Positions 1-64,000 of a stretch of 64,000 nucleotides of DNA are shown in pieces. The DNA is from Gammaproteobacteria bacterium (GTDB lineage: Bacteria > Pseudomonadota > Gammaproteobacteria > HTCC5015), in the NCBI GenBank assembly GCA_026004975.1, contig BPKE01000002.1, positions 1 to 64,000 of the forward strand, written 5' to 3'. The notes beneath the pieces were generated by a model. It was not told the origin of the DNA, did not search any database, and saw only the letters and a list, made by a program, of their open reading frames with translations. Each line of letters opens with the position of its first letter. Position 1 is the stretch's first letter. The translations under genes were made by a program, and so were the position numbers.

Positions 1-74
1 TGCCGCCCTACCCGGAAACCCGCCGTTACGTCGAACGTGTACTCGCCGACTACCGGCGGCGGCGCGGCCGCTGA
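1..74 (+). CDS. C-terminal end of a lytic murein transglycosylase-type protein (partial)
   Basis: Only the last 23 codons lie in the window, read from base 3 to the TGA at 72-74, giving PPYPETRRYVERVLADYRR and a short basic tail. A P-Y-x-E-T-R-x-Y-V segment just before the C-terminus is the usual end of SLT-domain lytic transglycosylases, periplasmic enzymes that cleave peptidoglycan glycan strands. The call rests on this motif alone; the catalytic domain is outside the window. Confidence 0.55.
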   Translation, partial: PPYPETRRYVERVLADYRRRRGR

Positions 75-86
75 AGCCGGCGCCGC

Positions 87-92
87 TATAAT
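87..92 (+). promoter_or_regulatory. -10 element of the prc promoter
   Basis: A perfect TATAAT stands in the gap between the transglycosylase stop and the protease start. Transcription would begin near base 99, leaving a leader of about 78 nt. No good -35 hexamer is visible at the expected position (about 64-69, very G+C rich). Confidence 0.5.
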
Positions 93-176
93 GGCACGAT
101 CGGCTCGGAACCGCGGCCGCCGGCGCGCGGTCCCAGCGCCCACCCGCAGACGAAACCGCCACAGGCTGAAGGGCCC

Positions 177-2236
177 ATGACACCACGCCTCAAATTCCCC
201 GTGTTCCTCGCCTTGCTGCTCGCCGCGGCGGCGGGCCGCGGCGTTCGCGCCGCCGGCGCCCAGCGAGCGCCACGCGGCCACCGCGCAGGCCATCCTCGAC
301 ACGCTGCAAAGCCGCCACCTGGCGCCGCCGCGGCTCGACGACCGCTTCGCCCGCAAGGTATTCGATCTTTACCTGGACACCCTCGACCCGGGCCGCATCC
401 ACCTGAGCAAGGCGGACCTGGCGCCCTTGCGCGGCCGCATCCGGGCGCTGGACGAGGATCTCGAGGCGGGCCGGCTCGATCTCTTCTACGCCGTCTACGC
501 CCGCTTCCAGCAGCGGCGCGCCGAGCGGCTGCGCGCCGCCCTGGCGTGGCTGGAAGCCTACCCCGAGGGCTTCGAGCCGAACGGCGATCAGAGCCTGGAA
601 ACCGATCCGGACAAGCTGGAACGCCCGCGCGACGAGGCCGGCCTGCGGGCCTTGTGGCGCAAGCTGGTCCTGAACGACGTGCTCAACCTCAAGCTCGCCG
701 ACACGCCGGAGCCGGAGCTGGTCGACACCCTGCGCAAGCGCTACCGCAACCAGCTCAAGCGCCTGGAAGAGACGAACGCCGACGACGTGTTCGAATTCGC
801 GATGGCGGCGCTCACCCACGCCTACGACCCGCACACCGATTATTTCCCGCCGCGCGAGGCCGAGAACTTCGACATCCACATGAGCCTGTCGCTGGAAGGC
901 ATCGGCGCGCTGCTGCAACGCGAGGACGATTACGTCAAGGTCGTCCGCCTGATCCCCGGCGGCCCGGCGGAACGCAGCCGCCTGCTGCGGCCCGCCGACC
1001 GCATCGTCGGCGTCGGGCAAGGCGAGGACGGGGAGATCGTCAACGTCGAAGGCTGGCGGCTGGACGACGTCGTCGACCTCATCCGCGGCCCCAAGGGCAC
1101 CGTCGTGCGGCTGAACATCCTGCCCGCCGACAGCAACGACCCGGCACGGGTCCGCACCATCGTCATCACCCGCGACACGGTCCGGCTCGAAGAACAGGCG
1201 GCACACAAGGAACTGATCGAGCAGCGCGTGGGCGACACGGTCTACCGCATCGGCCTGATCACCCTGCCGAGCTTCTACGTCGACCAGGAAGCCGCCTTCC
1301 TCGGCGACCCCAATTACCGCAGCAGCGCCCGCGACGTCGCCCGGCTGATCCGCGAACTGGAAGACGAGGGCATGGACGCGCTGATCATCGATCTGCGCAA
1401 CAACGGCGGCGGCTCCCTGGAAGAGGTCCGCGTGATCACGGGCTACTTCATCCCCAAGGGTCCGGTGGTGCAGGTGCGCGGCTCGGGCGAAAAACCGCGC
1501 GTGCTCAACGACACCCGTCCCGGCACGCTGTGGGACGGCCCGCTGGCGGTGCTCGTCAACCGCCTGAGCGCCTCGGCCTCGGAGATCTTCGCCGCCGCCA
1601 TCCAGGACTGGGGCCGTGGGGTGGTGCTCGGCGAGCGCACCTTCGGCAAGGGCACGGTGCAGACGCTCGACCGCCTGGGCGACGGCCGGATCAAGTACAC
1701 CCAGGCGATGTTCTACCGCGTCAACGGCGACAGCACCCAGCTGCGCGGCGTCGAGCCGGACATCGTCTTTCCCTCGCTGTTCGACCACGACGACATCGGC
1801 GAGAGCGCGCTGCCCGAGGCGCTGCCCTGGGACCGCATCGCACCGGTGATCGAAGCGCCGCCGCGCGCCCATCGGGTGTTGGTCGAATACCTGCGCGGCC
1901 GCCAGACCGAACGCGCCGCCACCGATCCCGATTTCGTCTACCTGCGCGCCCAGGCCGAACTGCTCGCGCCGGCTGCGCGCCGACACGGAAGTGCCCCTGA
2001 ACGAAGCCAAGCGCCGCGCCCAGCAGCGCGCGTTCGAACGAGACCAGCTCGTGCTGGCCAACCGCTGGCGCCAGAGCCGCGGCCTCGAGCCGCTGCCGGA
2101 CTTCGCCGCGCTGGAAGCCTGGCGGCAGGCCGAAGACACCCCGTCCCCCGAGGAAGGGTTGATCGACGAGGCCGCCGCCGTCCTCGTCGACTGGCTGCTG
2201 CTCGAACCGCAGCGCTCGACCGCGCAGCGGCGCTGA
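177..2236 (+). pseudogene. prc: Tail-specific (C-terminal processing) protease, frameshifted twice
   Basis: Periplasmic S41 serine protease that degrades proteins with unstructured nonpolar C-termini. The ATG at 177 opens a signal peptide (MTPRLKFPVFLALLLAAAA). The mature part continues one frame further on from about base 235, and the C-terminal part (VPLNEAKRR, then a charged helix) one frame further again from about 1966. The central frame shows the HAYDPHTDYFPP segment, a PDZ domain (about 860-1190), IIDLRNNGGGS, the catalytic serine region RLSASASEIFAA (about 1560-1595) and the catalytic lysine in FGKGTVQ (about 1645). Joined across both shifts the product has the full Prc layout. Both shifts are single-base excesses in G+C-rich runs, so sequence error is as likely as real inactivation. 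Confidence 0.85.
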
Positions 2237-2306
2237 GGGCGCGCTCGAGCCGGGACGCCATCCCGCCGACAACCCGGGCGGAACAGCGCCTCGGCGGCGA
2301 TCTGGA

Positions 2307-3134
2307 ATGAACGGGACGCAGGACGACACGGCGGTCGATCGGATCACGGCGCGTCTTTGGCGCGCGGTGCTGCTGGCCCTGGCCGCCGTCCTGGCGGCGG
2401 GCGCCTGGGAACACCGGCAGACCCGGTCCTACACCGCCACCGCCTTCGGCACGGTCACGGCCACCGCGCCCGCGGGCGGCGCCTGCGCGGGCTGCGCCGG
2501 CCACCGGGTCCGCATCGAATACGCGGCCGGTGACCGCACCCGCGTCCTGCTCATGAATCCCGCCCTGTTCGACGAGGCCCGCTTCGAGCAAGTGGGCGCC
2601 GCGCTGCCCGTGCGTTACGACCCGGCGCGACCCGAGCGCGCGGTGGTCGACCTGCCCTGGTACCGCTATCCGGTGACCGCCATGCTGGCCATGCTCGCGG
2701 CCGGCGTCACCGCCGCGGTGGCCTGGGTGACGACCCTGCGCCGCCGCGATCTCGCCCGCGAGGCTCCGGTTCCGGGCGCGCATGCGCCGGACGCGCCGCA
2801 TGCCCCTCGCCGCCCGCCCCAACCGCCGGCGTCTGCTGGCCGCCCTGCACCGCCAGATCGCGCTCGGCGGCCTGGGCCTGCTGTGCGTGCTGGGCGGCGT
2901 TTTCACCCGCAGCGTGATGCTGGTGAGCGCCGGCATGCTGCTGGCGCTGATCGCCGGGATCCGCATCGGACGCCTCGCCCGCTGCCCCCATTGCGGCGCC
3001 TCCCTCCGCGGGGCGCTGGCCAAGGCGCTGCCGCTCGCCCAGTCCGACCGCCCCGGCGAAGGCCTGCAGGTTTTGCGGCTGCGCGACGTGCTCGCCTCCG
3101 GTGCGGATCTTCAGTGCAGCGCCTGCGGGCGTGA
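2307..3134 (+). CDS. DUF3592-like membrane protein (3' part of frame doubtful)
   Basis: The N-terminal 155 residues look real: a TM helix at about 18-32 (AVLLALAAVLAAGAW), an extracytoplasmic beta-rich segment with a CAGC motif and the VRYDPARPERAVVD pattern of DUF3592 proteins, then a second TM helix at about 122-142. From about base 2760 this frame turns into Pro/Arg-rich low-complexity sequence, while the next frame carries convincing protein (2782-3165). Either the true gene shifts frame here, giving one DUF3592-TM-zinc ribbon protein, or its real stop is lost. No function is known; it follows prc by 70 bp. Confidence 0.5.
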   Translation: MNGTQDDTAVDRITARLWRAVLLALAAVLAAGAWEHRQTRSYTATAFGTVTATAPAGGACAGCAGHRVRIEYAAGDRTRVLLMNPALFDEARFEQVGAALPVRYDPARPERAVVDLPWYRYPVTAMLAMLAAGVTAAVAWVTTLRRRDLAREAPVPGAHAPDAPHAPRRPPQPPASAGRPAPPDRARRPGPAVRAGRRFHPQRDAGERRHAAGADRRDPHRTPRPLPPLRRLPPRGAGQGAAARPVRPPRRRPAGFAAARRARLRCGSSVQRLRA

Positions 3135-3165
3135 ACTCGACGACCCGCCGCCGCCCACCCGCTGA
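2782..3165 (+). CDS. Small membrane protein with C-terminal zinc ribbon
   Basis: 127 residues from the ATG at 2782, or 121 from the ATG at 2800; neither has a clear Shine-Dalgarno. Two hydrophobic stretches (about 27-44 and 46-60) are followed by CPHC at about 72-75 and a second CSAC pair at about 113-116, a plausible four-cysteine metal site. It overlaps the tail of the DUF3592-like frame by 350 bases in the +1 frame. That is hard to explain as two separate genes and suggests both belong to one protein. Function unknown. Confidence 0.5.
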   Translation: MRRTRRMPLAARPNRRRLLAALHRQIALGGLGLLCVLGGVFTRSVMLVSAGMLLALIAGIRIGRLARCPHCGASLRGALAKALPLAQSDRPGEGLQVLRLRDVLASGADLQCSACGRELDDPPPPTR

Positions 3166-3171
3166 CCCGCC

Positions 3172-3204
3172 TGAAAGAAAACGGCCCCCGCCGGGCGGGG
3201 GCCG
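3172..3204 (-). terminator. Intrinsic terminator of the cellulase gene
   Basis: On the minus strand a G+C hairpin (CGGCCCCCG paired with CGGGGGCCG, loop of 5) is followed directly by TTTTCTTTC. It lies 50 bp past the stop of the GH5 cellulase. On the plus strand there is no T-tract, so it serves the minus-strand gene. Confidence 0.8.
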
Positions 3205-3253
3205 CCGTGCCGAGGCGGCCGGGGGGATGGCCACCGTTTCACGGAAGGGTCGA

Positions 3254-5293
3254 TCAGTCCACGGCGTCGACCACCGCCTGGATCAGATCCGGGTAGAGCC
3301 GCGCGCCGCTGTTGCGGTCGAACAGCGCCATGCCGCCGTCGCCGGCATAGCCGTTGTCCCAGATCACGGGCACCAGACCGTGCTGGGCGGCGGAGCGGCT
3401 CACGTACTGGGTCCAGTAGAGCCGGTAGGTGTGGTGATCGGCAACCGACTGGCGCGAGATGGTGCCGTACTCACCGAGGATCACGCCCACGCCCTGGTCG
3501 ACGAAGCGGCTCTTCATCTTCTGGAACTGCCCGTCCACCCAGTCCTCGTTGGCCCAGGTCTCGACCCGGCTGGGGTCGGTGGCGATGCTGCCCCACTGGG
3601 TGATCTGGCTGTTGGGGTTGAGGGTGAAGTTGTACGGGTCGTAGTAGTGCACCTCCATCAACAAGCGACCCGAGGCGCTGTCCTGCGGCAGGTCGTTGCA
3701 GGACAAGGTGTAGTCGATGTTGGTGTTGAAACCCTGCACGACGAGGTAACGCTGGGCGTTGCCGCCGCCGGTGGCGCGCACCGTGTCCACGAACACCTGG
3801 TTGAAGCCGTTCTGCACCTCGCAGTACTCGGCGGTCGGCGGGCCGTAGTCACCGTCCACCATCACCTCGTTGGTGCCGGCGAACAGCAAGGTCTGCGGGT
3901 AATCGCGGAAGCGCCGCGCGATCTGGTCCCACATCACCGCCAGGCGCCCGTTGGCCTGCGCCTGGTTGGCATAGGTCGGCTGCAACCAACCCTCGTCCCA
4001 GTGCTCGTTGACGATCACGTAAAAACCGATGTCCAGCGCCCAGTCGACGACCTCCTGCACGCGGTCCAGCCACGCCGGGTCGATGGTGTAATTGGCCGCG
4101 TCGCTGAACTTGCTCCAGGCGACCGGCAGGCGCAGCGTGCGGAAGCCGGCGTCGTACACGGCTTGCAGCAATGCCCGGGTCACCGGCGGATTGCCCCAGG
4201 CGGTTTCACCGCCGATGGCGTCGAGCGAGTTGCCGAGGTTCCAGCCGGTCCCCATTTGCGCGGCGAACGCCGCGGAGCCACCGGCGGGCGGGCTGCTGGA
4301 GGACGACGCGCTGCTGCTTGAGCTCGAGGACGAGACGCTGCTCGAGCTGGAGGAGACGGAGCTGCTGCTCGAGGAGGACACGCTGCTGGAGCTGGACGCG
4401 CTGCTCGAAGTGCCCCCGCCGCAGGCCACGCCGTTCAGGGTGAAGGTCGTCGCCACGTTCGCCGGCGGCTGGCTGTTGTTGGCCTGGAAGCCGAAGCTCG
4501 CCGTGCCGCCGTTGGCCGCGAGATACCCGTTCCAGTGCCCGGCCGGGTTGGAGGCCGTCACCTGCGAACCCGAGGTGCTGAAGCTCGCGTTCCAGCCGCC
4601 GGCGAAGCTTTCTCCGGCACCCAGGTTCCAGGTCAGCGTCCAGCCGTCGATCGGCTGGCTCGACAGGTTGCGGACGGTGACGTTGACCTGGAAGCCGCCG
4701 CCCCAGTCGTTGGCGATCACGTAGTCCACCGCGCAGGCGCCGCCGCCCGTGCTGCTGCTCGAGCTGCTCGAGGAGACGCTGCTCGACGAACTGCTGCTCG
4801 AGCTGCTCGACGAGGACACGCTGGAGCTGCTGCTCGACGAGGACGAGACGCTGCTCGAAGAGCTGCTGGAAGACACCGAGCTCGAGCTGCTGCTCGACGT
4901 GCTGCTCGAAGTCCCCGATCCGTCCCCGACGCAGGCCGGCAGGCTGAACTGGCCGCTCACGCTGCCCTGGAAGCCGAACTGGGTGCTTTGGCCGGGGCCG
5001 AGATGGCCGTTGTAACCGACGTTGGTCGCCGTGATCGTATTGCCCGAGGCCGCAAGCTCGGCACTCCAGGCGTTGACGATCGAAACGGGCTGGTCGAATT
5101 GCAGGCGGACCTGCCAGCCGTCGACGGCGGCGGTGCCCGTGTTGGTGACGGTGACGTTGGCGACGAAGCCGCTGCCCCAGGAATCCGCGGTCACGCTGCA
5201 TTGCGTGGCGGCCTGGGCGACGCCGCCGGCGCAGGCGGCGAGCAGCGCCCCCAGGGCGGCCAGCGGCCGGCCGAAAGTGGAATACACGCTCAT
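3254..5293 (-). CDS. Secreted endoglucanase: CBM2-CBM2-GH5
   Basis: Secreted cellulase of 679 residues. Order: Sec signal peptide (1-28, ending AQA), a CBM2 cellulose-binding module (about 29-125, Cys pair CSVTADSW/LPACVG), a poly-Ser/Val linker (about 127-185), a second CBM2 (about 186-290), another Ser linker (about 293-338) and a GH5 catalytic domain (about 342-679). The GH5 core has GWNLGNS, the acid/base Glu in GTNEVMV and the nucleophile Glu in LGEYGT. The ATG at 5293 has an AGGAGGGG ribosome site 5-6 bases upstream. Polyserine linkers between CBM2 and catalytic domains are familiar from Cellvibrio-type degraders. The catalytic domain is closely paralogous to the GH5 at 47508-48758. Substrate is inferred as cellulose or a related beta-glucan. 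Confidence 0.92.
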   Translation of the reverse strand: MSVYSTFGRPLAALGALLAACAGGVAQAATQCSVTADSWGSGFVANVTVTNTGTAAVDGWQVRLQFDQPVSIVNAWSAELAASGNTITATNVGYNGHLGPGQSTQFGFQGSVSGQFSLPACVGDGSGTSSSTSSSSSSSVSSSSSSSSVSSSSSSSSSVSSSSSSSSSSSSSVSSSSSSSSTGGGACAVDYVIANDWGGGFQVNVTVRNLSSQPIDGWTLTWNLGAGESFAGGWNASFSTSGSQVTASNPAGHWNGYLAANGGTASFGFQANNSQPPANVATTFTLNGVACGGGTSSSASSSSSVSSSSSSSVSSSSSSVSSSSSSSSASSSSSPPAGGSAAFAAQMGTGWNLGNSLDAIGGETAWGNPPVTRALLQAVYDAGFRTLRLPVAWSKFSDAANYTIDPAWLDRVQEVVDWALDIGFYVIVNEHWDEGWLQPTYANQAQANGRLAVMWDQIARRFRDYPQTLLFAGTNEVMVDGDYGPPTAEYCEVQNGFNQVFVDTVRATGGGNAQRYLVVQGFNTNIDYTLSCNDLPQDSASGRLLMEVHYYDPYNFTLNPNSQITQWGSIATDPSRVETWANEDWVDGQFQKMKSRFVDQGVGVILGEYGTISRQSVADHHTYRLYWTQYVSRSAAQHGLVPVIWDNGYAGDGGMALFDRNSGARLYPDLIQAVVDAVD
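4281..4412 (-). repeat. Polyserine linker-coding repeat 2 of the cellulase
   Basis: Low-complexity tract of serine codons (AGC/TCG/TCC) with occasional Val, Ala and Pro, joining the second CBM2 to the GH5 domain. Seen from the plus strand it reads as Leu/Glu-rich open frames, which are artefacts. Confidence 0.8.
4748..4910 (-). repeat. Polyserine linker-coding repeat 1 of the cellulase
   Basis: About 55 codons, nearly all serine with periodic valines (S7-9 V blocks), between the two CBM2 modules. The near-periodic block structure suggests growth by slippage or unequal exchange. Confidence 0.8.
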
Positions 5294-5352
5294 GAGAAAC
5301 CCCTCCTGATCATTGTCGTCGTGGCCGGCCTCGGGCCGGCCGTCATGATTTA

Positions 5353-5381
5353 AATATAAACCATCGTATTACATATAGAAA
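5353..5381 (-). promoter_or_regulatory. AT-rich promoter of the GH5 cellulase
   Basis: In an A+T island (about 5342-5395) the minus strand has TTTCTA (5381-5376), 17 bp, then TATATT (5358-5353), predicting a start near 5346 and a leader of about 53 nt before the ATG at 5293. The contrast with the surrounding G+C-rich DNA supports a promoter. Confidence 0.55.
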
Positions 5382-5454
5382 CAGGCACAAAAGGAAACCG
5401 GTGTCACGGATCTGCGAGCGTCGGCCGCCGCCGGCCCACCCGGAGGCCGGCGCG

Positions 5455-5733
5455 TTACAGGCGCTTGTCGTCCAGGGCGGCGGGCTTGTCGCTGCGCGTC
5501 TCGAGCTTGAGCTGGGTCAGCACCCGCACCACCCCTTCGGCGTGCAGGCGTTCGTGCACGGCCCCGGCGGCGGCCAGCACGTCGGCCAGCTCGCCCTCCA
5601 GGTTGGTGCCGTTCGGGTGCGGCTCGACGCGCAGCGGGAATTCGCGCAACCAGGCGACGACCTGCTGGACGTGACGGCGCAGCGAGACGCCCACGCCCAG
5701 GGGGATGACTTGGATTTCGGCGGTCGCACGCAT
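5455..5733 (-). CDS. MTH1187-family thiamine-binding protein (YqgV/DUF77)
   Basis: 92 residues, the full length of this small ferredoxin-like-fold family. It shows the family pattern: IQVIPLGVGVSLRRHV near the N-terminus, the NGTNLEGELADVLAA block (T-x-x-E-G-E) in the middle and GVVRVLTQLKLETR near the end. Family members bind thiamine; a direct enzymatic role is not established. The ATG at 5733 has a GGAGGAAG ribosome site 5 bases upstream, which excludes longer starts. It is divergent from norC, and the Dnr box at 5807-5820 lies between them. Confidence 0.85.
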   Translation of the reverse strand: MRATAEIQVIPLGVGVSLRRHVQQVVAWLREFPLRVEPHPNGTNLEGELADVLAAAGAVHERLHAEGVVRVLTQLKLETRSDKPAALDDKRL

Positions 5734-5806
5734 CGTCCCTTCCTCCCTAGAAGACCCGAAAGACGCCTTCAGCATAGGTCGGCGGCCGCGCGCGGCACAA
5801 GCCGCC

Positions 5807-5848
5807 TTGACCCCCGTCAAAGCCCCGGCGGCGCGCCTTCGGATAATA
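5807..5848 (+). promoter_or_regulatory. Dnr/FNR-type box and class II promoter of norCBD
   Basis: TTGAC-CCCC-GTCAA at 5807-5820 is a perfect 14-bp palindrome of the FNR/Dnr/Nnr type. A -10-like ATAATA/GATAAT lies at 5842-5848. With the start near 5855 the box is centred at about -41.5, the standard class II activator position. norC begins at 5934. The Dnr-like regulator at 18953-19648 is the probable activator. Confidence 0.85.
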
Positions 5849-5933
5849 CGGAGTGGCCGCCCGGGCCCGCTCGCGTACCGTATCGGGCGCGTCCGCCGGC
5901 GGCCGCACTGCACCCCAATCAAGGAGTCGAGCC

Positions 5934-6371
5934 ATGCGCGAGCTGTTCACGAAAGGCATGGCCCGGAACATCTACTACGGCGGCAGCCTGTTCTTCATCC
6001 TGGTGTTCCTGGGCCTGACGTTCGACACCACGGCGCGCATCCCGGAGCGCGCCCATGTCGAGGCACTGACCGAGTCGGTCGCCCGCGGCAAGGAAGTCTG
6101 GGAGGAATACAACTGCATCGGCTGTCACACCCTCCTCGGCGAGGGGGCCTACTTCGCCCCCGAGCTCGGTAACGTCTTCGATCGTTTCGGCGGCAGCCGG
6201 GAAGCGATCAAGGCGTTCATCCGCAGCCGCCCCGAGCAAGGTATCCCCGGGCGGCGCAGCATGCCCAAGTTCGACATGTCCGAGGCGGACCTGGACGCCC
6301 TGGTGGATTTCCTGGAGTGGACCTCCAAGATCCGCCGGGCCCGCGACTGGCCGCCGAACATCCACGGTTGA
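5934..6371 (+). CDS. norC: Nitric oxide reductase cytochrome c subunit
   Basis: Small subunit of the cNor complex, which passes electrons from periplasmic donors to NorB for 2 NO to N2O reduction. 145 residues, the usual NorC length: an N-terminal membrane anchor (about 14-30), then a periplasmic c-type haem domain with CIGCH at residues 61-65 and a probable Met ligand in SMPKFDM. The ATG at 5934 follows AAGGAG at spacing 7; an upstream in-frame ATG lacks support. norB begins 12 bp downstream. Confidence 0.95.
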   Translation: MRELFTKGMARNIYYGGSLFFILVFLGLTFDTTARIPERAHVEALTESVARGKEVWEEYNCIGCHTLLGEGAYFAPELGNVFDRFGGSREAIKAFIRSRPEQGIPGRRSMPKFDMSEADLDALVDFLEWTSKIRRARDWPPNIHG

Positions 6372-7768
<1,397 letters not shown>

Positions 7769-7778
7769 GCCGGACGCC

Positions 7779-9596
7779 GTGGAAGAGGCGGTCGGTGGAC
7801 TCTGGCACCGCCTGATCACCCGCGCCGCCGCCGGGGAGCACCCGGCGGCGGCCGCGTCTTTCGCAGCGCTGCGCGGCCTGCTCGGCCCGTGGTACCGGGC
7901 GCTGGGCGGACCGGCCGGGCGGGCGATCGAGGCGACCGGCCCGCGTCCCTGGCGCGCCCACCGCAGCCTGTTGCAGCGCCTGGCCGGCAGCCACCGGCGT
8001 TTCGCCCTGGCCTGGCAGGACGCGGACGCGCTGCGCCTGCCGGACCGCCTGGCGCCGTTTCCGGATCCCGCTTCGAACCGGCGGCTGTACCTGTGGCTGG
8101 CGGCGCTGGCGGCCGTCGATCCGGAACCGGTGCGCGACCCGCTGGGCGACAACGTCGAACGCACACGGCGCCTGCTCGCACGCTGTCCCGGCCTGCAGGC
8201 CGATTACCGGCGCCTGGCGGCCGCCGCCCTGACCCTGCGCCCCCGCAGCGAGGCGCTGCCCCCCGCCCTGCGTGAGGCGGAAGCGCGGCTGCGCACCGCC
8301 CTCGCGACGCTTCGGGTGCCGCCCGGACCGCCGATCGACGGTCTGCCGCCGGTGCCCCTCTGGCTCTACCCGCCGCCGGGCAAGCCGGCCACATCCCGGC
8401 CCGCGACGGCAGACGACGAGACCGGGGGCGAACCGGCCCGCCGCACGGCGGCCGAACGCAAGCGGCGGGCCGCCGAGTACAGCGACGCCAAGCAGGACAA
8501 AGGCGGCCTGATCGCCTTCCGGCTGGAAAGCCTGTTCACGCTCAGCGAATTCGTCGATCTCGACCGCTGCCACGACGACGGCGAGGATCCGCACGCCGCG
8601 CGGGCGGCCGACGACCTGGACGTGCTCAGCCTGGCACGCCGCTCGGACGCGCGACCGGCCGCCGCGCTGCGCTTCGATCTGGACCTGCCGGCGCCGCGTT
8701 ACGACGACCGCGTGCTCGACGACGGCCTGCGCCTGCCGGAGTGGGACCACCGCCGGCGCTGCCTGTTGCCGGATCACTGCCGCCTGCTGACCATGGTGGC
8801 GCGGGAGACCGGCGACACGGCGCTGCCCGGCCACCTGCGGGCCGCCGCGGCGCGGTTGCGGCGGCGGTTCGCGGCCCTGCGCCCGCAGCGCGGCTGGCGG
8901 CGGCGGGAGGCCGACGGCGAGGAAATCGACCTCGATGCCTGGCTGGAACACCGCACGGCGGCCGGCAGCAAGCCGGCCGAACCGCGCGTCTACCGGCGCC
9001 TGGGCGGACGCGAGCGCGACCTCGCCGCCTTGCTGCTGGCCGATTTGTCGCTGTCCACGGAGGCGGCGCTGGACGAGGGGCGCAGCGTCATCGACGTGAT
9101 CCGCGACGCCCTGTACCTGTTCGCCGAGGCGGTCGGGGCGCTGGGCGACCCCTTCGCCCTGTGGGGCTTTTCGTCGCGCCGCCGGGACCACGTGCGCTTC
9201 CACCTGATCAAGACCTTCGAAGAGCCTTACGGCGCCGCGGTGAGAGGACGCATCGCCGCCCTGCGCCCCGGTTTCTACACCCGCATGGGCGCGCCGATCC
9301 GCCGCGCCACGCAACTGCTGGCCGCCCGGCCGGCGGCCCGGCGCGTGTTGCTGCTGCTCAGCGACGGCAAGCCCAACGACCTGGACCACTACGAAGGCCG
9401 CTGGGGGATCGAGGACACCCGCCAGGCCCTGCGCGAGGCCCGCCGGGCCGGCATCCGCCCCTTCTGCCTGACGATCGACCAGGAAGGCAACGACTATCTG
9501 CCATACCTGTTCGGCCACGACGGCTACGTGCTGTTGCACCAACCGGCGGCGCTGCCGGCGGCGCTGGCGCGCCTGTACCTACAATTGACGTTCTGA
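7779..9596 (+). CDS. norD: NorD, nitric oxide reductase activation protein (VWA domain)
   Basis: 605 residues from a GTG start 10 bp after the norB stop. The C-terminal third is a von Willebrand A domain with an intact MIDAS (DLSLST at about residue 422, later LLLSDGKPND). NorD works with the AAA+ protein NorQ to activate NorCB, probably by metal insertion. No norQ lies between norB and norD here, so NorQ must be elsewhere or absent. Apparently co-transcribed with norCB from the Dnr-type promoter. Confidence 0.9.
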   Translation: MEEAVGGLWHRLITRAAAGEHPAAAASFAALRGLLGPWYRALGGPAGRAIEATGPRPWRAHRSLLQRLAGSHRRFALAWQDADALRLPDRLAPFPDPASNRRLYLWLAALAAVDPEPVRDPLGDNVERTRRLLARCPGLQADYRRLAAAALTLRPRSEALPPALREAEARLRTALATLRVPPGPPIDGLPPVPLWLYPPPGKPATSRPATADDETGGEPARRTAAERKRRAAEYSDAKQDKGGLIAFRLESLFTLSEFVDLDRCHDDGEDPHAARAADDLDVLSLARRSDARPAAALRFDLDLPAPRYDDRVLDDGLRLPEWDHRRRCLLPDHCRLLTMVARETGDTALPGHLRAAAARLRRRFAALRPQRGWRRREADGEEIDLDAWLEHRTAAGSKPAEPRVYRRLGGRERDLAALLLADLSLSTEAALDEGRSVIDVIRDALYLFAEAVGALGDPFALWGFSSRRRDHVRFHLIKTFEEPYGAAVRGRIAALRPGFYTRMGAPIRRATQLLAARPAARRVLLLLSDGKPNDLDHYEGRWGIEDTRQALREARRAGIRPFCLTIDQEGNDYLPYLFGHDGYVLLHQPAALPAALARLYLQLTF

Positions 9597-9632
9597 GCCG
9601 CAAGGCGATGCCGGCATCGCTGTCGCCGTCGT

Positions 9633-9674
9633 TTGACGAAGATCAAGGCCGTCGCCACCCGCGGACGCCAGACT
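9633..9674 (+). promoter_or_regulatory. Second Dnr/FNR-type box with candidate -10
   Basis: TTGAC-GAAG-ATCAA at 9633-9646 matches the Dnr/FNR consensus in both half-sites. Class II geometry puts transcription start near 9681 with a weak -10 (CAGACT, 9669-9674). It lies 37 bp after the norD stop and 159 bp before nnrS, with a strong terminator between it and nnrS. Confidence 0.75.
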
Positions 9675-9680
9675 GTGTCC

Positions 9681-9778
9681 CGAGCACGCCGCCGGCCCAC
9701 CCTCGTGCTCGATTCCACCCACCGCCGGCGGCGCCGCACGGCCCCGCCCGCCCTCGCGGTCGGCGGGCGGGGCGTTTT
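9681..9778 (+). ncRNA. Candidate Dnr-controlled small RNA or leader upstream of nnrS
   Basis: Starting at the predicted start point, the sequence forms a 5' hairpin (CGAGCAC 9681-9687 with GTGCTCG 9705-9711) and ends in a perfect 12-bp terminator hairpin with GTTTTCT. Between them are G+C-rich segments (GCCGCCGGC, GCCGGCGGC) that could also pair with each other. Size, structure and promoter type recall FNR-family-controlled Hfq-type sRNAs such as FnrS, but there is no visible sequence match to a known sRNA. Alternatives: an attenuator leader for nnrS, or merely the norD terminator plus spacer. No open reading frame of note is inside. Confidence 0.45.
9741..9778 (+). terminator. Strong intrinsic terminator before nnrS
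   Basis: GCCCCGCCCGCC (9741-9752) pairs perfectly with GGCGGGCGGGGC (9762-9773), loop of 9, followed by GTTTT. It can end both norD read-through and any transcript from the box at 9633-9646. nnrS starts 26 bp later, so nnrS needs read-through or its own promoter. Confidence 0.85.
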
Positions 9779-9804
9779 CTGCGCTGCGACAACGAGAACG
9801 AAAA

Positions 9805-10974
9805 ATGAACGCCCCTGCTCGCGCCCGTTTCGCCCTGTTCGCCCTGGGTTTCCGACCGTTTTTCCTCGCCGCCTGTCTCTACGCGGTGCTCGCCGTCGTG
9901 CCCTGGTGGTTCGTTTACACCGGTGCGCTGGCGCTGCCCGCCGGTGTGGCGCCGTTCCACTGGCACGCCCACGAGATGGTGTGGGGCTACGCGATGGCCG
10001 TGATCGCCGGCTTCTTGCTGACCGCGGTGCGCAACTGGACGGGCGAAGCGACGCCGCAGGGCGCGCCCCTCGCCGCCCTGGTCCTCGTCTGGGCGCTGGC
10101 ACGCGCCTGGCCGTGGCTGGATACGCCGGCCACGCTGTGGATCGAAGGGCTGTGGTATGCCGCCCTGATCGTCGCCGTCGCCCGCCCCATCGTCCGCGCC
10201 CGGCAGTGGCGGCAACTGGGCATTCTCTCCAAGCTGTTGCTGCTGGCCGCCGCCGACGCCCTCTATCACCTGGCGGCGGCCGGCCACGTCGCGCTGGCGC
10301 CGCGCACCGGTTTGTACCTCGGCCTGTACCTGGTGCTGGCCCTGGTGCTGACCATCGGCCGCCGGGTGATCCCGTTCTTCACCGAGCGCGGCGTCGGCGA
10401 ACCGGTGCTGCTGCGCAATCACCGCGCCGTGGACGCCGCCTGCCTGATCGTCTTCCTGCTGTTCGCCTTCGCCGACGCCTTCGCTGCCCCGCGCGGCTGG
10501 GTGGCGGCCGGCGCCGCCGTGCTCGCGGTCCTGCACGCCTACCGCCTGGCCGGCTGGTTCACCCCCGGCATCCTGCGCCGGCCGCTGCTGTGGAGCCTGC
10601 ATCTGGGCTACGCGTTCATCGTCGCCGGCTTCGCCCTCTATGCGCTGAGCCTGTGGCTGGGGTCATCGCCCTTCCCCGCCCTGCACGCCTTCGCCTACGG
10701 CGGCATCGGCCTGACCAGCGCCAGCATGATGGCCCGCGTTTCGCTGGGCCACACCGGCCGCAACGTCCATGCCCCGCCGCCCTGGGTCGGGCCGCTGCTG
10801 GGCCTGCTGGCGGCCGGCGCGCTGCTGCGCGTCGCCGGTCCGCTGCTGGTCCCGGCCGCCCAGCGCGGTTTCATCGCCGCGAGCGCGCTCCTCTGGGTGC
10901 TGGCCTTCCTCGGGCTGGCGGCCCTCTACCTGCCGCTGTGGTGCGCGCCGCGCGCCGACGGCCGCCCGGACTGA
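9805..10974 (+). CDS. nnrS: NnrS, haem- and copper-containing membrane protein of the NO response
   Basis: 389 residues with about 12 hydrophobic helices. Recognised by the NnrS N-terminus ([15 protein letters not shown]), the [19 protein letters not shown] segment with putative haem/copper histidines, the RNWTG motif, and [13 protein letters not shown]. NnrS is induced with denitrification genes and protects against nitrosative stress; its molecular mechanism is still unclear. The start has only a weak ribosome site (GAGAACGAAAA). fabA follows after 21 bp on the same strand. Confidence 0.92.
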
Positions 10975-10995
10975 ACCCCGAACCAAGGATCCACC

Positions 10996-11502
10996 ATGCC
11001 CGACGCGACCTGCTTCGAACGCGAAGCCCTGCTCGCCTGCGCCCGCGGCGAATTGTTCGGACCGGACGGCCCGCGCCTGCCGGACGAACCCATGCTGATG
11101 TTCGACCGCATCGGCGGCATCGCCGCCGACGGCGGCCGCCATGGCCTGGGATGGGTCGAGGCCGAGCTGGCCATCGAGCCCGGACTGTGGTTCTTCGCCT
11201 GCCATTTCCGGGACGACCCGGTGATGCCCGGCTGCCTCGGGCTGGATGCGATGTGGCAACTGCTCGGCTTCTACCTCGGCTGGCGCGGCGGCCGCGGGCG
11301 CGGGCGCGCGCTCGGCGTCGGCCGGGTGCGCTTTCGCGGCCAGGTCCAGCCGCAACACCGCCGTGTGACGTACCGGCTGGATATCAAGCGCCTGCTCATG
11401 AAACAATCGCCGCTGGCCTGGGCGGACGCGACGCTGTGCGCCGACGGCGAACAGATCTACCGCGCCGAGGACCTGCAGGTCGGCCTGTTCACCCGGCTCT
11501 GA
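10996..11502 (+). CDS. fabA: 3-hydroxydecanoyl-ACP dehydratase/isomerase
   Basis: 168 residues, a full-length FabA. It dehydrates 3-hydroxyacyl-ACP and isomerises trans-2- to cis-3-decenoyl-ACP, the branch point of anaerobic unsaturated fatty acid synthesis. The catalytic His is in [16 protein letters not shown], which also holds the catalytic Asp, and the family core [15 protein letters not shown] follows. AAGGA lies 7 bases before the ATG. It is paired with fabB and sits behind nnrS. Confidence 0.95.
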
Positions 11503-11534
11503 TCCGATTCCCCGCGACCGAAACGAGGATGTCC

Positions 11535-12749
11535 ATGCGCCGCATCGTCATCACCGGGGTGGGCGTCGTCTCGCCCCTCGGCCACGATCTCGACAGCGTC
11601 GCCGCGCGCCTGCGCCGCGGCGAATCCGGCCTGCGCCCGGCGGACGATTACCGGGAGATGGGGCTGCGCAGCCAGGTGTGCGGCCGCATCGAGCTCGACC
11701 CGGCCGAACACATCGAACGCAAGGCCCTGCGCATGATGGGCGACGCGGCCGCCTACGCCTACCTGGCCATGGCGCAGGCGGTGGCCGACGCCGGCCTCGA
11801 CGAGAACACCCTGCGCAGCGAGCGCACCGGGCTGATCGTGGGTTCCGGCGGCGGCTCGAACCGCGACATCATCGAGTCGGCCGACCTGCTGCGCAGCCGC
11901 GGCGTGCGCAAGATCGGCCCCTACCGCGTGCCGCGGGCGATGAGCAGCACCACCTCGGCGGTGCTCTCCACCTATTTCGGCCTGCGCGGGCCGAGCTATT
12001 CGATCAGTTCGGCCTGCGCGACCAGCGCCCATTGCATCGGCGCCGCGGCCGAGCAGATCCAGCTCGGCAAGGCGGAGGTGATGTTCGCCGGCGGCGGTGA
12101 GGCCGAGGACTGGACGCTGGCCATGCTGTTCGACGCCATGGGCGCCCTGTCCACGGCCTACAACGACCGGCCGACCGCCGCTTCCCGGCCGTTCGACGCC
12201 GACCGCGACGGCTTCGTCATGGCCGGCGGCGGCGGCATCGTCGTGCTCGAAGACTTCGAACACGCCCGCGCCCGCGGCGCGAAGATCTGGGCGGAACTGG
12301 TCGGCTACGGGGCGACCTCGGACGGTTACGACATGGTCGCCCCCTCGGGCGAAGGGGCGGTGCGCTGCATGCGCCAGGCGCTCGCCGGCCTCGACACCCC
12401 GGTGGACTACATCAACGCCCATGGCACCGGCACACCGGTGGGCGACGTGCGCGAACTGGGCGCGATCGTCGAGGTCTTCGGCGAAAACGTGCCGCCGATC
12501 AGTTCCACCAAGTCGCTCACCGGCCATGCCCTCGGGGCCGCCGGTGTGCACGAGGTGATCTACTGCCTGCTGATGATGCGCGACGGCTTCATCGCCCCGT
12601 CGGCGAACATCGACCGCCTGGATCCCCAGGCGGAAGGCCTGCCGATCGTGCGCGCGCCGCGGGAAAACGTGCGCCTGGACACGGTGCTGTCCAACAGCTT
12701 CGGCTTCGGCGGCGCCAACGCCAGCCTGGTGTTGCGGCGCTTGCCGTGA
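11535..12749 (+). CDS. fabB: Beta-ketoacyl-ACP synthase I
   Basis: 404 residues, typical of KAS I. It elongates the cis-3-decenoyl-ACP made by FabA. The nucleophilic Cys is in SSACATSAH, and the two catalytic histidines are in [11 protein letters not shown] and TGHALGAAG; the C-terminal [11 protein letters not shown] is intact. GAGG sits directly against the upstream ATG at 11529, so the ATG at 11535 (spacing 6) is preferred. Its TGA overlaps the GTG of pdxH by 4 bases. Confidence 0.95.
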
Positions 12750-13384
12750 AGCTCGAAGACCTGCGCCGCGAGTACACCGGCCACGGGCTGTCGCGGCGCG
12801 ACCTCGACCCCGACCCGCTGCAGCAGTTGCGCGCCTGGCTCGCCCAGGCGATCGACGCCGGCCTGGTCGACCCCACGGCCATGGTGCTGGCCAGCGTCGG
12901 CCCCGACGGCCGACCCAGCCAGCGGGTCGTGCTGCTCAAGGACGCGGACGCGCGCGGCTTGACCTTCTACACCAACCTGGAAAGCCGCAAGGCCCGGGAA
13001 CTGCTGGCCCATCCCCGGGCCAGCGCGCTCTTCCCCTGGCTCGGCCTGTGCCGGCAGGTGAGCGTCGAGGGCCGCATCGAAGCGGTGCCGGAAGCCGAGG
13101 CCGACCGCTACTTCGCGAGCCGGCCGCGCGACAGCCAGCTCGCCGCCTGGGCCTCACCGCAGAGCCGCCCGCTGGCCTCGCGCCGCGCGCTGGACGCCGC
13201 CTTCGCCGAACAGGCCGCCCGCTTCGCCGGCCGGCCGGTGCCGCGACCGCCGTTCTGGGGCGGCCTGCGCCTGGTGCCGGAGCGCTACGAGTTCTGGCAG
13301 GGCCGGGAGAACCGCCTGCACGACCGTTTCGTCTACGAAAAAGACGGGGCGGGCCGCTGGCGGATCCAGCGGCTCGCCCCATGA
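12746..13384 (+). CDS. pdxH: Pyridoxamine/pyridoxine 5'-phosphate oxidase
   Basis: 212 residues from a GTG overlapping the fabB stop (GTGA), so probably translationally coupled. FMN-dependent enzyme of pyridoxal phosphate salvage and synthesis. It shows [37 protein letters not shown], and the C-terminal [24 protein letters not shown] block that closes the FMN/PNP site. Pairing with fabAB is unusual, and no shared pathway is obvious. Confidence 0.95.
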
Positions 13385-13400
13385 GACGGGCCGAAGGGCC

Positions 13401-15233
13401 TCAGTCGCCGAGCTGCACGCCGATCAGACGGGCTTCCAGGCGCCCGTCGGCGGCCTCGTAGCGTCCCATCGCGCGCAGGCGCAACAGCCGCCGCGTGCCG
13501 TCCAGGCGTTCGGCCAGGGCGGTGACGAAGGCGCCGAAATCGCTCCACACGCTCACGCCGCCATCGTCCTTGATCGCCCACAGGCCGACCGCGGCGGGCG
13601 CCAGCGTGCCGAGCGCCGCCGCATCGTCGCTGAACACCGGGCCGCGGCGCAGACCCAGGCAGTCGGCCGCCGCCAGGGCGCTCGGATCGAACACCAGGCC
13701 GGTCTCGTCCAGCGCGGCGAACGCCGCGTCCGTCCCGGCCGCCCATTCGGCGAAAAACACCGCGCGCGCCTCGCCGTAATCGGCCACCGAGAGCGCCTCG
13801 AAATCGGGCGGCGCGGCGCCGAAGTCGGTGACGAAACCGGTGACCCGAACCGGGTCGTCCACGGCCACGTCGGCCGGGGTCAGGGCCGCGGGCAAGACCA
13901 CCTCGTAGTTGGCCGGGTCGGCGTCCTGTTCGGGCGCGCCGCCGGTGCCGCCGAAGTCGTAGGCGCCGACCGGACGGCCGTTGATGCGCTGCAGGTCGAG
14001 GTTCACCTGGCCGTCCTGCACTTGCGTCACGACCCCGTCGACATGGCTGGGCACGATGCGCACGGCGTCGGCGGCGAGCGACAGATCACCGTCGGTCTCG
14101 CTCAGGCTGCCGAAGGCGGTGATCCGGCTGCCCACCGACACCGCCGCCGCCTCCAGCGGGCTGCCCGCCGCGCCGGCGCGGAACACGCGCGTTTCGGCGC
14201 TCAAGACCACCTGCAGATCGCGGCGGTAATCGACCCGGCCGTCCCGGCGCAGCAGGCTCGAGCCGGCCACGACCACGGTGTCGCCGGTCCGCGCCAGCAC
14301 CGTGCCGTGCACCACGTCGGCCTCGCCGCCCGGCACGGACGAACCCGCATACACCTCCGCGGCGAGGAAGCGCCGCGCCGTGCGCGCCCAGCGGCCGAAG
14401 GCGACGGTCGCCGTGCCCGCCGGCTTCTCGGCCAGCGCGCGCAGGCCGTCCTCGCCCGTGTAAGACACGCCGTCGATCTCGAAGACCGTTTCGGCTTCGG
14501 TGTAGACCCGCAGGCGGCCGAAGTCGCCGTCACGCCGGTGCCCGGGGCGCAGGCCGAGGCGGTAATACCCCTCCTCGACGGCCACCTCGGCCAAGGGCCC
14601 GCGCAGCCGGAAGGTCTTGTCCTCGACCGCGGCGACGTCGGCCACCAGGAAGGGCTCGACGGTCACCCGCGGCGGGTCCACCGAGAGATCGACCCGGTTC
14701 GACAACCCCAGGTCGAAATCGAGCGTGAGCAGCGCCGGCGTGCCGGGCGCGACCCGCAGCGGGGCGTCGTCGTCCAGGCGCAGCGCCAGCTCCAGCGTCG
14801 TCACGGGCGCGCCCTCGGCATCCACCACCTCGGCGGCGACCGCTTCCCCGCCCCGCTCCACTTCGATCTGTGCGGCGCTGAAATCCAGGGTGATCGTCCC
14901 GCCGACGTAGAAGCCCGCCGGCACGCTCACCGCCGCAACCAGTTCCGACAGTTCCGTGTACTGGGTGAAATCCAGGCGGGTGCTCTGCGGCAACACGTCC
15001 ACCCGCGTGCCGTCCCGGCGCGTCAAGCTCAGCGACTCGACGTCCACCACGTAACTGAGAAAGTCGCCGTCCAGGTCGGTGAGCGCCACCAGCAACTCGC
15101 CGCAATCCGTGCAGTCGGCCGTCTCGCCACCGCCTGCCGTGCCGGCGCCGTCGCCGCCGCCCGAACCGCAACCGCCGAGCAGGACCGCCAACAACAACCC
15201 GGCCCAGGTGCCGAGCCACCGTTTCGTCTTCAT
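13401..15233 (-). CDS. Large lipoprotein, DUF4382/DUF5666-like
   Basis: 610 residues with a lipoprotein signal: a hydrophobic stretch ending LLGGC, then a Gly-rich tether and a CTDC motif. The body is beta-rich. An N-terminal part (about 45-200; ALTDLDGDFLSYVVDVESL, VSVPAGFY) resembles DUF4382, and later repeats of the type VHGTVLARTGDTVVVAG and VDGVVTQVQDGQVNLDL resemble DUF5666 domains. No function is known; an outer-membrane or periplasmic surface protein is likely. The start has GGAGGAG 6 bases upstream. Convergent with pdxH, and divergent from the sigma factor cassette. Confidence 0.75.
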   Translation of the reverse strand: MKTKRWLGTWAGLLLAVLLGGCGSGGGDGAGTAGGGETADCTDCGELLVALTDLDGDFLSYVVDVESLSLTRRDGTRVDVLPQSTRLDFTQYTELSELVAAVSVPAGFYVGGTITLDFSAAQIEVERGGEAVAAEVVDAEGAPVTTLELALRLDDDAPLRVAPGTPALLTLDFDLGLSNRVDLSVDPPRVTVEPFLVADVAAVEDKTFRLRGPLAEVAVEEGYYRLGLRPGHRRDGDFGRLRVYTEAETVFEIDGVSYTGEDGLRALAEKPAGTATVAFGRWARTARRFLAAEVYAGSSVPGGEADVVHGTVLARTGDTVVVAGSSLLRRDGRVDYRRDLQVVLSAETRVFRAGAAGSPLEAAAVSVGSRITAFGSLSETDGDLSLAADAVRIVPSHVDGVVTQVQDGQVNLDLQRINGRPVGAYDFGGTGGAPEQDADPANYEVVLPAALTPADVAVDDPVRVTGFVTDFGAAPPDFEALSVADYGEARAVFFAEWAAGTDAAFAALDETGLVFDPSALAAADCLGLRRGPVFSDDAAALGTLAPAAVGLWAIKDDGGVSVWSDFGAFVTALAERLDGTRRLLRLRAMGRYEAADGRLEARLIGVQLGD

Positions 15234-15316
15234 GGTTCACTCCTCCGTTCGCGTCGATGCCGAACACGCCCGAAAAAACGCCCGCCGGCCGGCCGGGTTG
15301 ACGCGGACCGCGGGCC

Positions 15317-15348
15317 GATTCGCGAAAACGTGCGCGCGTTCACGAATC
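15317..15348. promoter_or_regulatory. Inverted repeat in the divergent lipoprotein/sigma intergenic region
   Basis: GATTCGCGAA (15317-15326) and TTCACGAATC (15339-15348) form a dyad with one mismatch and a 12-bp spacer. A TTGACG (15298-15303) precedes it. Its place between two divergent genes suits an operator for a dimeric regulator. No consensus for a known family was recognised. Confidence 0.35.
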
Positions 15349-15533
15349 CCCGGCCGCCGCACCGGAGCTGTCAACCGAAAGCCGCCGGCGGCGTTTCAAC
15401 CCAAGCCCGGCAACCCGAGAGAGGAACCCGCGATGACCGAGCCGCGCCGACCCGCCCTACCGCTCGGCTGGACCCGGCGGCCGCGCCGCGGCATCATCGC
15501 CCGGCCCGCGACCTCACAGAGGAGTGCCTTGCG

Positions 15534-16055
15534 CTGGCCAACGACCGCGAACTGGACGCCCTGCTGCGCCGCCTCGAGCGCCGCGCCTGGACGCTCGCGC
15601 GGCTCGCCCTGGGCGACGAGGAGGACGCCCTGGACGCGGTGCAGGACACCATGGTCCGGCTGGTCGAACGCTACGCCGACCGCCCGATCGAGGAATGCCG
15701 GGCGCTGTTCTACCGCATCCTTCACAACCGCATCGCCGACGCGCTGCGCGCGCGGGCGCGGCATCGGTTCGACGGCGGCGGCGAGGCCGCGGCCGCCGCG
15801 GCGGCCGAGCACCAGGCCGCCGGCCCCGCCTCGCCGCCCGATGCCCTGGCGCGCGAGCTCGCCCTGGCGGCCCTGGGCACCGCCCTCGCCGAGCTGCCGC
15901 GCCGCCAGCGCGAAGCCTTCGCCCTGCGCGTGCTGGAGGGCCTGGACGTGAACGACACCGCCGCCGCCATGGGGTGCAGCCCCGGCAGCGTGAAAACCCA
16001 CCTGGCGCGCGCCCTGGCCGCGCTGCGCGAACGCCTTGGAGCCCATTGGCCATGA
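15534..16055 (+). CDS. Sigma-70 family (ECF-like) RNA polymerase sigma factor, start unresolved
   Basis: The frame encodes region 2 (EDALDAVQDTMVRLVERYAD, RALFYRILHNRIADALRAR) and region 4 (LAELPRRQREAFALRVLEG, then the HTH AAMGCSPGSVKTHLARA). There is no ATG, GTG or TTG in this frame upstream of region 2. A CTG at 15534, 9 bases after GAGGAG, gives 173 residues, right for the family. An ATG at 15433 with a good GAGAGGAA site is in another frame, so a one-base loss between them is the alternative. Its stop overlaps the next ATG (ATGA). Probably controls an envelope function with the next three genes. Confidence 0.8.
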   Translation: MANDRELDALLRRLERRAWTLARLALGDEEDALDAVQDTMVRLVERYADRPIEECRALFYRILHNRIADALRARARHRFDGGGEAAAAAAAEHQAAGPASPPDALARELALAALGTALAELPRRQREAFALRVLEGLDVNDTAAAMGCSPGSVKTHLARALAALRERLGAHWP

Positions 16056-16402
16056 AACGCCCACCGCATCCGTCCGACCGCCGCCTGTGGCGCGCCGCCG
16101 CGGGCGCCTACCGTGCGGCCCTCGACGCCCCGGACCCGGCCCTGGACGCACGCCTGGCCGCGGCGCGCCGCGCCGCCCTCGCGCGCCGGCGGCCGGCTCT
16201 GCGGGCGCGGCTGCGGCCGGCCTTCGGCTGGGCCGCGGCGGCCCTGTTGCTGGCGCTCGCCTGGCGGCTGATGCCGCCGCCCGGGCCCTGGCCGGCCGGC
16301 GGGGAGGCGGCGGAATGGCTGCTCGCCGGCGAGGAGCCGGCCTTGCTGCTGGAACTGGATTTTTACCTGTGGCTGGCGGAGCAGGACCTCGATGCGGGCT
16401 GA
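16052..16402 (+). CDS. Single-pass membrane protein, possible anti-sigma factor (DUF3619-like)
   Basis: 116 residues, with an Arg/Ala-rich cytoplasmic N-terminus (DRRLWRAAAGAYRAALD), one TM helix (about 58-70, FGWAAAALLLALAWRL) and an acidic C-terminus ending ELDFYLWLAEQDLDAG. Size, topology and the 4-bp overlap with the sigma gene match the small membrane proteins paired with such sigma factors in other Proteobacteria. Regulation of the sigma factor is inferred, not shown. Confidence 0.6.
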   Translation: MKRPPHPSDRRLWRAAAGAYRAALDAPDPALDARLAAARRAALARRRPALRARLRPAFGWAAAALLLALAWRLMPPPGPWPAGGEAAEWLLAGEEPALLLELDFYLWLAEQDLDAG

Positions 16403-16610
16403 ACTCGCCGCCGGTCTCGCCCTGCTCGCGGCGCTCGCGCCGGTCCGGGCCGAAGCGCCGCCGGACCCGGCGCTGCTCGAATTCCTCGGCGAGTTCAGCG
16501 ACGAGACGGACCGCTGGATCGATCCATTGTGGCTGGAGCGCGCGCTCGGCGGCGAAGACCGCGAAGCGCCTGCCCGGGAGGATGGCAACGATGAACGCGA
16601 AAGCGATTGA
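16392..16610 (+). CDS. Small secreted protein of the sigma/DUF3106 cassette
   Basis: 72 residues: a signal peptide (MRAELAAGLALLAALAPVRAEA) and a short acidic mature part with LLEFLGEFSDETDRWIDPLWL. Overlaps the preceding gene by 11 bases and the next by 20, so it is coupled in one operon. Similar small secreted proteins accompany DUF3106 genes; the role is unknown. Confidence 0.6.
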   Translation: MRAELAAGLALLAALAPVRAEAPPDPALLEFLGEFSDETDRWIDPLWLERALGGEDREAPAREDGNDERESD

Positions 16611-17154
16611 AAACCGGCTGGGGCGACTGGCCGCCCTGGCCGCCCTGCTCCTCGCCCTCTGGCCGACCGGCGCCGCGGCGCAGCGCTGGGCCGAGCTGGA
16701 CGCGGACACCCAGAAGTGGCTCGCGCCGCTGGCCGAGCGCTGGGACACGCTGAGCAAGACGCAGCGCGCACGGCTGTTGCGCGGCCTGCGCCAGTGGCGG
16801 GCGATGAGCCCCGAGGAACGGGCGCGGGCGCGCGAACGCTTCGCAGAGTGGCAGCGCCTGAGCCCCGAACAACGCGCCGCGGTGCGCGCCCAGTACCGGC
16901 GTTTCCTGGCCCTGCCGCCGGAGAAGCGCCAACGCCTGCGCGGGATCTACCGGCAGTTCCAGGCGCTGCCGCCCGAACGCCGCGAGGCGTGGCGCCGGCG
17001 CTGGCGCGAACAGCACCCGGGCGTGCAGCGGCCGTGGCGCGACCGGCCGGCCGAACGCGACCGGCACGAGTTCCGGCCCGGGCTGGACCGGCGGCCGTGG
17101 CCGGATCGCGACCGGCCGGGCGGCCTGCGGCCGGGTCCGCCGCCGCGCCGCTGA
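16591..17154 (+). CDS. DUF3106 family periplasmic protein
   Basis: 187 residues with a signal peptide ending at about AAAQ. The mature part repeats a helical unit of the form L-x-P-E-x-R-x-x-x-R/W (MSPEERARARERF, LSPEQRAAVRAQYRRF, LPPEKRQRLRGIYRQF, LPPERREAWRRRW), followed by an Arg/Pro/Asp-rich tail. This is the DUF3106 pattern and recalls the Spy/CpxP-like helical fold of periplasmic stress proteins. GGGAGG lies 9 bases before this ATG but abuts the alternative ATG at 16582. The last gene of the sigma cassette. Confidence 0.8.
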   Translation: MNAKAIENRLGRLAALAALLLALWPTGAAAQRWAELDADTQKWLAPLAERWDTLSKTQRARLLRGLRQWRAMSPEERARARERFAEWQRLSPEQRAAVRAQYRRFLALPPEKRQRLRGIYRQFQALPPERREAWRRRWREQHPGVQRPWRDRPAERDRHEFRPGLDRRPWPDRDRPGGLRPGPPPRR

Positions 17155-17161
17155 AACGCGC

Positions 17162-18799
17162 TCAATCGAGCGGGTAAGCGGTCCAGCCGACGGTCCAGTC
17201 CGGACCCTCGGGCCGCACCGCCCCCAGGTGCCGCGCGCCCTCGTCCCAGAAGCCGTCGTCGGGCAACGCCACGGCGAGCGCCCGGAGGGCGGGCAAGGGC
17301 TCGGGACGGAAGCGCGGTGCGGCCGGATCGAAGGCGGTCGGCGGCAGGCCGCTCGCCTCGCTCACCTCGAGCCGCCCTTCGGGCCGGGTGAAAAACGCCG
17401 CCTCGTCGAAGCCGTCGTCGTCGTCGGCGAAGGCATCCGGATACAGCGGCCGGCCGTCCAGGCCGACCACGGCGCCGCGCTCGGCGGGAAACGCCGGGCC
17501 CGGCCCCGGCGCCAGCAGCGCGCCGCGCAAGCCCAAGCCGCCGTCCAACGCCACCCGCGCGGTGGCCCGGTTGCGCACGTCGACGATCTCGCCGGTCAAG
17601 CCGGCGGCGAGCAGGTTGCGGATGTCGGCGCCGGTGCCGTGCCGAAGCACCATGCCGCGTTGGATGCGCTTCGATTCGGGGGCGCCGAGCAGGGTGACAT
17701 TGGCCAGGCTCGGCGCCGAGCGCGGCTGGGCATCGTGACGGTCGGCGCGGTTGTCGGCCTCGATGGCGTTGTCGCCGCGCTCGGCGCCGAATTGCACGAT
17801 CACGAACTGCGCGGCGCCGGTCCAGCCTTCGTCCCAGTCCAGGCCGTCGTCACCGGGCTGGGTGATCAGCACATGGGAGAGCGTCACCGTGCCGCCGAAG
17901 ATTTCCACCCCGTCGTCCAGCGCCCGATGCACCTGAACGTGGCGCACGCGCGTGCCCAGGCCGCAGCCGGCCAAGGTGAGCCCGTTGAGCTCGTTGTCCC
18001 GGAACGCCTCGTAGCCGGCGAATTCGATGCGCACGTATTCGAGCACACCGCAGACGTGGTCCGGATCGCCCCCGCCGTAGGCGCCGCGCGGGTCACCGAT
18101 CGGCAGCCCTTCGATCATCGCCCCGACGCGGTTGACCGGGGCATTGCCCAGCAACATCAGGCCGCCCCAGTCCCCCGGCCGCCGTGAACCCGGCGGCCGG
18201 GCACTGGTGAAGACGATCGGCGCCCCGGGCGTACCGCGCGCCTCCAGCGTCGCGTGGCGCGTCACCACCAACGCCGAGCCGGGCTGGCCGAGCACCCGTG
18301 TCCCCGGCTCGATGCGCAAGCGCGCCGTGCCCTCCAGGTAGACGATCCCTTCGAGCAGATACACCGTGTCCGCGTGCCACACCCGATCGTCGTAGATCGA
18401 ACCGGACACGCGCTCGAGGCGGTGGCCGGGGGGCAACAGGCCGAGGGCGAACAGAAGGCCCAGCGCGCCGCCGACCAGGGCGACCAGCACGGTGGCCAGC
18501 ACCGCGCCCCGCGCTGCGGCCGTCCAGCCGCCGCCCGGCCGAACCGCTGCCGCCGGGGTGGGCGCCGTTGACAGGACGCCGGCACGGTCCAGCTGGGCCG
18601 CACGGCGCGCGAGCGCCACCAGCTCGGGGTGTTCGCCATGCAAGGCGCGCTCGATGAACTCGGCGCGCAGCGCCGAGTCGCGGATCAGGGCCGACAGGCT
18701 CACCGACTGCGCCCCTTCCAGACGGTGGCGCACGCCGGTCTGTTTCAGCGCCCACAGGACGTTGATCAACTGGATGCGGTCGCTCTCGGTCCGGTGCAT
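17162..18799 (-). CDS. Membrane-anchored right-handed beta-helix protein with N-terminal cytoplasmic domain
   Basis: 545 residues. An alpha-helical N-terminal domain (1-90, no signal peptide) is followed by a TM helix at about 95-120 and then a long extracytoplasmic beta-helix. The latter is marked by VYLEGTARLRIEPGTRVLG, ATLEARGTPGAPIVFTSA, WGGLMLLGNAPVN and DGVEIFGGTVTLSHVLI, as in outer-surface proteins of Alteromonadales and Bacteroidetes. A cytoplasmic helical domain joined to such a beta-helix is unusual. GAGGAGGGAAC precedes the ATG at 18799. Divergent from the Dnr-like gene. Function unknown; adhesion or polysaccharide binding is only a guess. Confidence 0.7.
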   Translation of the reverse strand: MHRTESDRIQLINVLWALKQTGVRHRLEGAQSVSLSALIRDSALRAEFIERALHGEHPELVALARRAAQLDRAGVLSTAPTPAAAVRPGGGWTAAARGAVLATVLVALVGGALGLLFALGLLPPGHRLERVSGSIYDDRVWHADTVYLLEGIVYLEGTARLRIEPGTRVLGQPGSALVVTRHATLEARGTPGAPIVFTSARPPGSRRPGDWGGLMLLGNAPVNRVGAMIEGLPIGDPRGAYGGGDPDHVCGVLEYVRIEFAGYEAFRDNELNGLTLAGCGLGTRVRHVQVHRALDDGVEIFGGTVTLSHVLITQPGDDGLDWDEGWTGAAQFVIVQFGAERGDNAIEADNRADRHDAQPRSAPSLANVTLLGAPESKRIQRGMVLRHGTGADIRNLLAAGLTGEIVDVRNRATARVALDGGLGLRGALLAPGPGPAFPAERGAVVGLDGRPLYPDAFADDDDGFDEAAFFTRPEGRLEVSEASGLPPTAFDPAAPRFRPEPLPALRALAVALPDDGFWDEGARHLGAVRPEGPDWTVGWTAYPLD

Positions 18800-18952
18800 G
18801 TTCCCTCCTCGATCGACCCCGCGGGCGGGGCCGAATGCGAAACGGCGGGCGCCCCCCGCCGGGCTCGGCCGGCAGGGTAACGACGATGCGTTTCAAAACG
18901 ATCACAAGGGTGCCCTTGCCCGGCCCGACGCCTTTGGGCACACTGCCGGGCC

Positions 18953-19648
18953 ATGAACGAGGCCGCCACCACCGACCGCGCCGCCGCCGTACTGCGCGCC
19001 CACCATTTGTTCAAGGCCATCGGCGAGACCGACTTCGCGCGCCTGATCCAGCGGGTGCGGCCGGTCATGCTGGCCGCCGGCGAGCGGCTGTTCCACCAGG
19101 GCGACCCGGCCGATCGCTTTTTCGTCATCGAACACGGGCGCATCAAGCTCAGCCGCCTGGCGCCTTCGGGCCAGGAGAAAGTCATCGAGGTCATGGACGA
19201 CGGCATGAGCTTCGCCGAGGCGGTGATGTTCCTCGGCGCGCCGCACTACCCCGTCGGCGCCGAGGCGCTGTGCGCCAGCCGGCTGTGGGCGGTGCCCAAC
19301 CGGCTCTATCTGGAAGTGCTGCGCAAGGATCCGCAGACCTGCCTGGCGCTGCTCGCCGATCTGAGCATCCGCCTGCACGCACGCCTGCGCGAGATCGACG
19401 CGCTCAGCCAGCAGAACGCCGTCCACCGGCTCATCCGCTATCTGCTCGACCGCATCGGCCCGCAGGCCTCGGGTCGGGCCGAGGTCGATCTCGACATGCC
19501 CAAGCAAGTGCTCGCTTCGCGCTTGTCGATCAAGCCCGAGTCGTTCTCGCGGCTGCTCGCCCAGCTCAGCCAGGCCGGCCTGATCAGCGTCCACGGCCGG
19601 CGCATCGAAATCCACGACGTCGCCGGCCTGCGCGCCTACCCCGGTTGA
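18953..19648 (+). CDS. dnr: Crp/Fnr-family regulator, Dnr-like
   Basis: 231 residues: a cyclic-nucleotide-binding-like sensor domain (about 20-130; GERLFHQGDPADRFFVIEHGRIKLSR) and a C-terminal HTH. The recognition helix region KPESFSRLLAQL has the E-x-x-S-R set that reads TTGAT/TTGAC half-sites. There are no N-terminal Fe-S cysteines as in FNR/Anr, so it belongs with Dnr/NnrR-type haem-based NO sensors. Probable targets in the window are the boxes at 5807-5820 and 9633-9646. The start at 18953 lacks a clear ribosome site. Confidence 0.85.
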   Translation: MNEAATTDRAAAVLRAHHLFKAIGETDFARLIQRVRPVMLAAGERLFHQGDPADRFFVIEHGRIKLSRLAPSGQEKVIEVMDDGMSFAEAVMFLGAPHYPVGAEALCASRLWAVPNRLYLEVLRKDPQTCLALLADLSIRLHARLREIDALSQQNAVHRLIRYLLDRIGPQASGRAEVDLDMPKQVLASRLSIKPESFSRLLAQLSQAGLISVHGRRIEIHDVAGLRAYPG

Positions 19649-19829
19649 GCGGCGCATCGCCAATCGGACCGGGCGAAGGCTCGATGCCCGGGACCGGGCC
19701 GGCATGCGACGGCGGGCCGCCAGCCGAGCCCGGTGCGACCACGGCGGCGTCCTGCTAGGTAGTCTCCACAGGCCGCCCCGGGGCGGTTACGGAAGCACGG
19801 GCGCGGCGGGCGGCGTTATCATCCGCGGC

Positions 19830-21182
19830 ATGCAACCCATCGACACCGCCCGGCGGCTGCTCGCCGAAGGCCTGCCCCGGCAGCGGCTGCCGCGTTACAC
19901 GAGCTATCCGCCGGCGACCGCCTTCGAACCGCTGGAGGCGGACGAGGCCGCCGTCTGGCTGGAGGCGCTCGAGCCGGGCCGGCCGGTGTCCCTCTACGTC
20001 CACGTGCCCTTCTGCCGGCAACTGTGCTGGTTCTGCGGCTGCCACACGACCATCACCCACAAGGACGACCGGCTGCGCGCCTACCGGGCGCGCCTGGAAC
20101 GCGAGCTCGCCCTGATCGAGGCCCGCACCGGTCCGCTCACTTTCGGTCATCTGCACTTCGGCGGCGGCTCGCCCACGGCGCTGCCGGCCGACGAGTTCAC
20201 CGCTTTCATGAACGCCCTGCACGGCCGCCACCGCTTCACGGAAACGGCCGAGAAGGCGGTCGAGATCGATCCCCGCACGGCCGACCCCGCCCGCCTGGAC
20301 GCGCTGGCGGCGGCCGGCATCAACCGCGTCAGCCTCGGCGTGCAGGACTTCGATCCGCGCGTGCAGCAGGCGGTCAACCGCATCCAGCCCTTCGAACGGG
20401 TGGCCGCGGTGGTCGACGGCTTGCGCCGGCGCGGCATCGGGTCGATCAACATCGACCTGATGTACGGCCTGCCCCACCAGGACGAGGCGGTGGTGGCGGC
20501 CAGCGCGCGCCTGGCCCTGCAACTGGATCCCGACCGCGTGGCGCTGTTCGGCTACGCCCACCTGCCGGCGCTGCGCAAGCACCAGCGCCTGCTCGACGGC
20601 CTGCCGATGGCCCCGCCCGACGCCCGGGCGCGGCTGTTCGCCGCCGCCGCCGAGGTGTTCCGCGAGGCCGGCTACCTGCCCGTGGGCATCGACCATTTCG
20701 TCCACCCCCGCGACAGCATGGCGCGGGCGCTGGCCGAACGCCGCCTGCGGCGCAACTTCCAGGGCTACACCACCGACCCTTGCGACACGCTGATCGGCCT
20801 GGGCGCCTCGGCGATCGGCGAATGGCCGGCCGGCTATCTGCAGAACGACCCGGACCTGAAAGGCTACGCACGCCGCGTCGACGCCGCCGTCCTGCCCGTC
20901 GTGCGCGGACGCGCGCTCGACGCCGAGGACCGCCGCCGGCGGCGGCTGATCGGGGAGCTGATGTGCTATTTCGAGACCGATCTGGCACCGCGGCCCGGTG
21001 AGCCGGCGGCGGCGCTGGAGGCCGAACGCCGCGCCCTGGCCCTGTTCGCCGAAGCGGGCCTGTTGCGCCTGGAGGGCGAGCGGATCGTGCTCACCGAAAG
21101 CGGCCGCCCCTGGGTGCGCGCGGTGTGCGCCGTGTTCGACCAGGGCCACCACCGGCTGGGACGCTATTCCCTGGCCGTGTGA
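19830..21182 (+). CDS. hemN: Oxygen-independent coproporphyrinogen III dehydrogenase
   Basis: 450 residues, normal for HemN. Radical-SAM enzyme of anaerobic haem synthesis, with the Fe-S motif as C-x3-C-x2-C in CRQLCWFCGC. The N-terminal PRYTSYPPATAF and the later NIDLMYGLPHQ and GVQDFDPRVQQAVNR blocks are typical HemN rather than HemW. It follows the Dnr-like gene by 180 bp, a common pairing for anaerobic life, but no FNR box is visible in that gap. Confidence 0.94.
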   Translation: MQPIDTARRLLAEGLPRQRLPRYTSYPPATAFEPLEADEAAVWLEALEPGRPVSLYVHVPFCRQLCWFCGCHTTITHKDDRLRAYRARLERELALIEARTGPLTFGHLHFGGGSPTALPADEFTAFMNALHGRHRFTETAEKAVEIDPRTADPARLDALAAAGINRVSLGVQDFDPRVQQAVNRIQPFERVAAVVDGLRRRGIGSINIDLMYGLPHQDEAVVAASARLALQLDPDRVALFGYAHLPALRKHQRLLDGLPMAPPDARARLFAAAAEVFREAGYLPVGIDHFVHPRDSMARALAERRLRRNFQGYTTDPCDTLIGLGASAIGEWPAGYLQNDPDLKGYARRVDAAVLPVVRGRALDAEDRRRRRLIGELMCYFETDLAPRPGEPAAALEAERRALALFAEAGLLRLEGERIVLTESGRPWVRAVCAVFDQGHHRLGRYSLAV

Positions 21183-21233
21183 GCCGTCGCGGCGTACAAT
21201 CGGCGCGCCGCCTTGGCCGGAATCGCCGCCACG

Positions 21234-21617
21234 ATGCTCGCCAAACTCGCCGCCGTCGCCGCGGGCGCCGCATTGGGTGCGGTGCTGCGCTATCTGCTCG
21301 GGCTGGCGCTCAACCCGCTGTTTCCCAGCGTGCCGTTGGGCACCCTCGCGGCCAACCTGCTCGGCGCCTACCTGATCGGCCTGGCGATCGGGCTGTTCGA
21401 CGCCGCACCGCTGCTGGCGCCGCATTGGCGCTTGTTCGTGATCACCGGTTTCCTCGGCGGCCTGACGACCTTCTCGACGTTCTCGGCCGAAGTCCTCCAC
21501 CTGCTGCAGAGCGCACGGCCGTGGCCGGCGGCCGCGGCCGTGGGGGCCCACCTGGGTGGATCGTTGTTGCTGGCCGCACTCGGGCTGGCCAGTGCGGCCG
21601 CCTGGCGGCGGTTCTGA
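21234..21617 (+). CDS. crcB: Fluoride ion channel CrcB/Fluc
   Basis: About 127 residues with four TM helices. Signature segments: [29 protein letters not shown], and [15 protein letters not shown] with the Phe/Thr fluoride pore. Exports fluoride as a dual-topology dimer. A TTG at 21213 would add 7 residues; the ATG at 21234 is chosen as it fits homologues. No fluoride riboswitch is visible in the 50 bp upstream. Paired with a DUF190 gene. Confidence 0.93.
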
Positions 21618-21630
21618 GGGGGCCGGACCC

Positions 21631-21954
21631 GTGAAAAAAGGCTATCAGATCACCTTCTTCAGCCACGAGGACGACCGGCATCGCGGCCGACCGGTGGCCG
21701 AGTTCCTGCTCGGATTGTGCCGGGAATTGGGCTTGCGGGGGGCGACCGCGCGGCTCGACGCCGAGGGTTACGGCCGCAGCGGCCGCTGGCACAGCGCACA
21801 CTTCTTCGAGCTCGCCGACCGCCCGGTCGAGGTGACCGTGGCGGCCGACGAGGCCCAGGCCGAGGCGCTGTTCGCGCGCCTGCGCGCCGAGAAACTGGCG
21901 CTGTTCTACATCAAGTCGCCGGTCGAATTCGGCGTGGTCGGGGAGGACGACTGA
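21631..21954 (+). CDS. DUF190 family protein
   Basis: 107 residues from a GTG with GAGGGG 8 bases upstream, 13 bp after crcB. The YQITFFSHEDDRHRGRPVAEFLL opening, shown here only as its first part KKGYQITFFSHEDD, and the GATARLDAEGYGRSGRWHSAH block mark DUF190, a PII-like ferredoxin-fold family often next to crcB. A regulatory partnership with the channel is inferred from this context only. Confidence 0.85.
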   Translation: MKKGYQITFFSHEDDRHRGRPVAEFLLGLCRELGLRGATARLDAEGYGRSGRWHSAHFFELADRPVEVTVAADEAQAEALFARLRAEKLALFYIKSPVEFGVVGEDD

Positions 21955-21957
21955 GCC

Positions 21958-23904
21958 TCACTGCTGCCCTTCGCCGTCCTCGCGCAGGCTCTCGCCGATC
22001 ACGATCTCGGCGTTCTCGCGCAGGGCGGCGACGAAGGCGCGGAAGTCCCAGGCGGCGCGGTTGCGCCGCTGCTGTTTCTCGAAACCTTCCCGGGTCTTCT
22101 CGTCGAGCGCGGCGAGATCGCCGTCGTGCACGGCGGTCACGCGCAACAGCAGGCCGTCGCCGTTCTCCAGCACCGCGCGTTCGAGCACCCCCTTGGGCGC
22201 GTCGAAGGCCTTGCGGATGACCTCGGGATGGGCCGGTCCGCCGTCGCGCCGCGCACCTTCGACCGCCTGGTACTCGGCAAAATCGTGCCCCGCCGCCAGG
22301 CGTTCGAGCGCTTCGCCGGCGGCGGCCTGCCCCTGCAGGCCGTCGAGGGCCTCGGTCAACGCCCGGCGCGCCCGCTCGGCGCGCAGCGCGGCGACGATCT
22401 CCTCGCGCGCTTCCTCGAGCGTCTTCTGCCGCACCGGCTCGCGCGCCTTGACGCGCAACACCAGCACCCGCCCGCCCGGGAGCTCGATCGGGTCGGAGTT
22501 GCGCCCCTCGAGACGGACCGGGTCGGAGAAGGCCGCCTCGCGCACCGGCGCCAACCGCGCCACGTCGTCCATCGGCGCATCGTTGTCGGTCCGGTAACGC
22601 GACATCCAGGCGCTGGTGCGGACCGGCAGGCCGAGCGCTTCGGCGGCCGGCGCCAGGCTGTCGGGATGCTCGAAGGTCAGGTTGGCGAGTGTCTCGACGC
22701 GGTCGTAGAAGATGTCCTCGGCTTTCTCGCGCCGCACATCCTCGAGCAGTTGCTCACGCACCGCCTCGAAGGGCTGGATTTCTTCCGGGACGACCTCGTC
22801 GACGCGGATCAAATGGAAGCCGAAACGGGTGCGCACCGGTTCGCTGACCTTGCCCGGCTCGAGGGCGAACAAGGCGTCCTCGAAGGGCTTGACCATCATG
22901 CCGCGGCGCACCTCGCCCAGATCCCCGCCGTCCTGCGCCGAGCCTTCGTCGTCCGAGTATTTCTTCGCCAGCTCGGCGAAGTCCGCGCCCGCTTCGAGCT
23001 CGGCCCGCAGCTTTTCGGCCAGGGCGCGCTTCTCGGCGACGGCGGTCTCGTCGGCCTCGACCGGCACGGCGATGAGGATGTGCCGCGCCTTGCGGCGCTC
23101 CTCGGTGCGGAAGCGCCCCTCGGCCAGGCCGCGCTCGTAACGCTCGCGCAGGGTTTGCTCGTCGACCTCGATGCCCTCGGCGATGGCGTCCAGGTCCAGC
23201 TCCAGGTATTCGACCTGGATGCGCTCCTCGGTCATGTAGGCCGAACCGTTGGCGGCGTAGTGCGCTTCGACCGCTTCGGGCTCGATCGGCCCGACCTGCT
23301 TCTCGAAGTCGGCGAACTTCAGGCGCAAGAACTCGAAATCGCGGGTCTGGAAGTACAGGCGTGCCAGCGCTTCGAGTTCGGCGCGCGGCAGCAAAGCGGT
23401 GTCCTCGACGGCGCGCTGAAACAGGCTGACGGCCATCTGCTGCTCGAGCAGCGTTTCGTACTTGCGCTTGCTCAAGCCCATCGCCCGCAGGGCGGCCTCG
23501 TAGCGCTCGGGATCGAAACGGCCGCCGACCTGGAAGTCCGGATCTTCCAGCACCCGGCGCGCCACCAGCTCGCCGGGCAGGCGCCAGCGGCCGCGCTCGA
23601 GGTATTGCACGAGCAAGGTCCGGTCGATCAGCGCGTCGAGGGTCTGGCGCCGCAGATAGCTCTGGGCGTCGAAGAAGTCGGGAATGCGGCCGCCGAAGGA
23701 ACGCAGCAACTGCTCGCGGTTCTGGGCGTAGAGCCGGTCGTATTCGTCCAGGCCGATCTCGATGCCGTCGACCTTCACGGCGAACTGGTCCTGCGCCGTT
23801 CCGAAGTACTCGTTGACCCCCCAGAGCACGAAGGGAATGGAAATCAAGCCGACGATCACCCAGGCGATGATGCCGGTGATGCGTTCGCGGATGGCCAGTA
23901 ACAT
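21958..23904 (-). CDS. ppiD: PpiD, membrane-anchored periplasmic parvulin-type chaperone
   Basis: 648 residues. Short cytoplasmic N-terminus (MLLAIRERI), a TM helix (about 12-34), an SurA-N-like chaperone region and a parvulin PPIase domain (about 265-365; ARHILIAVP, YSDDEGSAQDGGDLGEVRRG). The rest is helical with a second weak PPIase-like fold. PpiD sits at the exit of the SecYEG translocon. The ATG at 23904 has GAGGCGGGAAC upstream. It is the last gene of the clpP-clpX-lon-hup order, separated from hup by two tRNAs and a terminator. Confidence 0.93.
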   Translation of the reverse strand: MLLAIRERITGIIAWVIVGLISIPFVLWGVNEYFGTAQDQFAVKVDGIEIGLDEYDRLYAQNREQLLRSFGGRIPDFFDAQSYLRRQTLDALIDRTLLVQYLERGRWRLPGELVARRVLEDPDFQVGGRFDPERYEAALRAMGLSKRKYETLLEQQMAVSLFQRAVEDTALLPRAELEALARLYFQTRDFEFLRLKFADFEKQVGPIEPEAVEAHYAANGSAYMTEERIQVEYLELDLDAIAEGIEVDEQTLRERYERGLAEGRFRTEERRKARHILIAVPVEADETAVAEKRALAEKLRAELEAGADFAELAKKYSDDEGSAQDGGDLGEVRRGMMVKPFEDALFALEPGKVSEPVRTRFGFHLIRVDEVVPEEIQPFEAVREQLLEDVRREKAEDIFYDRVETLANLTFEHPDSLAPAAEALGLPVRTSAWMSRYRTDNDAPMDDVARLAPVREAAFSDPVRLEGRNSDPIELPGGRVLVLRVKAREPVRQKTLEEAREEIVAALRAERARRALTEALDGLQGQAAAGEALERLAAGHDFAEYQAVEGARRDGGPAHPEVIRKAFDAPKGVLERAVLENGDGLLLRVTAVHDGDLAALDEKTREGFEKQQRRNRAAWDFRAFVAALRENAEIVIGESLREDGEGQQ

Positions 23905-23950
23905 CGTTCCCGCCTCGTTGTCGTTGTCGCCGGCGATGGGGCCGGACACG

Positions 23951-23977
23951 AAAAAGGGCGCCACGGGTGACGCCCTT
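23951..23977 (-). terminator. Intrinsic terminator after tRNA-Asp
   Basis: On the minus strand AAGGGCG and CGCCCTT close a hairpin (an inner CAC/GTG pair extends it), followed by a run of T (AAAAA at 23951-23955 on the plus strand). It ends the hup/tRNA-Val/tRNA-Asp transcripts before ppiD. Confidence 0.75.
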
Positions 23978-23987
23978 GGATCGTAAA

Positions 23988-24064
23988 TGGCGGAGTGGAC
24001 GGGACTCGAACCCGCGACCCCCGGCGTGACAGGCCGGTATTCTAACCAGCTGAACTACCACTCC
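23988..24064 (-). tRNA. tRNA-Asp (GTC)
   Basis: Full cloverleaf with encoded CCA: acceptor GGAGTGG/CCACTCC, anticodon loop CTGTCAC within CCGGC/GCCGG, T-loop GTTCGAGTC. Follows tRNA-Val by 5 bp. Confidence 0.95.
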
Positions 24065-24069
24065 CGCGC

Positions 24070-24145
24070 TGGTGGGTGCTGCAGGAATCGAACCTGCGAC
24101 CCTCGCCTTGTAAGGGCGATGCTCTCCCAGCTGAGCTAAGCACCC
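24070..24145 (-). tRNA. tRNA-Val (TAC)
   Basis: Cloverleaf with encoded CCA: acceptor GGGTGCT/AGCACCC, anticodon TAC within TCGCC/GGCGA, T-loop GGTTCGATTCC. Lies between hup and tRNA-Asp. Confidence 0.95.
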
Positions 24146-24281
24146 GGCTCGCCGGATGCCTCGGCATCCGATCCATACCCGGTGACCCGGGCGGGCGCGG
24201 TGCCGAAACGCGCCCGGGGTGATTGGCGGCCGCCATGCGGCGGCTGCGCCGGCGGCTCACCCCCGGCCGCGCGGCGAGGCG

Positions 24282-24554
24282 TTAGTTTACGGCATCCTTG
24301 AGCGCTTTGCCAGCCTTGAACGCCGGCACCTTGGCCGCTTCGATGGTGATGACTTCACCGGTGCGCGGATTGCGTCCGCTGCGCGCCTCGCGGGTGCGCA
24401 CGAGGAAGGTTCCGAAGCCGGTCAGGACCACCTGGTCACCGGCCTTGAGGGTTTCGGCGATGATGTCCAGGACGGCGTCCAGCGCCCGCGCGGCCTCGGC
24501 CTTGGACAGGTTGGCCTTGTCGGCCAGAGCGTCGACGAATTCGGTTTTTTTCAT
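24282..24554 (-). CDS. hupB: DNA-binding protein HU (beta type)
   Basis: 90 residues, the standard HU length. [21 protein letters not shown], the GFGTF turn and the beta-arm [20 protein letters not shown] with its intercalating Pro are all present. HU is an architectural nucleoid protein. The ATG at 24554 is preferred; the nearby ATG at 24559 is out of frame. Follows lon on the same strand, with its own promoter at 24619-24648. Confidence 0.96.
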
Positions 24555-24567
24555 GCCATGATCCTTC

Positions 24568-24591
24568 TTTGTTAAAGGGTTTGTTAAAGGG
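24568..24591 (-). repeat. Tandem 12-bp direct repeat in the hup leader
   Basis: TTTGTTAAAGGG occurs twice head-to-tail, 24568-24579 and 24580-24591 (CCCTTTAACAAA x2 in the hup direction), ending about 14 bases before the hup start. An A+T-rich patch in G+C-rich DNA, placed to affect translation or regulator binding. Confidence 0.8.
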
Positions 24592-24618
24592 CCCGTACCG
24601 GTCGCGACCGGCCGGCTC

Positions 24619-24648
24619 ACTCTAGCGAAGCCGGCCGCGGCGGGTCAA
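24619..24648 (-). promoter_or_regulatory. Sigma-70 promoter of hup
   Basis: Minus strand TTGACC (24648-24643), an 18-bp spacer, TAGAGT (24624-24619). Predicts a leader of about 58 nt that includes the two direct repeats. Confidence 0.6.
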
Positions 24649-24746
24649 GGTCCGGGCGGCCCGCGGCCCGGCCGCGGGGGCGCGCTTTATACCGCCGCCC
24701 CCCGAAGGCTGTCAACTCGTAGGCTACCGGGCCGTGAACGAGACGC

Positions 24747-24780
24747 AAAAACGCCGCCCGCGGCAGCGGCCGCGGGCGGC
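24747..24780 (-). terminator. Intrinsic terminator of lon
   Basis: Perfect 12-bp stem (GCCGCCCGCGGC with GCCGCGGGCGGC, loop of 4) followed on the minus strand by GTTTTTGC. It lies 16 bp after the lon stop. Confidence 0.85.
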
Positions 24781-24795
24781 GCCCGTCCGCCGCGC

Positions 24796-27240
<2,445 letters not shown>

Positions 27241-27308
27241 GGCTTCACACTCGCTGATGGGGATTCTGGCCGGCGCGGGCCGTTGCTGCGGCCGGCCGTC
27301 TGGGCGGG

Positions 27309-27338
27309 AAAGTGGGGGCGGCGGGCACGCTTGTCAAG
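27309..27338 (-). promoter_or_regulatory. Candidate sigma-32 (heat shock) promoter of lon
   Basis: Minus strand CTTGACA (27338-27332), 14 bp, then CCCCACTT, close to the sigma-32 consensus CTTGAAA-N13-15-CCCCATNT. The same bases can also be read as sigma-70 TTGACA-N17-CACTTT. Lies about 70 bp upstream of the lon GTG. Confidence 0.5.
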
Positions 27339-27391
27339 CCCCGCCGCGGGCAAAACGCGGGCCACCCGGGGCGGCGGGCGGCCGCGCCCGC

Positions 27392-28669
27392 TCAAGCGGG
27401 GGCGGCTTTCTTGTAGTCGCCGCCTTCGTAGATGAGATACGGCTTGGCGTCGCCGTTGATCACCGCCTCGTCGATGATCACCCGCGCCACGCCCTCCTTG
27501 CCGGGCAGCTCGTACATGGTGTCCAGCAGGATGCCTTCGAGGATGGTGCGCAGCCCGCGCGCGCCGGTCTTGCGCTCCATGGCCTTGCGGGCGATGGCCC
27601 GCAGGGCGTCCTCGCGGATTTCCAGCTCGACGCCGTCCATTTCGAACAGCCGCTGGTACTGCTTCACCAGGGCGTTGCGCGGCTCGGTGAGGATCTGCAC
27701 CAGGGCGTCCTCGTTGAGTTCCTCGAGGGTCGCGACCACCGGCAGGCGGCCGACGAACTCGGGGATCAAGCCGTATTTGATCAGGTCCTCCGGCTCGACC
27801 TCGGCGAGCACTTCGCCGACGCTGCGCTCCTCCTCGCGGCCCTGGATCTCGGCGGCGAAGCCGATGCCGCCGCGCCGCGAGCGCTGGCGGATGATCTTCT
27901 CCAAGCCGGCGAAGGCCCCACCGCAGATGAACAGGATGTTGCGGGTGTCGACCTGCAGGAATTCCTGCTGGGGGTGTTTGCGCCCGCCCTGCGGGGGGAC
28001 CGAGGCGACGGTGCCCTCGATCAGCTTGAGCAGGGCCTGCTGGACGCCCTCCCCGGACACGTCACGGGTGATCGACGGGTTCTCGGACTTGCGCGAGATC
28101 TTGTCGATCTCGTCGATGTAGACGATGCCGGTCTGGGCCTTCTCGACGTCGTAGTCGCATTTCTGCAAGAGCTTCTGGATGATGTTCTCCACGTCCTCGC
28201 CGACGTAGCCCGCCTCGGTGAGGGTGGTGGCGTCGGCGATGGTGAAGGGGACGTTGAGCAGCCGCGCCAGGGTCTCGGCGAGCAGGGTCTTGCCCGAGCC
28301 CGTCGGGCCGATGAGCAGGATGTTGCTCTTGGCGAGCTCGACGTCTTCCTTGCGCCCGCGCGTCTCCAGCCGCTTGTAGTGGTTGTAGACGGCCACGGAC
28401 AGGATCTTCTTGGCGCGCTCCTGCCCGATGACGTACTGGTCGAGGATCTGCTTGATTTCGTGGGGCTTGGGCAGCTTCTCGCGCGTCACGCCACCCTGCT
28501 CGTGCAGCTCCTCGCGCACGATGTCGTTGCACAGGTCGACGCACTCGTCGCAGATGAACACCGAGGGGCCGGCGATCAGCTTGCGCACCTCGTGCTGGCT
28601 CTTGCCGCAGAAGGAGCAGTACAGCAGCTTGCCGCCGTTGGAGGACTTGTCGCCTGAATTCTTGGACAT
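27392..28669 (-). CDS. clpX: ClpX, ATPase subunit of ClpXP
   Basis: 425 residues. The N-terminal zinc finger has the pairs CSFC and CDEC (about 20-48), Walker A is [15 protein letters not shown], and the pore/ClpP loops include RSRRGGIGF, where IGF docks on ClpP. Unfolds substrates into ClpP. Own promoter at 28723-28751 in the gap after clpP. No ribosome site is evident before the ATG at 28669. Confidence 0.97.
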
Positions 28670-28722
28670 GGTCGCAATACCGGCTTGGGGTTTCAGGGTC
28701 GGGTCTGACCGCGTCCCTCCGC

Positions 28723-28765
28723 ATTCTTGGCCCCGGGGCGGCGGTTGTCAATCGCCGCCCCGGGG
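28723..28765 (-). promoter_or_regulatory. clpX promoter inside a 13-bp inverted repeat
   Basis: CCCCGGGGCGGCG (28731-28743) and CGCCGCCCCGGGG (28753-28765) form a perfect dyad whose 9-base loop holds most of a TTGACA (28751-28746, minus). A -10 AAGAAT follows at 28728-28723 after 17 bp. The same DNA could act as a clpP-clpX hairpin in read-through RNA, but there is no T-tract for termination. Confidence 0.55.
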
Positions 28766-28841
28766 CGGGGCGGAGGCTCTGCGCCTTGGACGGGCGCAGC
28801 CGGGGAGGGTTCAAAAACCGTGCCGGCGGACCGCTGCGGCA

Positions 28842-29453
28842 TCAACCCTTGCGTTCACCGCGGCGGGTGAGCACCTGGTCGATCAGGCCGTAGTCGAGCG
28901 CCTCGGCGGCGGTCATGAACTTGTCCCGCTCCGTATCATCGGCAATCTTTTCCACGGGTTGACCCGTGTGCCGGGCCAGGATCTCGTTGAGCCGTGACCG
29001 GGTGCGCAAAATCTCCCGGGCGTGGATGTCCACGTCGGTGGCCTGGCCGTGGAAGCCGCCCAGGGGCTGGTGGATCATGACCTTGGCGTTGGGCAGGGCG
29101 TAGCGCTTGCCGGCGGCGCCGGCGGCGAGCAGCACCGCCCCCATGCTGGCGGCCATGCCGATGCACAGCGTGCTGACGTCGGGCTTGATGAACTGCATCG
29201 TGTCGTAGATGGACAGGCCGGCGCTGACCGAACCGCCCGGGGAATTGATGTACAGGGCGATGTCCTTGTCGGGGTTCTCGGACTCCAGGAACAGCAACTG
29301 GGCGACGATCAGGTTCGCCATGTGGTCCTCGATCGGCCCGACCAGGAAGACGATCCGTTCCTTGAGCAGGCGCGAGTAGATGTCGTAGGCGCGCTCCCCG
29401 CGGGCGGTCTGCTCGACGACGATGGGAACGAGGTTGGCGTACACGTCGCTCAT
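28842..29453 (-). CDS. clpP: ClpP, proteolytic subunit of ClpXP
   Basis: 203 residues. Catalytic Ser in [11 protein letters not shown], His in MIHQPLGG, and the handle region present. Forms the double-heptamer peptidase used by ClpX. GAGGAG lies 5-6 bases before the ATG at 29453. Upstream is the tRNA operon; the tig gene usually found here is absent. Confidence 0.97.
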
Positions 29454-29528
29454 GGGGTCTCCTCGGAATGGGCCGACCGGGGGGCGCCCCCCGCGGCGAA
29501 GATATCAAGCCCCCCGGCGGGGGTAAAG

Positions 29529-29616
29529 TGGTGCGAAAGGAGAGACTCGAACTCTCACGGGGGATCGCCCCACTGGAACCTAAATCCAGCGCGTCTACCG
29601 ATTCCGCCACTTTCGC
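29529..29616 (-). tRNA. tRNA-Leu (TAG)
   Basis: Class II tRNA with long variable arm and encoded CCA: acceptor GCGAAAG/CTTTCGC, anticodon TAG within CTGGA/TCCAG. Last of a five-tRNA operon. Confidence 0.95.
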
Positions 29617-29646
29617 GCGCAGGCGCCCGGGGGGCTCGATCGAAAA

Positions 29647-29722
29647 TGGTGGGCCGTGTAGGACTCGAACCTACAACCGATGGATTAAGAGTCCACTGCT
29701 CTACCAATTGAGCTAACGGCCC
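29647..29722 (-). tRNA. tRNA-Lys (CTT)
   Basis: Cloverleaf with encoded CCA: acceptor GGGCCGT/ACGGCCC, anticodon loop CTCTTAA within GTGGA/TCCAT. Confidence 0.93.
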
Positions 29723-29726
29723 GGAC

Positions 29727-29803
29727 TGGGGTGAGCGATGGGACTCGAACCCACGACAACCGGGACCACAACCCGGGGCTCTACCGACTGAGCTACGCTC
29801 ACC
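29727..29803 (-). tRNA. tRNA-His (GTG)
   Basis: Acceptor GTGAGCG/CGCTCAC with the extra G at -1 opposite C73, anticodon GTG within CCGGG/CCCGG, encoded CCA. Confidence 0.95.
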
Positions 29804-29854
29804 GCTGCGGGGTGGCGATTTTAGCGCATCGCCGGCCGCTTGGGCACCCCGGAG

Positions 29855-29931
29855 TGGCGCGCCCGGCAGGACTCGAACCTGCAACCAGCGGCTTAGAAGG
29901 CCGATGCTCTATCCGGTTGAGCTACGGGCGC
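29855..29931 (-). tRNA. tRNA-Arg (TCT)
   Basis: Acceptor GCGCCCG/CGGGCGC, anticodon loop CTTCTAA, encoded CCA. The anticodon stem TCGGC/GCCGC has a T-C mismatch at pair 27-43; the other four pairs are intact. Confidence 0.93.
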
Positions 29932-29958
29932 CTGCTCTCGAGCCGGGGGCGGGATGGC

Positions 29959-30035
29959 TGGTCGGGGCAGCAGGATTCGAACCTGCGACCCTCTGCTCCC
30001 AAAGCAGATGCGCTACCAGGCTGCGCCATGCCCCG
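29959..30035 (-). tRNA. tRNA-Pro (TGG)
   Basis: Acceptor CGGGGCA/TGCCCCG, anticodon TGG within TCTGC/GCAGA, encoded CCA. First tRNA of the Pro-Arg-His-Lys-Leu operon. Confidence 0.95.
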
Positions 30036-30079
30036 ACGGCGTGCGAACACGGAAACGGGCCCCTCGCCGGCCCGGCCGG

Positions 30080-30109
30080 ATGATACGTCCGGCGCGTCGC
30101 GCCCGTCAA
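30080..30109 (-). promoter_or_regulatory. Promoter of the five-tRNA operon
   Basis: Minus strand TTGACG (30109-30104), 18 bp, TATCAT (30085-30080), followed by a G+C-rich stretch as in stable-RNA promoters. Predicted start near 30073, about 38 bases before tRNA-Pro. No terminator is evident between tRNA-Leu and clpP. Confidence 0.6.
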
Positions 30110-30155
30110 ACCGCGCCTTGTCGCGGCCGGCGGCGGCATGCGAGAATCCGCCGCC

Positions 30156-31052
30156 ATGACGGCGCGCATTCTCGACGGCAAAGCGGTGGCGGCGCGATTG
30201 CGCGCCGAAGTCAAGGAACGGATCGAACGACGGCGGGCCGGCGGGCTCCGCCTGCCGCGGCTGGTGGTGCTGCTGGTCGGCGACGACCCGGCCTCCAAGG
30301 TCTACGTCGAGAACAAGCAACGCGCCTGCCAGGCCGTCGGCATCCGCTCGGAGGTCCTGGCCTTGCCGGCCGACACGCCGGCCGAGCGCCTGCTCGAACA
30401 CATCGACCGCAACAACGCCGACCCGGACGTCGACGGCATCCTGGTGCAGCTGCCCCTGCCGGGACACATCGACCCGGCGCAGGTGATCGAGCGGATCCAC
30501 CCCGACAAGGACGTGGACGGCTTCCATCCCTACAATGTCGGCCGCCTGGCGCAACGCCTGCCGCGGCTGCGGCCGTGCACCCCGGCCGGGGTGATCGAGC
30601 TGTTGGGGTCCATCGACCGGCCGCTGAAAGGCTGCGAGGCGGTGGTGGTCGGGGCCTCGAACATCGTCGGCCGGCCGATGGCCTTGGAGCTGCTGCTGCA
30701 GGGGGCGACGGTGACCGTCTGCCACCGCTTCACGACCGACCTCGAGGCCCACGTGCGCCGCGCCGAGCTGCTGGTGGTGGCGGTCGGCAAGCCGGGACTG
30801 ATCCCGGGCGACTGGGTGCGCGAAGGGGCGGTGGTGATCGACGTGGGCATGAACCGCCTGCCCGACGGCCGCCTGAGCGGGGACGTGGATTTCGAGTCCG
30901 CCCGGCGGCGGGCGGCCTGGATCACGCCGGTGCCCGGCGGCGTGGGACCGATGACGGTGGCGATGCTGATGCGCAACACGCTGCAGGCCTGTTGCCTGCG
31001 CGCCGGCGAACCGGACCCCTTCCCGCCGCCCGTCCGGCCCGACGGCTACTGA
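30156..31052 (+). CDS. folD: Methylenetetrahydrofolate dehydrogenase/cyclohydrolase
   Basis: 298 residues, normal for FolD. Bifunctional enzyme of one-carbon metabolism. Blocks [20 protein letters not shown] (Tyr and the catalytic Lys), [26 protein letters not shown], and the Rossmann motif [16 protein letters not shown]. An in-frame ATG at 30138 would add 6 residues; the ATG at 30156 (MTARILDGK) fits the family. Convergent with cysS, 5 bp apart. Confidence 0.95.
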
Positions 31053-31056
31053 CGCT

Positions 31057-32448
31057 TCAACGGCGTCGCCAGACGGTGCCTTGCGGGGTGTCCTCGAGCA
31101 CGATGCCGGCGGCGGCCAGCTCGTCGCGGATGCGGTCGGCCGCGGCCCAGTCGCGGCGCTCGCGGGCGGCGCGGCGCTCGGCGAGCTTGGCCTCGACGGC
31201 GGCGTCGTCCAGCCCCCCGGCGCCGGGTCCGCCGCGCAGATACGCCTCCGGTTCGGACTGCAGCAGGCCGAGGCGGCCGCCGAGGGCGCGCAGCACGGCG
31301 CTGGCGGCGGCGGCCCGCGCCGGATCGGCGCCGCGCGCGCGGTTGACTTCGCGGGCGAGGTCGAAGAGCACCGCGAGCGCCTCGGGGGTGTTCAGATCGT
31401 CGTCCATGGCCGCGTCGAAACGCGCCCGCCACGGGGCCGCGAACGCGTCCTCGACCCCCGCCGCCGGCGGCTGGTCGCGCAGGGTGGTGTACAGCCGGGT
31501 GAGCGCCGCCCGGGCGGCGTCCAACTGGCCGTCGTCGTAATTCAGCGGGCTGCGGTAATGCGCGGAGAGGATGAACATGCGCACGTCTTCGCCCTGGTGA
31601 CGGCGCAGCACGTCGCGCACCGTGAAGAAATTGCCCAGCGACTTGGACATTTTTTCTTCGTTCACGCGCACGAAACCGTTGTGGATCCAGTAGCGCGCGA
31701 AGGGCGCGCCGTGGCAGCCCTCGCTCTGGGCGATCTCGTTCTCGTGGTGCGGAAACTGCAGGTCCTGGCCGCCGCCGTGGATGTCGATGTGCGGGCCGAG
31801 CAGATGGGTGGCCATGGCCGAGCACTCGATGTGCCAGCCGGGGCGCCCGGCCCCCCACGGCGCCGGCCAGGCGGGCTCGCCCGGCTTGGCGGCCTTCCAC
31901 AGGACGAAATCCAGCGGGTCGCGCTTGTGCGGATCGACCTCGACGCGCGCCCCGGCGAGCAAATCTTCGCGGCGCTTGCCCGAGAGCTTGCCGTACTCCG
32001 GAAAACTGCCGACCGCGTAATAGACGTCGCCGTTGTCGGCCTGGTAGGCGTGGCCGCGCTCGATGAGGCAGCGGATCATGTCGATCATCGCCGCGATGTG
32101 CTCGGTGGCGCGCGGCTCGACCGCCGGCGCGAGCACCCCCAGGGCGGCGGCGTCCTCGTGCATGGCCTGGATGTAGCGCGCGGTCAGAGCGTCGATCGGT
32201 TCACCGTTCTCGACCGCGCGGCGGATGATCTTGTCGTCGACGTCGGTGATGTTGCGCACGTAGTCGACCCGGTGGCCGGCGGCGAGCAGGTGGCGGTAGA
32301 GGACGTCGAAGACCACCAACATGCGCGCATGGCCCAGGTGCAGGAAATCGTAGACCGTGACGCCGCAGACATACATGCGCACCCGGCCCGGCTCCAGCGG
32401 CTGGAACGGCTCGACGCGGCGGGTGAGGCTGTTGTAGAGCTGGAGCAT
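31057..32448 (-). CDS. cysS: Cysteinyl-tRNA synthetase
   Basis: 463 residues, class Ia. Zn-binding Cys in YVCGVTVYD, the HIGH-type motif in [18 protein letters not shown] and [11 protein letters not shown] for the zinc site, and the KMSKS loop in [16 protein letters not shown] at 32448 about 18 bases after the predicted start point. Divergent from ppiA. Confidence 0.97.
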
Positions 32449-32472
32449 GGCGGTCGGATCCGGCGGCGCGCC

Positions 32473-32501
32473 ATGTTAGCCCAAAGGGCCCGCGGCGTGA
32501 A
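32473..32501 (-). promoter_or_regulatory. Promoter of cysS
   Basis: Minus strand TTCACG (32501-32496), 17 bp, TAACAT (32478-32473); start near 32466 gives a short leader to the ATG at 32448. Confidence 0.4.
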
Positions 32502-32506
32502 GGCCG

Positions 32507-32535
32507 TTGGGTCCGCGGCGCACAGGGGCTATGAT
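32507..32535 (+). promoter_or_regulatory. Promoter of ppiA
   Basis: TTGGGT (32507-32512), 17 bp, TATGAT (32530-32535); start near 32542, 26 bases before the ATG at 32568. Confidence 0.5.
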
Positions 32536-32567
32536 GGTTGCGGTCGTTCCCGGAAAGGAGAATCAAC

Positions 32568-33122
32568 ATGCGTTCGAGTTTTCTGATCGCCGCCTTGTTG
32601 TCGGCGGCGGCCGCGGTCGCGGGGCCGCGCGTCGCGCTGGACACGACCCTGGGCCGCATCGTCATCGAGCTGTATCCCGACCGGGCGCCGGAGACGGTGC
32701 GCAACTTCCTCGGCTACGTGGACGAAGGGTTCTACGACGGCACCCTTTTCCACCGCGTCATCGACGGCTTCATGATCCAGGGCGGCGGCTTCGACCGCGA
32801 ATTCAACCGCAAGCCGACCCGGCCGCCGGTGCGCAACGAGGCCGACAACGGCCTGTCCAACGCACGCGGCACGGTGGCCATGGCGCGCACAGCGGACCCG
32901 CACTCGGCGACCAGCCAGTTCTTCATCAACACGGTGGACAACCGCCGCCTGGACTTCCGCGCACCCACCGCCCGCGGCTGGGGCTACTGCGTGTTCGGCC
33001 GCGTGGTGGAAGGGATGGAGGTGGTCGACGCCATCGGCAAAGTGCCGACCGGCAGCCGTGACGGTCATGCGGACGTGCCGCTGGATCCGGTGGTGATCGA
33101 ACGGGCGACGCGGCTCGAGTGA
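32568..33122 (+). CDS. ppiA: Periplasmic cyclophilin-type peptidyl-prolyl isomerase
   Basis: 184 residues with a signal peptide (MRSSFLIAALLSAAAAVAG), which distinguishes it from cytoplasmic PpiB. The cyclophilin core has FHRVIDGFMIQGG (catalytic Arg), GTVAMARTADPHSATSQFF and GYCVFGRVVEGM. AAAGGAGA lies 6 bases before the ATG at 32568; the in-frame ATG at 32538 would bury the signal. Its stop overlaps the lpxH start (GTGA). Confidence 0.9.
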   Translation: MRSSFLIAALLSAAAAVAGPRVALDTTLGRIVIELYPDRAPETVRNFLGYVDEGFYDGTLFHRVIDGFMIQGGGFDREFNRKPTRPPVRNEADNGLSNARGTVAMARTADPHSATSQFFINTVDNRRLDFRAPTARGWGYCVFGRVVEGMEVVDAIGKVPTGSRDGHADVPLDPVVIERATRLE

Positions 33123-33841
33123 CCGTGAAGCCGGTGGTCTTCGCCGCCGATCTGCACCTGGACCCGGCGCGCCCCGAGGCGGTCGCGGCCTTCACCGCCT
33201 TCCTGACGCGTTGCCGAAACGCGCAGGCGCTGTACCTCCTGGGCGATCTGGTCGAGGCGTGGATCGGCGACGACGACCCGGCCGAGGAACTGGCCGAGGC
33301 CTTCGCCGCCGTGCGGGCGCTGCGCGCGCACGGCGTGCCGGTGTATTTCATCGCCGGCAACCGCGATTTCCTGCTCGGCGCCGAGCGCGCCGCGGCCCTG
33401 GGCATGACCCGCCTGGAGGAGCCCGTGCGCATCGAGCTCGACGGGCACCCCACGCTGCTGCTGCACGGCGACGTGCTGTGCACGGACGACCATGCCTACC
33501 AGGCGCTGCGCCGCCAGTTGCGCGACCCGGCCTGGCAGGCGGCGTTCCTGGCCCGGCCGCTGGCCGAGCGGCGCGCCTACGCGGCGCAACTGCGCGCCGC
33601 CAGCCGCACGGCGACGCAGACCAAGGCCGAGGCCATCATGGACGTCAACGCGCAGGCGGTCGCCGAATGGATGCGCCGCCACGCGGTCGATCGCCTGATC
33701 CACGGCCACACGCACCGCCCGGCGGTGCACCGCTTCGAGCTCGACGGCCGCCCGGTGGAACGCTGGGTGGTCGGCGACTGGTACCGGCGGGGCACGGTGC
33801 TGATCGTGGACGCGGCGGGCTGGCGGCTCGAGGCGGTCTGA
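33119..33841 (+). CDS. lpxH: UDP-2,3-diacylglucosamine diphosphatase
   Basis: 240 residues, calcineurin-like phosphoesterase of lipid A synthesis. Metal-site motifs: ADLHLDP, LGDLVEAWIGDDD, AGNRDFLLG, LHGDVLCTDD and the C-terminal HGHTHRPA. GTG start at 33119 overlapping the ppiA stop; a second GTG at 33125 is possible. The ppi-lpxH pairing is also known from other gammaproteobacteria. Confidence 0.95.
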   Translation: MTVKPVVFAADLHLDPARPEAVAAFTAFLTRCRNAQALYLLGDLVEAWIGDDDPAEELAEAFAAVRALRAHGVPVYFIAGNRDFLLGAERAAALGMTRLEEPVRIELDGHPTLLLHGDVLCTDDHAYQALRRQLRDPAWQAAFLARPLAERRAYAAQLRAASRTATQTKAEAIMDVNAQAVAEWMRRHAVDRLIHGHTHRPAVHRFELDGRPVERWVVGDWYRRGTVLIVDAAGWRLEAV

Positions 33842-33848
33842 GCGCCGT

Positions 33849-34529
33849 TCAACGCCGCCACAACCGCCGGCTGTGCAGGGGCCGCCCGCCCAGGTGGTGG
33901 CGCAACACGCCGCCGAGCAAGCGCTTCATCTCGGGCCAGAAGGCCGGCTCGTCGAAACGGCCGGCGGCCAGGGCCAGCAAGGTGGCGCCGGCGGCGACAC
34001 CCTGCGGGTCGGGCACGGCGCCGCGTTCCGGATCGTAGCGGTAGCGCCGGTCGGGATCGATCGGCGATCCCTGCGCATCGACGCGCAACTCCAGTCCGTA
34101 CCCGCTTTCCCGCAACAAAATCCACTCGAAGCGCCGCAGGCAGGGCTCGACGGGCGCGCCGGCGGCCAGCGCGCGGAGGCTGTCGTGGTAGGCGTCGAAC
34201 AGCGGCGGATGCGGGTCGTGGCGGTGCAACAGGCGGTAGAGCAGTTCGTTGAGGTAAAAACCCGCGATCAGCAGCGGCCCGGCCGGCGGCTTCGCCGGGC
34301 CCTCGGGCTCGGCCGCCGAGAGCGTGCCGAGATCACCGCGGCCCTGCCAGCTCAAGCGCAACAAGCGGAACGGCTGCAGCAGCGGCCGCCAGCGGTGGCC
34401 GGGCCGGCACACGCCGCGGGCGACCAAGCCCAGGCGCCCGTGCTCGCGACTGAAGGCCTCGAGCAGCAGGCTGGTGTTGCGGTAAGGCCGGGTGTGGAGC
34501 AGGTAGGCCGCCGCCAGGACGACGCGCAT
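33849..34529 (-). CDS. recO: DNA repair protein RecO
   Basis: 226 residues. OB-fold N-terminus (AAYLLHTRPYRNTSLLLEAFSREHGR starts the family; seen here as YLLHTRPYRNTSLLLE) and a helical C-terminus (FYLNELLYRLLHRHDPHPPLFDAY given in part as LNELLYRLL). Works with RecR to load RecA onto SSB-coated DNA. Some RecO have a C-terminal zinc site; no Cys cluster is seen here. Follows era by 3 bp. Confidence 0.92.
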   Translation of the reverse strand: MRVVLAAAYLLHTRPYRNTSLLLEAFSREHGRLGLVARGVCRPGHRWRPLLQPFRLLRLSWQGRGDLGTLSAAEPEGPAKPPAGPLLIAGFYLNELLYRLLHRHDPHPPLFDAYHDSLRALAAGAPVEPCLRRFEWILLRESGYGLELRVDAQGSPIDPDRRYRYDPERGAVPDPQGVAAGATLLALAAGRFDEPAFWPEMKRLLGGVLRHHLGGRPLHSRRLWRR

Positions 34530-34532
34530 GCC

Positions 34533-35435
34533 TCAATCGCCGTGGTAACCCAGGCTGCGCAGCGCCCGCTCGTCGTCGTGCCAGTCTTCCCGCACCTTGA
34601 CCCAGGTGCGCAGGTGCACCGGCTTGCCGAAAGCCTCGCGCATCGCCAGGCGGGCGCGCCGCCCCACGTCCTTGAGCCGCTCACCGCCGCGCCCGATGAC
34701 GATCGCCTTGTGGCTGCGCTTGGCCACCCAGATCACCGCGGCGATGCGGATGAGGCCCTCCTCTTCCTCGAAGGCCTCGATCTCGACGGTCAAGGCATAG
34801 GGCAGCTCCTGGTGCAAGGCCAGGAACAACTGCTCGCGCAGCAACTCGGCGGCGATGAAGCGCAGGGGCTTGTCGCTGATCTGGTCCGGCTCGTAGAGGA
34901 ACGGCCCTGGCGGCAGACGCTCGAACAGCACGTTCTCCAGCCGGTCCAGCCCGTCGCCGAGGCGGGCCGACACCGGCACGATGGCGGCGAAATCGCCGCG
35001 CGCGGCCAGCGCCTCGATCTCGGGGAGCAGCAGCGCCTTGTTGCGCAGGGTGTCGATCTTGTTCAGGGCGACCACCACCGGCCCGGAAAAACCCGCCAGC
35101 GCCTCGAGCAGGCGGTCTTCCGGCGCCCCCCAGCGGCCCGGCTCGACGACCAGCAGCACCGCGTCGACGTCGGCGACGGCGGCCAGGGCGGCGCGGTTCA
35201 TGTAGCGGTTCAGGGCGTGCTTCTGGTCCAGGTGCAGGCCGGGGGTGTCGACCAGCACCAGTTGCACGTCGGGGCGGGTCTTGATGCCGAGGATGCGGTG
35301 TCGGGTGGTCTGCGGCTTGGGCGTGACGATGCTCACCTTCTGGCCGACGAGCGCGTTGACCAGGGTCGATTTGCCCACGTTCGGCCGGCCGACCACGGCC
35401 ACCAGGCCGCAGCGCGTCGTCGCCGCCTCGTTCAT
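34533..35435 (-). CDS. era: GTPase Era
   Basis: 300 residues: a TrmE-Era GTPase domain with [16 protein letters not shown], a G3 DTPGLH and NKID, and a C-terminal KH domain with [18 protein letters not shown]. Binds 16S rRNA for 30S maturation. ATG at 35435 overlaps the rnc stop (ATGA). Confidence 0.97.
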
Positions 35436-36097
35436 CGCGCCCGCGCCTCCAGCTTGGCCAGCGCCGCCTCGGCGGCCCGCTGCTCGGCCTGCCGGCGGCT
35501 CGCCCCTTCACCGATCACGGGCGCGTCCAGCCCCTCGACGCGGCACTGGACGGTGAAACGCTGGGCGTGCGGCTTGCCCTCCACCGCGACCACATCATAG
35601 GCCGGAAGCGCCCGGCCGCGCCCCTGCAACCATTCCTGCAGGCGCGTCTTGGCGTCCTTGAGTGCCGCGGGATCCACCGGCGCATCCAAGCGCGCCGCCC
35701 ACAGCCGGCGGACCAGGTCGGCGGCGGCCTCGAAACCGGCGTCGAGGTAGACCGCACCGAGCACCGCCTCCAGCGCATCGGCGAGAATGGAACGGCGGCG
35801 GAAACCGCCGCTCTTGAGCTCGCCGGGCCCGAGCGCCAGGCGCTCGCCCAGACCGAGCTCGGCGGCCAGCTCGGCGAGGGTCTCGCGGTTGACCAGGGCG
35901 GCGCGCAGGCGGCTCAGATCGCCCTCGCTCAACTCGGGATGGCGGCGGTACAACTCCTCGGCGATGACCAGGCTGAGCAGGCTGTCGCCGAGGAACTCCA
36001 GGCGCTCGTTGTTCGCGCCCCCGGCGCTGCGGTGGGTGAGCGCGCGCGCGAGCAGGTCGGGGTCGGAGAAACGATGGCCGAGAAACGCCTCGCTCAC
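35432..36097 (-). CDS. rnc: Ribonuclease III
   Basis: 221 residues from a GTG at 36097 overlapping the DUF4845 stop (GTGA). Catalytic signature [21 protein letters not shown] with acidic residues, a second acidic site in [13 protein letters not shown], then a dsRNA-binding domain (about 150-221; [16 protein letters not shown]). Cleaves dsRNA in rRNA processing. Confidence 0.96.
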
Positions 36098-36468
36098 GGC
36101 CCGCGACCACCGATCTTCGCCTCGCGCTCGAAGCGCACCACCAGGTCGATGTTGCCGATCAAGGGGCGGCGTTCTTCGTAGGCCAGCACGAGACGCCAAC
36201 CCTTGTCGCCGCGCTCGAGGCGGTAGGCGTCCTTGGGCAGATCGATTTGATTGACGTCGAGAAAATTGCTGAATTTCCTGCGGATCCCCATGGCGTCGGC
36301 GTTCGCCAGCTCCGGATCCTGTTCCAGCTCCTCGAGGATGCTCACGAGCGAATAGTACTGCAGATAAACCGGCGCCAGCCGGATGGCGGCCGTGCCCAGC
36401 AGGACGGCGATGACCAATACGATCAACCATCCGAGGAACGACATGCCCGCTTGTCTGTGAAGATGCAT
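36094..36468 (-). CDS. DUF4845 membrane protein
   Basis: 124 residues: a short basic N-terminus, one TM helix ([21 protein letters not shown], partly) and a periplasmic domain with [18 protein letters not shown] and NFLDVN. DUF4845 proteins sit between lepB and rnc in many Proteobacteria, as here. Role unknown. Confidence 0.88.
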
Positions 36469-36538
36469 AGCCCGCCTCCTTCGAGTCTCAACCGGCTCGG
36501 ACGGATAATGGCACAGGCCCGCAGCGTGTGCACCCGCC

Positions 36539-37471
36539 TCAGTCCGGGATCGGCCCGATGCGGCCGAGGTTCAGCCCGCCGCCGCCGAAATCCCAGTGCA
36601 TCCAGATGAAAATCGCCTTGCCGACGAGGTTCTCCCGCGGCAGGAAACCCCAGAAACGGCTGTCGCGGCTGTCGTCGCGGTTGTCGCCCATCACGAAATA
36701 GTGCCCCGGCGGCACTTCGAATTCCATGACGTCGATCGAGGCTCTATCCGGGTAGAGCAGGATGTCGTGCGGATGGCCGGGCAGCGCCTCGCGGTAGCGC
36801 CGCGCGTTCACCGGCCGGATCGGGTGCACGTACCAGCCTTTGGGCTCCAGCGGCACCGGTTCGCCGTTCACCCACAGGCGCTTGTCGCGATAGGCGATGC
36901 GGTCCCCGGGCACGCCGATCACCCGCTTGATGTAATTGACGCGCGGGTTCTCGGGGTAGCGGAACACGACGATGTCGCCTCTTTCCGGCTCGCCGATGGG
37001 CAAGATCTCGGTGTGCCAGACCGGCAGGCGCAGCCCGTAGCTGAACTTGCTGGTCAGGACGAAATCGCCGATCTCCAGCGTCGGCAGCATCGAGCCCGAC
37101 GGGATCCTGAACGGCTCGACCAGGAAGGAACGCAACAGCAGGACGATGAGCAGCACCGGGAAAAACGAACGCGCATACTCCACGGTCAGCGGCGCCTTGC
37201 CGTCGCGGCGCGACGCCCAGAGCCACGCATCCAGCGCGTACACCAGCCCCGCGGCCACGGTGGCCGTGAACAAGAAGGTCTCGAAATCGAAATGGACGAT
37301 CAGCGAGATGGAGCCGGCGACGATGAACAACCACTCGGCACGCTCGAACCAGCCCGCAAGCGGCCAGGGTTGCGGAACACGGCGGCGCTGCCACCAGAGG
37401 CGGTGGGCCACCCCCAGCAACAGGGCGAGGGCGGAAAGCCCCGTGGCGGCGTCGATCAGAGTGCGGAACAT
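36539..37471 (-). CDS. lepB: Signal peptidase I
   Basis: 310 residues with N-terminal TM helices and a periplasmic catalytic domain. The Ser nucleophile is in PSGSMLPTLEIGD and the Lys general base in YIKRVIGVPGD; box E reads MGDNRDDSRDSRFWGFLP. Cleaves Sec and Tat signal peptides. Follows lepA by 12 bp. Confidence 0.97.
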   Translation of the reverse strand: MFRTLIDAATGLSALALLLGVAHRLWWQRRRVPQPWPLAGWFERAEWLFIVAGSISLIVHFDFETFLFTATVAAGLVYALDAWLWASRRDGKAPLTVEYARSFFPVLLIVLLLRSFLVEPFRIPSGSMLPTLEIGDFVLTSKFSYGLRLPVWHTEILPIGEPERGDIVVFRYPENPRVNYIKRVIGVPGDRIAYRDKRLWVNGEPVPLEPKGWYVHPIRPVNARRYREALPGHPHDILLYPDRASIDVMEFEVPPGHYFVMGDNRDDSRDSRFWGFLPRENLVGKAIFIWMHWDFGGGGLNLGRIGPIPD

Positions 37472-37483
37472 CGTTTCCCGTCC

Positions 37484-39280
<1,797 letters not shown>

Positions 39281-39332
39281 TGGAGCTGGCCCCGAGCGGG
39301 GCGGCGATTATCGCACGATCCGGCGCGGCCGT

Positions 39333-39608
39333 TCAGGCATCGGGGGCCACGCCCAGCGCTTTGGCGAGGCGCACGCGGTCGAGCTTGTGGCAACAGATGA
39401 TGTCGCGCCCCCACATCAGCACCGGCACCCAGTCGGACAGGCGGCGGATTTCGCCCTGCAGGGCGTCGATGTCGTGGATCTCGAAATCGAAGCCCCAGCG
39501 GTCCTTGAGCTCGAACAGCTCCTGCTTCATGCGTTCGCAGGCGCCGCAGTCGAGGCGCACGTAGAGGCGCAGCACCGGGCGGGGTCGGGGGACGGCAGTG
39601 TCGTTCAT
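39333..39608 (-). CDS. Glutaredoxin-like protein (DUF836)
   Basis: 91 residues with a thioredoxin-like fold: LRLYVRLDCGACERMKQELF carries the CxxC pair, then FDFEIHDID and the VPVLMWGRD cis-Pro loop. Small redox protein of unknown substrate. A TATGAT at 39652-39657 (minus strand) could be its -10. Confidence 0.8.
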   Translation of the reverse strand: MNDTAVPRPRPVLRLYVRLDCGACERMKQELFELKDRWGFDFEIHDIDALQGEIRRLSDWVPVLMWGRDIICCHKLDRVRLAKALGVAPDA

Positions 39609-39683
39609 GGACGAAATTCCAGCGGACCGGGATGGACGGACACGGCGGCCGATCATACCATCGCCGCGGCGTCCGCCGCAGGT

Positions 39684-40085
39684 TTACGGCCCGCCGGAGA
39701 CGATCTGAACCGGCCAGCGGCGGCGGGCGCGGCGGCGCGCGAACACCTGCCCGGCGGCGAAGCCCGCCAGGGCGCAGGCGAGCGCGGCGGCGTCGCCCAG
39801 CCCGGCGGCGCCCGCCGCCGCGAGCGACAGCCCCATGCCGGCCAGCGGCGGCACATAGGCGAGCGACGCGGCCTGCAACAGCGCCCGCTCGGGCAGCCGC
39901 AGCAACACGGGTTCACCGACCCGGTAGGGCCGGTCGGCCGGCAACTCGAACTCGGCCGGTCGCAACCAGCGCGTCAGGCTGGACCCACAGCCCACCGCGC
40001 AGCCGCCGCAGGCGCCGCCGCGCTCCACCGCCACCCGCACGCGGCCGCCGCCCACCGCCACCACGCGACCGCGCTCCTCGATCAC
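39684..40085 (-). CDS. rseC: SoxR-reducing/RseC family membrane protein
   Basis: 133 residues. The N-terminal Cys cluster GGACGGCAVGCGSS, where RseC proteins coordinate a metal or Fe-S centre, is followed by two TM helices (about 70-112). Overlaps rseB by 4 bases (ATGA). Belongs to the rpoE regulatory operon. Confidence 0.87.
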   Translation of the reverse strand: MIEERGRVVAVGGGRVRVAVERGGACGGCAVGCGSSLTRWLRPAEFELPADRPYRVGEPVLLRLPERALLQAASLAYVPPLAGMGLSLAAAGAAGLGDAAALACALAGFAAGQVFARRRARRRWPVQIVSGGP

Positions 40086-41065
40086 GGCGCCCCCCCGGCC
40101 TCGGCCGGGACCAGCGCCTCGGCGAAGCGTTCGACCGCCTGCGGCGGCACGTCGCCGAGCACGACGATGCGCCAGTCCCCCAGGCGGCGGCCGTACAGGC
40201 TCAGCGCGCCGCGGCGCCGGTGGCCGTCGAGGCGCGCGCCGCGCCGGACGCCGTCGCCCGGTTCGATGAACACGGACACCGTCGCCATGCCGTCGCTGAA
40301 CAACAAATGCTCCACCGGACGGCCGCTGCGCGGCCGCCAGCGGGCGTCGCGCAGGATCAGGCCGAAACCGGGCGGCAGGCGCTCGGCGCGCCAGGACAAG
40401 GGCGGCGGGCCGTCGTCGCCGTCGCCGGCGTCGAGGCGCTTTTCACGGTAGCCCGGTCGCAGCCACTGCGGCTCGAACCAGGCATCGGGGATCTGGTCGT
40501 GCACCATGAGTTCGGTGAACATGACCTGCTCCACGACACGCTCGCCGTCGAGCACGTCCGAGCGGGTGAGCAGATCCCATTCCCGGTCCACCCAAAGACG
40601 GTAGCCGTAGCGGTAGGCATCGCGCGGTGCGATGTCGATGCGGTCCGAAAGCCGGCCGGCGATGCGCTCGGGCGCGTCGGCCAATTCGAGGCGGTAGTGC
40701 TGCGGCAGGCGGTCGAGGTCGGCGGGCACCACCCCCGGGAAGCGGGTCTCCGAGGCGCGGTGGTCGATGAGCACCAGGCGCTTGTCGGGCAGGATGCAGC
40801 GCACCCCGCGCGCGTCACGCAACACCTCGCGCGGTTCGCCGCTGAGGGTCAACAGGCGCTCGTCCACCCGGCCGTCCCGGTGGCGGTGGACGATGCGCAG
40901 CGTTTCCACTTCGTCGCCGTGGCGGTAGACGAACACGCCGCTGTAGTTGCGCACGCGCATCGCCTCGGCCATGCGCGCCAGGCGGTCGAGCACGGCGTCG
41001 GCGGCCGCCGCCGAGGCCGCCGCCAGCACCGTGCACAGGCAGACCAGGCCGCGCCCGCCCATCAT
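40082..41065 (-). CDS. rseB: Sigma-E factor regulatory protein RseB/MucB
   Basis: 327 residues with a signal peptide. LRIVHRHRDGRVDERLLTLSG opens the lipid-binding MucB domain (given in part), and WFEPQWLRPGY and a C-terminal domain follow. Periplasmic protein that shields RseA from DegS and responds to mislocalised lipids or LPS. Confidence 0.93.
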   Translation of the reverse strand: MMGGRGLVCLCTVLAAASAAAADAVLDRLARMAEAMRVRNYSGVFVYRHGDEVETLRIVHRHRDGRVDERLLTLSGEPREVLRDARGVRCILPDKRLVLIDHRASETRFPGVVPADLDRLPQHYRLELADAPERIAGRLSDRIDIAPRDAYRYGYRLWVDREWDLLTRSDVLDGERVVEQVMFTELMVHDQIPDAWFEPQWLRPGYREKRLDAGDGDDGPPPLSWRAERLPPGFGLILRDARWRPRSGRPVEHLLFSDGMATVSVFIEPGDGVRRGARLDGHRRRGALSLYGRRLGDWRIVVLGDVPPQAVERFAEALVPAEAGGAP

Positions 41066-41069
41066 CGCC

Positions 41070-41618
41070 TCAACGCGGTCCGGCGCCGTCGCCCGCCAGG
41101 CGCACGTAGGGCGACACGCCGGGCAGCCGGTAGGGCGTGGAACGTTGCAGGTGTTCGAGCAGGTAAGCGTCGAGAGGATCGTCTTCGGCGACCGGCGCCG
41201 GCCGGCCGTCCAGGGCGGCCGGCCGCAGCGCCGGCGCGGCCGACAGGGGGGCGGTGTTGCCGGCGAGCAGGGCGCCTTGCATGCGCTCGCCGCGCTCGGG
41301 CAGCACGCCGTCGATGAGCAGCACCGCGGCCAGCGCCGCGGCGGCGGCCACCCCGACCCCCACCGCCCACTGCCAGCGCCGGCGCGGACCGGGCCAATCC
41401 ACCACCTCGCCCTCCGGCAGGGCGGCCATCACCCGGTCGGCGAAATTGGCCGGCAGGGCGACCGGCCGGCTGTCGCGCAGCACCTGGCGGATCAAGTGGT
41501 AACTTTGCCAGCGGCGGTGCGCCGCGGCGTCGCCGACAAGTCGTTCGGGACAATCGCCCTCCCCGTCCATGAACGCGGATACGGCTTCGGCTTCCAGACC
41601 GGCGGCCTCGTCGGACAT
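41070..41618 (-). CDS. rseA: Anti-sigma-E factor RseA/MucA
   Basis: 182 residues: a cytoplasmic sigma-binding N-terminus (VSAFMDGEGDCPERLVGD, RWQSYHLIRQVLR), one TM helix (about 94-112) and a periplasmic tail. The ATG at 41618 is followed by MSDEAAGLEAEAVSAF. Holds RpoE inactive until cleaved by DegS/RseP. Confidence 0.93.
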   Translation of the reverse strand: MSDEAAGLEAEAVSAFMDGEGDCPERLVGDAAAHRRWQSYHLIRQVLRDSRPVALPANFADRVMAALPEGEVVDWPGPRRRWQWAVGVGVAAAAALAAVLLIDGVLPERGERMQGALLAGNTAPLSAAPALRPAALDGRPAPVAEDDPLDAYLLEHLQRSTPYRLPGVSPYVRLAGDGAGPR

Positions 41619-41646
41619 GTCACTCACCCCACACACTGCCTGGCGT

Positions 41647-42228
41647 TCAAGTCGAATCCAACAACGGCGCGATGCTGTTGTTGATGGCTTCCCGGGCGCG
41701 GAAGATGCGCGAGCGCACCGTCCCGATCGGGCATCCCATGACCTCGGCGATCTCCTCGTAGGCCAAGCCTTCCAACTCACGCAAAATGATCGCCGTCTTC
41801 AGTTCCACCGGCAGGCGCTCGATGGTCTCGTGCACCTGCTGTTTGATCTCCTCGGCCAGCGCCAAGCCTTCCGGGGTGCCGTGCTCCTGGAGCAGGCCCG
41901 CCCCTTCGAACTGCTCGGCGTCCTGGGCGTCCACGCCGATGTCCTGCCCGCGCCGGCTGTTCGCCACCAAATGGTTCTTGGCCGTGTTGATGGCGATGCG
42001 ATAGAGCCATGTATAGAAGGCGCTGTCCCCGCGGAAGTTCCGCAAGCCGCGGTAGGCCTTGATGAAGGCCTCCTGGGTCACGTCCTCGACCTCCGCCGGA
42101 TCGTGCACGTAGCGGCTGACCAGCTTGGCCACCCGCCCCTGATACTTGCGCACCAGGAGGTCGAACGCGGCCTTCTCGCCGCGCTTGACGCGGCGGACCA
42201 ACTCGGCATCGACCTGCCGCTCGCTCAC
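41647..42228 (-). CDS. rpoE: RNA polymerase sigma-E factor
   Basis: 193 residues, the usual RpoE length. Region 2 (FDLLVRKYQGRVAKLVSRYV, DVTQEAFIKAYRGL) and region 4 (ELKTAIILRELEGLAYEEIA, GCPIGTVRSRIFRAR). The GTG at 42228 is chosen because GGAGG lies exactly 6 bases upstream; the ATG at 42243 has none. A sigma-E-type promoter precedes it, indicating autoregulation. Confidence 0.95.
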   Translation of the reverse strand: MSERQVDAELVRRVKRGEKAAFDLLVRKYQGRVAKLVSRYVHDPAEVEDVTQEAFIKAYRGLRNFRGDSAFYTWLYRIAINTAKNHLVANSRRGQDIGVDAQDAEQFEGAGLLQEHGTPEGLALAEEIKQQVHETIERLPVELKTAIILRELEGLAYEEIAEVMGCPIGTVRSRIFRAREAINNSIAPLLDST

Positions 42229-42290
42229 CGTACGCCTCCGCATGGGCGCGTGCGGCGCGGCGCGGCGAGCGGCGCGCTCAAGGCTGCGTT

Positions 42291-42318
42291 CATAGACCCA
42301 AGGGCCGGTGTTTAGTTC
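42291..42318 (-). promoter_or_regulatory. Sigma-E-type autoregulatory promoter of rpoE
   Basis: Minus strand GAACTA (42318-42313), exactly 16 bp, TCTATG (42296-42291). This fits the RpoE/AlgU pattern GAACTT-N16-17-TCTGA. Lies about 60 bp upstream of the rpoE GTG. Confidence 0.7.
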
Positions 42319-42398
42319 AGGATCGTCGACTCGGAAGGGCGCCCGCGGGCGCGCCGGCCGGCGGCGCAAAGTATGTCACAATCGGATAAGATTGCGAA

Positions 42399-44051
42399 AT
42401 GAGCCACCCCTCCGAAAGCCTTCGCGAAGACGTCGTCGTGGTCGGCGCCGGCGCCGCCGGGCTGACCTTCGCGCTGCACCTGGCCGATCACGTTCCGGTG
42501 ACGCTGTTGGCCAAGACGCCGGCGGAAGCCAGCAGCACCTACTGGGCGCAAGGCGGCATCTCGGCGGTGCTGGACGAGCAGGACCATTTCGACATCCACG
42601 CCGCCGACACCCTGGCCGCCGGCGCCGGCCTGTGCGACCCGCGGGCGGTGCGCTACACCGTCGAGCGGGCGCCGGAAATGGTGCGCTGGCTGGCCGAGCT
42701 CGGCATGCCCTTCACCCGCCTGCGTTCCGGTGCCTATCATCTGACCCGCGAGGGCGGGCACAGCATGCGCCGGGTGATCCACGCCGCCGACGCCACCGGC
42801 CGCGCCCTGCACCAGACGCTGCTGGCGCGGGCCGAAGCCCATCCGAACATCCGCATCCTCCACGACCGCGTCGCGGTGGACCTGATCAGCGCGGCGCGCC
42901 TCGGCCGGCGCCCGGACCGTTGCCTCGGCTTGTATGCGCTCAACCGCGCCACGGGGCGCGTCGAATGCATCGCCGCCCGCGCCGTGGTGCTCGCCACCGG
43001 CGGCGCCAACCGCGTCTATCTGTACAGCTCCAACCCCGACGGCGCGACCGGCGACGGCATCGCCATCGCCTGGCGGGCCGGCTGCCGGGTGGCCAACCTG
43101 GAGTTCATCCAGTTCCATCCCACCTGCCTGTATCACCCCGAGGCGCGCACTTTCCTCATTTCCGAGGCGGTGCGCGGCGAAGGCGGCCGCCTGCTGCTGC
43201 CCAACGGCGAACGCTTCATGCCGCGCTACGATCCGCGCGCCGAGCTCGCGCCGCGCGACATCGTCGCCCGCGCCATCGACCACGAGATGAAACGGCTCGG
43301 CATCGATTACGTCCTGCTGGACATCAGCCACAAGCCGGCCGCCTTCATCCGCCGCCATTTCCCGACCATCTACGCGCGCACCCGCGAGCTGGGCTTCGAC
43401 ATGACCCGCGAACCGCTGCCGGTGGTGCCCGCGGCCCATTACACCTGCGGCGGGGTGCTCACCGACCTGGCCGGCCGCACCGACCTGCCGGGCTTGTACG
43501 CCATCGGCGAAACCGCCTGCACCGGCCTGCACGGCGCCAACCGCATGGCCAGCAACTCGCTGCTCGAGTGCCTGGTGTTCGGGCGGGCCGCGGCCGAGGA
43601 TCTGCGCGGCCGGCTCGGTGAGCTGCCGCCGCCCCCGCCGTTGCCGCCCTGGGACGAGAGCGAGGTGACCGATTCGGACGAAGAGGTCGTCGTCGCGCAC
43701 AACTGGCACGAGCTGCGCCTGACGATGTGGAACTACGTCGGCATCGTGCGCAGCGACAAACGCCTGGCGCGGGCGGCGGCGCGCATCCGCCTGCTCAAGC
43801 GCGAGATCAACGAGTATTACCGCAACTTCCGCGTCAGCCGCGACCTGCTCGAACTGCGCAACCTGGCGACGGTCGCCGAGCTGATCGTGCGCAGCGCCCG
43901 GCGGCGCAAGGAAAGCCGCGGCCTGCACTTCAACATCGACCACCCGGAGCCGGCGCCGCGCGCCCGGCCGAGCGTGTTGCGGCCGCCGCCGCCGCGGCCC
44001 TACCGCCGCCACCGCAGCGGCGTTTTCACCCAGGAAGCCCTGCGCGTCTGA
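42399..44051 (+). CDS. nadB: L-aspartate oxidase
   Basis: 550 residues. FAD-binding N-terminus [17 protein letters not shown], the substrate loop HTREGGHS-like [25 protein letters not shown], and the Arg-containing capping region [13 protein letters not shown]. First enzyme of bacterial NAD synthesis; the FAD-dependent oxidation also works with fumarate. Divergent from rpoE as in many gammaproteobacteria. Confidence 0.96.
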
Positions 44052-44082
44052 CCGCCGGAACAGCCGGCAAAGGAGCCCGACC

Positions 44083-44904
44083 GTGAAGCCCGTCCTGCCG
44101 CCGATCGTCTCCGCCGACACCGTGCACGACCTGCTCGGTGGCGACCGGCCGCCGGTGGTGTTCGACCTGCGCGAACCCTACCGCTACAGCCAGGGCCACA
44201 TCCCCGGCGCCCTGCCCCTGGACCCGGCGCTGTTCAACCGCAACACCGAAACCGCCCGCGGCCTGCTGCCCGACGCCGACGAACTCAACGCCCAGTTGCG
44301 CGCCCACGGCGTCTGTGCCGACCGGCCGGTGATCGTCTACGACGAGGACGGCGGGCCCGCCGCCGCCCGCGCCGCCTGGACCCTGCGCGCCTTCGGCCAC
44401 GAGGCCGCAGCGATGCTCGACGGGGGATTGATCCACTACGCCGCCCGCCACCGCCTGGCGCGGGGCAAGCCGCCGCTGAACGAGGACGACGGCGACTTCG
44501 AAGGCGCCTGGCGGCGCGAACGCATCGCCGACCGCCGCCACATCCTCGCCCGCCTCGGCGCGCCCGACCTGCAGCTCGTGGACACGCGCAGCGCCGCCGA
44601 GTACGGCGGGCGGGATCGGCGCGCCTGGCGGGCCGGCCACATCCCCGGCGCCGTCCACCTGGACTGGCGGCTCACCAAGGGCGCCGACGGGCGTTTCCTG
44701 CCCGAGGCGGCGCTGCGCGCGCTCCTGGCCGAGCGCGGCCTGGATCCGAACAAGGAAACCATCTGCTACTGCCAGTCCCACCAGCGCTCGTCGGTGGTCT
44801 GCCTGCTGCTCGAAGCGCTGGGCTTCACGCGTGTCAAGGGCTACCCCGGGGCCTGGTCGGACTGGGGCAACCAGCCGGACACGCCGGTCGCCGCCGAGGA
44901 TTGA
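44083..44904 (+). CDS. Rhodanese-like sulfurtransferase (thiosulfate/3-mercaptopyruvate)
   Basis: 273 residues with two rhodanese domains. The inactive N-terminal domain has FDLREPYRYSQGHIPGALPL; the C-terminal one carries the active Cys in YCQSHQRSSV. The loop CQSHQRS is neither the canonical rhodanese CRKGVT nor the MST CGSGVT type, so the substrate is uncertain. GTG start with AAGGAG 7 bases upstream. Confidence 0.88.
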   Translation: MKPVLPPIVSADTVHDLLGGDRPPVVFDLREPYRYSQGHIPGALPLDPALFNRNTETARGLLPDADELNAQLRAHGVCADRPVIVYDEDGGPAAARAAWTLRAFGHEAAAMLDGGLIHYAARHRLARGKPPLNEDDGDFEGAWRRERIADRRHILARLGAPDLQLVDTRSAAEYGGRDRRAWRAGHIPGAVHLDWRLTKGADGRFLPEAALRALLAERGLDPNKETICYCQSHQRSSVVCLLLEALGFTRVKGYPGAWSDWGNQPDTPVAAED

Positions 44905-44910
44905 ACCCAC

Positions 44911-45453
44911 TCAAACGCGCATCGCGCGTTCGCGGTAATAGCGCAGTTCGGCGATCGAGTCGTAGATGTCGTCCAGGGCGCGGTGGCGGCTTTCCTTGCT
45001 GAAGCCGGCGGCGATCTCCGGCGCCCAGCGCCGGATCGCCTCCTTGAAGCTGCTCACGTCCAGGTTGCGGTAACTGAAGAACCCCTCCAGCTCCGGCATC
45101 AGGCGCGCCAGGAAGCGCCGGTCCTGGCAGATGCTGTTGCCACACATCGGGGAGGCGCCCGGTTCGGCCCACTTCTTGAGGAAGGCGAGCGTCATGCGCT
45201 CGGCGGCGGCCGCGTCGATGCGGCTGTCGCGCACCCGCTCGATCAGACCGGACTCGCCGTGCTGGCGCTTGTTCCAGTCGTCCATCGCCTCGAGCACCTC
45301 GTCGGGCTGGTGGATGGCCAGCACCGGCCCCTCGGCCAGGACGTTGAGCTGCTTGTCGGTCACCACGGTCGCGATCTCGATGATGTGATCGCGCTGGGTG
45401 TCCAGGCCGGTCATTTCCAGATCCAGCCAGATCAGATTGTCCCTGTCGGGCAT
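44911..45453 (-). CDS. orn: Oligoribonuclease
   Basis: 180 residues, DEDDh exonuclease. [12 protein letters not shown] has the first two acidic ligands, then [22 protein letters not shown] and [17 protein letters not shown]. Degrades 2-5 nt RNAs and pGpG from c-di-GMP turnover. Convergent with the sulfurtransferase gene, 6 bp apart. Confidence 0.97.
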
Positions 45454-45470
45454 CGCCCTCTCCGCACGGC

Positions 45471-45498
45471 TTGTCAAATCAAGGGGGTATGTTACAGT
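45471..45498 (+). promoter_or_regulatory. Promoter of the DCoH-like gene
   Basis: TTGTCA (45471-45476), 16 bp, TACAGT (45493-45498); start near 45505, about 98 nt before the ATG at 45603. The palindromic-looking TTGTCAAATCAA is too short for an FNR box. Confidence 0.5.
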
Positions 45499-45602
45499 CC
45501 CTAGCATCCTGTGGAAAACGGCCGGCGCCCGCCCGGGTTTCGCCGCGAACGTCGGGACAGCGATTCCGGGGGCCGCGGCCGTGCCCGAACGAGGAGCCCA
45601 GC

Positions 45603-46613
45603 ATGGCCATACTCGCATCCCGCCGCTGCGCGCCGCTGAAGAAAGACACCCGGCCCATGCGCCAATCGCTGGCCGCGTCCCTGCTCGGTCAGCTCGACCC
45701 GGCCTGGCGCATCACCCCCGATCACAAGGCCATCGTCCGCAACTTCGACTTCGCCGATTTCCACGAGGCCCTGGCCTTCGCCAACGCCCTGGCCTGGATG
45801 GCGCGCCGCGAGGGGCACGAACCGGAGCTCGAACTGCGCGGCGGCCGCTGCCACGTGCGCTACACCTCGCGCATCGCCGGCGGCCTCACCGTCAACGACT
45901 TCATCTGCGCCGCCAAGGCCGATCTCATCTACAAGGGTGAAACGGCGACCGGATCCCGTACCGGAGCCCACACCCCCCGCCGCGGCATCGAGCGCCCGGC
46001 CAGCGGCGCCACCGGCGCGGTCCGCGACAAGGCCGAGCCCAGCGGCCCCGTGCCGGCGCTCAACCTGGACGAGGCGAGCGAGCTGCTCGACCGCACCCTG
46101 GAGGAGCGCAGCGGCGTGATCGAGACGCAAAGCGGCGAGGACGACGAGTTCGAACTGCTCGATCCGGTCGAGCAGCTCACCGGCACGCTGCAGACACAAC
46201 CGCCGGCGGAAGCGCCGCCCGCGACCCAGGCCCCGCCGGCGGCGCCGGCGACCGAAACGCCGCCCGCCCAGCGCGCCGCCGAGGGCCCGGCGCAGCCGGC
46301 CAAAGACCCGGACGAAGTCGCCACCGTGGTCGTCCCGCCGCCCGGCGCCCCGGCGCCCGAGGAAGAGGACGCGACGCTGATTCTCGACGCCTCGGCGCTG
46401 CCGCAGACCACGCCCCCGGCCGCCGAGGCCGACTTCGAAAAAACGGTCATGATCTCCCGCTCGGATCTGCCGGACATGCCGGCCGCGCCGCCGGCGGGGC
46501 CGTCCGGTGCCGCCGCGCCCGAACCCGGCGGGCAGGCCGAGGACGGCGAGGACGGTGAAGGTGACGAAACACTCGTGATGCACGCCAGCACCTTCAAGCC
46601 GATCCGCCGCTGA
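45603..46613 (+). CDS. Degenerate pterin dehydratase (DCoH/PhhB-like) fused to an acidic Pro-rich tail
   Basis: 336 residues. Residues about 10-115 clearly follow the pterin-4a-carbinolamine dehydratase fold ([49 protein letters not shown]). But the catalytic GHHP has become GHEP and the TTH-x-x-GGL His has become R (TSRIAGGLT), so two of the three catalytic His are gone. The remaining 220 residues are disordered, Pro/Ala/Glu-rich, with four similar patches: [28 protein letters not shown] and DETLVMHAS. The pattern (acidic, T, three hydrophobics) looks like a repeated phospho-Thr or short-linear-motif site. ATG at 45603 with GAGGAG 6 bases upstream. A binding or scaffold role is inferred; no catalysis expected. 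Confidence 0.75.
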
Positions 46614-46621
46614 GCGGCGCG

Positions 46622-47542
46622 ATGGCCGAATCGGGTCTGGTGATCGCCCATTACGGGCGCAGTGCCGCGGTCGAGGACGGCCGCGGCGAACTCGTCTCCT
46701 GCCATCTGCGCCGCCACACCGCCGACGTGGTCTGCGGCGACCGCGTCACTTTCCGCCGCCTGCCGGACGGCCACGGTGTCGTCGAATCGCGCCTGCCGCG
46801 CCGCAGCGTTCTCGCGCGGGCCGACGCGCGCGGCCGCGAGCGCGCACTGGCGGCGAACGTCGATCTGTTGCTGGTGGTGCTCGCCCCCCGTCCCGAACCG
46901 GACTGGCCGATGGCCTGCGCCTACCTCGCCTACGCCGCGGCCCACGGGCTCGAGGCGCAACTGCTGTTCAACAAGAGCGACCTTCCGGAGACGGCCGGTC
47001 ACGAGGACACCCTGGCCGCCTACACCGCTGCCGGGCTGCCGGTGTTGCGCACCAGCTGCCGCAGCGGCGAGGGGCTGGCGGCGCTGCGGGCGCGCCTCGC
47101 CGGCCACACCGCGGTCCTGGTCGGCGCCTCGGGCGTGGGCAAGTCCTCCTTGGTCAAGGCCCTGCTGCCCGATCTCGCGGTGCGGGTGCAGGCGCTGTCG
47201 GCGCTGGCCGGGCTGGGCACGCACACCACGACCACCACCACCCTCTATCACCTGCCCGACGGCGGCGACCTGATCGACTCGCCGGGGGTGCGCCGCTTCG
47301 CCGTCGGCGGCCTCGATCCGGCCGCCGTGCGGGCCGCCTTTCCCGACTTCGCCGAGCACGCGGCGCACTGCCGCTACCCCGACTGCAGTCACCGCCACGA
47401 GCCCGACTGCGCCGTGCGCCGCGCCGCCGCCGAGGGGCGGATCGTCCCCCTGCGACTGCAGCACTACGAAGTCCTGCTGGCACGCGCGGAGGCCGAGGCC
47501 GCCGCGGTCAGTCCGTGGCGGCGCCGACCACCGCCGCGATGA
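46622..47542 (+). CDS. rsgA: Ribosome small-subunit biogenesis GTPase RsgA
   Basis: 306 residues with an N-terminal OB domain, a circularly permuted GTPase (NKSD before the P-loop GASGVGKSSLVKALL, then DSPGVRRF) and a C-terminal zinc knuckle (CRYPDCSHRHEPDC). Late-stage 30S assembly factor. Its 3' end overlaps the convergent GH5 gene by 35 bp. Confidence 0.95.
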   Translation: MAESGLVIAHYGRSAAVEDGRGELVSCHLRRHTADVVCGDRVTFRRLPDGHGVVESRLPRRSVLARADARGRERALAANVDLLLVVLAPRPEPDWPMACAYLAYAAAHGLEAQLLFNKSDLPETAGHEDTLAAYTAAGLPVLRTSCRSGEGLAALRARLAGHTAVLVGASGVGKSSLVKALLPDLAVRVQALSALAGLGTHTTTTTTLYHLPDGGDLIDSPGVRRFAVGGLDPAAVRAAFPDFAEHAAHCRYPDCSHRHEPDCAVRRAAAEGRIVPLRLQHYEVLLARAEAEAAAVSPWRRRPPPR

Positions 47543-48758
47543 GCTCGGGATGAACCGGCTCGCCGGTCGTTCGGTCGAACAGCCCCATGCCGTCGTCGGC
47601 GCCGGCCGCGCCGTTGTCCCAGACCATCGGCACCAGGCAATGGCTCAGCGCCGAGCGGGTCACGTAGTCGTACCAGTCCAGGCGGAACAAGGCGTGCTCG
47701 GCGTCGCCGAGACGAGCCACCGTGCCGTACTCGCCGAGGATCACGGGCACGCCCCGGTCGGCGTAGGCCTCGCGGATTTTGCCGAACTGCCGCTCGACCC
47801 AGTCCTCGTCGCCCCAGCCGGCGGTGCGCGCCGGATCGTAGGCCCGCCCGCCCCACTGGGTGACGTCCGAATCGGGCTGCAGGGTGAAGGGATACGGGTC
47901 GTAGTAGTGCACTTCCATCATCAAGCGGCCCGAGACGGTGTCCTGCGGCAAGGTGTTGCAGTCCAGGGTGTAGTCGATGTTGGTGTTGAAACCCTGCACG
48001 ACGAGATAACGCTGGGCGTTGCCGCCGCCGCTCGCGCGCACCGTGTCCACGAACAGCTGGTTGTAGCCGTTCTGCACCTCGCAGTACTCCTCGGTCGGCG
48101 GACCCCAATCGCCTTCGACCATGACCTCGTTGGTGCCGGCGAACAACAGCCGCTCCGGATAGTCCCGGAAACGCGCCGCCACCTGCTCCCAGATGCGCCG
48201 CAAGCGCTCGGAGGCCTGCGGCCGCGCCGCGTAGGTCGGCTGCAACCAGCCCCCGTCCCAATGTTCGTTGACGATGACGACGAAGCCGATGTCGAGCGCC
48301 CAGTCGACCACCTCCTGGACACGATCCAGCCAAGCCGGGTCGATGGTGTAGGTCGACGGGTCGCTGAAGCGGCTCCAGGCGACCGGCAGGCGCAAGGAAC
48401 GGAACCCGGCGTCCCACACCGCCTGCAGAAAGGCGCGCGTCACCGGCGGGTTGCCCCAGGCGGTTTCCTCGGGCGTGCCGTCCGCGTTCAAGGCTTCGAG
48501 GCTGTTGCCCAGGTTCCAGCCCACGCCCATCGCACGGGCCAGGGCGATGGCGGCGTTGTCGGCCCGGCAACCCGGTCCGCCGGCGGGCGGCGGACGGTAG
48601 TCGGGATCGGCACCGGCCGCCACCGAGCCCGACGAAGCCGCGCTCGAGGACGACGCGTCCACCGGCGGCGGGCCGTCGCCTCCGCCGCCGTTCTTACAAG
48701 CGGCCAGCGCCGCGAGGGTGAAGAAGAACGCGAAACACCGCAGGCGGCCGAAAGACAT
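47508..48758 (-). CDS. GH5 endoglucanase, lipoprotein form
   Basis: 416 residues. N-terminal lipobox LAALAAC after a hydrophobic stretch, a short Ser-rich linker (about 40-52), then a GH5 domain with GWNLGNS, the acid/base Glu in GTNEVMV and the nucleophile Glu in LGEYGT. The catalytic domain is a close paralogue of that at 3254-5293 (for instance NAQRYLVVQGFNTNIDYTL is shared), but it is membrane-anchored and lacks CBMs. The ATG at 48758 has GAGGTG 8 bases upstream; a much longer in-frame extension is rejected. Probably acts on oligomers at the cell surface after the secreted enzyme. Confidence 0.9.
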   Translation of the reverse strand: MSFGRLRCFAFFFTLAALAACKNGGGGDGPPPVDASSSSAASSGSVAAGADPDYRPPPAGGPGCRADNAAIALARAMGVGWNLGNSLEALNADGTPEETAWGNPPVTRAFLQAVWDAGFRSLRLPVAWSRFSDPSTYTIDPAWLDRVQEVVDWALDIGFVVIVNEHWDGGWLQPTYAARPQASERLRRIWEQVAARFRDYPERLLFAGTNEVMVEGDWGPPTEEYCEVQNGYNQLFVDTVRASGGGNAQRYLVVQGFNTNIDYTLDCNTLPQDTVSGRLMMEVHYYDPYPFTLQPDSDVTQWGGRAYDPARTAGWGDEDWVERQFGKIREAYADRGVPVILGEYGTVARLGDAEHALFRLDWYDYVTRSALSHCLVPMVWDNGAAGADDGMGLFDRTTGEPVHPELIAAVVGAATD

Positions 48759-48792
48759 CGGAACACCTCGATTCAAATATGACACAAAGATG

Positions 48793-48798
48793 AATATA
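48793..48798 (-). promoter_or_regulatory. -10 element of the second GH5 gene
   Basis: TATATT on the minus strand inside an A+T-rich island (about 48765-48800); start near 48786, 28 bases before the ATG. The other GH5 gene also has TATATT as its -10. No good -35 is seen. Confidence 0.4.
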
Positions 48799-48984
48799 CG
48801 GAACGCGCGCCGCCGCAACAAGCCGCAGCCCGCCTCGAACGCGAAGCGGCCGGCGTCCCGCCGGGACGCCGGCCGCCCCGATTCGGCCACCGCCGGCGGC
48901 CTGCCCGCCGCCCGGGTCTTGCCCTCGACCCCGGGCGCCGCGCTTGCCGGCGCCCGCGTCCCGGCCTCGTCCGCACCGGCGTCG

Positions 48985-49225
48985 CCCCCGGCCGGACGAT
49001 GGTCGAAGCGATCGGCGGGCAGCAGGTTCTTGCTCGCATAGACCCGCCGGCGCGGCCCGCGCAGCTCGGTGAAGGAGTACACCGTGCGCGCATCGTTGCC
49101 CGCGTGTCGATCCCGCCGACCGGCTCGCGGTCCTCGATGCCGGTGGCGAACCCGGCCCGCGCCACCTGCCCGCCGCCGTGCGCGACGCCTTGCCCGCCGG
49201 CGGCCGCCGCGCCCTCCCCGTGCAA
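48985..49225 (-). pseudogene. Degraded DUF2914-like fragment
   Basis: Two frames together carry the DUF2914 hallmarks: VARAGFATGIEDREPVGGID (49165-49108 or so) and, after a one-base deficit near 49085, VYSFTELRG followed at once by RRRVYASKNLLP. In intact members about 20-25 residues with an H-x-W motif lie between these last two, so an internal deletion is also present. The rest of the 490-bp gap between the GH5 gene and the HIT gene holds only the GH5 promoter and no other recognisable feature. Confidence 0.4.
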
Positions 49226-49253
49226 CCCGGCCCCGGGCCGGCGCGCCGCGGCC

Positions 49254-49601
49254 TCAGCCCGGCGGCCAGGCGAAGCGGCGGCCGGCGAGCAGATGCAGGT
49301 GAATGTGATACACGGACTGGCCGCCGTCGGCGTTGCAGTTCATCACCAGCCGGTAGCCGTTCTCGGCCACGCCGAGCCGCGCGGCCAGTTGCTTGGCGAC
49401 CAGGAACAAGCGGCCGACCAGCGGCGCGTCGGCCTCTTCGAGGTCGTTGACCGTCCGGATCGGCTTCTTCGGGATGATCAAGATGTGGATCGGCGCCTGT
49501 GGATTGACGTCCTTGAAAGCGAGCACCTGCTCGTCTTCGTAGACCTTGTCGGCGGGGATCTCGCCGTCGATGATCTTGGCGAAGATGGTCTTGTCGCTCA
49601 T
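49254..49601 (-). CDS. HIT family nucleotide-binding protein (HinT-like)
   Basis: 115 residues. TIFAKIIDGEIPADKVYEDE opening, HILIIPKKPI, and the catalytic triad HIHLHLLAGR. Purine nucleoside phosphoramidase type. GAGGAGG lies 5-6 bases before the ATG at 49601. Confidence 0.94.
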   Translation of the reverse strand: MSDKTIFAKIIDGEIPADKVYEDEQVLAFKDVNPQAPIHILIIPKKPIRTVNDLEEADAPLVGRLFLVAKQLAARLGVAENGYRLVMNCNADGGQSVYHIHLHLLAGRRFAWPPG

Positions 49602-49624
49602 GGTTCCTCCTCGGCTGACGGCCT

Positions 49625-50221
49625 TCACAGCGCCTTGCGCTGGTTCAAGGCCAGGGACAAGGTGTGGCTGTCCACCAGGTCGAGCTCGCCGCCCAGCGGC
49701 ACGCCATAGGCGATGCGGCTGACGGCGACACCGGCCTCGCGCGCCAGCTCGGCCACGTGGTGGGCCGTGGCCTCCCCCTCGACGGTGGTCCCGGTGGCGA
49801 GGATCAGTTCGCGCGGCGGCGTTTGGGCCAGGCGCGCCGCCAACCGATCCAGGCCGAGTTCCTCCGGACCGATGCCGTCCAGCGGCGACAGGCGCCCGTG
49901 CAACACGAAGTACAGGCCGCGGTACTCGCCGGCCTGCTCCAGCGCGAGCACGTCCGCGGGCTGTTCGACCACGCACAGCAATTCGGCGTCGCGGCGCGGA
50001 TCGGCGCACAAGGGACACAACGCCTCCTCGGCGAAGTTGCGGCAGCGCTCGCACTCGCCCAGCCCTTCCAGGGCGGCGCGCAAGGCCTCGGCCAGGCGCA
50101 GGCCGCCGGCACGGTCGCGTGACAACAGGTGGAAGGCCATGCGCTGGGCGGACTTGGCACCCACGCCCGGCAGGCAACGCAGGGCCTCGAGCAGCGCTTC
50201 GAGCCGGGCCGGCTGACGCAT
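49625..50221 (-). CDS. recR: Recombination protein RecR
   Basis: 198 residues: a helix-hairpin-helix ([20 protein letters not shown]), a C4 zinc finger (CERC and CPLC, about 54-69) and a Toprim domain ([15 protein letters not shown]). With RecO loads RecA at gaps. Follows ybaB in the conserved dnaX-ybaB-recR order. Confidence 0.96.
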
Positions 50222-50226
50222 GGGCC

Positions 50227-50550
50227 TCAGAAAGGCAGGTTCATGCCCGGCGGCAGATTCAAGCCGCCGGTGATCTGGGCCATGCGCTCGGCGGCCGCCT
50301 GCTCGGCGCGCTGCACGGCGTCGTTGAAGGCCGCGGCGATCAGGTCCTCGAGCATCTCCTTGTCGTCGCCGAGCAGTTCGGGCTCGATCTGGACGCGCAG
50401 CGCCTGGTGGCGGCCGTTGACGACCACCCGCACCATGCCGCCGCCGGAGCGGCCCTCGACTTCGAGTTGCTCGATTTCGCGGCGGGCCTCGGCCAGCCGC
50501 TCCTGCAGTTTCTGCGCCTGTTGCATCAGGCTGCCCAATGCACCTTTCAT
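50227..50550 (-). CDS. ybaB: YbaB/EbfC nucleoid-associated protein
   Basis: 107 residues. [20 protein letters not shown], a Gly-rich turn, and [19 protein letters not shown] identify the family. ATG overlaps the dnaX stop (ATGA). Small DNA-binding dimer. Confidence 0.95.
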
Positions 50551-52217
50551 GACGAGGTTCCCGTGGGTTTGGAAATCGGATCCGGTTCGGCCGGCGGCCG
50601 CACGCTGCCGGCCTCGATTTGCGCGTCGAAGCGCTCGCACAGGGCGCGCACCAGCGGATCGGCGGCCAGCGCCGCTTCGGCGGCCTGCTGGGCGGCGGCC
50701 GCACGCCGTTCGGCGGCCGCCGCCGGCGTCGCCCCGTCCACCGCCTCTTCGACGCGGATGGTCAACCGCACCGGCCGGCCCAGGTGCGCGGCCAACGCCT
50801 TTTCCAGTCGCGCCGCGGTGCTGGGCTTGTGCAACTGCGCGTGGCGGCGCGCCAGCACCAGAATCCAGTGGTCACCGTCGCGCGCCTTGAGCGCGCAGTT
50901 GGCGGCGAGCTGGGCGGTCAGACCGTTCAGGCCCATGGCCGCGCACAGGCGGGGCCAATCCGCCTCCCCAACGGCAGCCGGCGTGTCCGGCGCCCGGGTC
51001 GGCGCGGCCGGCTCCGCGGCCGGAACGTCACGCGCTGCCGTCGTTGCGCCGCCGGCGGGCCGTGCCTCGCGGCCGGTCGGCGGGCGGGACGCGGCGCGCC
51101 CGGCGCCGCCCGCCGGAACGTCACCGCCCGCAGCGACACCCTCCGGGCGGAAGGCGAGCATGCGCAACAGGATCATCTCGAAACCACCGCGCGGACTGGG
51201 GGCCAATTCCAGATCGCGCTTGCCCAGCAAGGCGATCTGGTAGTAGAGCTGCACGTCTTCGGCCCCGAGGCGCTCGGCCCAGGGCGCCCAGCGCGCCTGG
51301 GCGTCGCTTGCGGCGGACTCGGGCACCCATTGCAGCACGGCGATCCGCTGCAGGGCGCCGAGCAGCTCGTCGAGCGCGGCGCCGAAGTCGGCGCCGCGCG
51401 CTTCGAGCTCGGCGGCCACGGCCAGCAACGCCGACGCATCGGCGCGGGCCAGGGCCTCGAGCAGACCCTCGATGGCGTCGGCCTCGATGAAACCGAGCAT
51501 TTCGGCGACCTCGGCCCCGGCCACCCGGCCGCCGCCGTAGGCGATCGCCTGATCGAGCAGGCTCAAGGCGTCCCGCAAGCTGCCGTCGGCGGCGCGCGCC
51601 AGGTGCGCCAGGGCCGCCTCGTCGAATTCGATCCCTTCGGCCTCGAGGATCTGCGCCAGGCGGGCCCGGATGGCGTCCTCGGGCACGCGGCGCAAGTTGA
51701 ACTGCAAACACCGCGACAGGACGGTGATCGGGAGCTTCTGCGGATCGGTGGTGGCGAGCAGGAACTTGACGTGCTCCGGCGGCTCTTCCAGCGTCTTGAG
51801 CAGCGCGTTGAAGCTGTGCGCCGAAAGCATGTGGACCTCGTCGATGAGGTACACCTTGTAGCGCCCCCGGGCCGGCGCGTACTGCACGTTTTCCAGCAGC
51901 TCGCGGGTGTCCTCCACCTTGGTGCGCGAGGCGGCGTCCACCTCGATCAGGTCGACGAAACGACCCTCGTCGATCTCGCGGCAATTGCTGCAGCGCCCGC
52001 AGGGCTCGGGCGTGACGCCGCTCTCGCAGTTGAGCGCCTTGGCGAGGATGCGCGCCAGGGTGGTCTTGCCGACACCGCGGGTGCCGGTGAACAGGTAGGC
52101 CTGGTGGACGCGACCCTGCGACAGGGCGTTGACCAGGGCCCGCAGCACATGGGCCTGGCCGACGGTTTCGCCGAAGGTCTTGGGGCGCCACTTGCGGGCG
52201 AGGACTTGGTGCGACAT
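50547..52217 (-). CDS. dnaX: DNA polymerase III subunits tau/gamma
   Basis: 556 residues. Walker A in [19 protein letters not shown], a Zn motif CGRCSNC, DEVHMLS, SRC sensor. An Ala/Pro-rich linker (about 365-430) joins to a tau C-terminal domain (about 440-556), shorter than in E. coli. Clamp loader. The ATG at 52217 starts [15 protein letters not shown]. Confidence 0.95.
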
Positions 52218-52245
52218 GCGGGGCCGGGCGCTGACGGGGGCGACC

Positions 52246-52251
52246 ATTATA
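52246..52251 (-). promoter_or_regulatory. -10 element of dnaX
   Basis: Perfect TATAAT on the minus strand; start near 52239 gives a 22-nt leader before the dnaX ATG. No clear -35. Confidence 0.45.
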
Positions 52252-52287
52252 CGGGCTGCTCCCCGGCCTGCCCATGCGGGCGGGGCC

Positions 52288-52386
52288 TGGATCCGCCGCA
52301 CTCCGGCGCCCGCTCGCCTGCTTACCGTTGCTCCCTTCCGGGCCTGGCGGGGTTCACAGGGTCACGTCGCGGAGGGACCGATCCAA
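52288..52386 (-). ncRNA. ffs: Signal recognition particle RNA (4.5S)
   Basis: The minus strand shows the SRP RNA core: CCAGGCCCGGAAGGGAGCA with the GGAA tetraloop, then ACGGTAAGC, inside a long hairpin closed by TGGATC (52385-52380) and GATCCA (52293-52288). Size about 98 nt matches the bacterial short form. Its place next to dnaX is seen in other bacteria. Ends are estimates from the closing stem. Confidence 0.85.
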
Positions 52387-52418
52387 GCCACCATGGCAGG
52401 CCGCATCGGCTGGCGGCC

Positions 52419-52424
52419 ATTATA
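52419..52424 (-). promoter_or_regulatory. -10 element of the SRP RNA promoter
   Basis: Perfect TATAAT on the minus strand about 33 bases upstream of the mature SRP RNA; the primary transcript would have a short 5' leader to be removed by RNase P or similar. Confidence 0.45.
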
Positions 52425-52453
52425 TCGGCCTGCCGGGACGCCGGCAAAACCGC

Positions 52454-52459
52454 TACACT
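52454..52459 (+). promoter_or_regulatory. -10 element of the Kef-type antiporter gene
   Basis: TACACT, with start near 52466 and a leader of about 21 nt before the ATG at 52487. The -35 is not obvious. Confidence 0.35.
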
Positions 52460-52486
52460 GCAGCGTTTTCCCCGCCGGGTGCCGCC

Positions 52487-54308
52487 ATGGACAGCCTGAA
52501 AGACATCCTCGTTTTCCTCGCCGCGGCCGTGCTCGTCGTGCCGGTGTTCCGCAAGCTGGGCCTGGGCACGGTGCTGGGTTACATCGCCTCGGGGGTGCTG
52601 ATCGGCCCCTGGGGCCTGGGCCTGATCGACGAGGTGGACCGGATCCTGCACACCGCCGAGCTCGGCGTGGTGTTGCTGCTGTTCGTGATCGGCCTGGAGC
52701 TGCAACCCAACCGCCTGTGGCTGATGCGCCGCCCGATGCTGCTGCTGGGCGGCAGCCAGGTGCTGGTCAGCGCCGCGCTCATCGCGGGGGCCGCCGCGCC
52801 GCTGCTGGGGCGGTGGAACGAAGCGCTGATCCTGGGGCTGAGCCTGGCCCTGTCCTCGACGGCTTTCGCCGTGCGCCTGCTGGCCGAGCGCGAGGCGCTG
52901 CTGACCCATCACGGCCGCGCGGCGTTCGCGGTGCTGCTGTTCCAGGATCTGATCGTGATCCCGATCCTCGCGCTGCTGCCGTTGCTCGGCGGCGACGGGG
53001 CGGCGCCGACTTGGCGCGACGGCGCCGTCGAGGCGCTGCGCGCCGTGGGCGTGATCGCTCTGTTCGCCGCCGCCGGCCACTGGGTGGTGCGCCCGGTGCT
53101 GCGCTGGGTGGCCTCGGCCCACAACCCGGAACTGTTCTCGGCGGCCAGCCTGCTGGTGGCGCTGGGCACGGCCGCGCTGATGCACGCGGCCGGCCTGTCC
53201 ATGGCCCTGGGGGCATTCCTGGTCGGCGTGCTGCTCGCCGACTCGGAGTTCCGCCACGAGCTCGAGGCGAACATCGAGCCCTTCAAGGGCCTGCTGCTCG
53301 GCTTGTTCTTCACCGCCGTGGGCATGAGCATGAACCTCGGCCTGCTCGCCGAAGCGCCGCTGCGCATCGTGGCCCTGGCCCTCGGCCTGCTGGCGCTCAA
53401 GGCGGCGGCGCTCTACCCGCTGGCGCGGCTCTACGGCCACGCGCCCGGCGCCCGCCCTGCGCCTGGCGGCGCTGCTCGCCCAGGGCGGGGAGTTCGCCTT
53501 CGTCATCCTCTACGAGGCCGAGCGCCTGTCCTTGGTGAGCGGCGCGCTCATCGAACCGGTGATCCTGGCGGTCACGCTGTCGATGGCGGCCACCCCGCTG
53601 GTGGTGGCGCTGGCCGAGCGCCTGGCCGGTCGGCTGGAGCGCAACGCCGCGCCGCCGCCGAGCTACGACCCGATCGAAGACGACAAGCCGCGGGTGATCA
53701 TCATCGGCTTCGGCCGCTTCGGACAGATCGTCGCCCGCATCCTGAGCATGAAGCGGATCCGCTTCACCGCCCTCGAATCGAACCTGAAACAGGTGGAGGT
53801 GGTGCGCCGCTACGGCCACAAGGTCTACTTCGGCGACGCCACCCGGCTGGAGACCTTGCGCGCGGCGGGCCTGGGCGACTGCGAGGTGGTGATCCTGTCG
53901 ATCGTCAACCCCGAGGTGTCGGTGAAGGTCGCGGAAATGATCAAGAAGCATTTCCCGCGCGTGAAGGTGTTCGCCCGCGCCCGCAACCGCGCGCACGCCT
54001 ACCGCCTGCTCGACGCCGGCGTCGATTACGTGATCCGCGAAACCTTCTTGTCGGCCGTGGAGCTGGCGCGCAACGTGCTGCGCGATCTCGGCCTCGGCCC
54101 CGAGGAGGCCGAGGCGATGGCCCGGGCCTTCGTGGAGCACGACGAGGCGCTGCTCAAGCGGCAGTGGGCGGTGGCCCACGACGAGGCGCAGTTGATCGCC
54201 TCGGCCAAGGCGGCGGCCCAGGAACTGCAGAGCCTCTTCGAGGAGGACGCGGGAACCCGCCTGAAAGACGCCGCGCCGGAACGCGGGCCCGACGGCCGCG
54301 GCGCCTAG
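52487..54308 (+). pseudogene. Kef-type potassium/proton antiporter (CPA2), frameshifted once
   Basis: N-terminal 320 residues form the 10-12-helix CPA2 exchanger (LGYIASGVLIGPWGLGLI, LSLALSSTAFAVRLLAE, AFLVGVLLADSEFRHELE). From about base 53445 the protein continues one frame on: LAALLAQGGEFAFVILYEAE, then a cytoplasmic TrkA-N domain with VIIIGFGRFGQIVARIL and YFGDATRLETLRAAG. The shift lies in GCCCGGCGCCCGCCC, a single-base excess. Exchanges K+ for H+ under electrophile stress; whether it is glutathione-gated like KefB/KefC cannot be said. Confidence 0.88.
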
Positions 54309-54318
54309 CGACGCGCCT

Positions 54319-55680
54319 TCAGGCCAGGTGGGCGACGAAATCGCGCGCCCAGTCTTCCACCGTGTAGGCGCGCACCTGCTCGTCCAGGGCGCGGTGGCGC
54401 TCGATGCGCTCGTCGCGGCTCATCCGCAGGGCGTAATCCAGCGCCTCGGCCACGCCGTCGATGTTGTACGGCGTCACCAAGAGGGCGTCCTTGAGTTGTT
54501 CGGCGGCGCCGGCCAGGCGCGACAAGATGAGTACGCCGGGATCGTCCGGATCCTGCGCGGCGACGAATTCCTTGGCGACCAGATTCATGCCGTCGCGCAA
54601 CGGCGTGATCAGACCGATGTCGCTCAGCGCCAGGAAGCCGAGGATGGTCGGCCGCGAGAAACTGCGGTTCAAATACCGCAAGGGGATGCGGTCGAACTGG
54701 GCGTAGCGGCCGTTGATCTTGCCTGCCAGGTAATCGAGCTCGTCCCGGATCGCCTGGTATTCGGGCACATCGCTGCGCGAGGGCTGCGCGACCTGCATGA
54801 AGACGACGTTCTCGCGATGGTCCAGGTGGCGTTCGAGGAAATGATCGAAGGCCTGGAAGCGCTGGGCGAGCCCCTTGCTGTAATCCAGCCGGTCGACGCC
54901 GGTGATGAGCTTGCGGCCCGCCAGGTTCTGTTGCAGGCGGCGGATCAAGGTCGAACGTTTGGCGGTCTCGACGTCGCGGCGGATGTTCTCGTAGTCGATG
55001 CCGATCGGGAACACGCCGACCTTGACCTCGTGATCCTTGTAGATCAAGCCGTCGCTGCCGAGCTCGACGTCGGGCAGGATGCGCAGCACCGTGTCGAGGA
55101 AGGAGTCGCGGTCCAGGCGCGTCTGGAACCCGATCAGGTCGTAGGCGAAGAAATATTTGAGCAGGGTCTTGTGATCGGGCACGGCCCGGAACACGTCGTA
55201 CGGCGGGAACGGAATGTGCAGGAAAAATCCCAGCGGGTTGGCCAGGCCGAGCTTGCGCAGCTTGCGGCCGAGCGGGATGCAATGGTAGTCGTGCACCCAG
55301 ATCAGGTCGTCGGCAGCGGCCAGCCGCGCCACGTCCTCGGCCATCTGCACGTTCATCGCCAGATACGCCTCGAAGAAACGGCGCTGGTACTCGACGAGGT
55401 TCAGGCGCAGATGGAACAGCGGCCAGAGCACCCGGTTGGCGTAGCCGAGGTAATAGCCTTCATAGGCTTCCGGGGTGAGACTGCGCGTGACGAACTCGAT
55501 CGGGCCGAGGCGGCTGCGCTCGACCGACACGGCGCTCTCCACCCGCCCGTTCCAGCCGTACCACAAGCCGCCGCTGCCCTGCAGGGCGGCGAGGATGCCG
55601 ACCGCCAACCCTCCCGGCACCGGCCGCTTGCTCTTGGGGACGGACACGCGGTTGGAGACGACGATCAAGCGTGGGCTCAA
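54319..55680 (-). CDS. otsA: Trehalose-6-phosphate synthase
   Basis: About 453 residues (GT20): RLIVVSNRVSVPKSKRPVPGG (given to 20: RLIVVSNRVSVPKSKRPVPG), WVHDYH, GFFLHIPFPPYD, and SRLAGAAEQL near the donor site. The best start is a TTG at 55680 that overlaps the GH15 stop (TTGA) and has GGAGGAA 5-6 bases upstream; an ATG at 55695 would add 5 residues. Makes trehalose-6-phosphate from UDP/ADP-glucose and glucose-6-phosphate. Translationally coupled to GH15. Confidence 0.95.
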   Translation of the reverse strand: MSPRLIVVSNRVSVPKSKRPVPGGLAVGILAALQGSGGLWYGWNGRVESAVSVERSRLGPIEFVTRSLTPEAYEGYYLGYANRVLWPLFHLRLNLVEYQRRFFEAYLAMNVQMAEDVARLAAADDLIWVHDYHCIPLGRKLRKLGLANPLGFFLHIPFPPYDVFRAVPDHKTLLKYFFAYDLIGFQTRLDRDSFLDTVLRILPDVELGSDGLIYKDHEVKVGVFPIGIDYENIRRDVETAKRSTLIRRLQQNLAGRKLITGVDRLDYSKGLAQRFQAFDHFLERHLDHRENVVFMQVAQPSRSDVPEYQAIRDELDYLAGKINGRYAQFDRIPLRYLNRSFSRPTILGFLALSDIGLITPLRDGMNLVAKEFVAAQDPDDPGVLILSRLAGAAEQLKDALLVTPYNIDGVAEALDYALRMSRDERIERHRALDEQVRAYTVEDWARDFVAHLA

Positions 55681-57494
55681 AACGCTTCCTCCCATTCCTG
55701 GCTCAGGCGCATCGCCGACTGGATCAACCCCACCATGCTGTAGGTTTGCGGGAAGTTGCCCCACAGGGTCTTGTCACGAGGGTCGATGTCTTCTGAAAAC
55801 AGGCCGTGGCGGTTGCGGCAGGCGAGCACGCGGTTGAACAGGTCCCGCGCTTCGTCGCGCCGGCCGATGGCGGCCAGCGCGTTGACGTACCAGAAGGTGC
55901 ACACCAGGAAGGCGGTTTCCGGTTCGCCGAAGTCGTCGTGCTTGGCGTAGCGGAAGATGAAATCGCCGCGCCTGAGCTCGCGTCCGACGGCGTCCACGGT
56001 GGCGACGAAGCGCGGGTCGGTGGCGGGCAGGAAGCCCAGCTCGTTCATGAGCAGCACGCTGGCGTCCAGGTGGTCGCCGCCGAAACTCTCGGTGAAGCAA
56101 CCGAGCTTTTCGTTCCAGGCCCGCTCGCAGATCGCCTCGTGAATGACGCGGGCGCGCCCCCGCCAGTGCTCGGCCCTCTCGGTGTGCCCCAGGTGCCGGG
56201 CGATGCGCGCCAGACGGTCGCAGGCCGCCCAGCAGACCAGCGCCGAATAGGTGTGCACCTGCTCGGTGTTGCGGAACTCCCAGATGCCCGCGTCCGGCGT
56301 GTTCCAGACACGCCAGGCGTGCTCGCCCATGTTCTCCAGCATTTTGAACAGGGCCGACTCGGACCCGGCCGGATGGATCAGCCGGCGATCGAAGAAGGCG
56401 TGCGCCGCGGCCAGCACCACCGAACCGTAGACGTCGTTCTGCCGTTGCAGGTACGCCTGGTTGCCCACCCGCACCGGGCCCATGCCGCGGTAGCCGGGCA
56501 GCGCCGAGACGATTTCTTCGTCCAAGTGGGGCAGGCCGTCGAGCGTGTACACCGGCTGCAGGCCGTCGCCCTGGCTGTTGGCGACGAGGTTGATGAGGTA
56601 GCTCAGATAACCTTCCATGGTGGTGGTCTTGCCCAGCCGGTTGAGCGCGTTGATGGTGAAGTAGGCGTCGCGCAGCCAGCAGTAGCGATAGTCCCAGTTT
56701 CGCCCGCTGTCCGGGGCTTCGGGAATCGAGGTGGTCATCGCCGCGACCACCGCGCCGGTGTCTTCGTAGGCGCTGAGCTTGAGCGTGATGGCGGCGCGGA
56801 TGACGTCGTCCTGCCATTCGAAGGGGATGTGCAGGGCGCGCACCCATTCGCGCCAGTAACCGAGGGTCTGCTCGTAAAACTCCCGGGCCGTGCCGTCGAT
56901 CGGGCCACGCAGGCTTTCGTCCGGCCCGAGGATGAACACGTGCGGGCGGTCGAGCACGAACTGCCGGCCGCTGAGCACGGCGTTCACGGACAGGTCCGTC
57001 GTCAACCGCATCGGGTAGGCGTCGATGCCGTAGCTGACATGGTGACTGCCCCAGGTGCAGGGCGCCGGGCGCCCGGCCCAGTCGTTGGCGGGCCGCAGCA
57101 ACACCCTAAGGCGCGGCGTGCCGGACAGCGGCCGGATCATGCGCACCAGGGTGATGGGACGGAACTTGCGGCCGTAATGGAAGAACCGCGGCATGAAATC
57201 GGTGATTTCGACGGCGTTGCCGACGGTGTCCCACAGCCGGGTGACGAGCACGGCGGTGTTGTCGATGTAACGCTGCTCGCTGCGCGCCGCGTCCTGCATG
57301 CGGAAGGCGAACAGCGGGTCCGACGCATCGTCGGGCGGATGACGCAGCAACCGGTTGAAGACGGGCATGCCGTCGAAGCGCGGCACGCACATCCACACCA
57401 CGTCGCCCCAGCGGTCGATCAGGGCGCTGATGCTGCCGTTCCCGATCAGCGCGAGATCGAGATCCTGGACGCGGGAGGCGGGGTCGTCGGTCAT
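55677..57494 (-). CDS. GH15 family glycosidase (glucoamylase/trehalase-like)
   Basis: 605 residues. N-terminal beta-sandwich (LIGNGSISALIDRWGDVVWM), an (alpha/alpha)6 barrel with GRNWDYRYCWLRDAYFT and ANSQGDGLQPVY, and the C-terminal catalytic Glu region GNFPQTYSMVGLI preceded by GLFSEDIDP. Such genes commonly lie between otsA and otsB; substrates could be trehalose, maltose or malto-oligosaccharides. ATG at 57494 overlaps the otsB stop (ATGA). Confidence 0.9.
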   Translation of the reverse strand: MTDDPASRVQDLDLALIGNGSISALIDRWGDVVWMCVPRFDGMPVFNRLLRHPPDDASDPLFAFRMQDAARSEQRYIDNTAVLVTRLWDTVGNAVEITDFMPRFFHYGRKFRPITLVRMIRPLSGTPRLRVLLRPANDWAGRPAPCTWGSHHVSYGIDAYPMRLTTDLSVNAVLSGRQFVLDRPHVFILGPDESLRGPIDGTAREFYEQTLGYWREWVRALHIPFEWQDDVIRAAITLKLSAYEDTGAVVAAMTTSIPEAPDSGRNWDYRYCWLRDAYFTINALNRLGKTTTMEGYLSYLINLVANSQGDGLQPVYTLDGLPHLDEEIVSALPGYRGMGPVRVGNQAYLQRQNDVYGSVVLAAAHAFFDRRLIHPAGSESALFKMLENMGEHAWRVWNTPDAGIWEFRNTEQVHTYSALVCWAACDRLARIARHLGHTERAEHWRGRARVIHEAICERAWNEKLGCFTESFGGDHLDASVLLMNELGFLPATDPRFVATVDAVGRELRRGDFIFRYAKHDDFGEPETAFLVCTFWYVNALAAIGRRDEARDLFNRVLACRNRHGLFSEDIDPRDKTLWGNFPQTYSMVGLIQSAMRLSQEWEEAF

Positions 57495-58282
57495 CGCCGG
57501 TTCGCTTGCGGAGGGGTGCGTCGCGCCGGGCCAGAATAAAGGAATTCGCGATAGGCGCCAAGCCAAGCGCGCACCGCCGCCGGGTCGGGCAGGCGGCAAC
57601 GCGCCGCGCTCGGCGCGTCGCCGACCTTGACGCCCACGCCGCCCAAGGCCTGCGCGGCGCGGATGCCGTCTTCGTCGGTCACGTCGTCGCCGACGAACAC
57701 CGGGCGCCGGCCGGCGAACGGCGGCGCCCGCATGAAGTGTTCGACGGCGGTGCCCTTGTTCACCGCCGCCGGCTTGATCTCGACGACGTGGTTGCCGTGC
57801 AACAAGCCGAGCTCGCCGCTTCGGTCGAGGGCGGCGAGCCACTCGCGCAGACGCGCTTCGACGGCGGCGCCCGCGGTCGGCGCGGCGCGGTAATGCACGG
57901 CCAGGGCGTGGTGCTTGTCTTCGATGCGCACGCCGGGATGCGCATCGGTCAGGGTTCGCAGCGCCGCGCGCAGCCGCTCGAGCGCAGACGAGACGGTCGG
58001 CTCGACGGCGACTTCCACGGCCCTTCCCGGCAAGCGTCGCTGCAAGCCATGTAAGCCGGCGGCGGCCAGTTGCGGCAGGTCGAACAGCGCGTCGATGCTG
58101 TCCAGGCTGCGGCCACTGACCAGGGCCAGGGCGCCGTCGAGCGCGGCGGCCAGATCGAGCAGGAGCCGCCGCAGGCCGGGCGGCACGACCACCGCCTCGG
58201 GCCGCGGCGCGAATTCGAGCAAGGTGCCGTCGACGTCGAGAAACAAGGCCGCGTCGGCCCAGAACGGCGGCGTGGTGCTCAT
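57491..58282 (-). CDS. otsB: Trehalose-6-phosphate phosphatase
   Basis: 263 residues, HAD superfamily. [16 protein letters not shown] carries the nucleophile Asp, then [12 protein letters not shown] and [13 protein letters not shown] with the Mg2+ acidic pair. Completes trehalose synthesis after OtsA. ATG at 58282 overlaps the rimO stop (ATGA). Confidence 0.95.
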
Positions 58283-59604
58283 CGGACCGGCCTTGCGTAC
58301 AGGTCGTAGGTGTCGGCGCCGGTGATCTCGACCTCGAGAAACTCGCCCGAACGCGGCGGGGGATCGCCCGCCTCGACGATCACCTGGCCGTCGATCTCCG
58401 GCGCGTCACCCGGGCCGCGCGCCACGACCCGCCCGTCCTCCACGGCGTCGACCAGCACGGTCATGCGCCGCCCGATGCGCTCGGCGAGGCGTTCGGCGCT
58501 GATTTCCGCCTGCAGCGCCATCAAGCGCTCCCAGCGTTCGGCTTTGACCGCGTCGGGCACCGCGCCGGGCAGGGCGTTGGCGGCGGCGCCCTCCACCGGC
58601 GAATACTGGAAACAACCGACGCGGTCGAGACGGGCGGCCTCGAGGAAATCCAGCAGGCGCTGGAAATGCGCTTCGTCCTCGCCGGGAAAGCCGACGATGA
58701 AGGTGCTGCGCAACACCAGCTCGGGACACACCTCGCGCCAGCGCTCAATGCGCGCGAGCATGTCCTCGCCGCCGGCCGGCCGGCGCATGGCGCGGAGGAT
58801 GTCCGGGTCGGCGTGTTGCAAGGGCACGTCGAGATACGGCAGCACCACGCCTTCGGCCATCAACTCGACCAGGCGGTCCACGTGCGGGTAGGGATAAACG
58901 TAGTGCAGCCGCACCCACACGCCGAGTTCGCCCAGCGCCCGGCACAAGGTCGGCAGGTCGCCCTTCAAGGGTCGCCCATGCCAGAAACCGCTGCGGTATT
59001 TGCGATCGACGCCGTAGGCGCTGGTGTCCTGCGAGACGATGAGCAGCTCGCGCACGCCGGCGCGGACCAGTTTTTCGGCCTCGACCAGGATCTCTTCGAC
59101 GGGCCGGCTGACCAGCGGACCGCGCAGGCTCGGGATGATGCAGAAGCTGCAGCGGTGGTTGCAGCCCTCGGCGATTTTCAAATAGGCGTAGTGCGGCGGG
59201 GTGAGCTTGATGCCCTGCGGCGGCACGAGGTCGAGGAAAGGATCGTGCTCGCGCTCGGGCGGCGGCAGATGGGTGAGAACCGCCTGGACCACCTCGTCGT
59301 AGGCGTGCGGCCCGGTCACGGCGAGCACTTGCGGGAAGCGCTCGCGCAGCGTCGCCGCGTCGCGGCCGAGGCAGCCGGTGACGACGACCCGGCCGTTCTC
59401 GGCCAGGGCCTCACCGATGGCTTGCAGCGATTCGGCCTTGGCCTCGTCGATGAAACCGCAGGTGTTGACGATGACCAGCTCGGCCTCGGCGTAGTCCGGC
59501 GCGGTGCGGTAACCGAGCTGGGCGAGCCGGGTGAGGATGCACTCCGAATCGTACAGGGCCTTGGGGCAGCCGAGGCTGACGAAGCCGATGCGCGCCGCGC
59601 TCAT
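58279..59604 (-). CDS. rimO: Ribosomal protein S12 methylthiotransferase
   Basis: 441 residues. UPF0004 domain with [15 protein letters not shown] and [13 protein letters not shown], radical-SAM C-x3-C-x2-C in [16 protein letters not shown], and a C-terminal TRAM domain. Adds a methylthio group to Asp89 of S12. ATG at 59604 overlaps the upstream lipoprotein stop (ATGA). An informational gene lodged in a carbohydrate operon. Confidence 0.95.
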
Positions 59605-60140
59605 GGCGTGCCCTCCGGCCGGCAAGGCGCACCGGCGTCGGCGGCCAAGCGGGCGACGAGGGCGCGGGCGGCGCTTTCCAGGTGCACCTCGAGCCGGGGG
59701 TCGTCGAGGCCGGTGAGCCGCGCCCAGCGGCCGCGCCAAGCGCCGCGCCCGTCGCCGGCGACCAGTTCCACCTCGAGCTGCGCCAGCGCCCGCACGCGCC
59801 CGGGCACGACGCGGCCCGGCTGCGGCGGCTCGTCGAGCCCGGCCGCCGGCATGGCGGCATCGGCGGCGTCGACGGGCTCGGGCGTCCAGCGCAGCCGGTA
59901 GGCGAAAGCGGCACCGCCGGGGGCGCGCCGCCAGCCGCAGGCGGCCAGGGCCGCGTCGAAAGCCTGCAGCAACCGCCACTCGGCCTCGGGGGCAAGCGCC
60001 AGCGCGCCGGCGTCGACCTCGGCCGCGGCCGACCATTGGTAAGCGCCCGGGGCTGGCGCGGCGCCGTCGCTGCCGAGCTCGATGCCCGGGGCGCAGGCGG
60101 CCAGGACGAAAAGAACACCGATCGGAAAGGAAAAGCGCAT
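59601..60140 (-). CDS. Small lipoprotein (possibly DUF4136-like)
   Basis: 179 residues with a lipobox VLAAC after a hydrophobic N-terminus. The mature part ([36 protein letters not shown]) has the general layout of DUF4136 lipoproteins, but the match is weak. Coupled by ATGA to rimO. Periplasmic or outer-membrane location likely, function unknown. Confidence 0.6.
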
Positions 60141-60200
60141 CGGGGACTCGAAGGGGCGAACCGGGCCGGCGATTTTAGCAGGCCGGGCCGATGGGACCGA

Positions 60201-62369
60201 TCATGCCGGCGGGCGGCGGCGCACCGCATCGATCTCGGCGAGGGTCTCGGCGACCGTCGGCTGCTCGAACAGCCGCTCGAGGTCCACCGCCAGCTTGCGC
60301 CGCCAGTTGGGGTAGGCGTCGACCGTACCGGGCACGTTGATCGGCTGGCGCATCCCCAGCAGGTCGTCGGGTTGCGCGGCGAACAGGGCCGACCGGCAGC
60401 CGGCCAGGGCACGGTGGACGGCGCGGATCAGCGCCGGGCCGGCTTCGGGCAGCGCCGCCGGATCCTCGGGCCCGTCCCAGGCCCCGGCGTCGCGCAGCCA
60501 TTCGAGCAAGGCGCGGCGGTCGGCCCCGCGCCGGACCGCCTCCTCTTCGCGCAGGGCCTCGCTGGGGAACAGGCCGAGGCGTTCGCGCAGGCGGATGTCC
60601 TCGCCCGCCCACCAGCCGGCGAAGGTCGGCAGATCGTGGGTGCCGACGGTGGCCAGGGCCTGTACCGGGTATTCCTCGGGACGGCGGAAGGCCGCGCCGT
60701 CGCGTTCGAAATACAGCACCCGGTAGGCGTAGACCCCCGCTTCGGGCAGGGCGCGGCGGATGGCGTCCGGGACCGTACCCAGGTCCTCGCCGATCACCCG
60801 GCAAGCGGCGCGCCGGCTTTCCAGGCACAGCAGGCCGAGCAGATCGTGCAGCGGGTAGGCGACGTAGGCGCCCTGGTCGGCGCCGAGGCCTTGCGGGATC
60901 CACCAGAGGCGTTGCAGGGCCATGACGTGGTCGATGCGCAGGGCGCCGGCGTGGGCGAAATTGGCGCGCAACAGGTCGACGAAGGGCGCGTAGCCCAGCT
61001 CGCGCAGCACCCAGGGGTTGAACGGCGGCAGACCCCAGTCCTGACCTTGCAGGGCCAAGGGATCCGGCGGCGCGCCGACGCGCGCACCCCGCCCATAGAG
61101 GGCGGCGCGGCCCCAGGCCTCGGCACCGCCGGGATCGGCGCCCACCGCGAGGTCGCGGTACAGGCCGGTGCGCATGCCCGCCGCGGCGGCCGCGGCGGCG
61201 GCCAGTTGCTCGGCCGCGCACCACTGCAGCCAGCAGTGGAAACGGAAGCGATCGTGCCGCCGCGCCACCAGGCGCGCCACTTCCGGCCCGTCCGGATCCC
61301 GGAGATCCTCGGGCCACGCCTGCCAGGGCAGCAGGCGGCCGTGGCGGGCGTAGAGCTGTTCGCTGATGAGTTCATAGGCGGCGTGACGCCGCAGCCAGGC
61401 GCCCTGCCCTGCGCACCAGGACTCGAAGCGCTCCAGATCGGCCCCGCCGGCGGCGGTGAAATCGGCCCACAACCAGGCGAACGCGCGCTTCTTGTGGGCG
61501 GCCACGGCACGGTGATCGACCCATTCGCCGTGCCGCAGGCGCGCCAGTTCGGCCTGCACGCTCGCGCGGCCCAGATACCGGGCGAGCGCCCGGCAACGGG
61601 CCGCGCCGGGCATGGCCTCGACATCCAGGTACAACGGGTTGAGCGCCAGGCGGTTGGACGGGCTGTAGGGGCTGATGTGCGCCGGCTCGGCGTAGAACAA
61701 CGCGTGCAGCGGGTTCAATCCGATGAAATCGGCACCGGCGGCGCGCCCGCGCCGGGCGAGTTCGGCCAGGTCGGTGAAATCACCCATACCCCAGTTGCGG
61801 GCCGACCGCAGTCCCCAGAGCTGGATGCTCAAACCCCACTGGCGCGGTGCGGCGCCGTCCACCTCGGGGCAATGGGCCCGCGCCGGCGCCACCGCCAACA
61901 GGCCCGGGCCGAGGACCGTCGTCCCATCGCCGTCGACGAGGCGCAAGCGGTGCAGGCCGAGCGGCGGCACCGCGGCGAAGTGCCAACGGTAGCGTACGGC
62001 CGGCCCGTCGGGGCCGCTGCCGCGCTCGAGCACCTCGAGCCGCGCACCGGCGAGTTCACCGCCGTCGCGGCCGCCGTCCTCCAACTCGATCTCCCAGCGC
62101 CAGCACGCCGGCCCCGCCCGCTCCGGCAGGACGATCTCCACCGCCGGCGGCCAGTGCTCGTGAAGCACGGCGGCGGGCGGCACGCCGGGGGTGAAGCGCC
62201 GCCGCACGAGCTCGGCGGCCAGGGCCGCCGGCTCGGTCGGAAAACCGAGGGCCTCGACCAGGGCGCGCAGGGTTTCGTCGGCGGTGGGATGGAAGACGCC
62301 GCGATAATCCGTGAAACCCAGCTCGATGCCGAGTTCGGCGGCGTGCTCGCGCAACGCGGCGGCGTCCAC
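60201..62369 (-). CDS. malQ: 4-alpha-glucanotransferase (amylomaltase)
   Basis: 722 residues: an N-terminal domain, then the GH77 barrel with SPYSPSNRLALNPLYLDVE, LRIDHVMALQRLWWIP (catalytic Asp), IGEDLGTVPDAI (catalytic Glu) and GTHDLPTFAGWW. Rearranges alpha-1,4-glucans in glycogen turnover. Start taken as GTG 62369, 7 bases after GAGG; a TTG at 62375 overlapping the glgX stop is the alternative. Confidence 0.93.
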   Translation of the reverse strand: MDAAALREHAAELGIELGFTDYRGVFHPTADETLRALVEALGFPTEPAALAAELVRRRFTPGVPPAAVLHEHWPPAVEIVLPERAGPACWRWEIELEDGGRDGGELAGARLEVLERGSGPDGPAVRYRWHFAAVPPLGLHRLRLVDGDGTTVLGPGLLAVAPARAHCPEVDGAAPRQWGLSIQLWGLRSARNWGMGDFTDLAELARRGRAAGADFIGLNPLHALFYAEPAHISPYSPSNRLALNPLYLDVEAMPGAARCRALARYLGRASVQAELARLRHGEWVDHRAVAAHKKRAFAWLWADFTAAGGADLERFESWCAGQGAWLRRHAAYELISEQLYARHGRLLPWQAWPEDLRDPDGPEVARLVARRHDRFRFHCWLQWCAAEQLAAAAAAAAGMRTGLYRDLAVGADPGGAEAWGRAALYGRGARVGAPPDPLALQGQDWGLPPFNPWVLRELGYAPFVDLLRANFAHAGALRIDHVMALQRLWWIPQGLGADQGAYVAYPLHDLLGLLCLESRRAACRVIGEDLGTVPDAIRRALPEAGVYAYRVLYFERDGAAFRRPEEYPVQALATVGTHDLPTFAGWWAGEDIRLRERLGLFPSEALREEEAVRRGADRRALLEWLRDAGAWDGPEDPAALPEAGPALIRAVHRALAGCRSALFAAQPDDLLGMRQPINVPGTVDAYPNWRRKLAVDLERLFEQPTVAETLAEIDAVRRRPPA

Positions 62370-62371
62370 GG

Positions 62372-64000
62372 TCAAGCCTCGCGCTCGCACACGGCCAGCA
62401 GCAGGCTGCGCCCTTCGAGGGTGCGCGTCGCGCCGGGCGCCAGGGGCGGGGCGCCGCGCTCGGGCCACAGCGCGGTGTCGAGCAGCACCCGCCAGGCGGC
62501 GCCGCCCGGCGCCGCCGGCACGGTCATGCGCTGGGGCCGCTCGCCGGCGTTGCAGGCCAGCAGCACGTGTTCCCCCCGGCCGGAGGGGTCGGCCAGTTGC
62601 ATGCCCAGGAAGCGCGCTTCGGCCCGGTCCCAGTCGGCCCGGCGCATCGGCCGGCCGTCGGGCCGCAGCCACTCCACGTCGCGACAGCCCAGCTCCGGCA
62701 GCAGGCGGCCTTCGAGGAAGGCGAGCCGGCGCAGCGCGGCGTAGCGCTTGCGCAGGCCGATCACTTCGCAGGTGAAGGCGAACAGGGCCTCGGCCTCCGG
62801 TTTCGGCGACCAGTCGAGCCAGGCCAGCGCGTTGTCCTGGCACCAGGCGTTGTTGTTGCCGCCCTGGCTGCGATCGAGTTCATCGCCGGCGAGCAGCATC
62901 GGCACGCCCAGGGAACAGAACAGGCTGGCGAGGAAGTTGCGCTGTTGGCGCGCGCGCACGGCCCGGACGGCGGGATCGTCGGTCTCGCCTTCGACGCCGT
63001 AATTGGCGCTGTGGTTCTCGTGGTGGCCGTCGCGGTTGTCTTCGCCGTTGGCCTCGTTGTGCTTGTGGCTGTAACTGACCAGGTCGTGCAGGGTGAAGCC
63101 GTCGTGGGCGGTGATGAAGTTGATGGACGCCCCGGCGTCCCGGCCGGAAGGCGCGAAGACGTCGGCCGAGCCGCTCAGGCGCCGGGCCAATTCCGGGACC
63201 ATGCCCGGATCGCCGCGCCAGTAACGCCGCAGGCCGTCGCGGTAACGGTCGTTCCACTCCGACCAGGGCTTGGGGAAGCCGCCCAGCCGATAGCCGTCCG
63301 GCCCCAGGTCCCAGGGCTCGGCGATCAACTTGCAACGCGACAGCACCGGGTCGGCGGCGAGCGCGCGGAAAAACGGCCCGTCGGGCTCGAAGGCGGTCTC
63401 GCCGCGCCCGACGCTGACGGCCAGGTCGAAGCGGAAACCGTCGACGCCGAGCACCTCGGCCCAGTGGCGCAGGGCCGCCAGCGCCCAGGCCCGCACCCAG
63501 GGGTGGCCGAAATCGAGCGTGTTGCCGCAGCCGGTGAAGTCGAGATAGCGGGCGCGGTCGGCGGGATCGAGGCGGTAATAGGTGGCGTTGTCCACGCCGC
63601 GCAACGACAGCGCCGGCCCCATGGCATCGCCTTCGCCGCTGTGGTTGAAGACCACGTCCACGATCACTTCCAGCCCGGCCTGGTGCAGGCCGTCGACCAT
63701 CTCGCGGAACTCCCGCAAGGCGTCCTCGCGCGCGAAACGCGGGTCCGGCGCCCAGAAGGCGATCGGGTCGTAGCCCCAGTAATTGCTCAAGCCTTTGCGC
63801 TGCAGCCACTCGGGCGTCAGCCGCACGGCGCAGGGCATCAGTTCGAGGGTGGTGACGCCCAGGCGCCGGAAATGTTCGAGCACGGCCGGCGCGATCAGGC
63901 CGCGGTAACGGCCGCGGTCGGCCTCCGGCACGCCCGGATGGCGCTGGGTGAACCCTTTGACGTGCAGCTCGTAGACGATCGTGTCCGCGAGCGGCACCGC
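62372..64000 (-). CDS. glgX: Glycogen debranching enzyme GlgX (partial)
   Basis: GH13 isoamylase-type debranching enzyme acting on phosphorylase limit branches. About 540 residues are in the window, running off its end; the N-terminal CBM48 is missing. Visible: YELHVKGFTQRHPGVP, DVVFNHSGEGD, DGFRFDLA (nucleophile Asp), AEPWDLGPDGYRLGGFP (acid Glu), FITAHDGFTLHDLVSY and LLAGDELDRSQGG. First gene of the glgX-malQ-...-otsA series. Confidence 0.95.
   Translation of the reverse strand, partial: AVPLADTIVYELHVKGFTQRHPGVPEADRGRYRGLIAPAVLEHFRRLGVTTLELMPCAVRLTPEWLQRKGLSNYWGYDPIAFWAPDPRFAREDALREFREMVDGLHQAGLEVIVDVVFNHSGEGDAMGPALSLRGVDNATYYRLDPADRARYLDFTGCGNTLDFGHPWVRAWALAALRHWAEVLGVDGFRFDLAVSVGRGETAFEPDGPFFRALAADPVLSRCKLIAEPWDLGPDGYRLGGFPKPWSEWNDRYRDGLRRYWRGDPGMVPELARRLSGSADVFAPSGRDAGASINFITAHDGFTLHDLVSYSHKHNEANGEDNRDGHHENHSANYGVEGETDDPAVRAVRARQQRNFLASLFCSLGVPMLLAGDELDRSQGGNNNAWCQDNALAWLDWSPKPEAEALFAFTCEVIGLRKRYAALRRLAFLEGRLLPELGCRDVEWLRPDGRPMRRADWDRAEARFLGMQLADPSGRGEHVLLACNAGERPQRMTVPAAPGGAAWRVLLDTALWPERGAPPLAPGATRTLEGRSLLLAVCEREA

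Follow-up and report, generated by a model that had tools for sequence, protein, structure and literature searches.

The nnrS gene is a DNR/NnrR target and belongs to NO-responsive regulons (PMC1274295). Small RNAs under the control of FNR-family regulators are also known: FnrS is a repressor of over 30 mRNAs (review PMC8139620), and SicX, for which orthologues are known, acts in the anaerobic regulon, where its effect on the tested target ubiUVT is independent of Hfq (PMC10247376). Moreover, premature termination without known trans function is widespread (PMC7815308). We report that the 208-nt intergenic region between norD and nnrS in a gammaproteobacterial genome carries a Dnr/FNR-type box, a 12-bp hairpin and the tail GTTTTCT. 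We suggest, with a probability of roughly one half, that this stretch represents the nnrS promoter followed by a 124-nt untranslated leader with an intrinsic terminator that limits read-through; none of the other nnrS leaders that we examined showed such a damping layer.

Gene setting and the Dnr-type promoter of nnrS

The sequence analysed (the window) is the opening 64 kb of contig 2 in a genome of 1.67 Mb that is 64% complete; the G+C content of the window is 71%. The features discussed are listed in Table 1. The norD-like product shares 41-54% identity over approximately 600 residues with NorD-like proteins of the class. The norB reading frame (6384-6800) appears to be broken twice: near residue 41 (after GDFLFPG) it shifts from frame 6384 to 6385, and later it changes to a third frame. 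Judging from the sequence, these breaks are likely sequencing indels, and norB is possibly a pseudogene. Because the assembly shows apparent indels in the nearby norB, bases in the leader may also be wrong.

Table 1. Features of the norCBD-nnrS region and of the candidate activator gene (positions in the window).
Feature	Position	Strand	Remarks
Dnr-type box before norC	5807-5820	+	TTGACCCCCGTCAA
norC	from 5931	+	Gene order norC, norB, norD, nnrS, then a FabA-like gene
norD-like gene, last gene of norCBD	7779-9596	+	C-terminal VWA domain; stop ends at 9596
Dnr/FNR-type box, TTGAC-GAAG-ATCAA	9633-9646	+	TTGACGAAGATCAA; exact match; 36 nt 3' of the norD stop
-10-like hexamer CAGACT	9669-9674	+	22 nt 3' of the box, class II layout
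Predicted transcription start	9681 (plus or minus 2)	+	From the box centre, 9639.5 + 41.5 nt
Long stem of the leader (predicted)	9681-9740	+	9681-9696 with 9724-9740, around a C-rich loop; pair probabilities 0.85-0.99
Intrinsic-terminator-like hairpin and tail	9741-9780	+	12 perfect pairs, -29.5 kcal/mol, tail GTTTTCT
nnrS, NnrS family	9805-10974	+	389 aa; PF05940, E = 3.7e-98; ATG at 9805
CRP/FNR-family regulator, Dnr-like	18953-19648	+	Without the N-terminal Fe-S cysteines of FNR; hemN next

A pattern search of the 1.67-Mb genome gave 11 sites of TTGAYNNNNRTCAA compared with one for the reversed-pattern control, and on these counts the box before nnrS, already pointed out in an earlier note on this DNA, is real. 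According to the translations, sites precede norC, nrdD and ubiU; further sites adjoin a norQ/cbbQ-like gene or fall within the ubiV/ubiT region, and others lie inside genes and may be due to chance. The putative -10 hexamer has counterparts both in relatives and in the same genome. In relative L140, CAGACT comes exactly 22 nt after the box 3' of norD, before a cytochrome gene, and relative L146 has TAGACT 23 nt 3' of the box, while the own-genome counterparts are TAGCAT at 22 nt (nrdD) and (g)ATAAT(a) at 21-22 nt (norC). An A at position 2 together with a T at position 6 of the -10 place was present in six of the 12 listed relatives, compared with 1.9% of the window positions. Because L140 has the same spacing and the same hexamer between norD and the next gene, class II activation with a predicted start near 9681 appears well supported. 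A promoter search gave no other recognisable promoter before nnrS, and none in the 31 nt between the hairpin and the ATG.

The Dnr-like gene and hemN together span 18953-21182, about 9 kb from norCBD-nnrS. The product of the former matches no NCBIfam equivalog at or above its cut-off, and we named it Dnr by reading of its sequence; it is the likely activator of both boxes, i.e. those before norC and nnrS. The enrichment of the box, the class II spacing, the occurrence of CAGACT in the norD-downstream promoter of a relative and the dnr-like gene in the window all speak for the Dnr promoter that had been claimed.

Terminator-like hairpin and predicted fold of the leader

The hairpin at 9741-9773 consists of GCCCCGCCCGCC, a loop of nine and GGCGGGCGGGGC, followed by GTTTTCT. 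Its terminator score d is 7.5 and its pairs have probabilities of 0.94-1.00 in the folded leader. No other perfect stem on the plus strand of the window reaches 12 bp and has at least four T in the next eight bases; the second plus-strand stem that passes the T-tail test has 9 bp and is located at 48663. As a sequence feature, the perfect 12-bp terminator hairpin described earlier is borne out, since 1000 dinucleotide shuffles of the intergenic region (208 nt) never produced a perfect stem of this length.

The tail has four consecutive U residues, which is a short tract, and one G separates them from the stem. This weak tail would fit a hairpin that does not terminate and forms part of a G+C-rich leader structure, nnrS then being a gene that Dnr activates and that has a long, structured leader. 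Stems of this kind are moreover common at 71% G+C (the 64 kb contain 27 perfect stems of 9 bp or longer, of which most lack a T tail). However, the 12 perfect pairs with a T-rich tail, the score and the shuffles argue against a non-terminating hairpin, which we consider unlikely. Other terminator-like stems in the window share the same style, i.e. a G+C stem of 10-14 bp followed by about four T. One of them is a minus-strand hairpin of 10 bp at 3182-3204 (TTTTCTTT), approximately 50 nt behind a cellulase-like gene with Ser-rich linkers.

The hairpin is also the only strong plus-strand terminator-like site after norD, as would be expected if it were a late-placed norCBD terminator that overlaps by accident with the nnrS promoter; nnrS would then be expressed at a low level or from an unrecognised start. 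Since norCBD has its own Dnr box, both transcripts would be induced together, which would suit such an arrangement. On the other hand, a complete box and -10 hexamer lie between the norD stop and the hairpin, which begins 144 nt downstream of that stop, and the distance from the hairpin to the nnrS ATG is too short for a recognisable promoter. In addition, a comparable terminator behind norD was found in none of the 28 relatives with readable downstream sequence. We regard a hairpin that serves norCBD alone as improbable.

For the 5' end of the transcript, a separate 7-bp hairpin had been proposed. In the sequence this hairpin comprises 8 bp (9681-9688 with 9704-9711), and when the window is divided into 1066 tiles of 60 nt, 151 of them (about one in seven) contain a stem of 7 bp or more and 66 a stem of 8 bp or more. 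Its pairs have a probability of only 0.006 (approximately 0.6%) in the folded leader, where the stem 9687-9696/9724-9733, extended outward to 9681/9740, displaces it at about 0.99 and leaves the C-rich loop 9697-9723 unpaired. The 5' hairpin is the minimum free energy structure only for RNAs that stop short of about 9730; according to the model it could form only transiently, as the RNA is being made, or else within a pseudoknot, a kind of structure outside the fold model. As a distinct element it is thus weak, being common by chance and replaced on folding, and the compact order of hairpin, linker and terminator does not correspond to the predicted structure.

No antiterminator competing with the terminator was detected: with the terminator forbidden, the leader folds at -26.9 kcal/mol compared with -62.1 kcal/mol (35 worse). 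In view of this lack of a competing structure, constitutive damping of nnrS relative to norCBD seems likelier than a switch under the control of a ligand or of translation. The attenuating nnrS leader that the earlier note gave as an alternative fits better than an sRNA.

Relatives and the question of a regulatory sRNA

The regions before 108 other nnrS genes were read, with the orientation checked by tblastn. An exact box within 350 nt before nnrS was present in 14 of the 108. The predicted leaders measure 0-78 nt to the likely start codon in 12 of these 14, and the boxes in L105 and L118 are more distant. Between the predicted start and nnrS, none of the 14 box-bearing genes carries a G+C-rich hairpin followed by a T tail; the leader in L118 has one A+T-rich 9-bp stem. 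As these genes lack such a terminator, attenuation is not conserved. On the same finding the reading as a conserved sRNA fails, since the earlier note had itself taken homologues with the box but not the hairpins as refuting its proposal.

Downstream of norD, an exact box within 350 nt was present in seven of 29 relatives (L137 offers only 7 nt there), which makes a Dnr promoter ahead of the gene that follows norD a recurrent layout. In L130 the box comes after norD, with TAAAAA at a distance of 22 nt, and the next gene is nnrS-like; its leader measures about 20 nt and lacks a hairpin, and this region (about 3494-3600 of the reverse complement) is a plain form of the norD-box-nnrS layout of the window. 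The same-family relative L010 has an nnrS with 34% identity and one in-frame TAA, and the start predicted from its box coincides with an ATG; this nnrS is possibly leaderless. In L037 the box TTGACGAATGTCAA (1501-1514) lies in the divergent region of TonB-receptor-like and tryptophan-halogenase-like genes, which is unusual for an NO/anaerobic regulator.

A homologue of the leader was found in none of 369 genomes of the class (none of the same genus), where only short G+C-rich matches appeared (E 1e-3 to 1e-5). BLAST matches to parts of the leader in L017, L018 and L015 were rejected, being short, G+C-rich and in or beside unrelated genes. As far as can be seen, the hairpin-bearing stretch of about 100 nt would thus be special to this genome. 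A covariance search, suggested previously as a check, came to no model since there was no homologous leader to build it on.

The main proposal of the earlier note was a trans-acting, Dnr-controlled sRNA of approximately 98 nt (9681-9778), similar to FnrS or SicX, with nnrS made by read-through or from another signal. The distance between promoter and terminator is suitable for such an RNA, and in the modelled fold the unpaired C-rich loop might, in theory, base-pair with ribosome-binding sites rich in G. Hfq-type sRNAs have a long terminal U tail, in contrast to the four U's here, and no Hfq was found in the 64%-complete genome. The leader had no match in Rfam, whether the gathering score was applied or E values up to 5 were admitted. 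When the loop was paired with the gene starts in the window, the energies were no better than those of shuffled loops. When seven genes of the anaerobic regulon and the neighbourhood were subjected to the pairing test, only norC stood out (p = 0.01), which with seven tests may be due to chance; norC was rejected as a target, the match resting on the palindrome CCGCCGGCGG. There was no pairing signal at the ubiU start. Taken together, target prediction, covering the window genes and a few genes elsewhere in the same genome, gave no signal above shuffled sequence.

The 5'-UTR origin would have precedents: sRNAs from 5' UTRs under the activator of the gene itself are known, e.g. Vsr217 in malK (PMC8265627), and ChiZ/IspZ are likewise derived from 5' UTRs (PMC7815308). 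Nevertheless, with the 5' hairpin lost on folding, no homologue, a four-U tail and no target signal, the analysis lends no support to a stand-alone regulatory sRNA, and we find the proposal unlikely. It is plausible that the RNA of about 98 nt is a by-product of the nnrS leader. A lineage-specific variant, in which a Dnr-induced RNA from the nnrS leader would repress or activate other mRNAs through its C-rich loop under NO while read-through makes nnrS, seems to us about as unlikely.

Proposed premature termination in the nnrS leader and known systems

Premature termination in the nnrS leader is the simplest reading, because the box, the -10 hexamer, the start and the terminator precede nnrS and there is no other recognisable promoter. 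Dnr, or another FNR-type regulator, would bind at 9633-9646 and activate the class II promoter, whose transcripts would begin near 9681. The leader would then fold into the long stem and, after it, the intrinsic terminator ending near 9778. A large share of the transcripts would stop as a leader RNA of about 98 nt, made whenever Dnr is active, and nnrS mRNA would come from read-through only; read-through must be assumed because full termination would silence nnrS. The same hairpin would also end norCBD transcripts arriving from upstream. The box, the -10 hexamer, the terminator and the gene order are taken from the sequence, and from these we infer the start site, termination in vivo and the extent of read-through.

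If the terminator works as we read it, premature termination would hold down the expression of nnrS in this lineage while the gene is under its NO-responsive activator. Any additional activity of the short RNA in trans would give the NO response a post-transcriptional arm.

The E. coli FnrS, which is FNR-dependent, likewise has an FNR-family box and a compact transcript with an intrinsic terminator, the latter being predicted in our case. It differs from the present unit, which has a four-U tail, lies 31 nt before a gene and shows no target signal. The Anr-dependent SicX of P. aeruginosa (PMC10247376) likewise derives from a unit under the control of a box, in which a Rho-independent terminator comes early; here, in contrast, there is neither a homologue nor a pairing signal at the ubiU start. 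For E. coli ChiZ/IspZ (PMC7815308) and for Vibrio Vsr217 in the malK leader (PMC8265627), the likeness lies in a short RNA, expected here, that comes from a leader and shares its activator with the gene. Vsr217 is conserved in its genus, whereas the RNA discussed here is predicted from one sequence and its leader has no homologue. Finally, the Dnr/NnrR-regulated nnrS promoters (PLoS Comput Biol 2005, PMC1274295) likewise have an FNR-type box before nnrS. Compared with these, and with most box-bearing relatives, where the predicted leaders are 0-78 nt and none has a G+C-rich terminator-like hairpin, the present nnrS has a predicted leader of 124 nt that includes a strong hairpin of this type.
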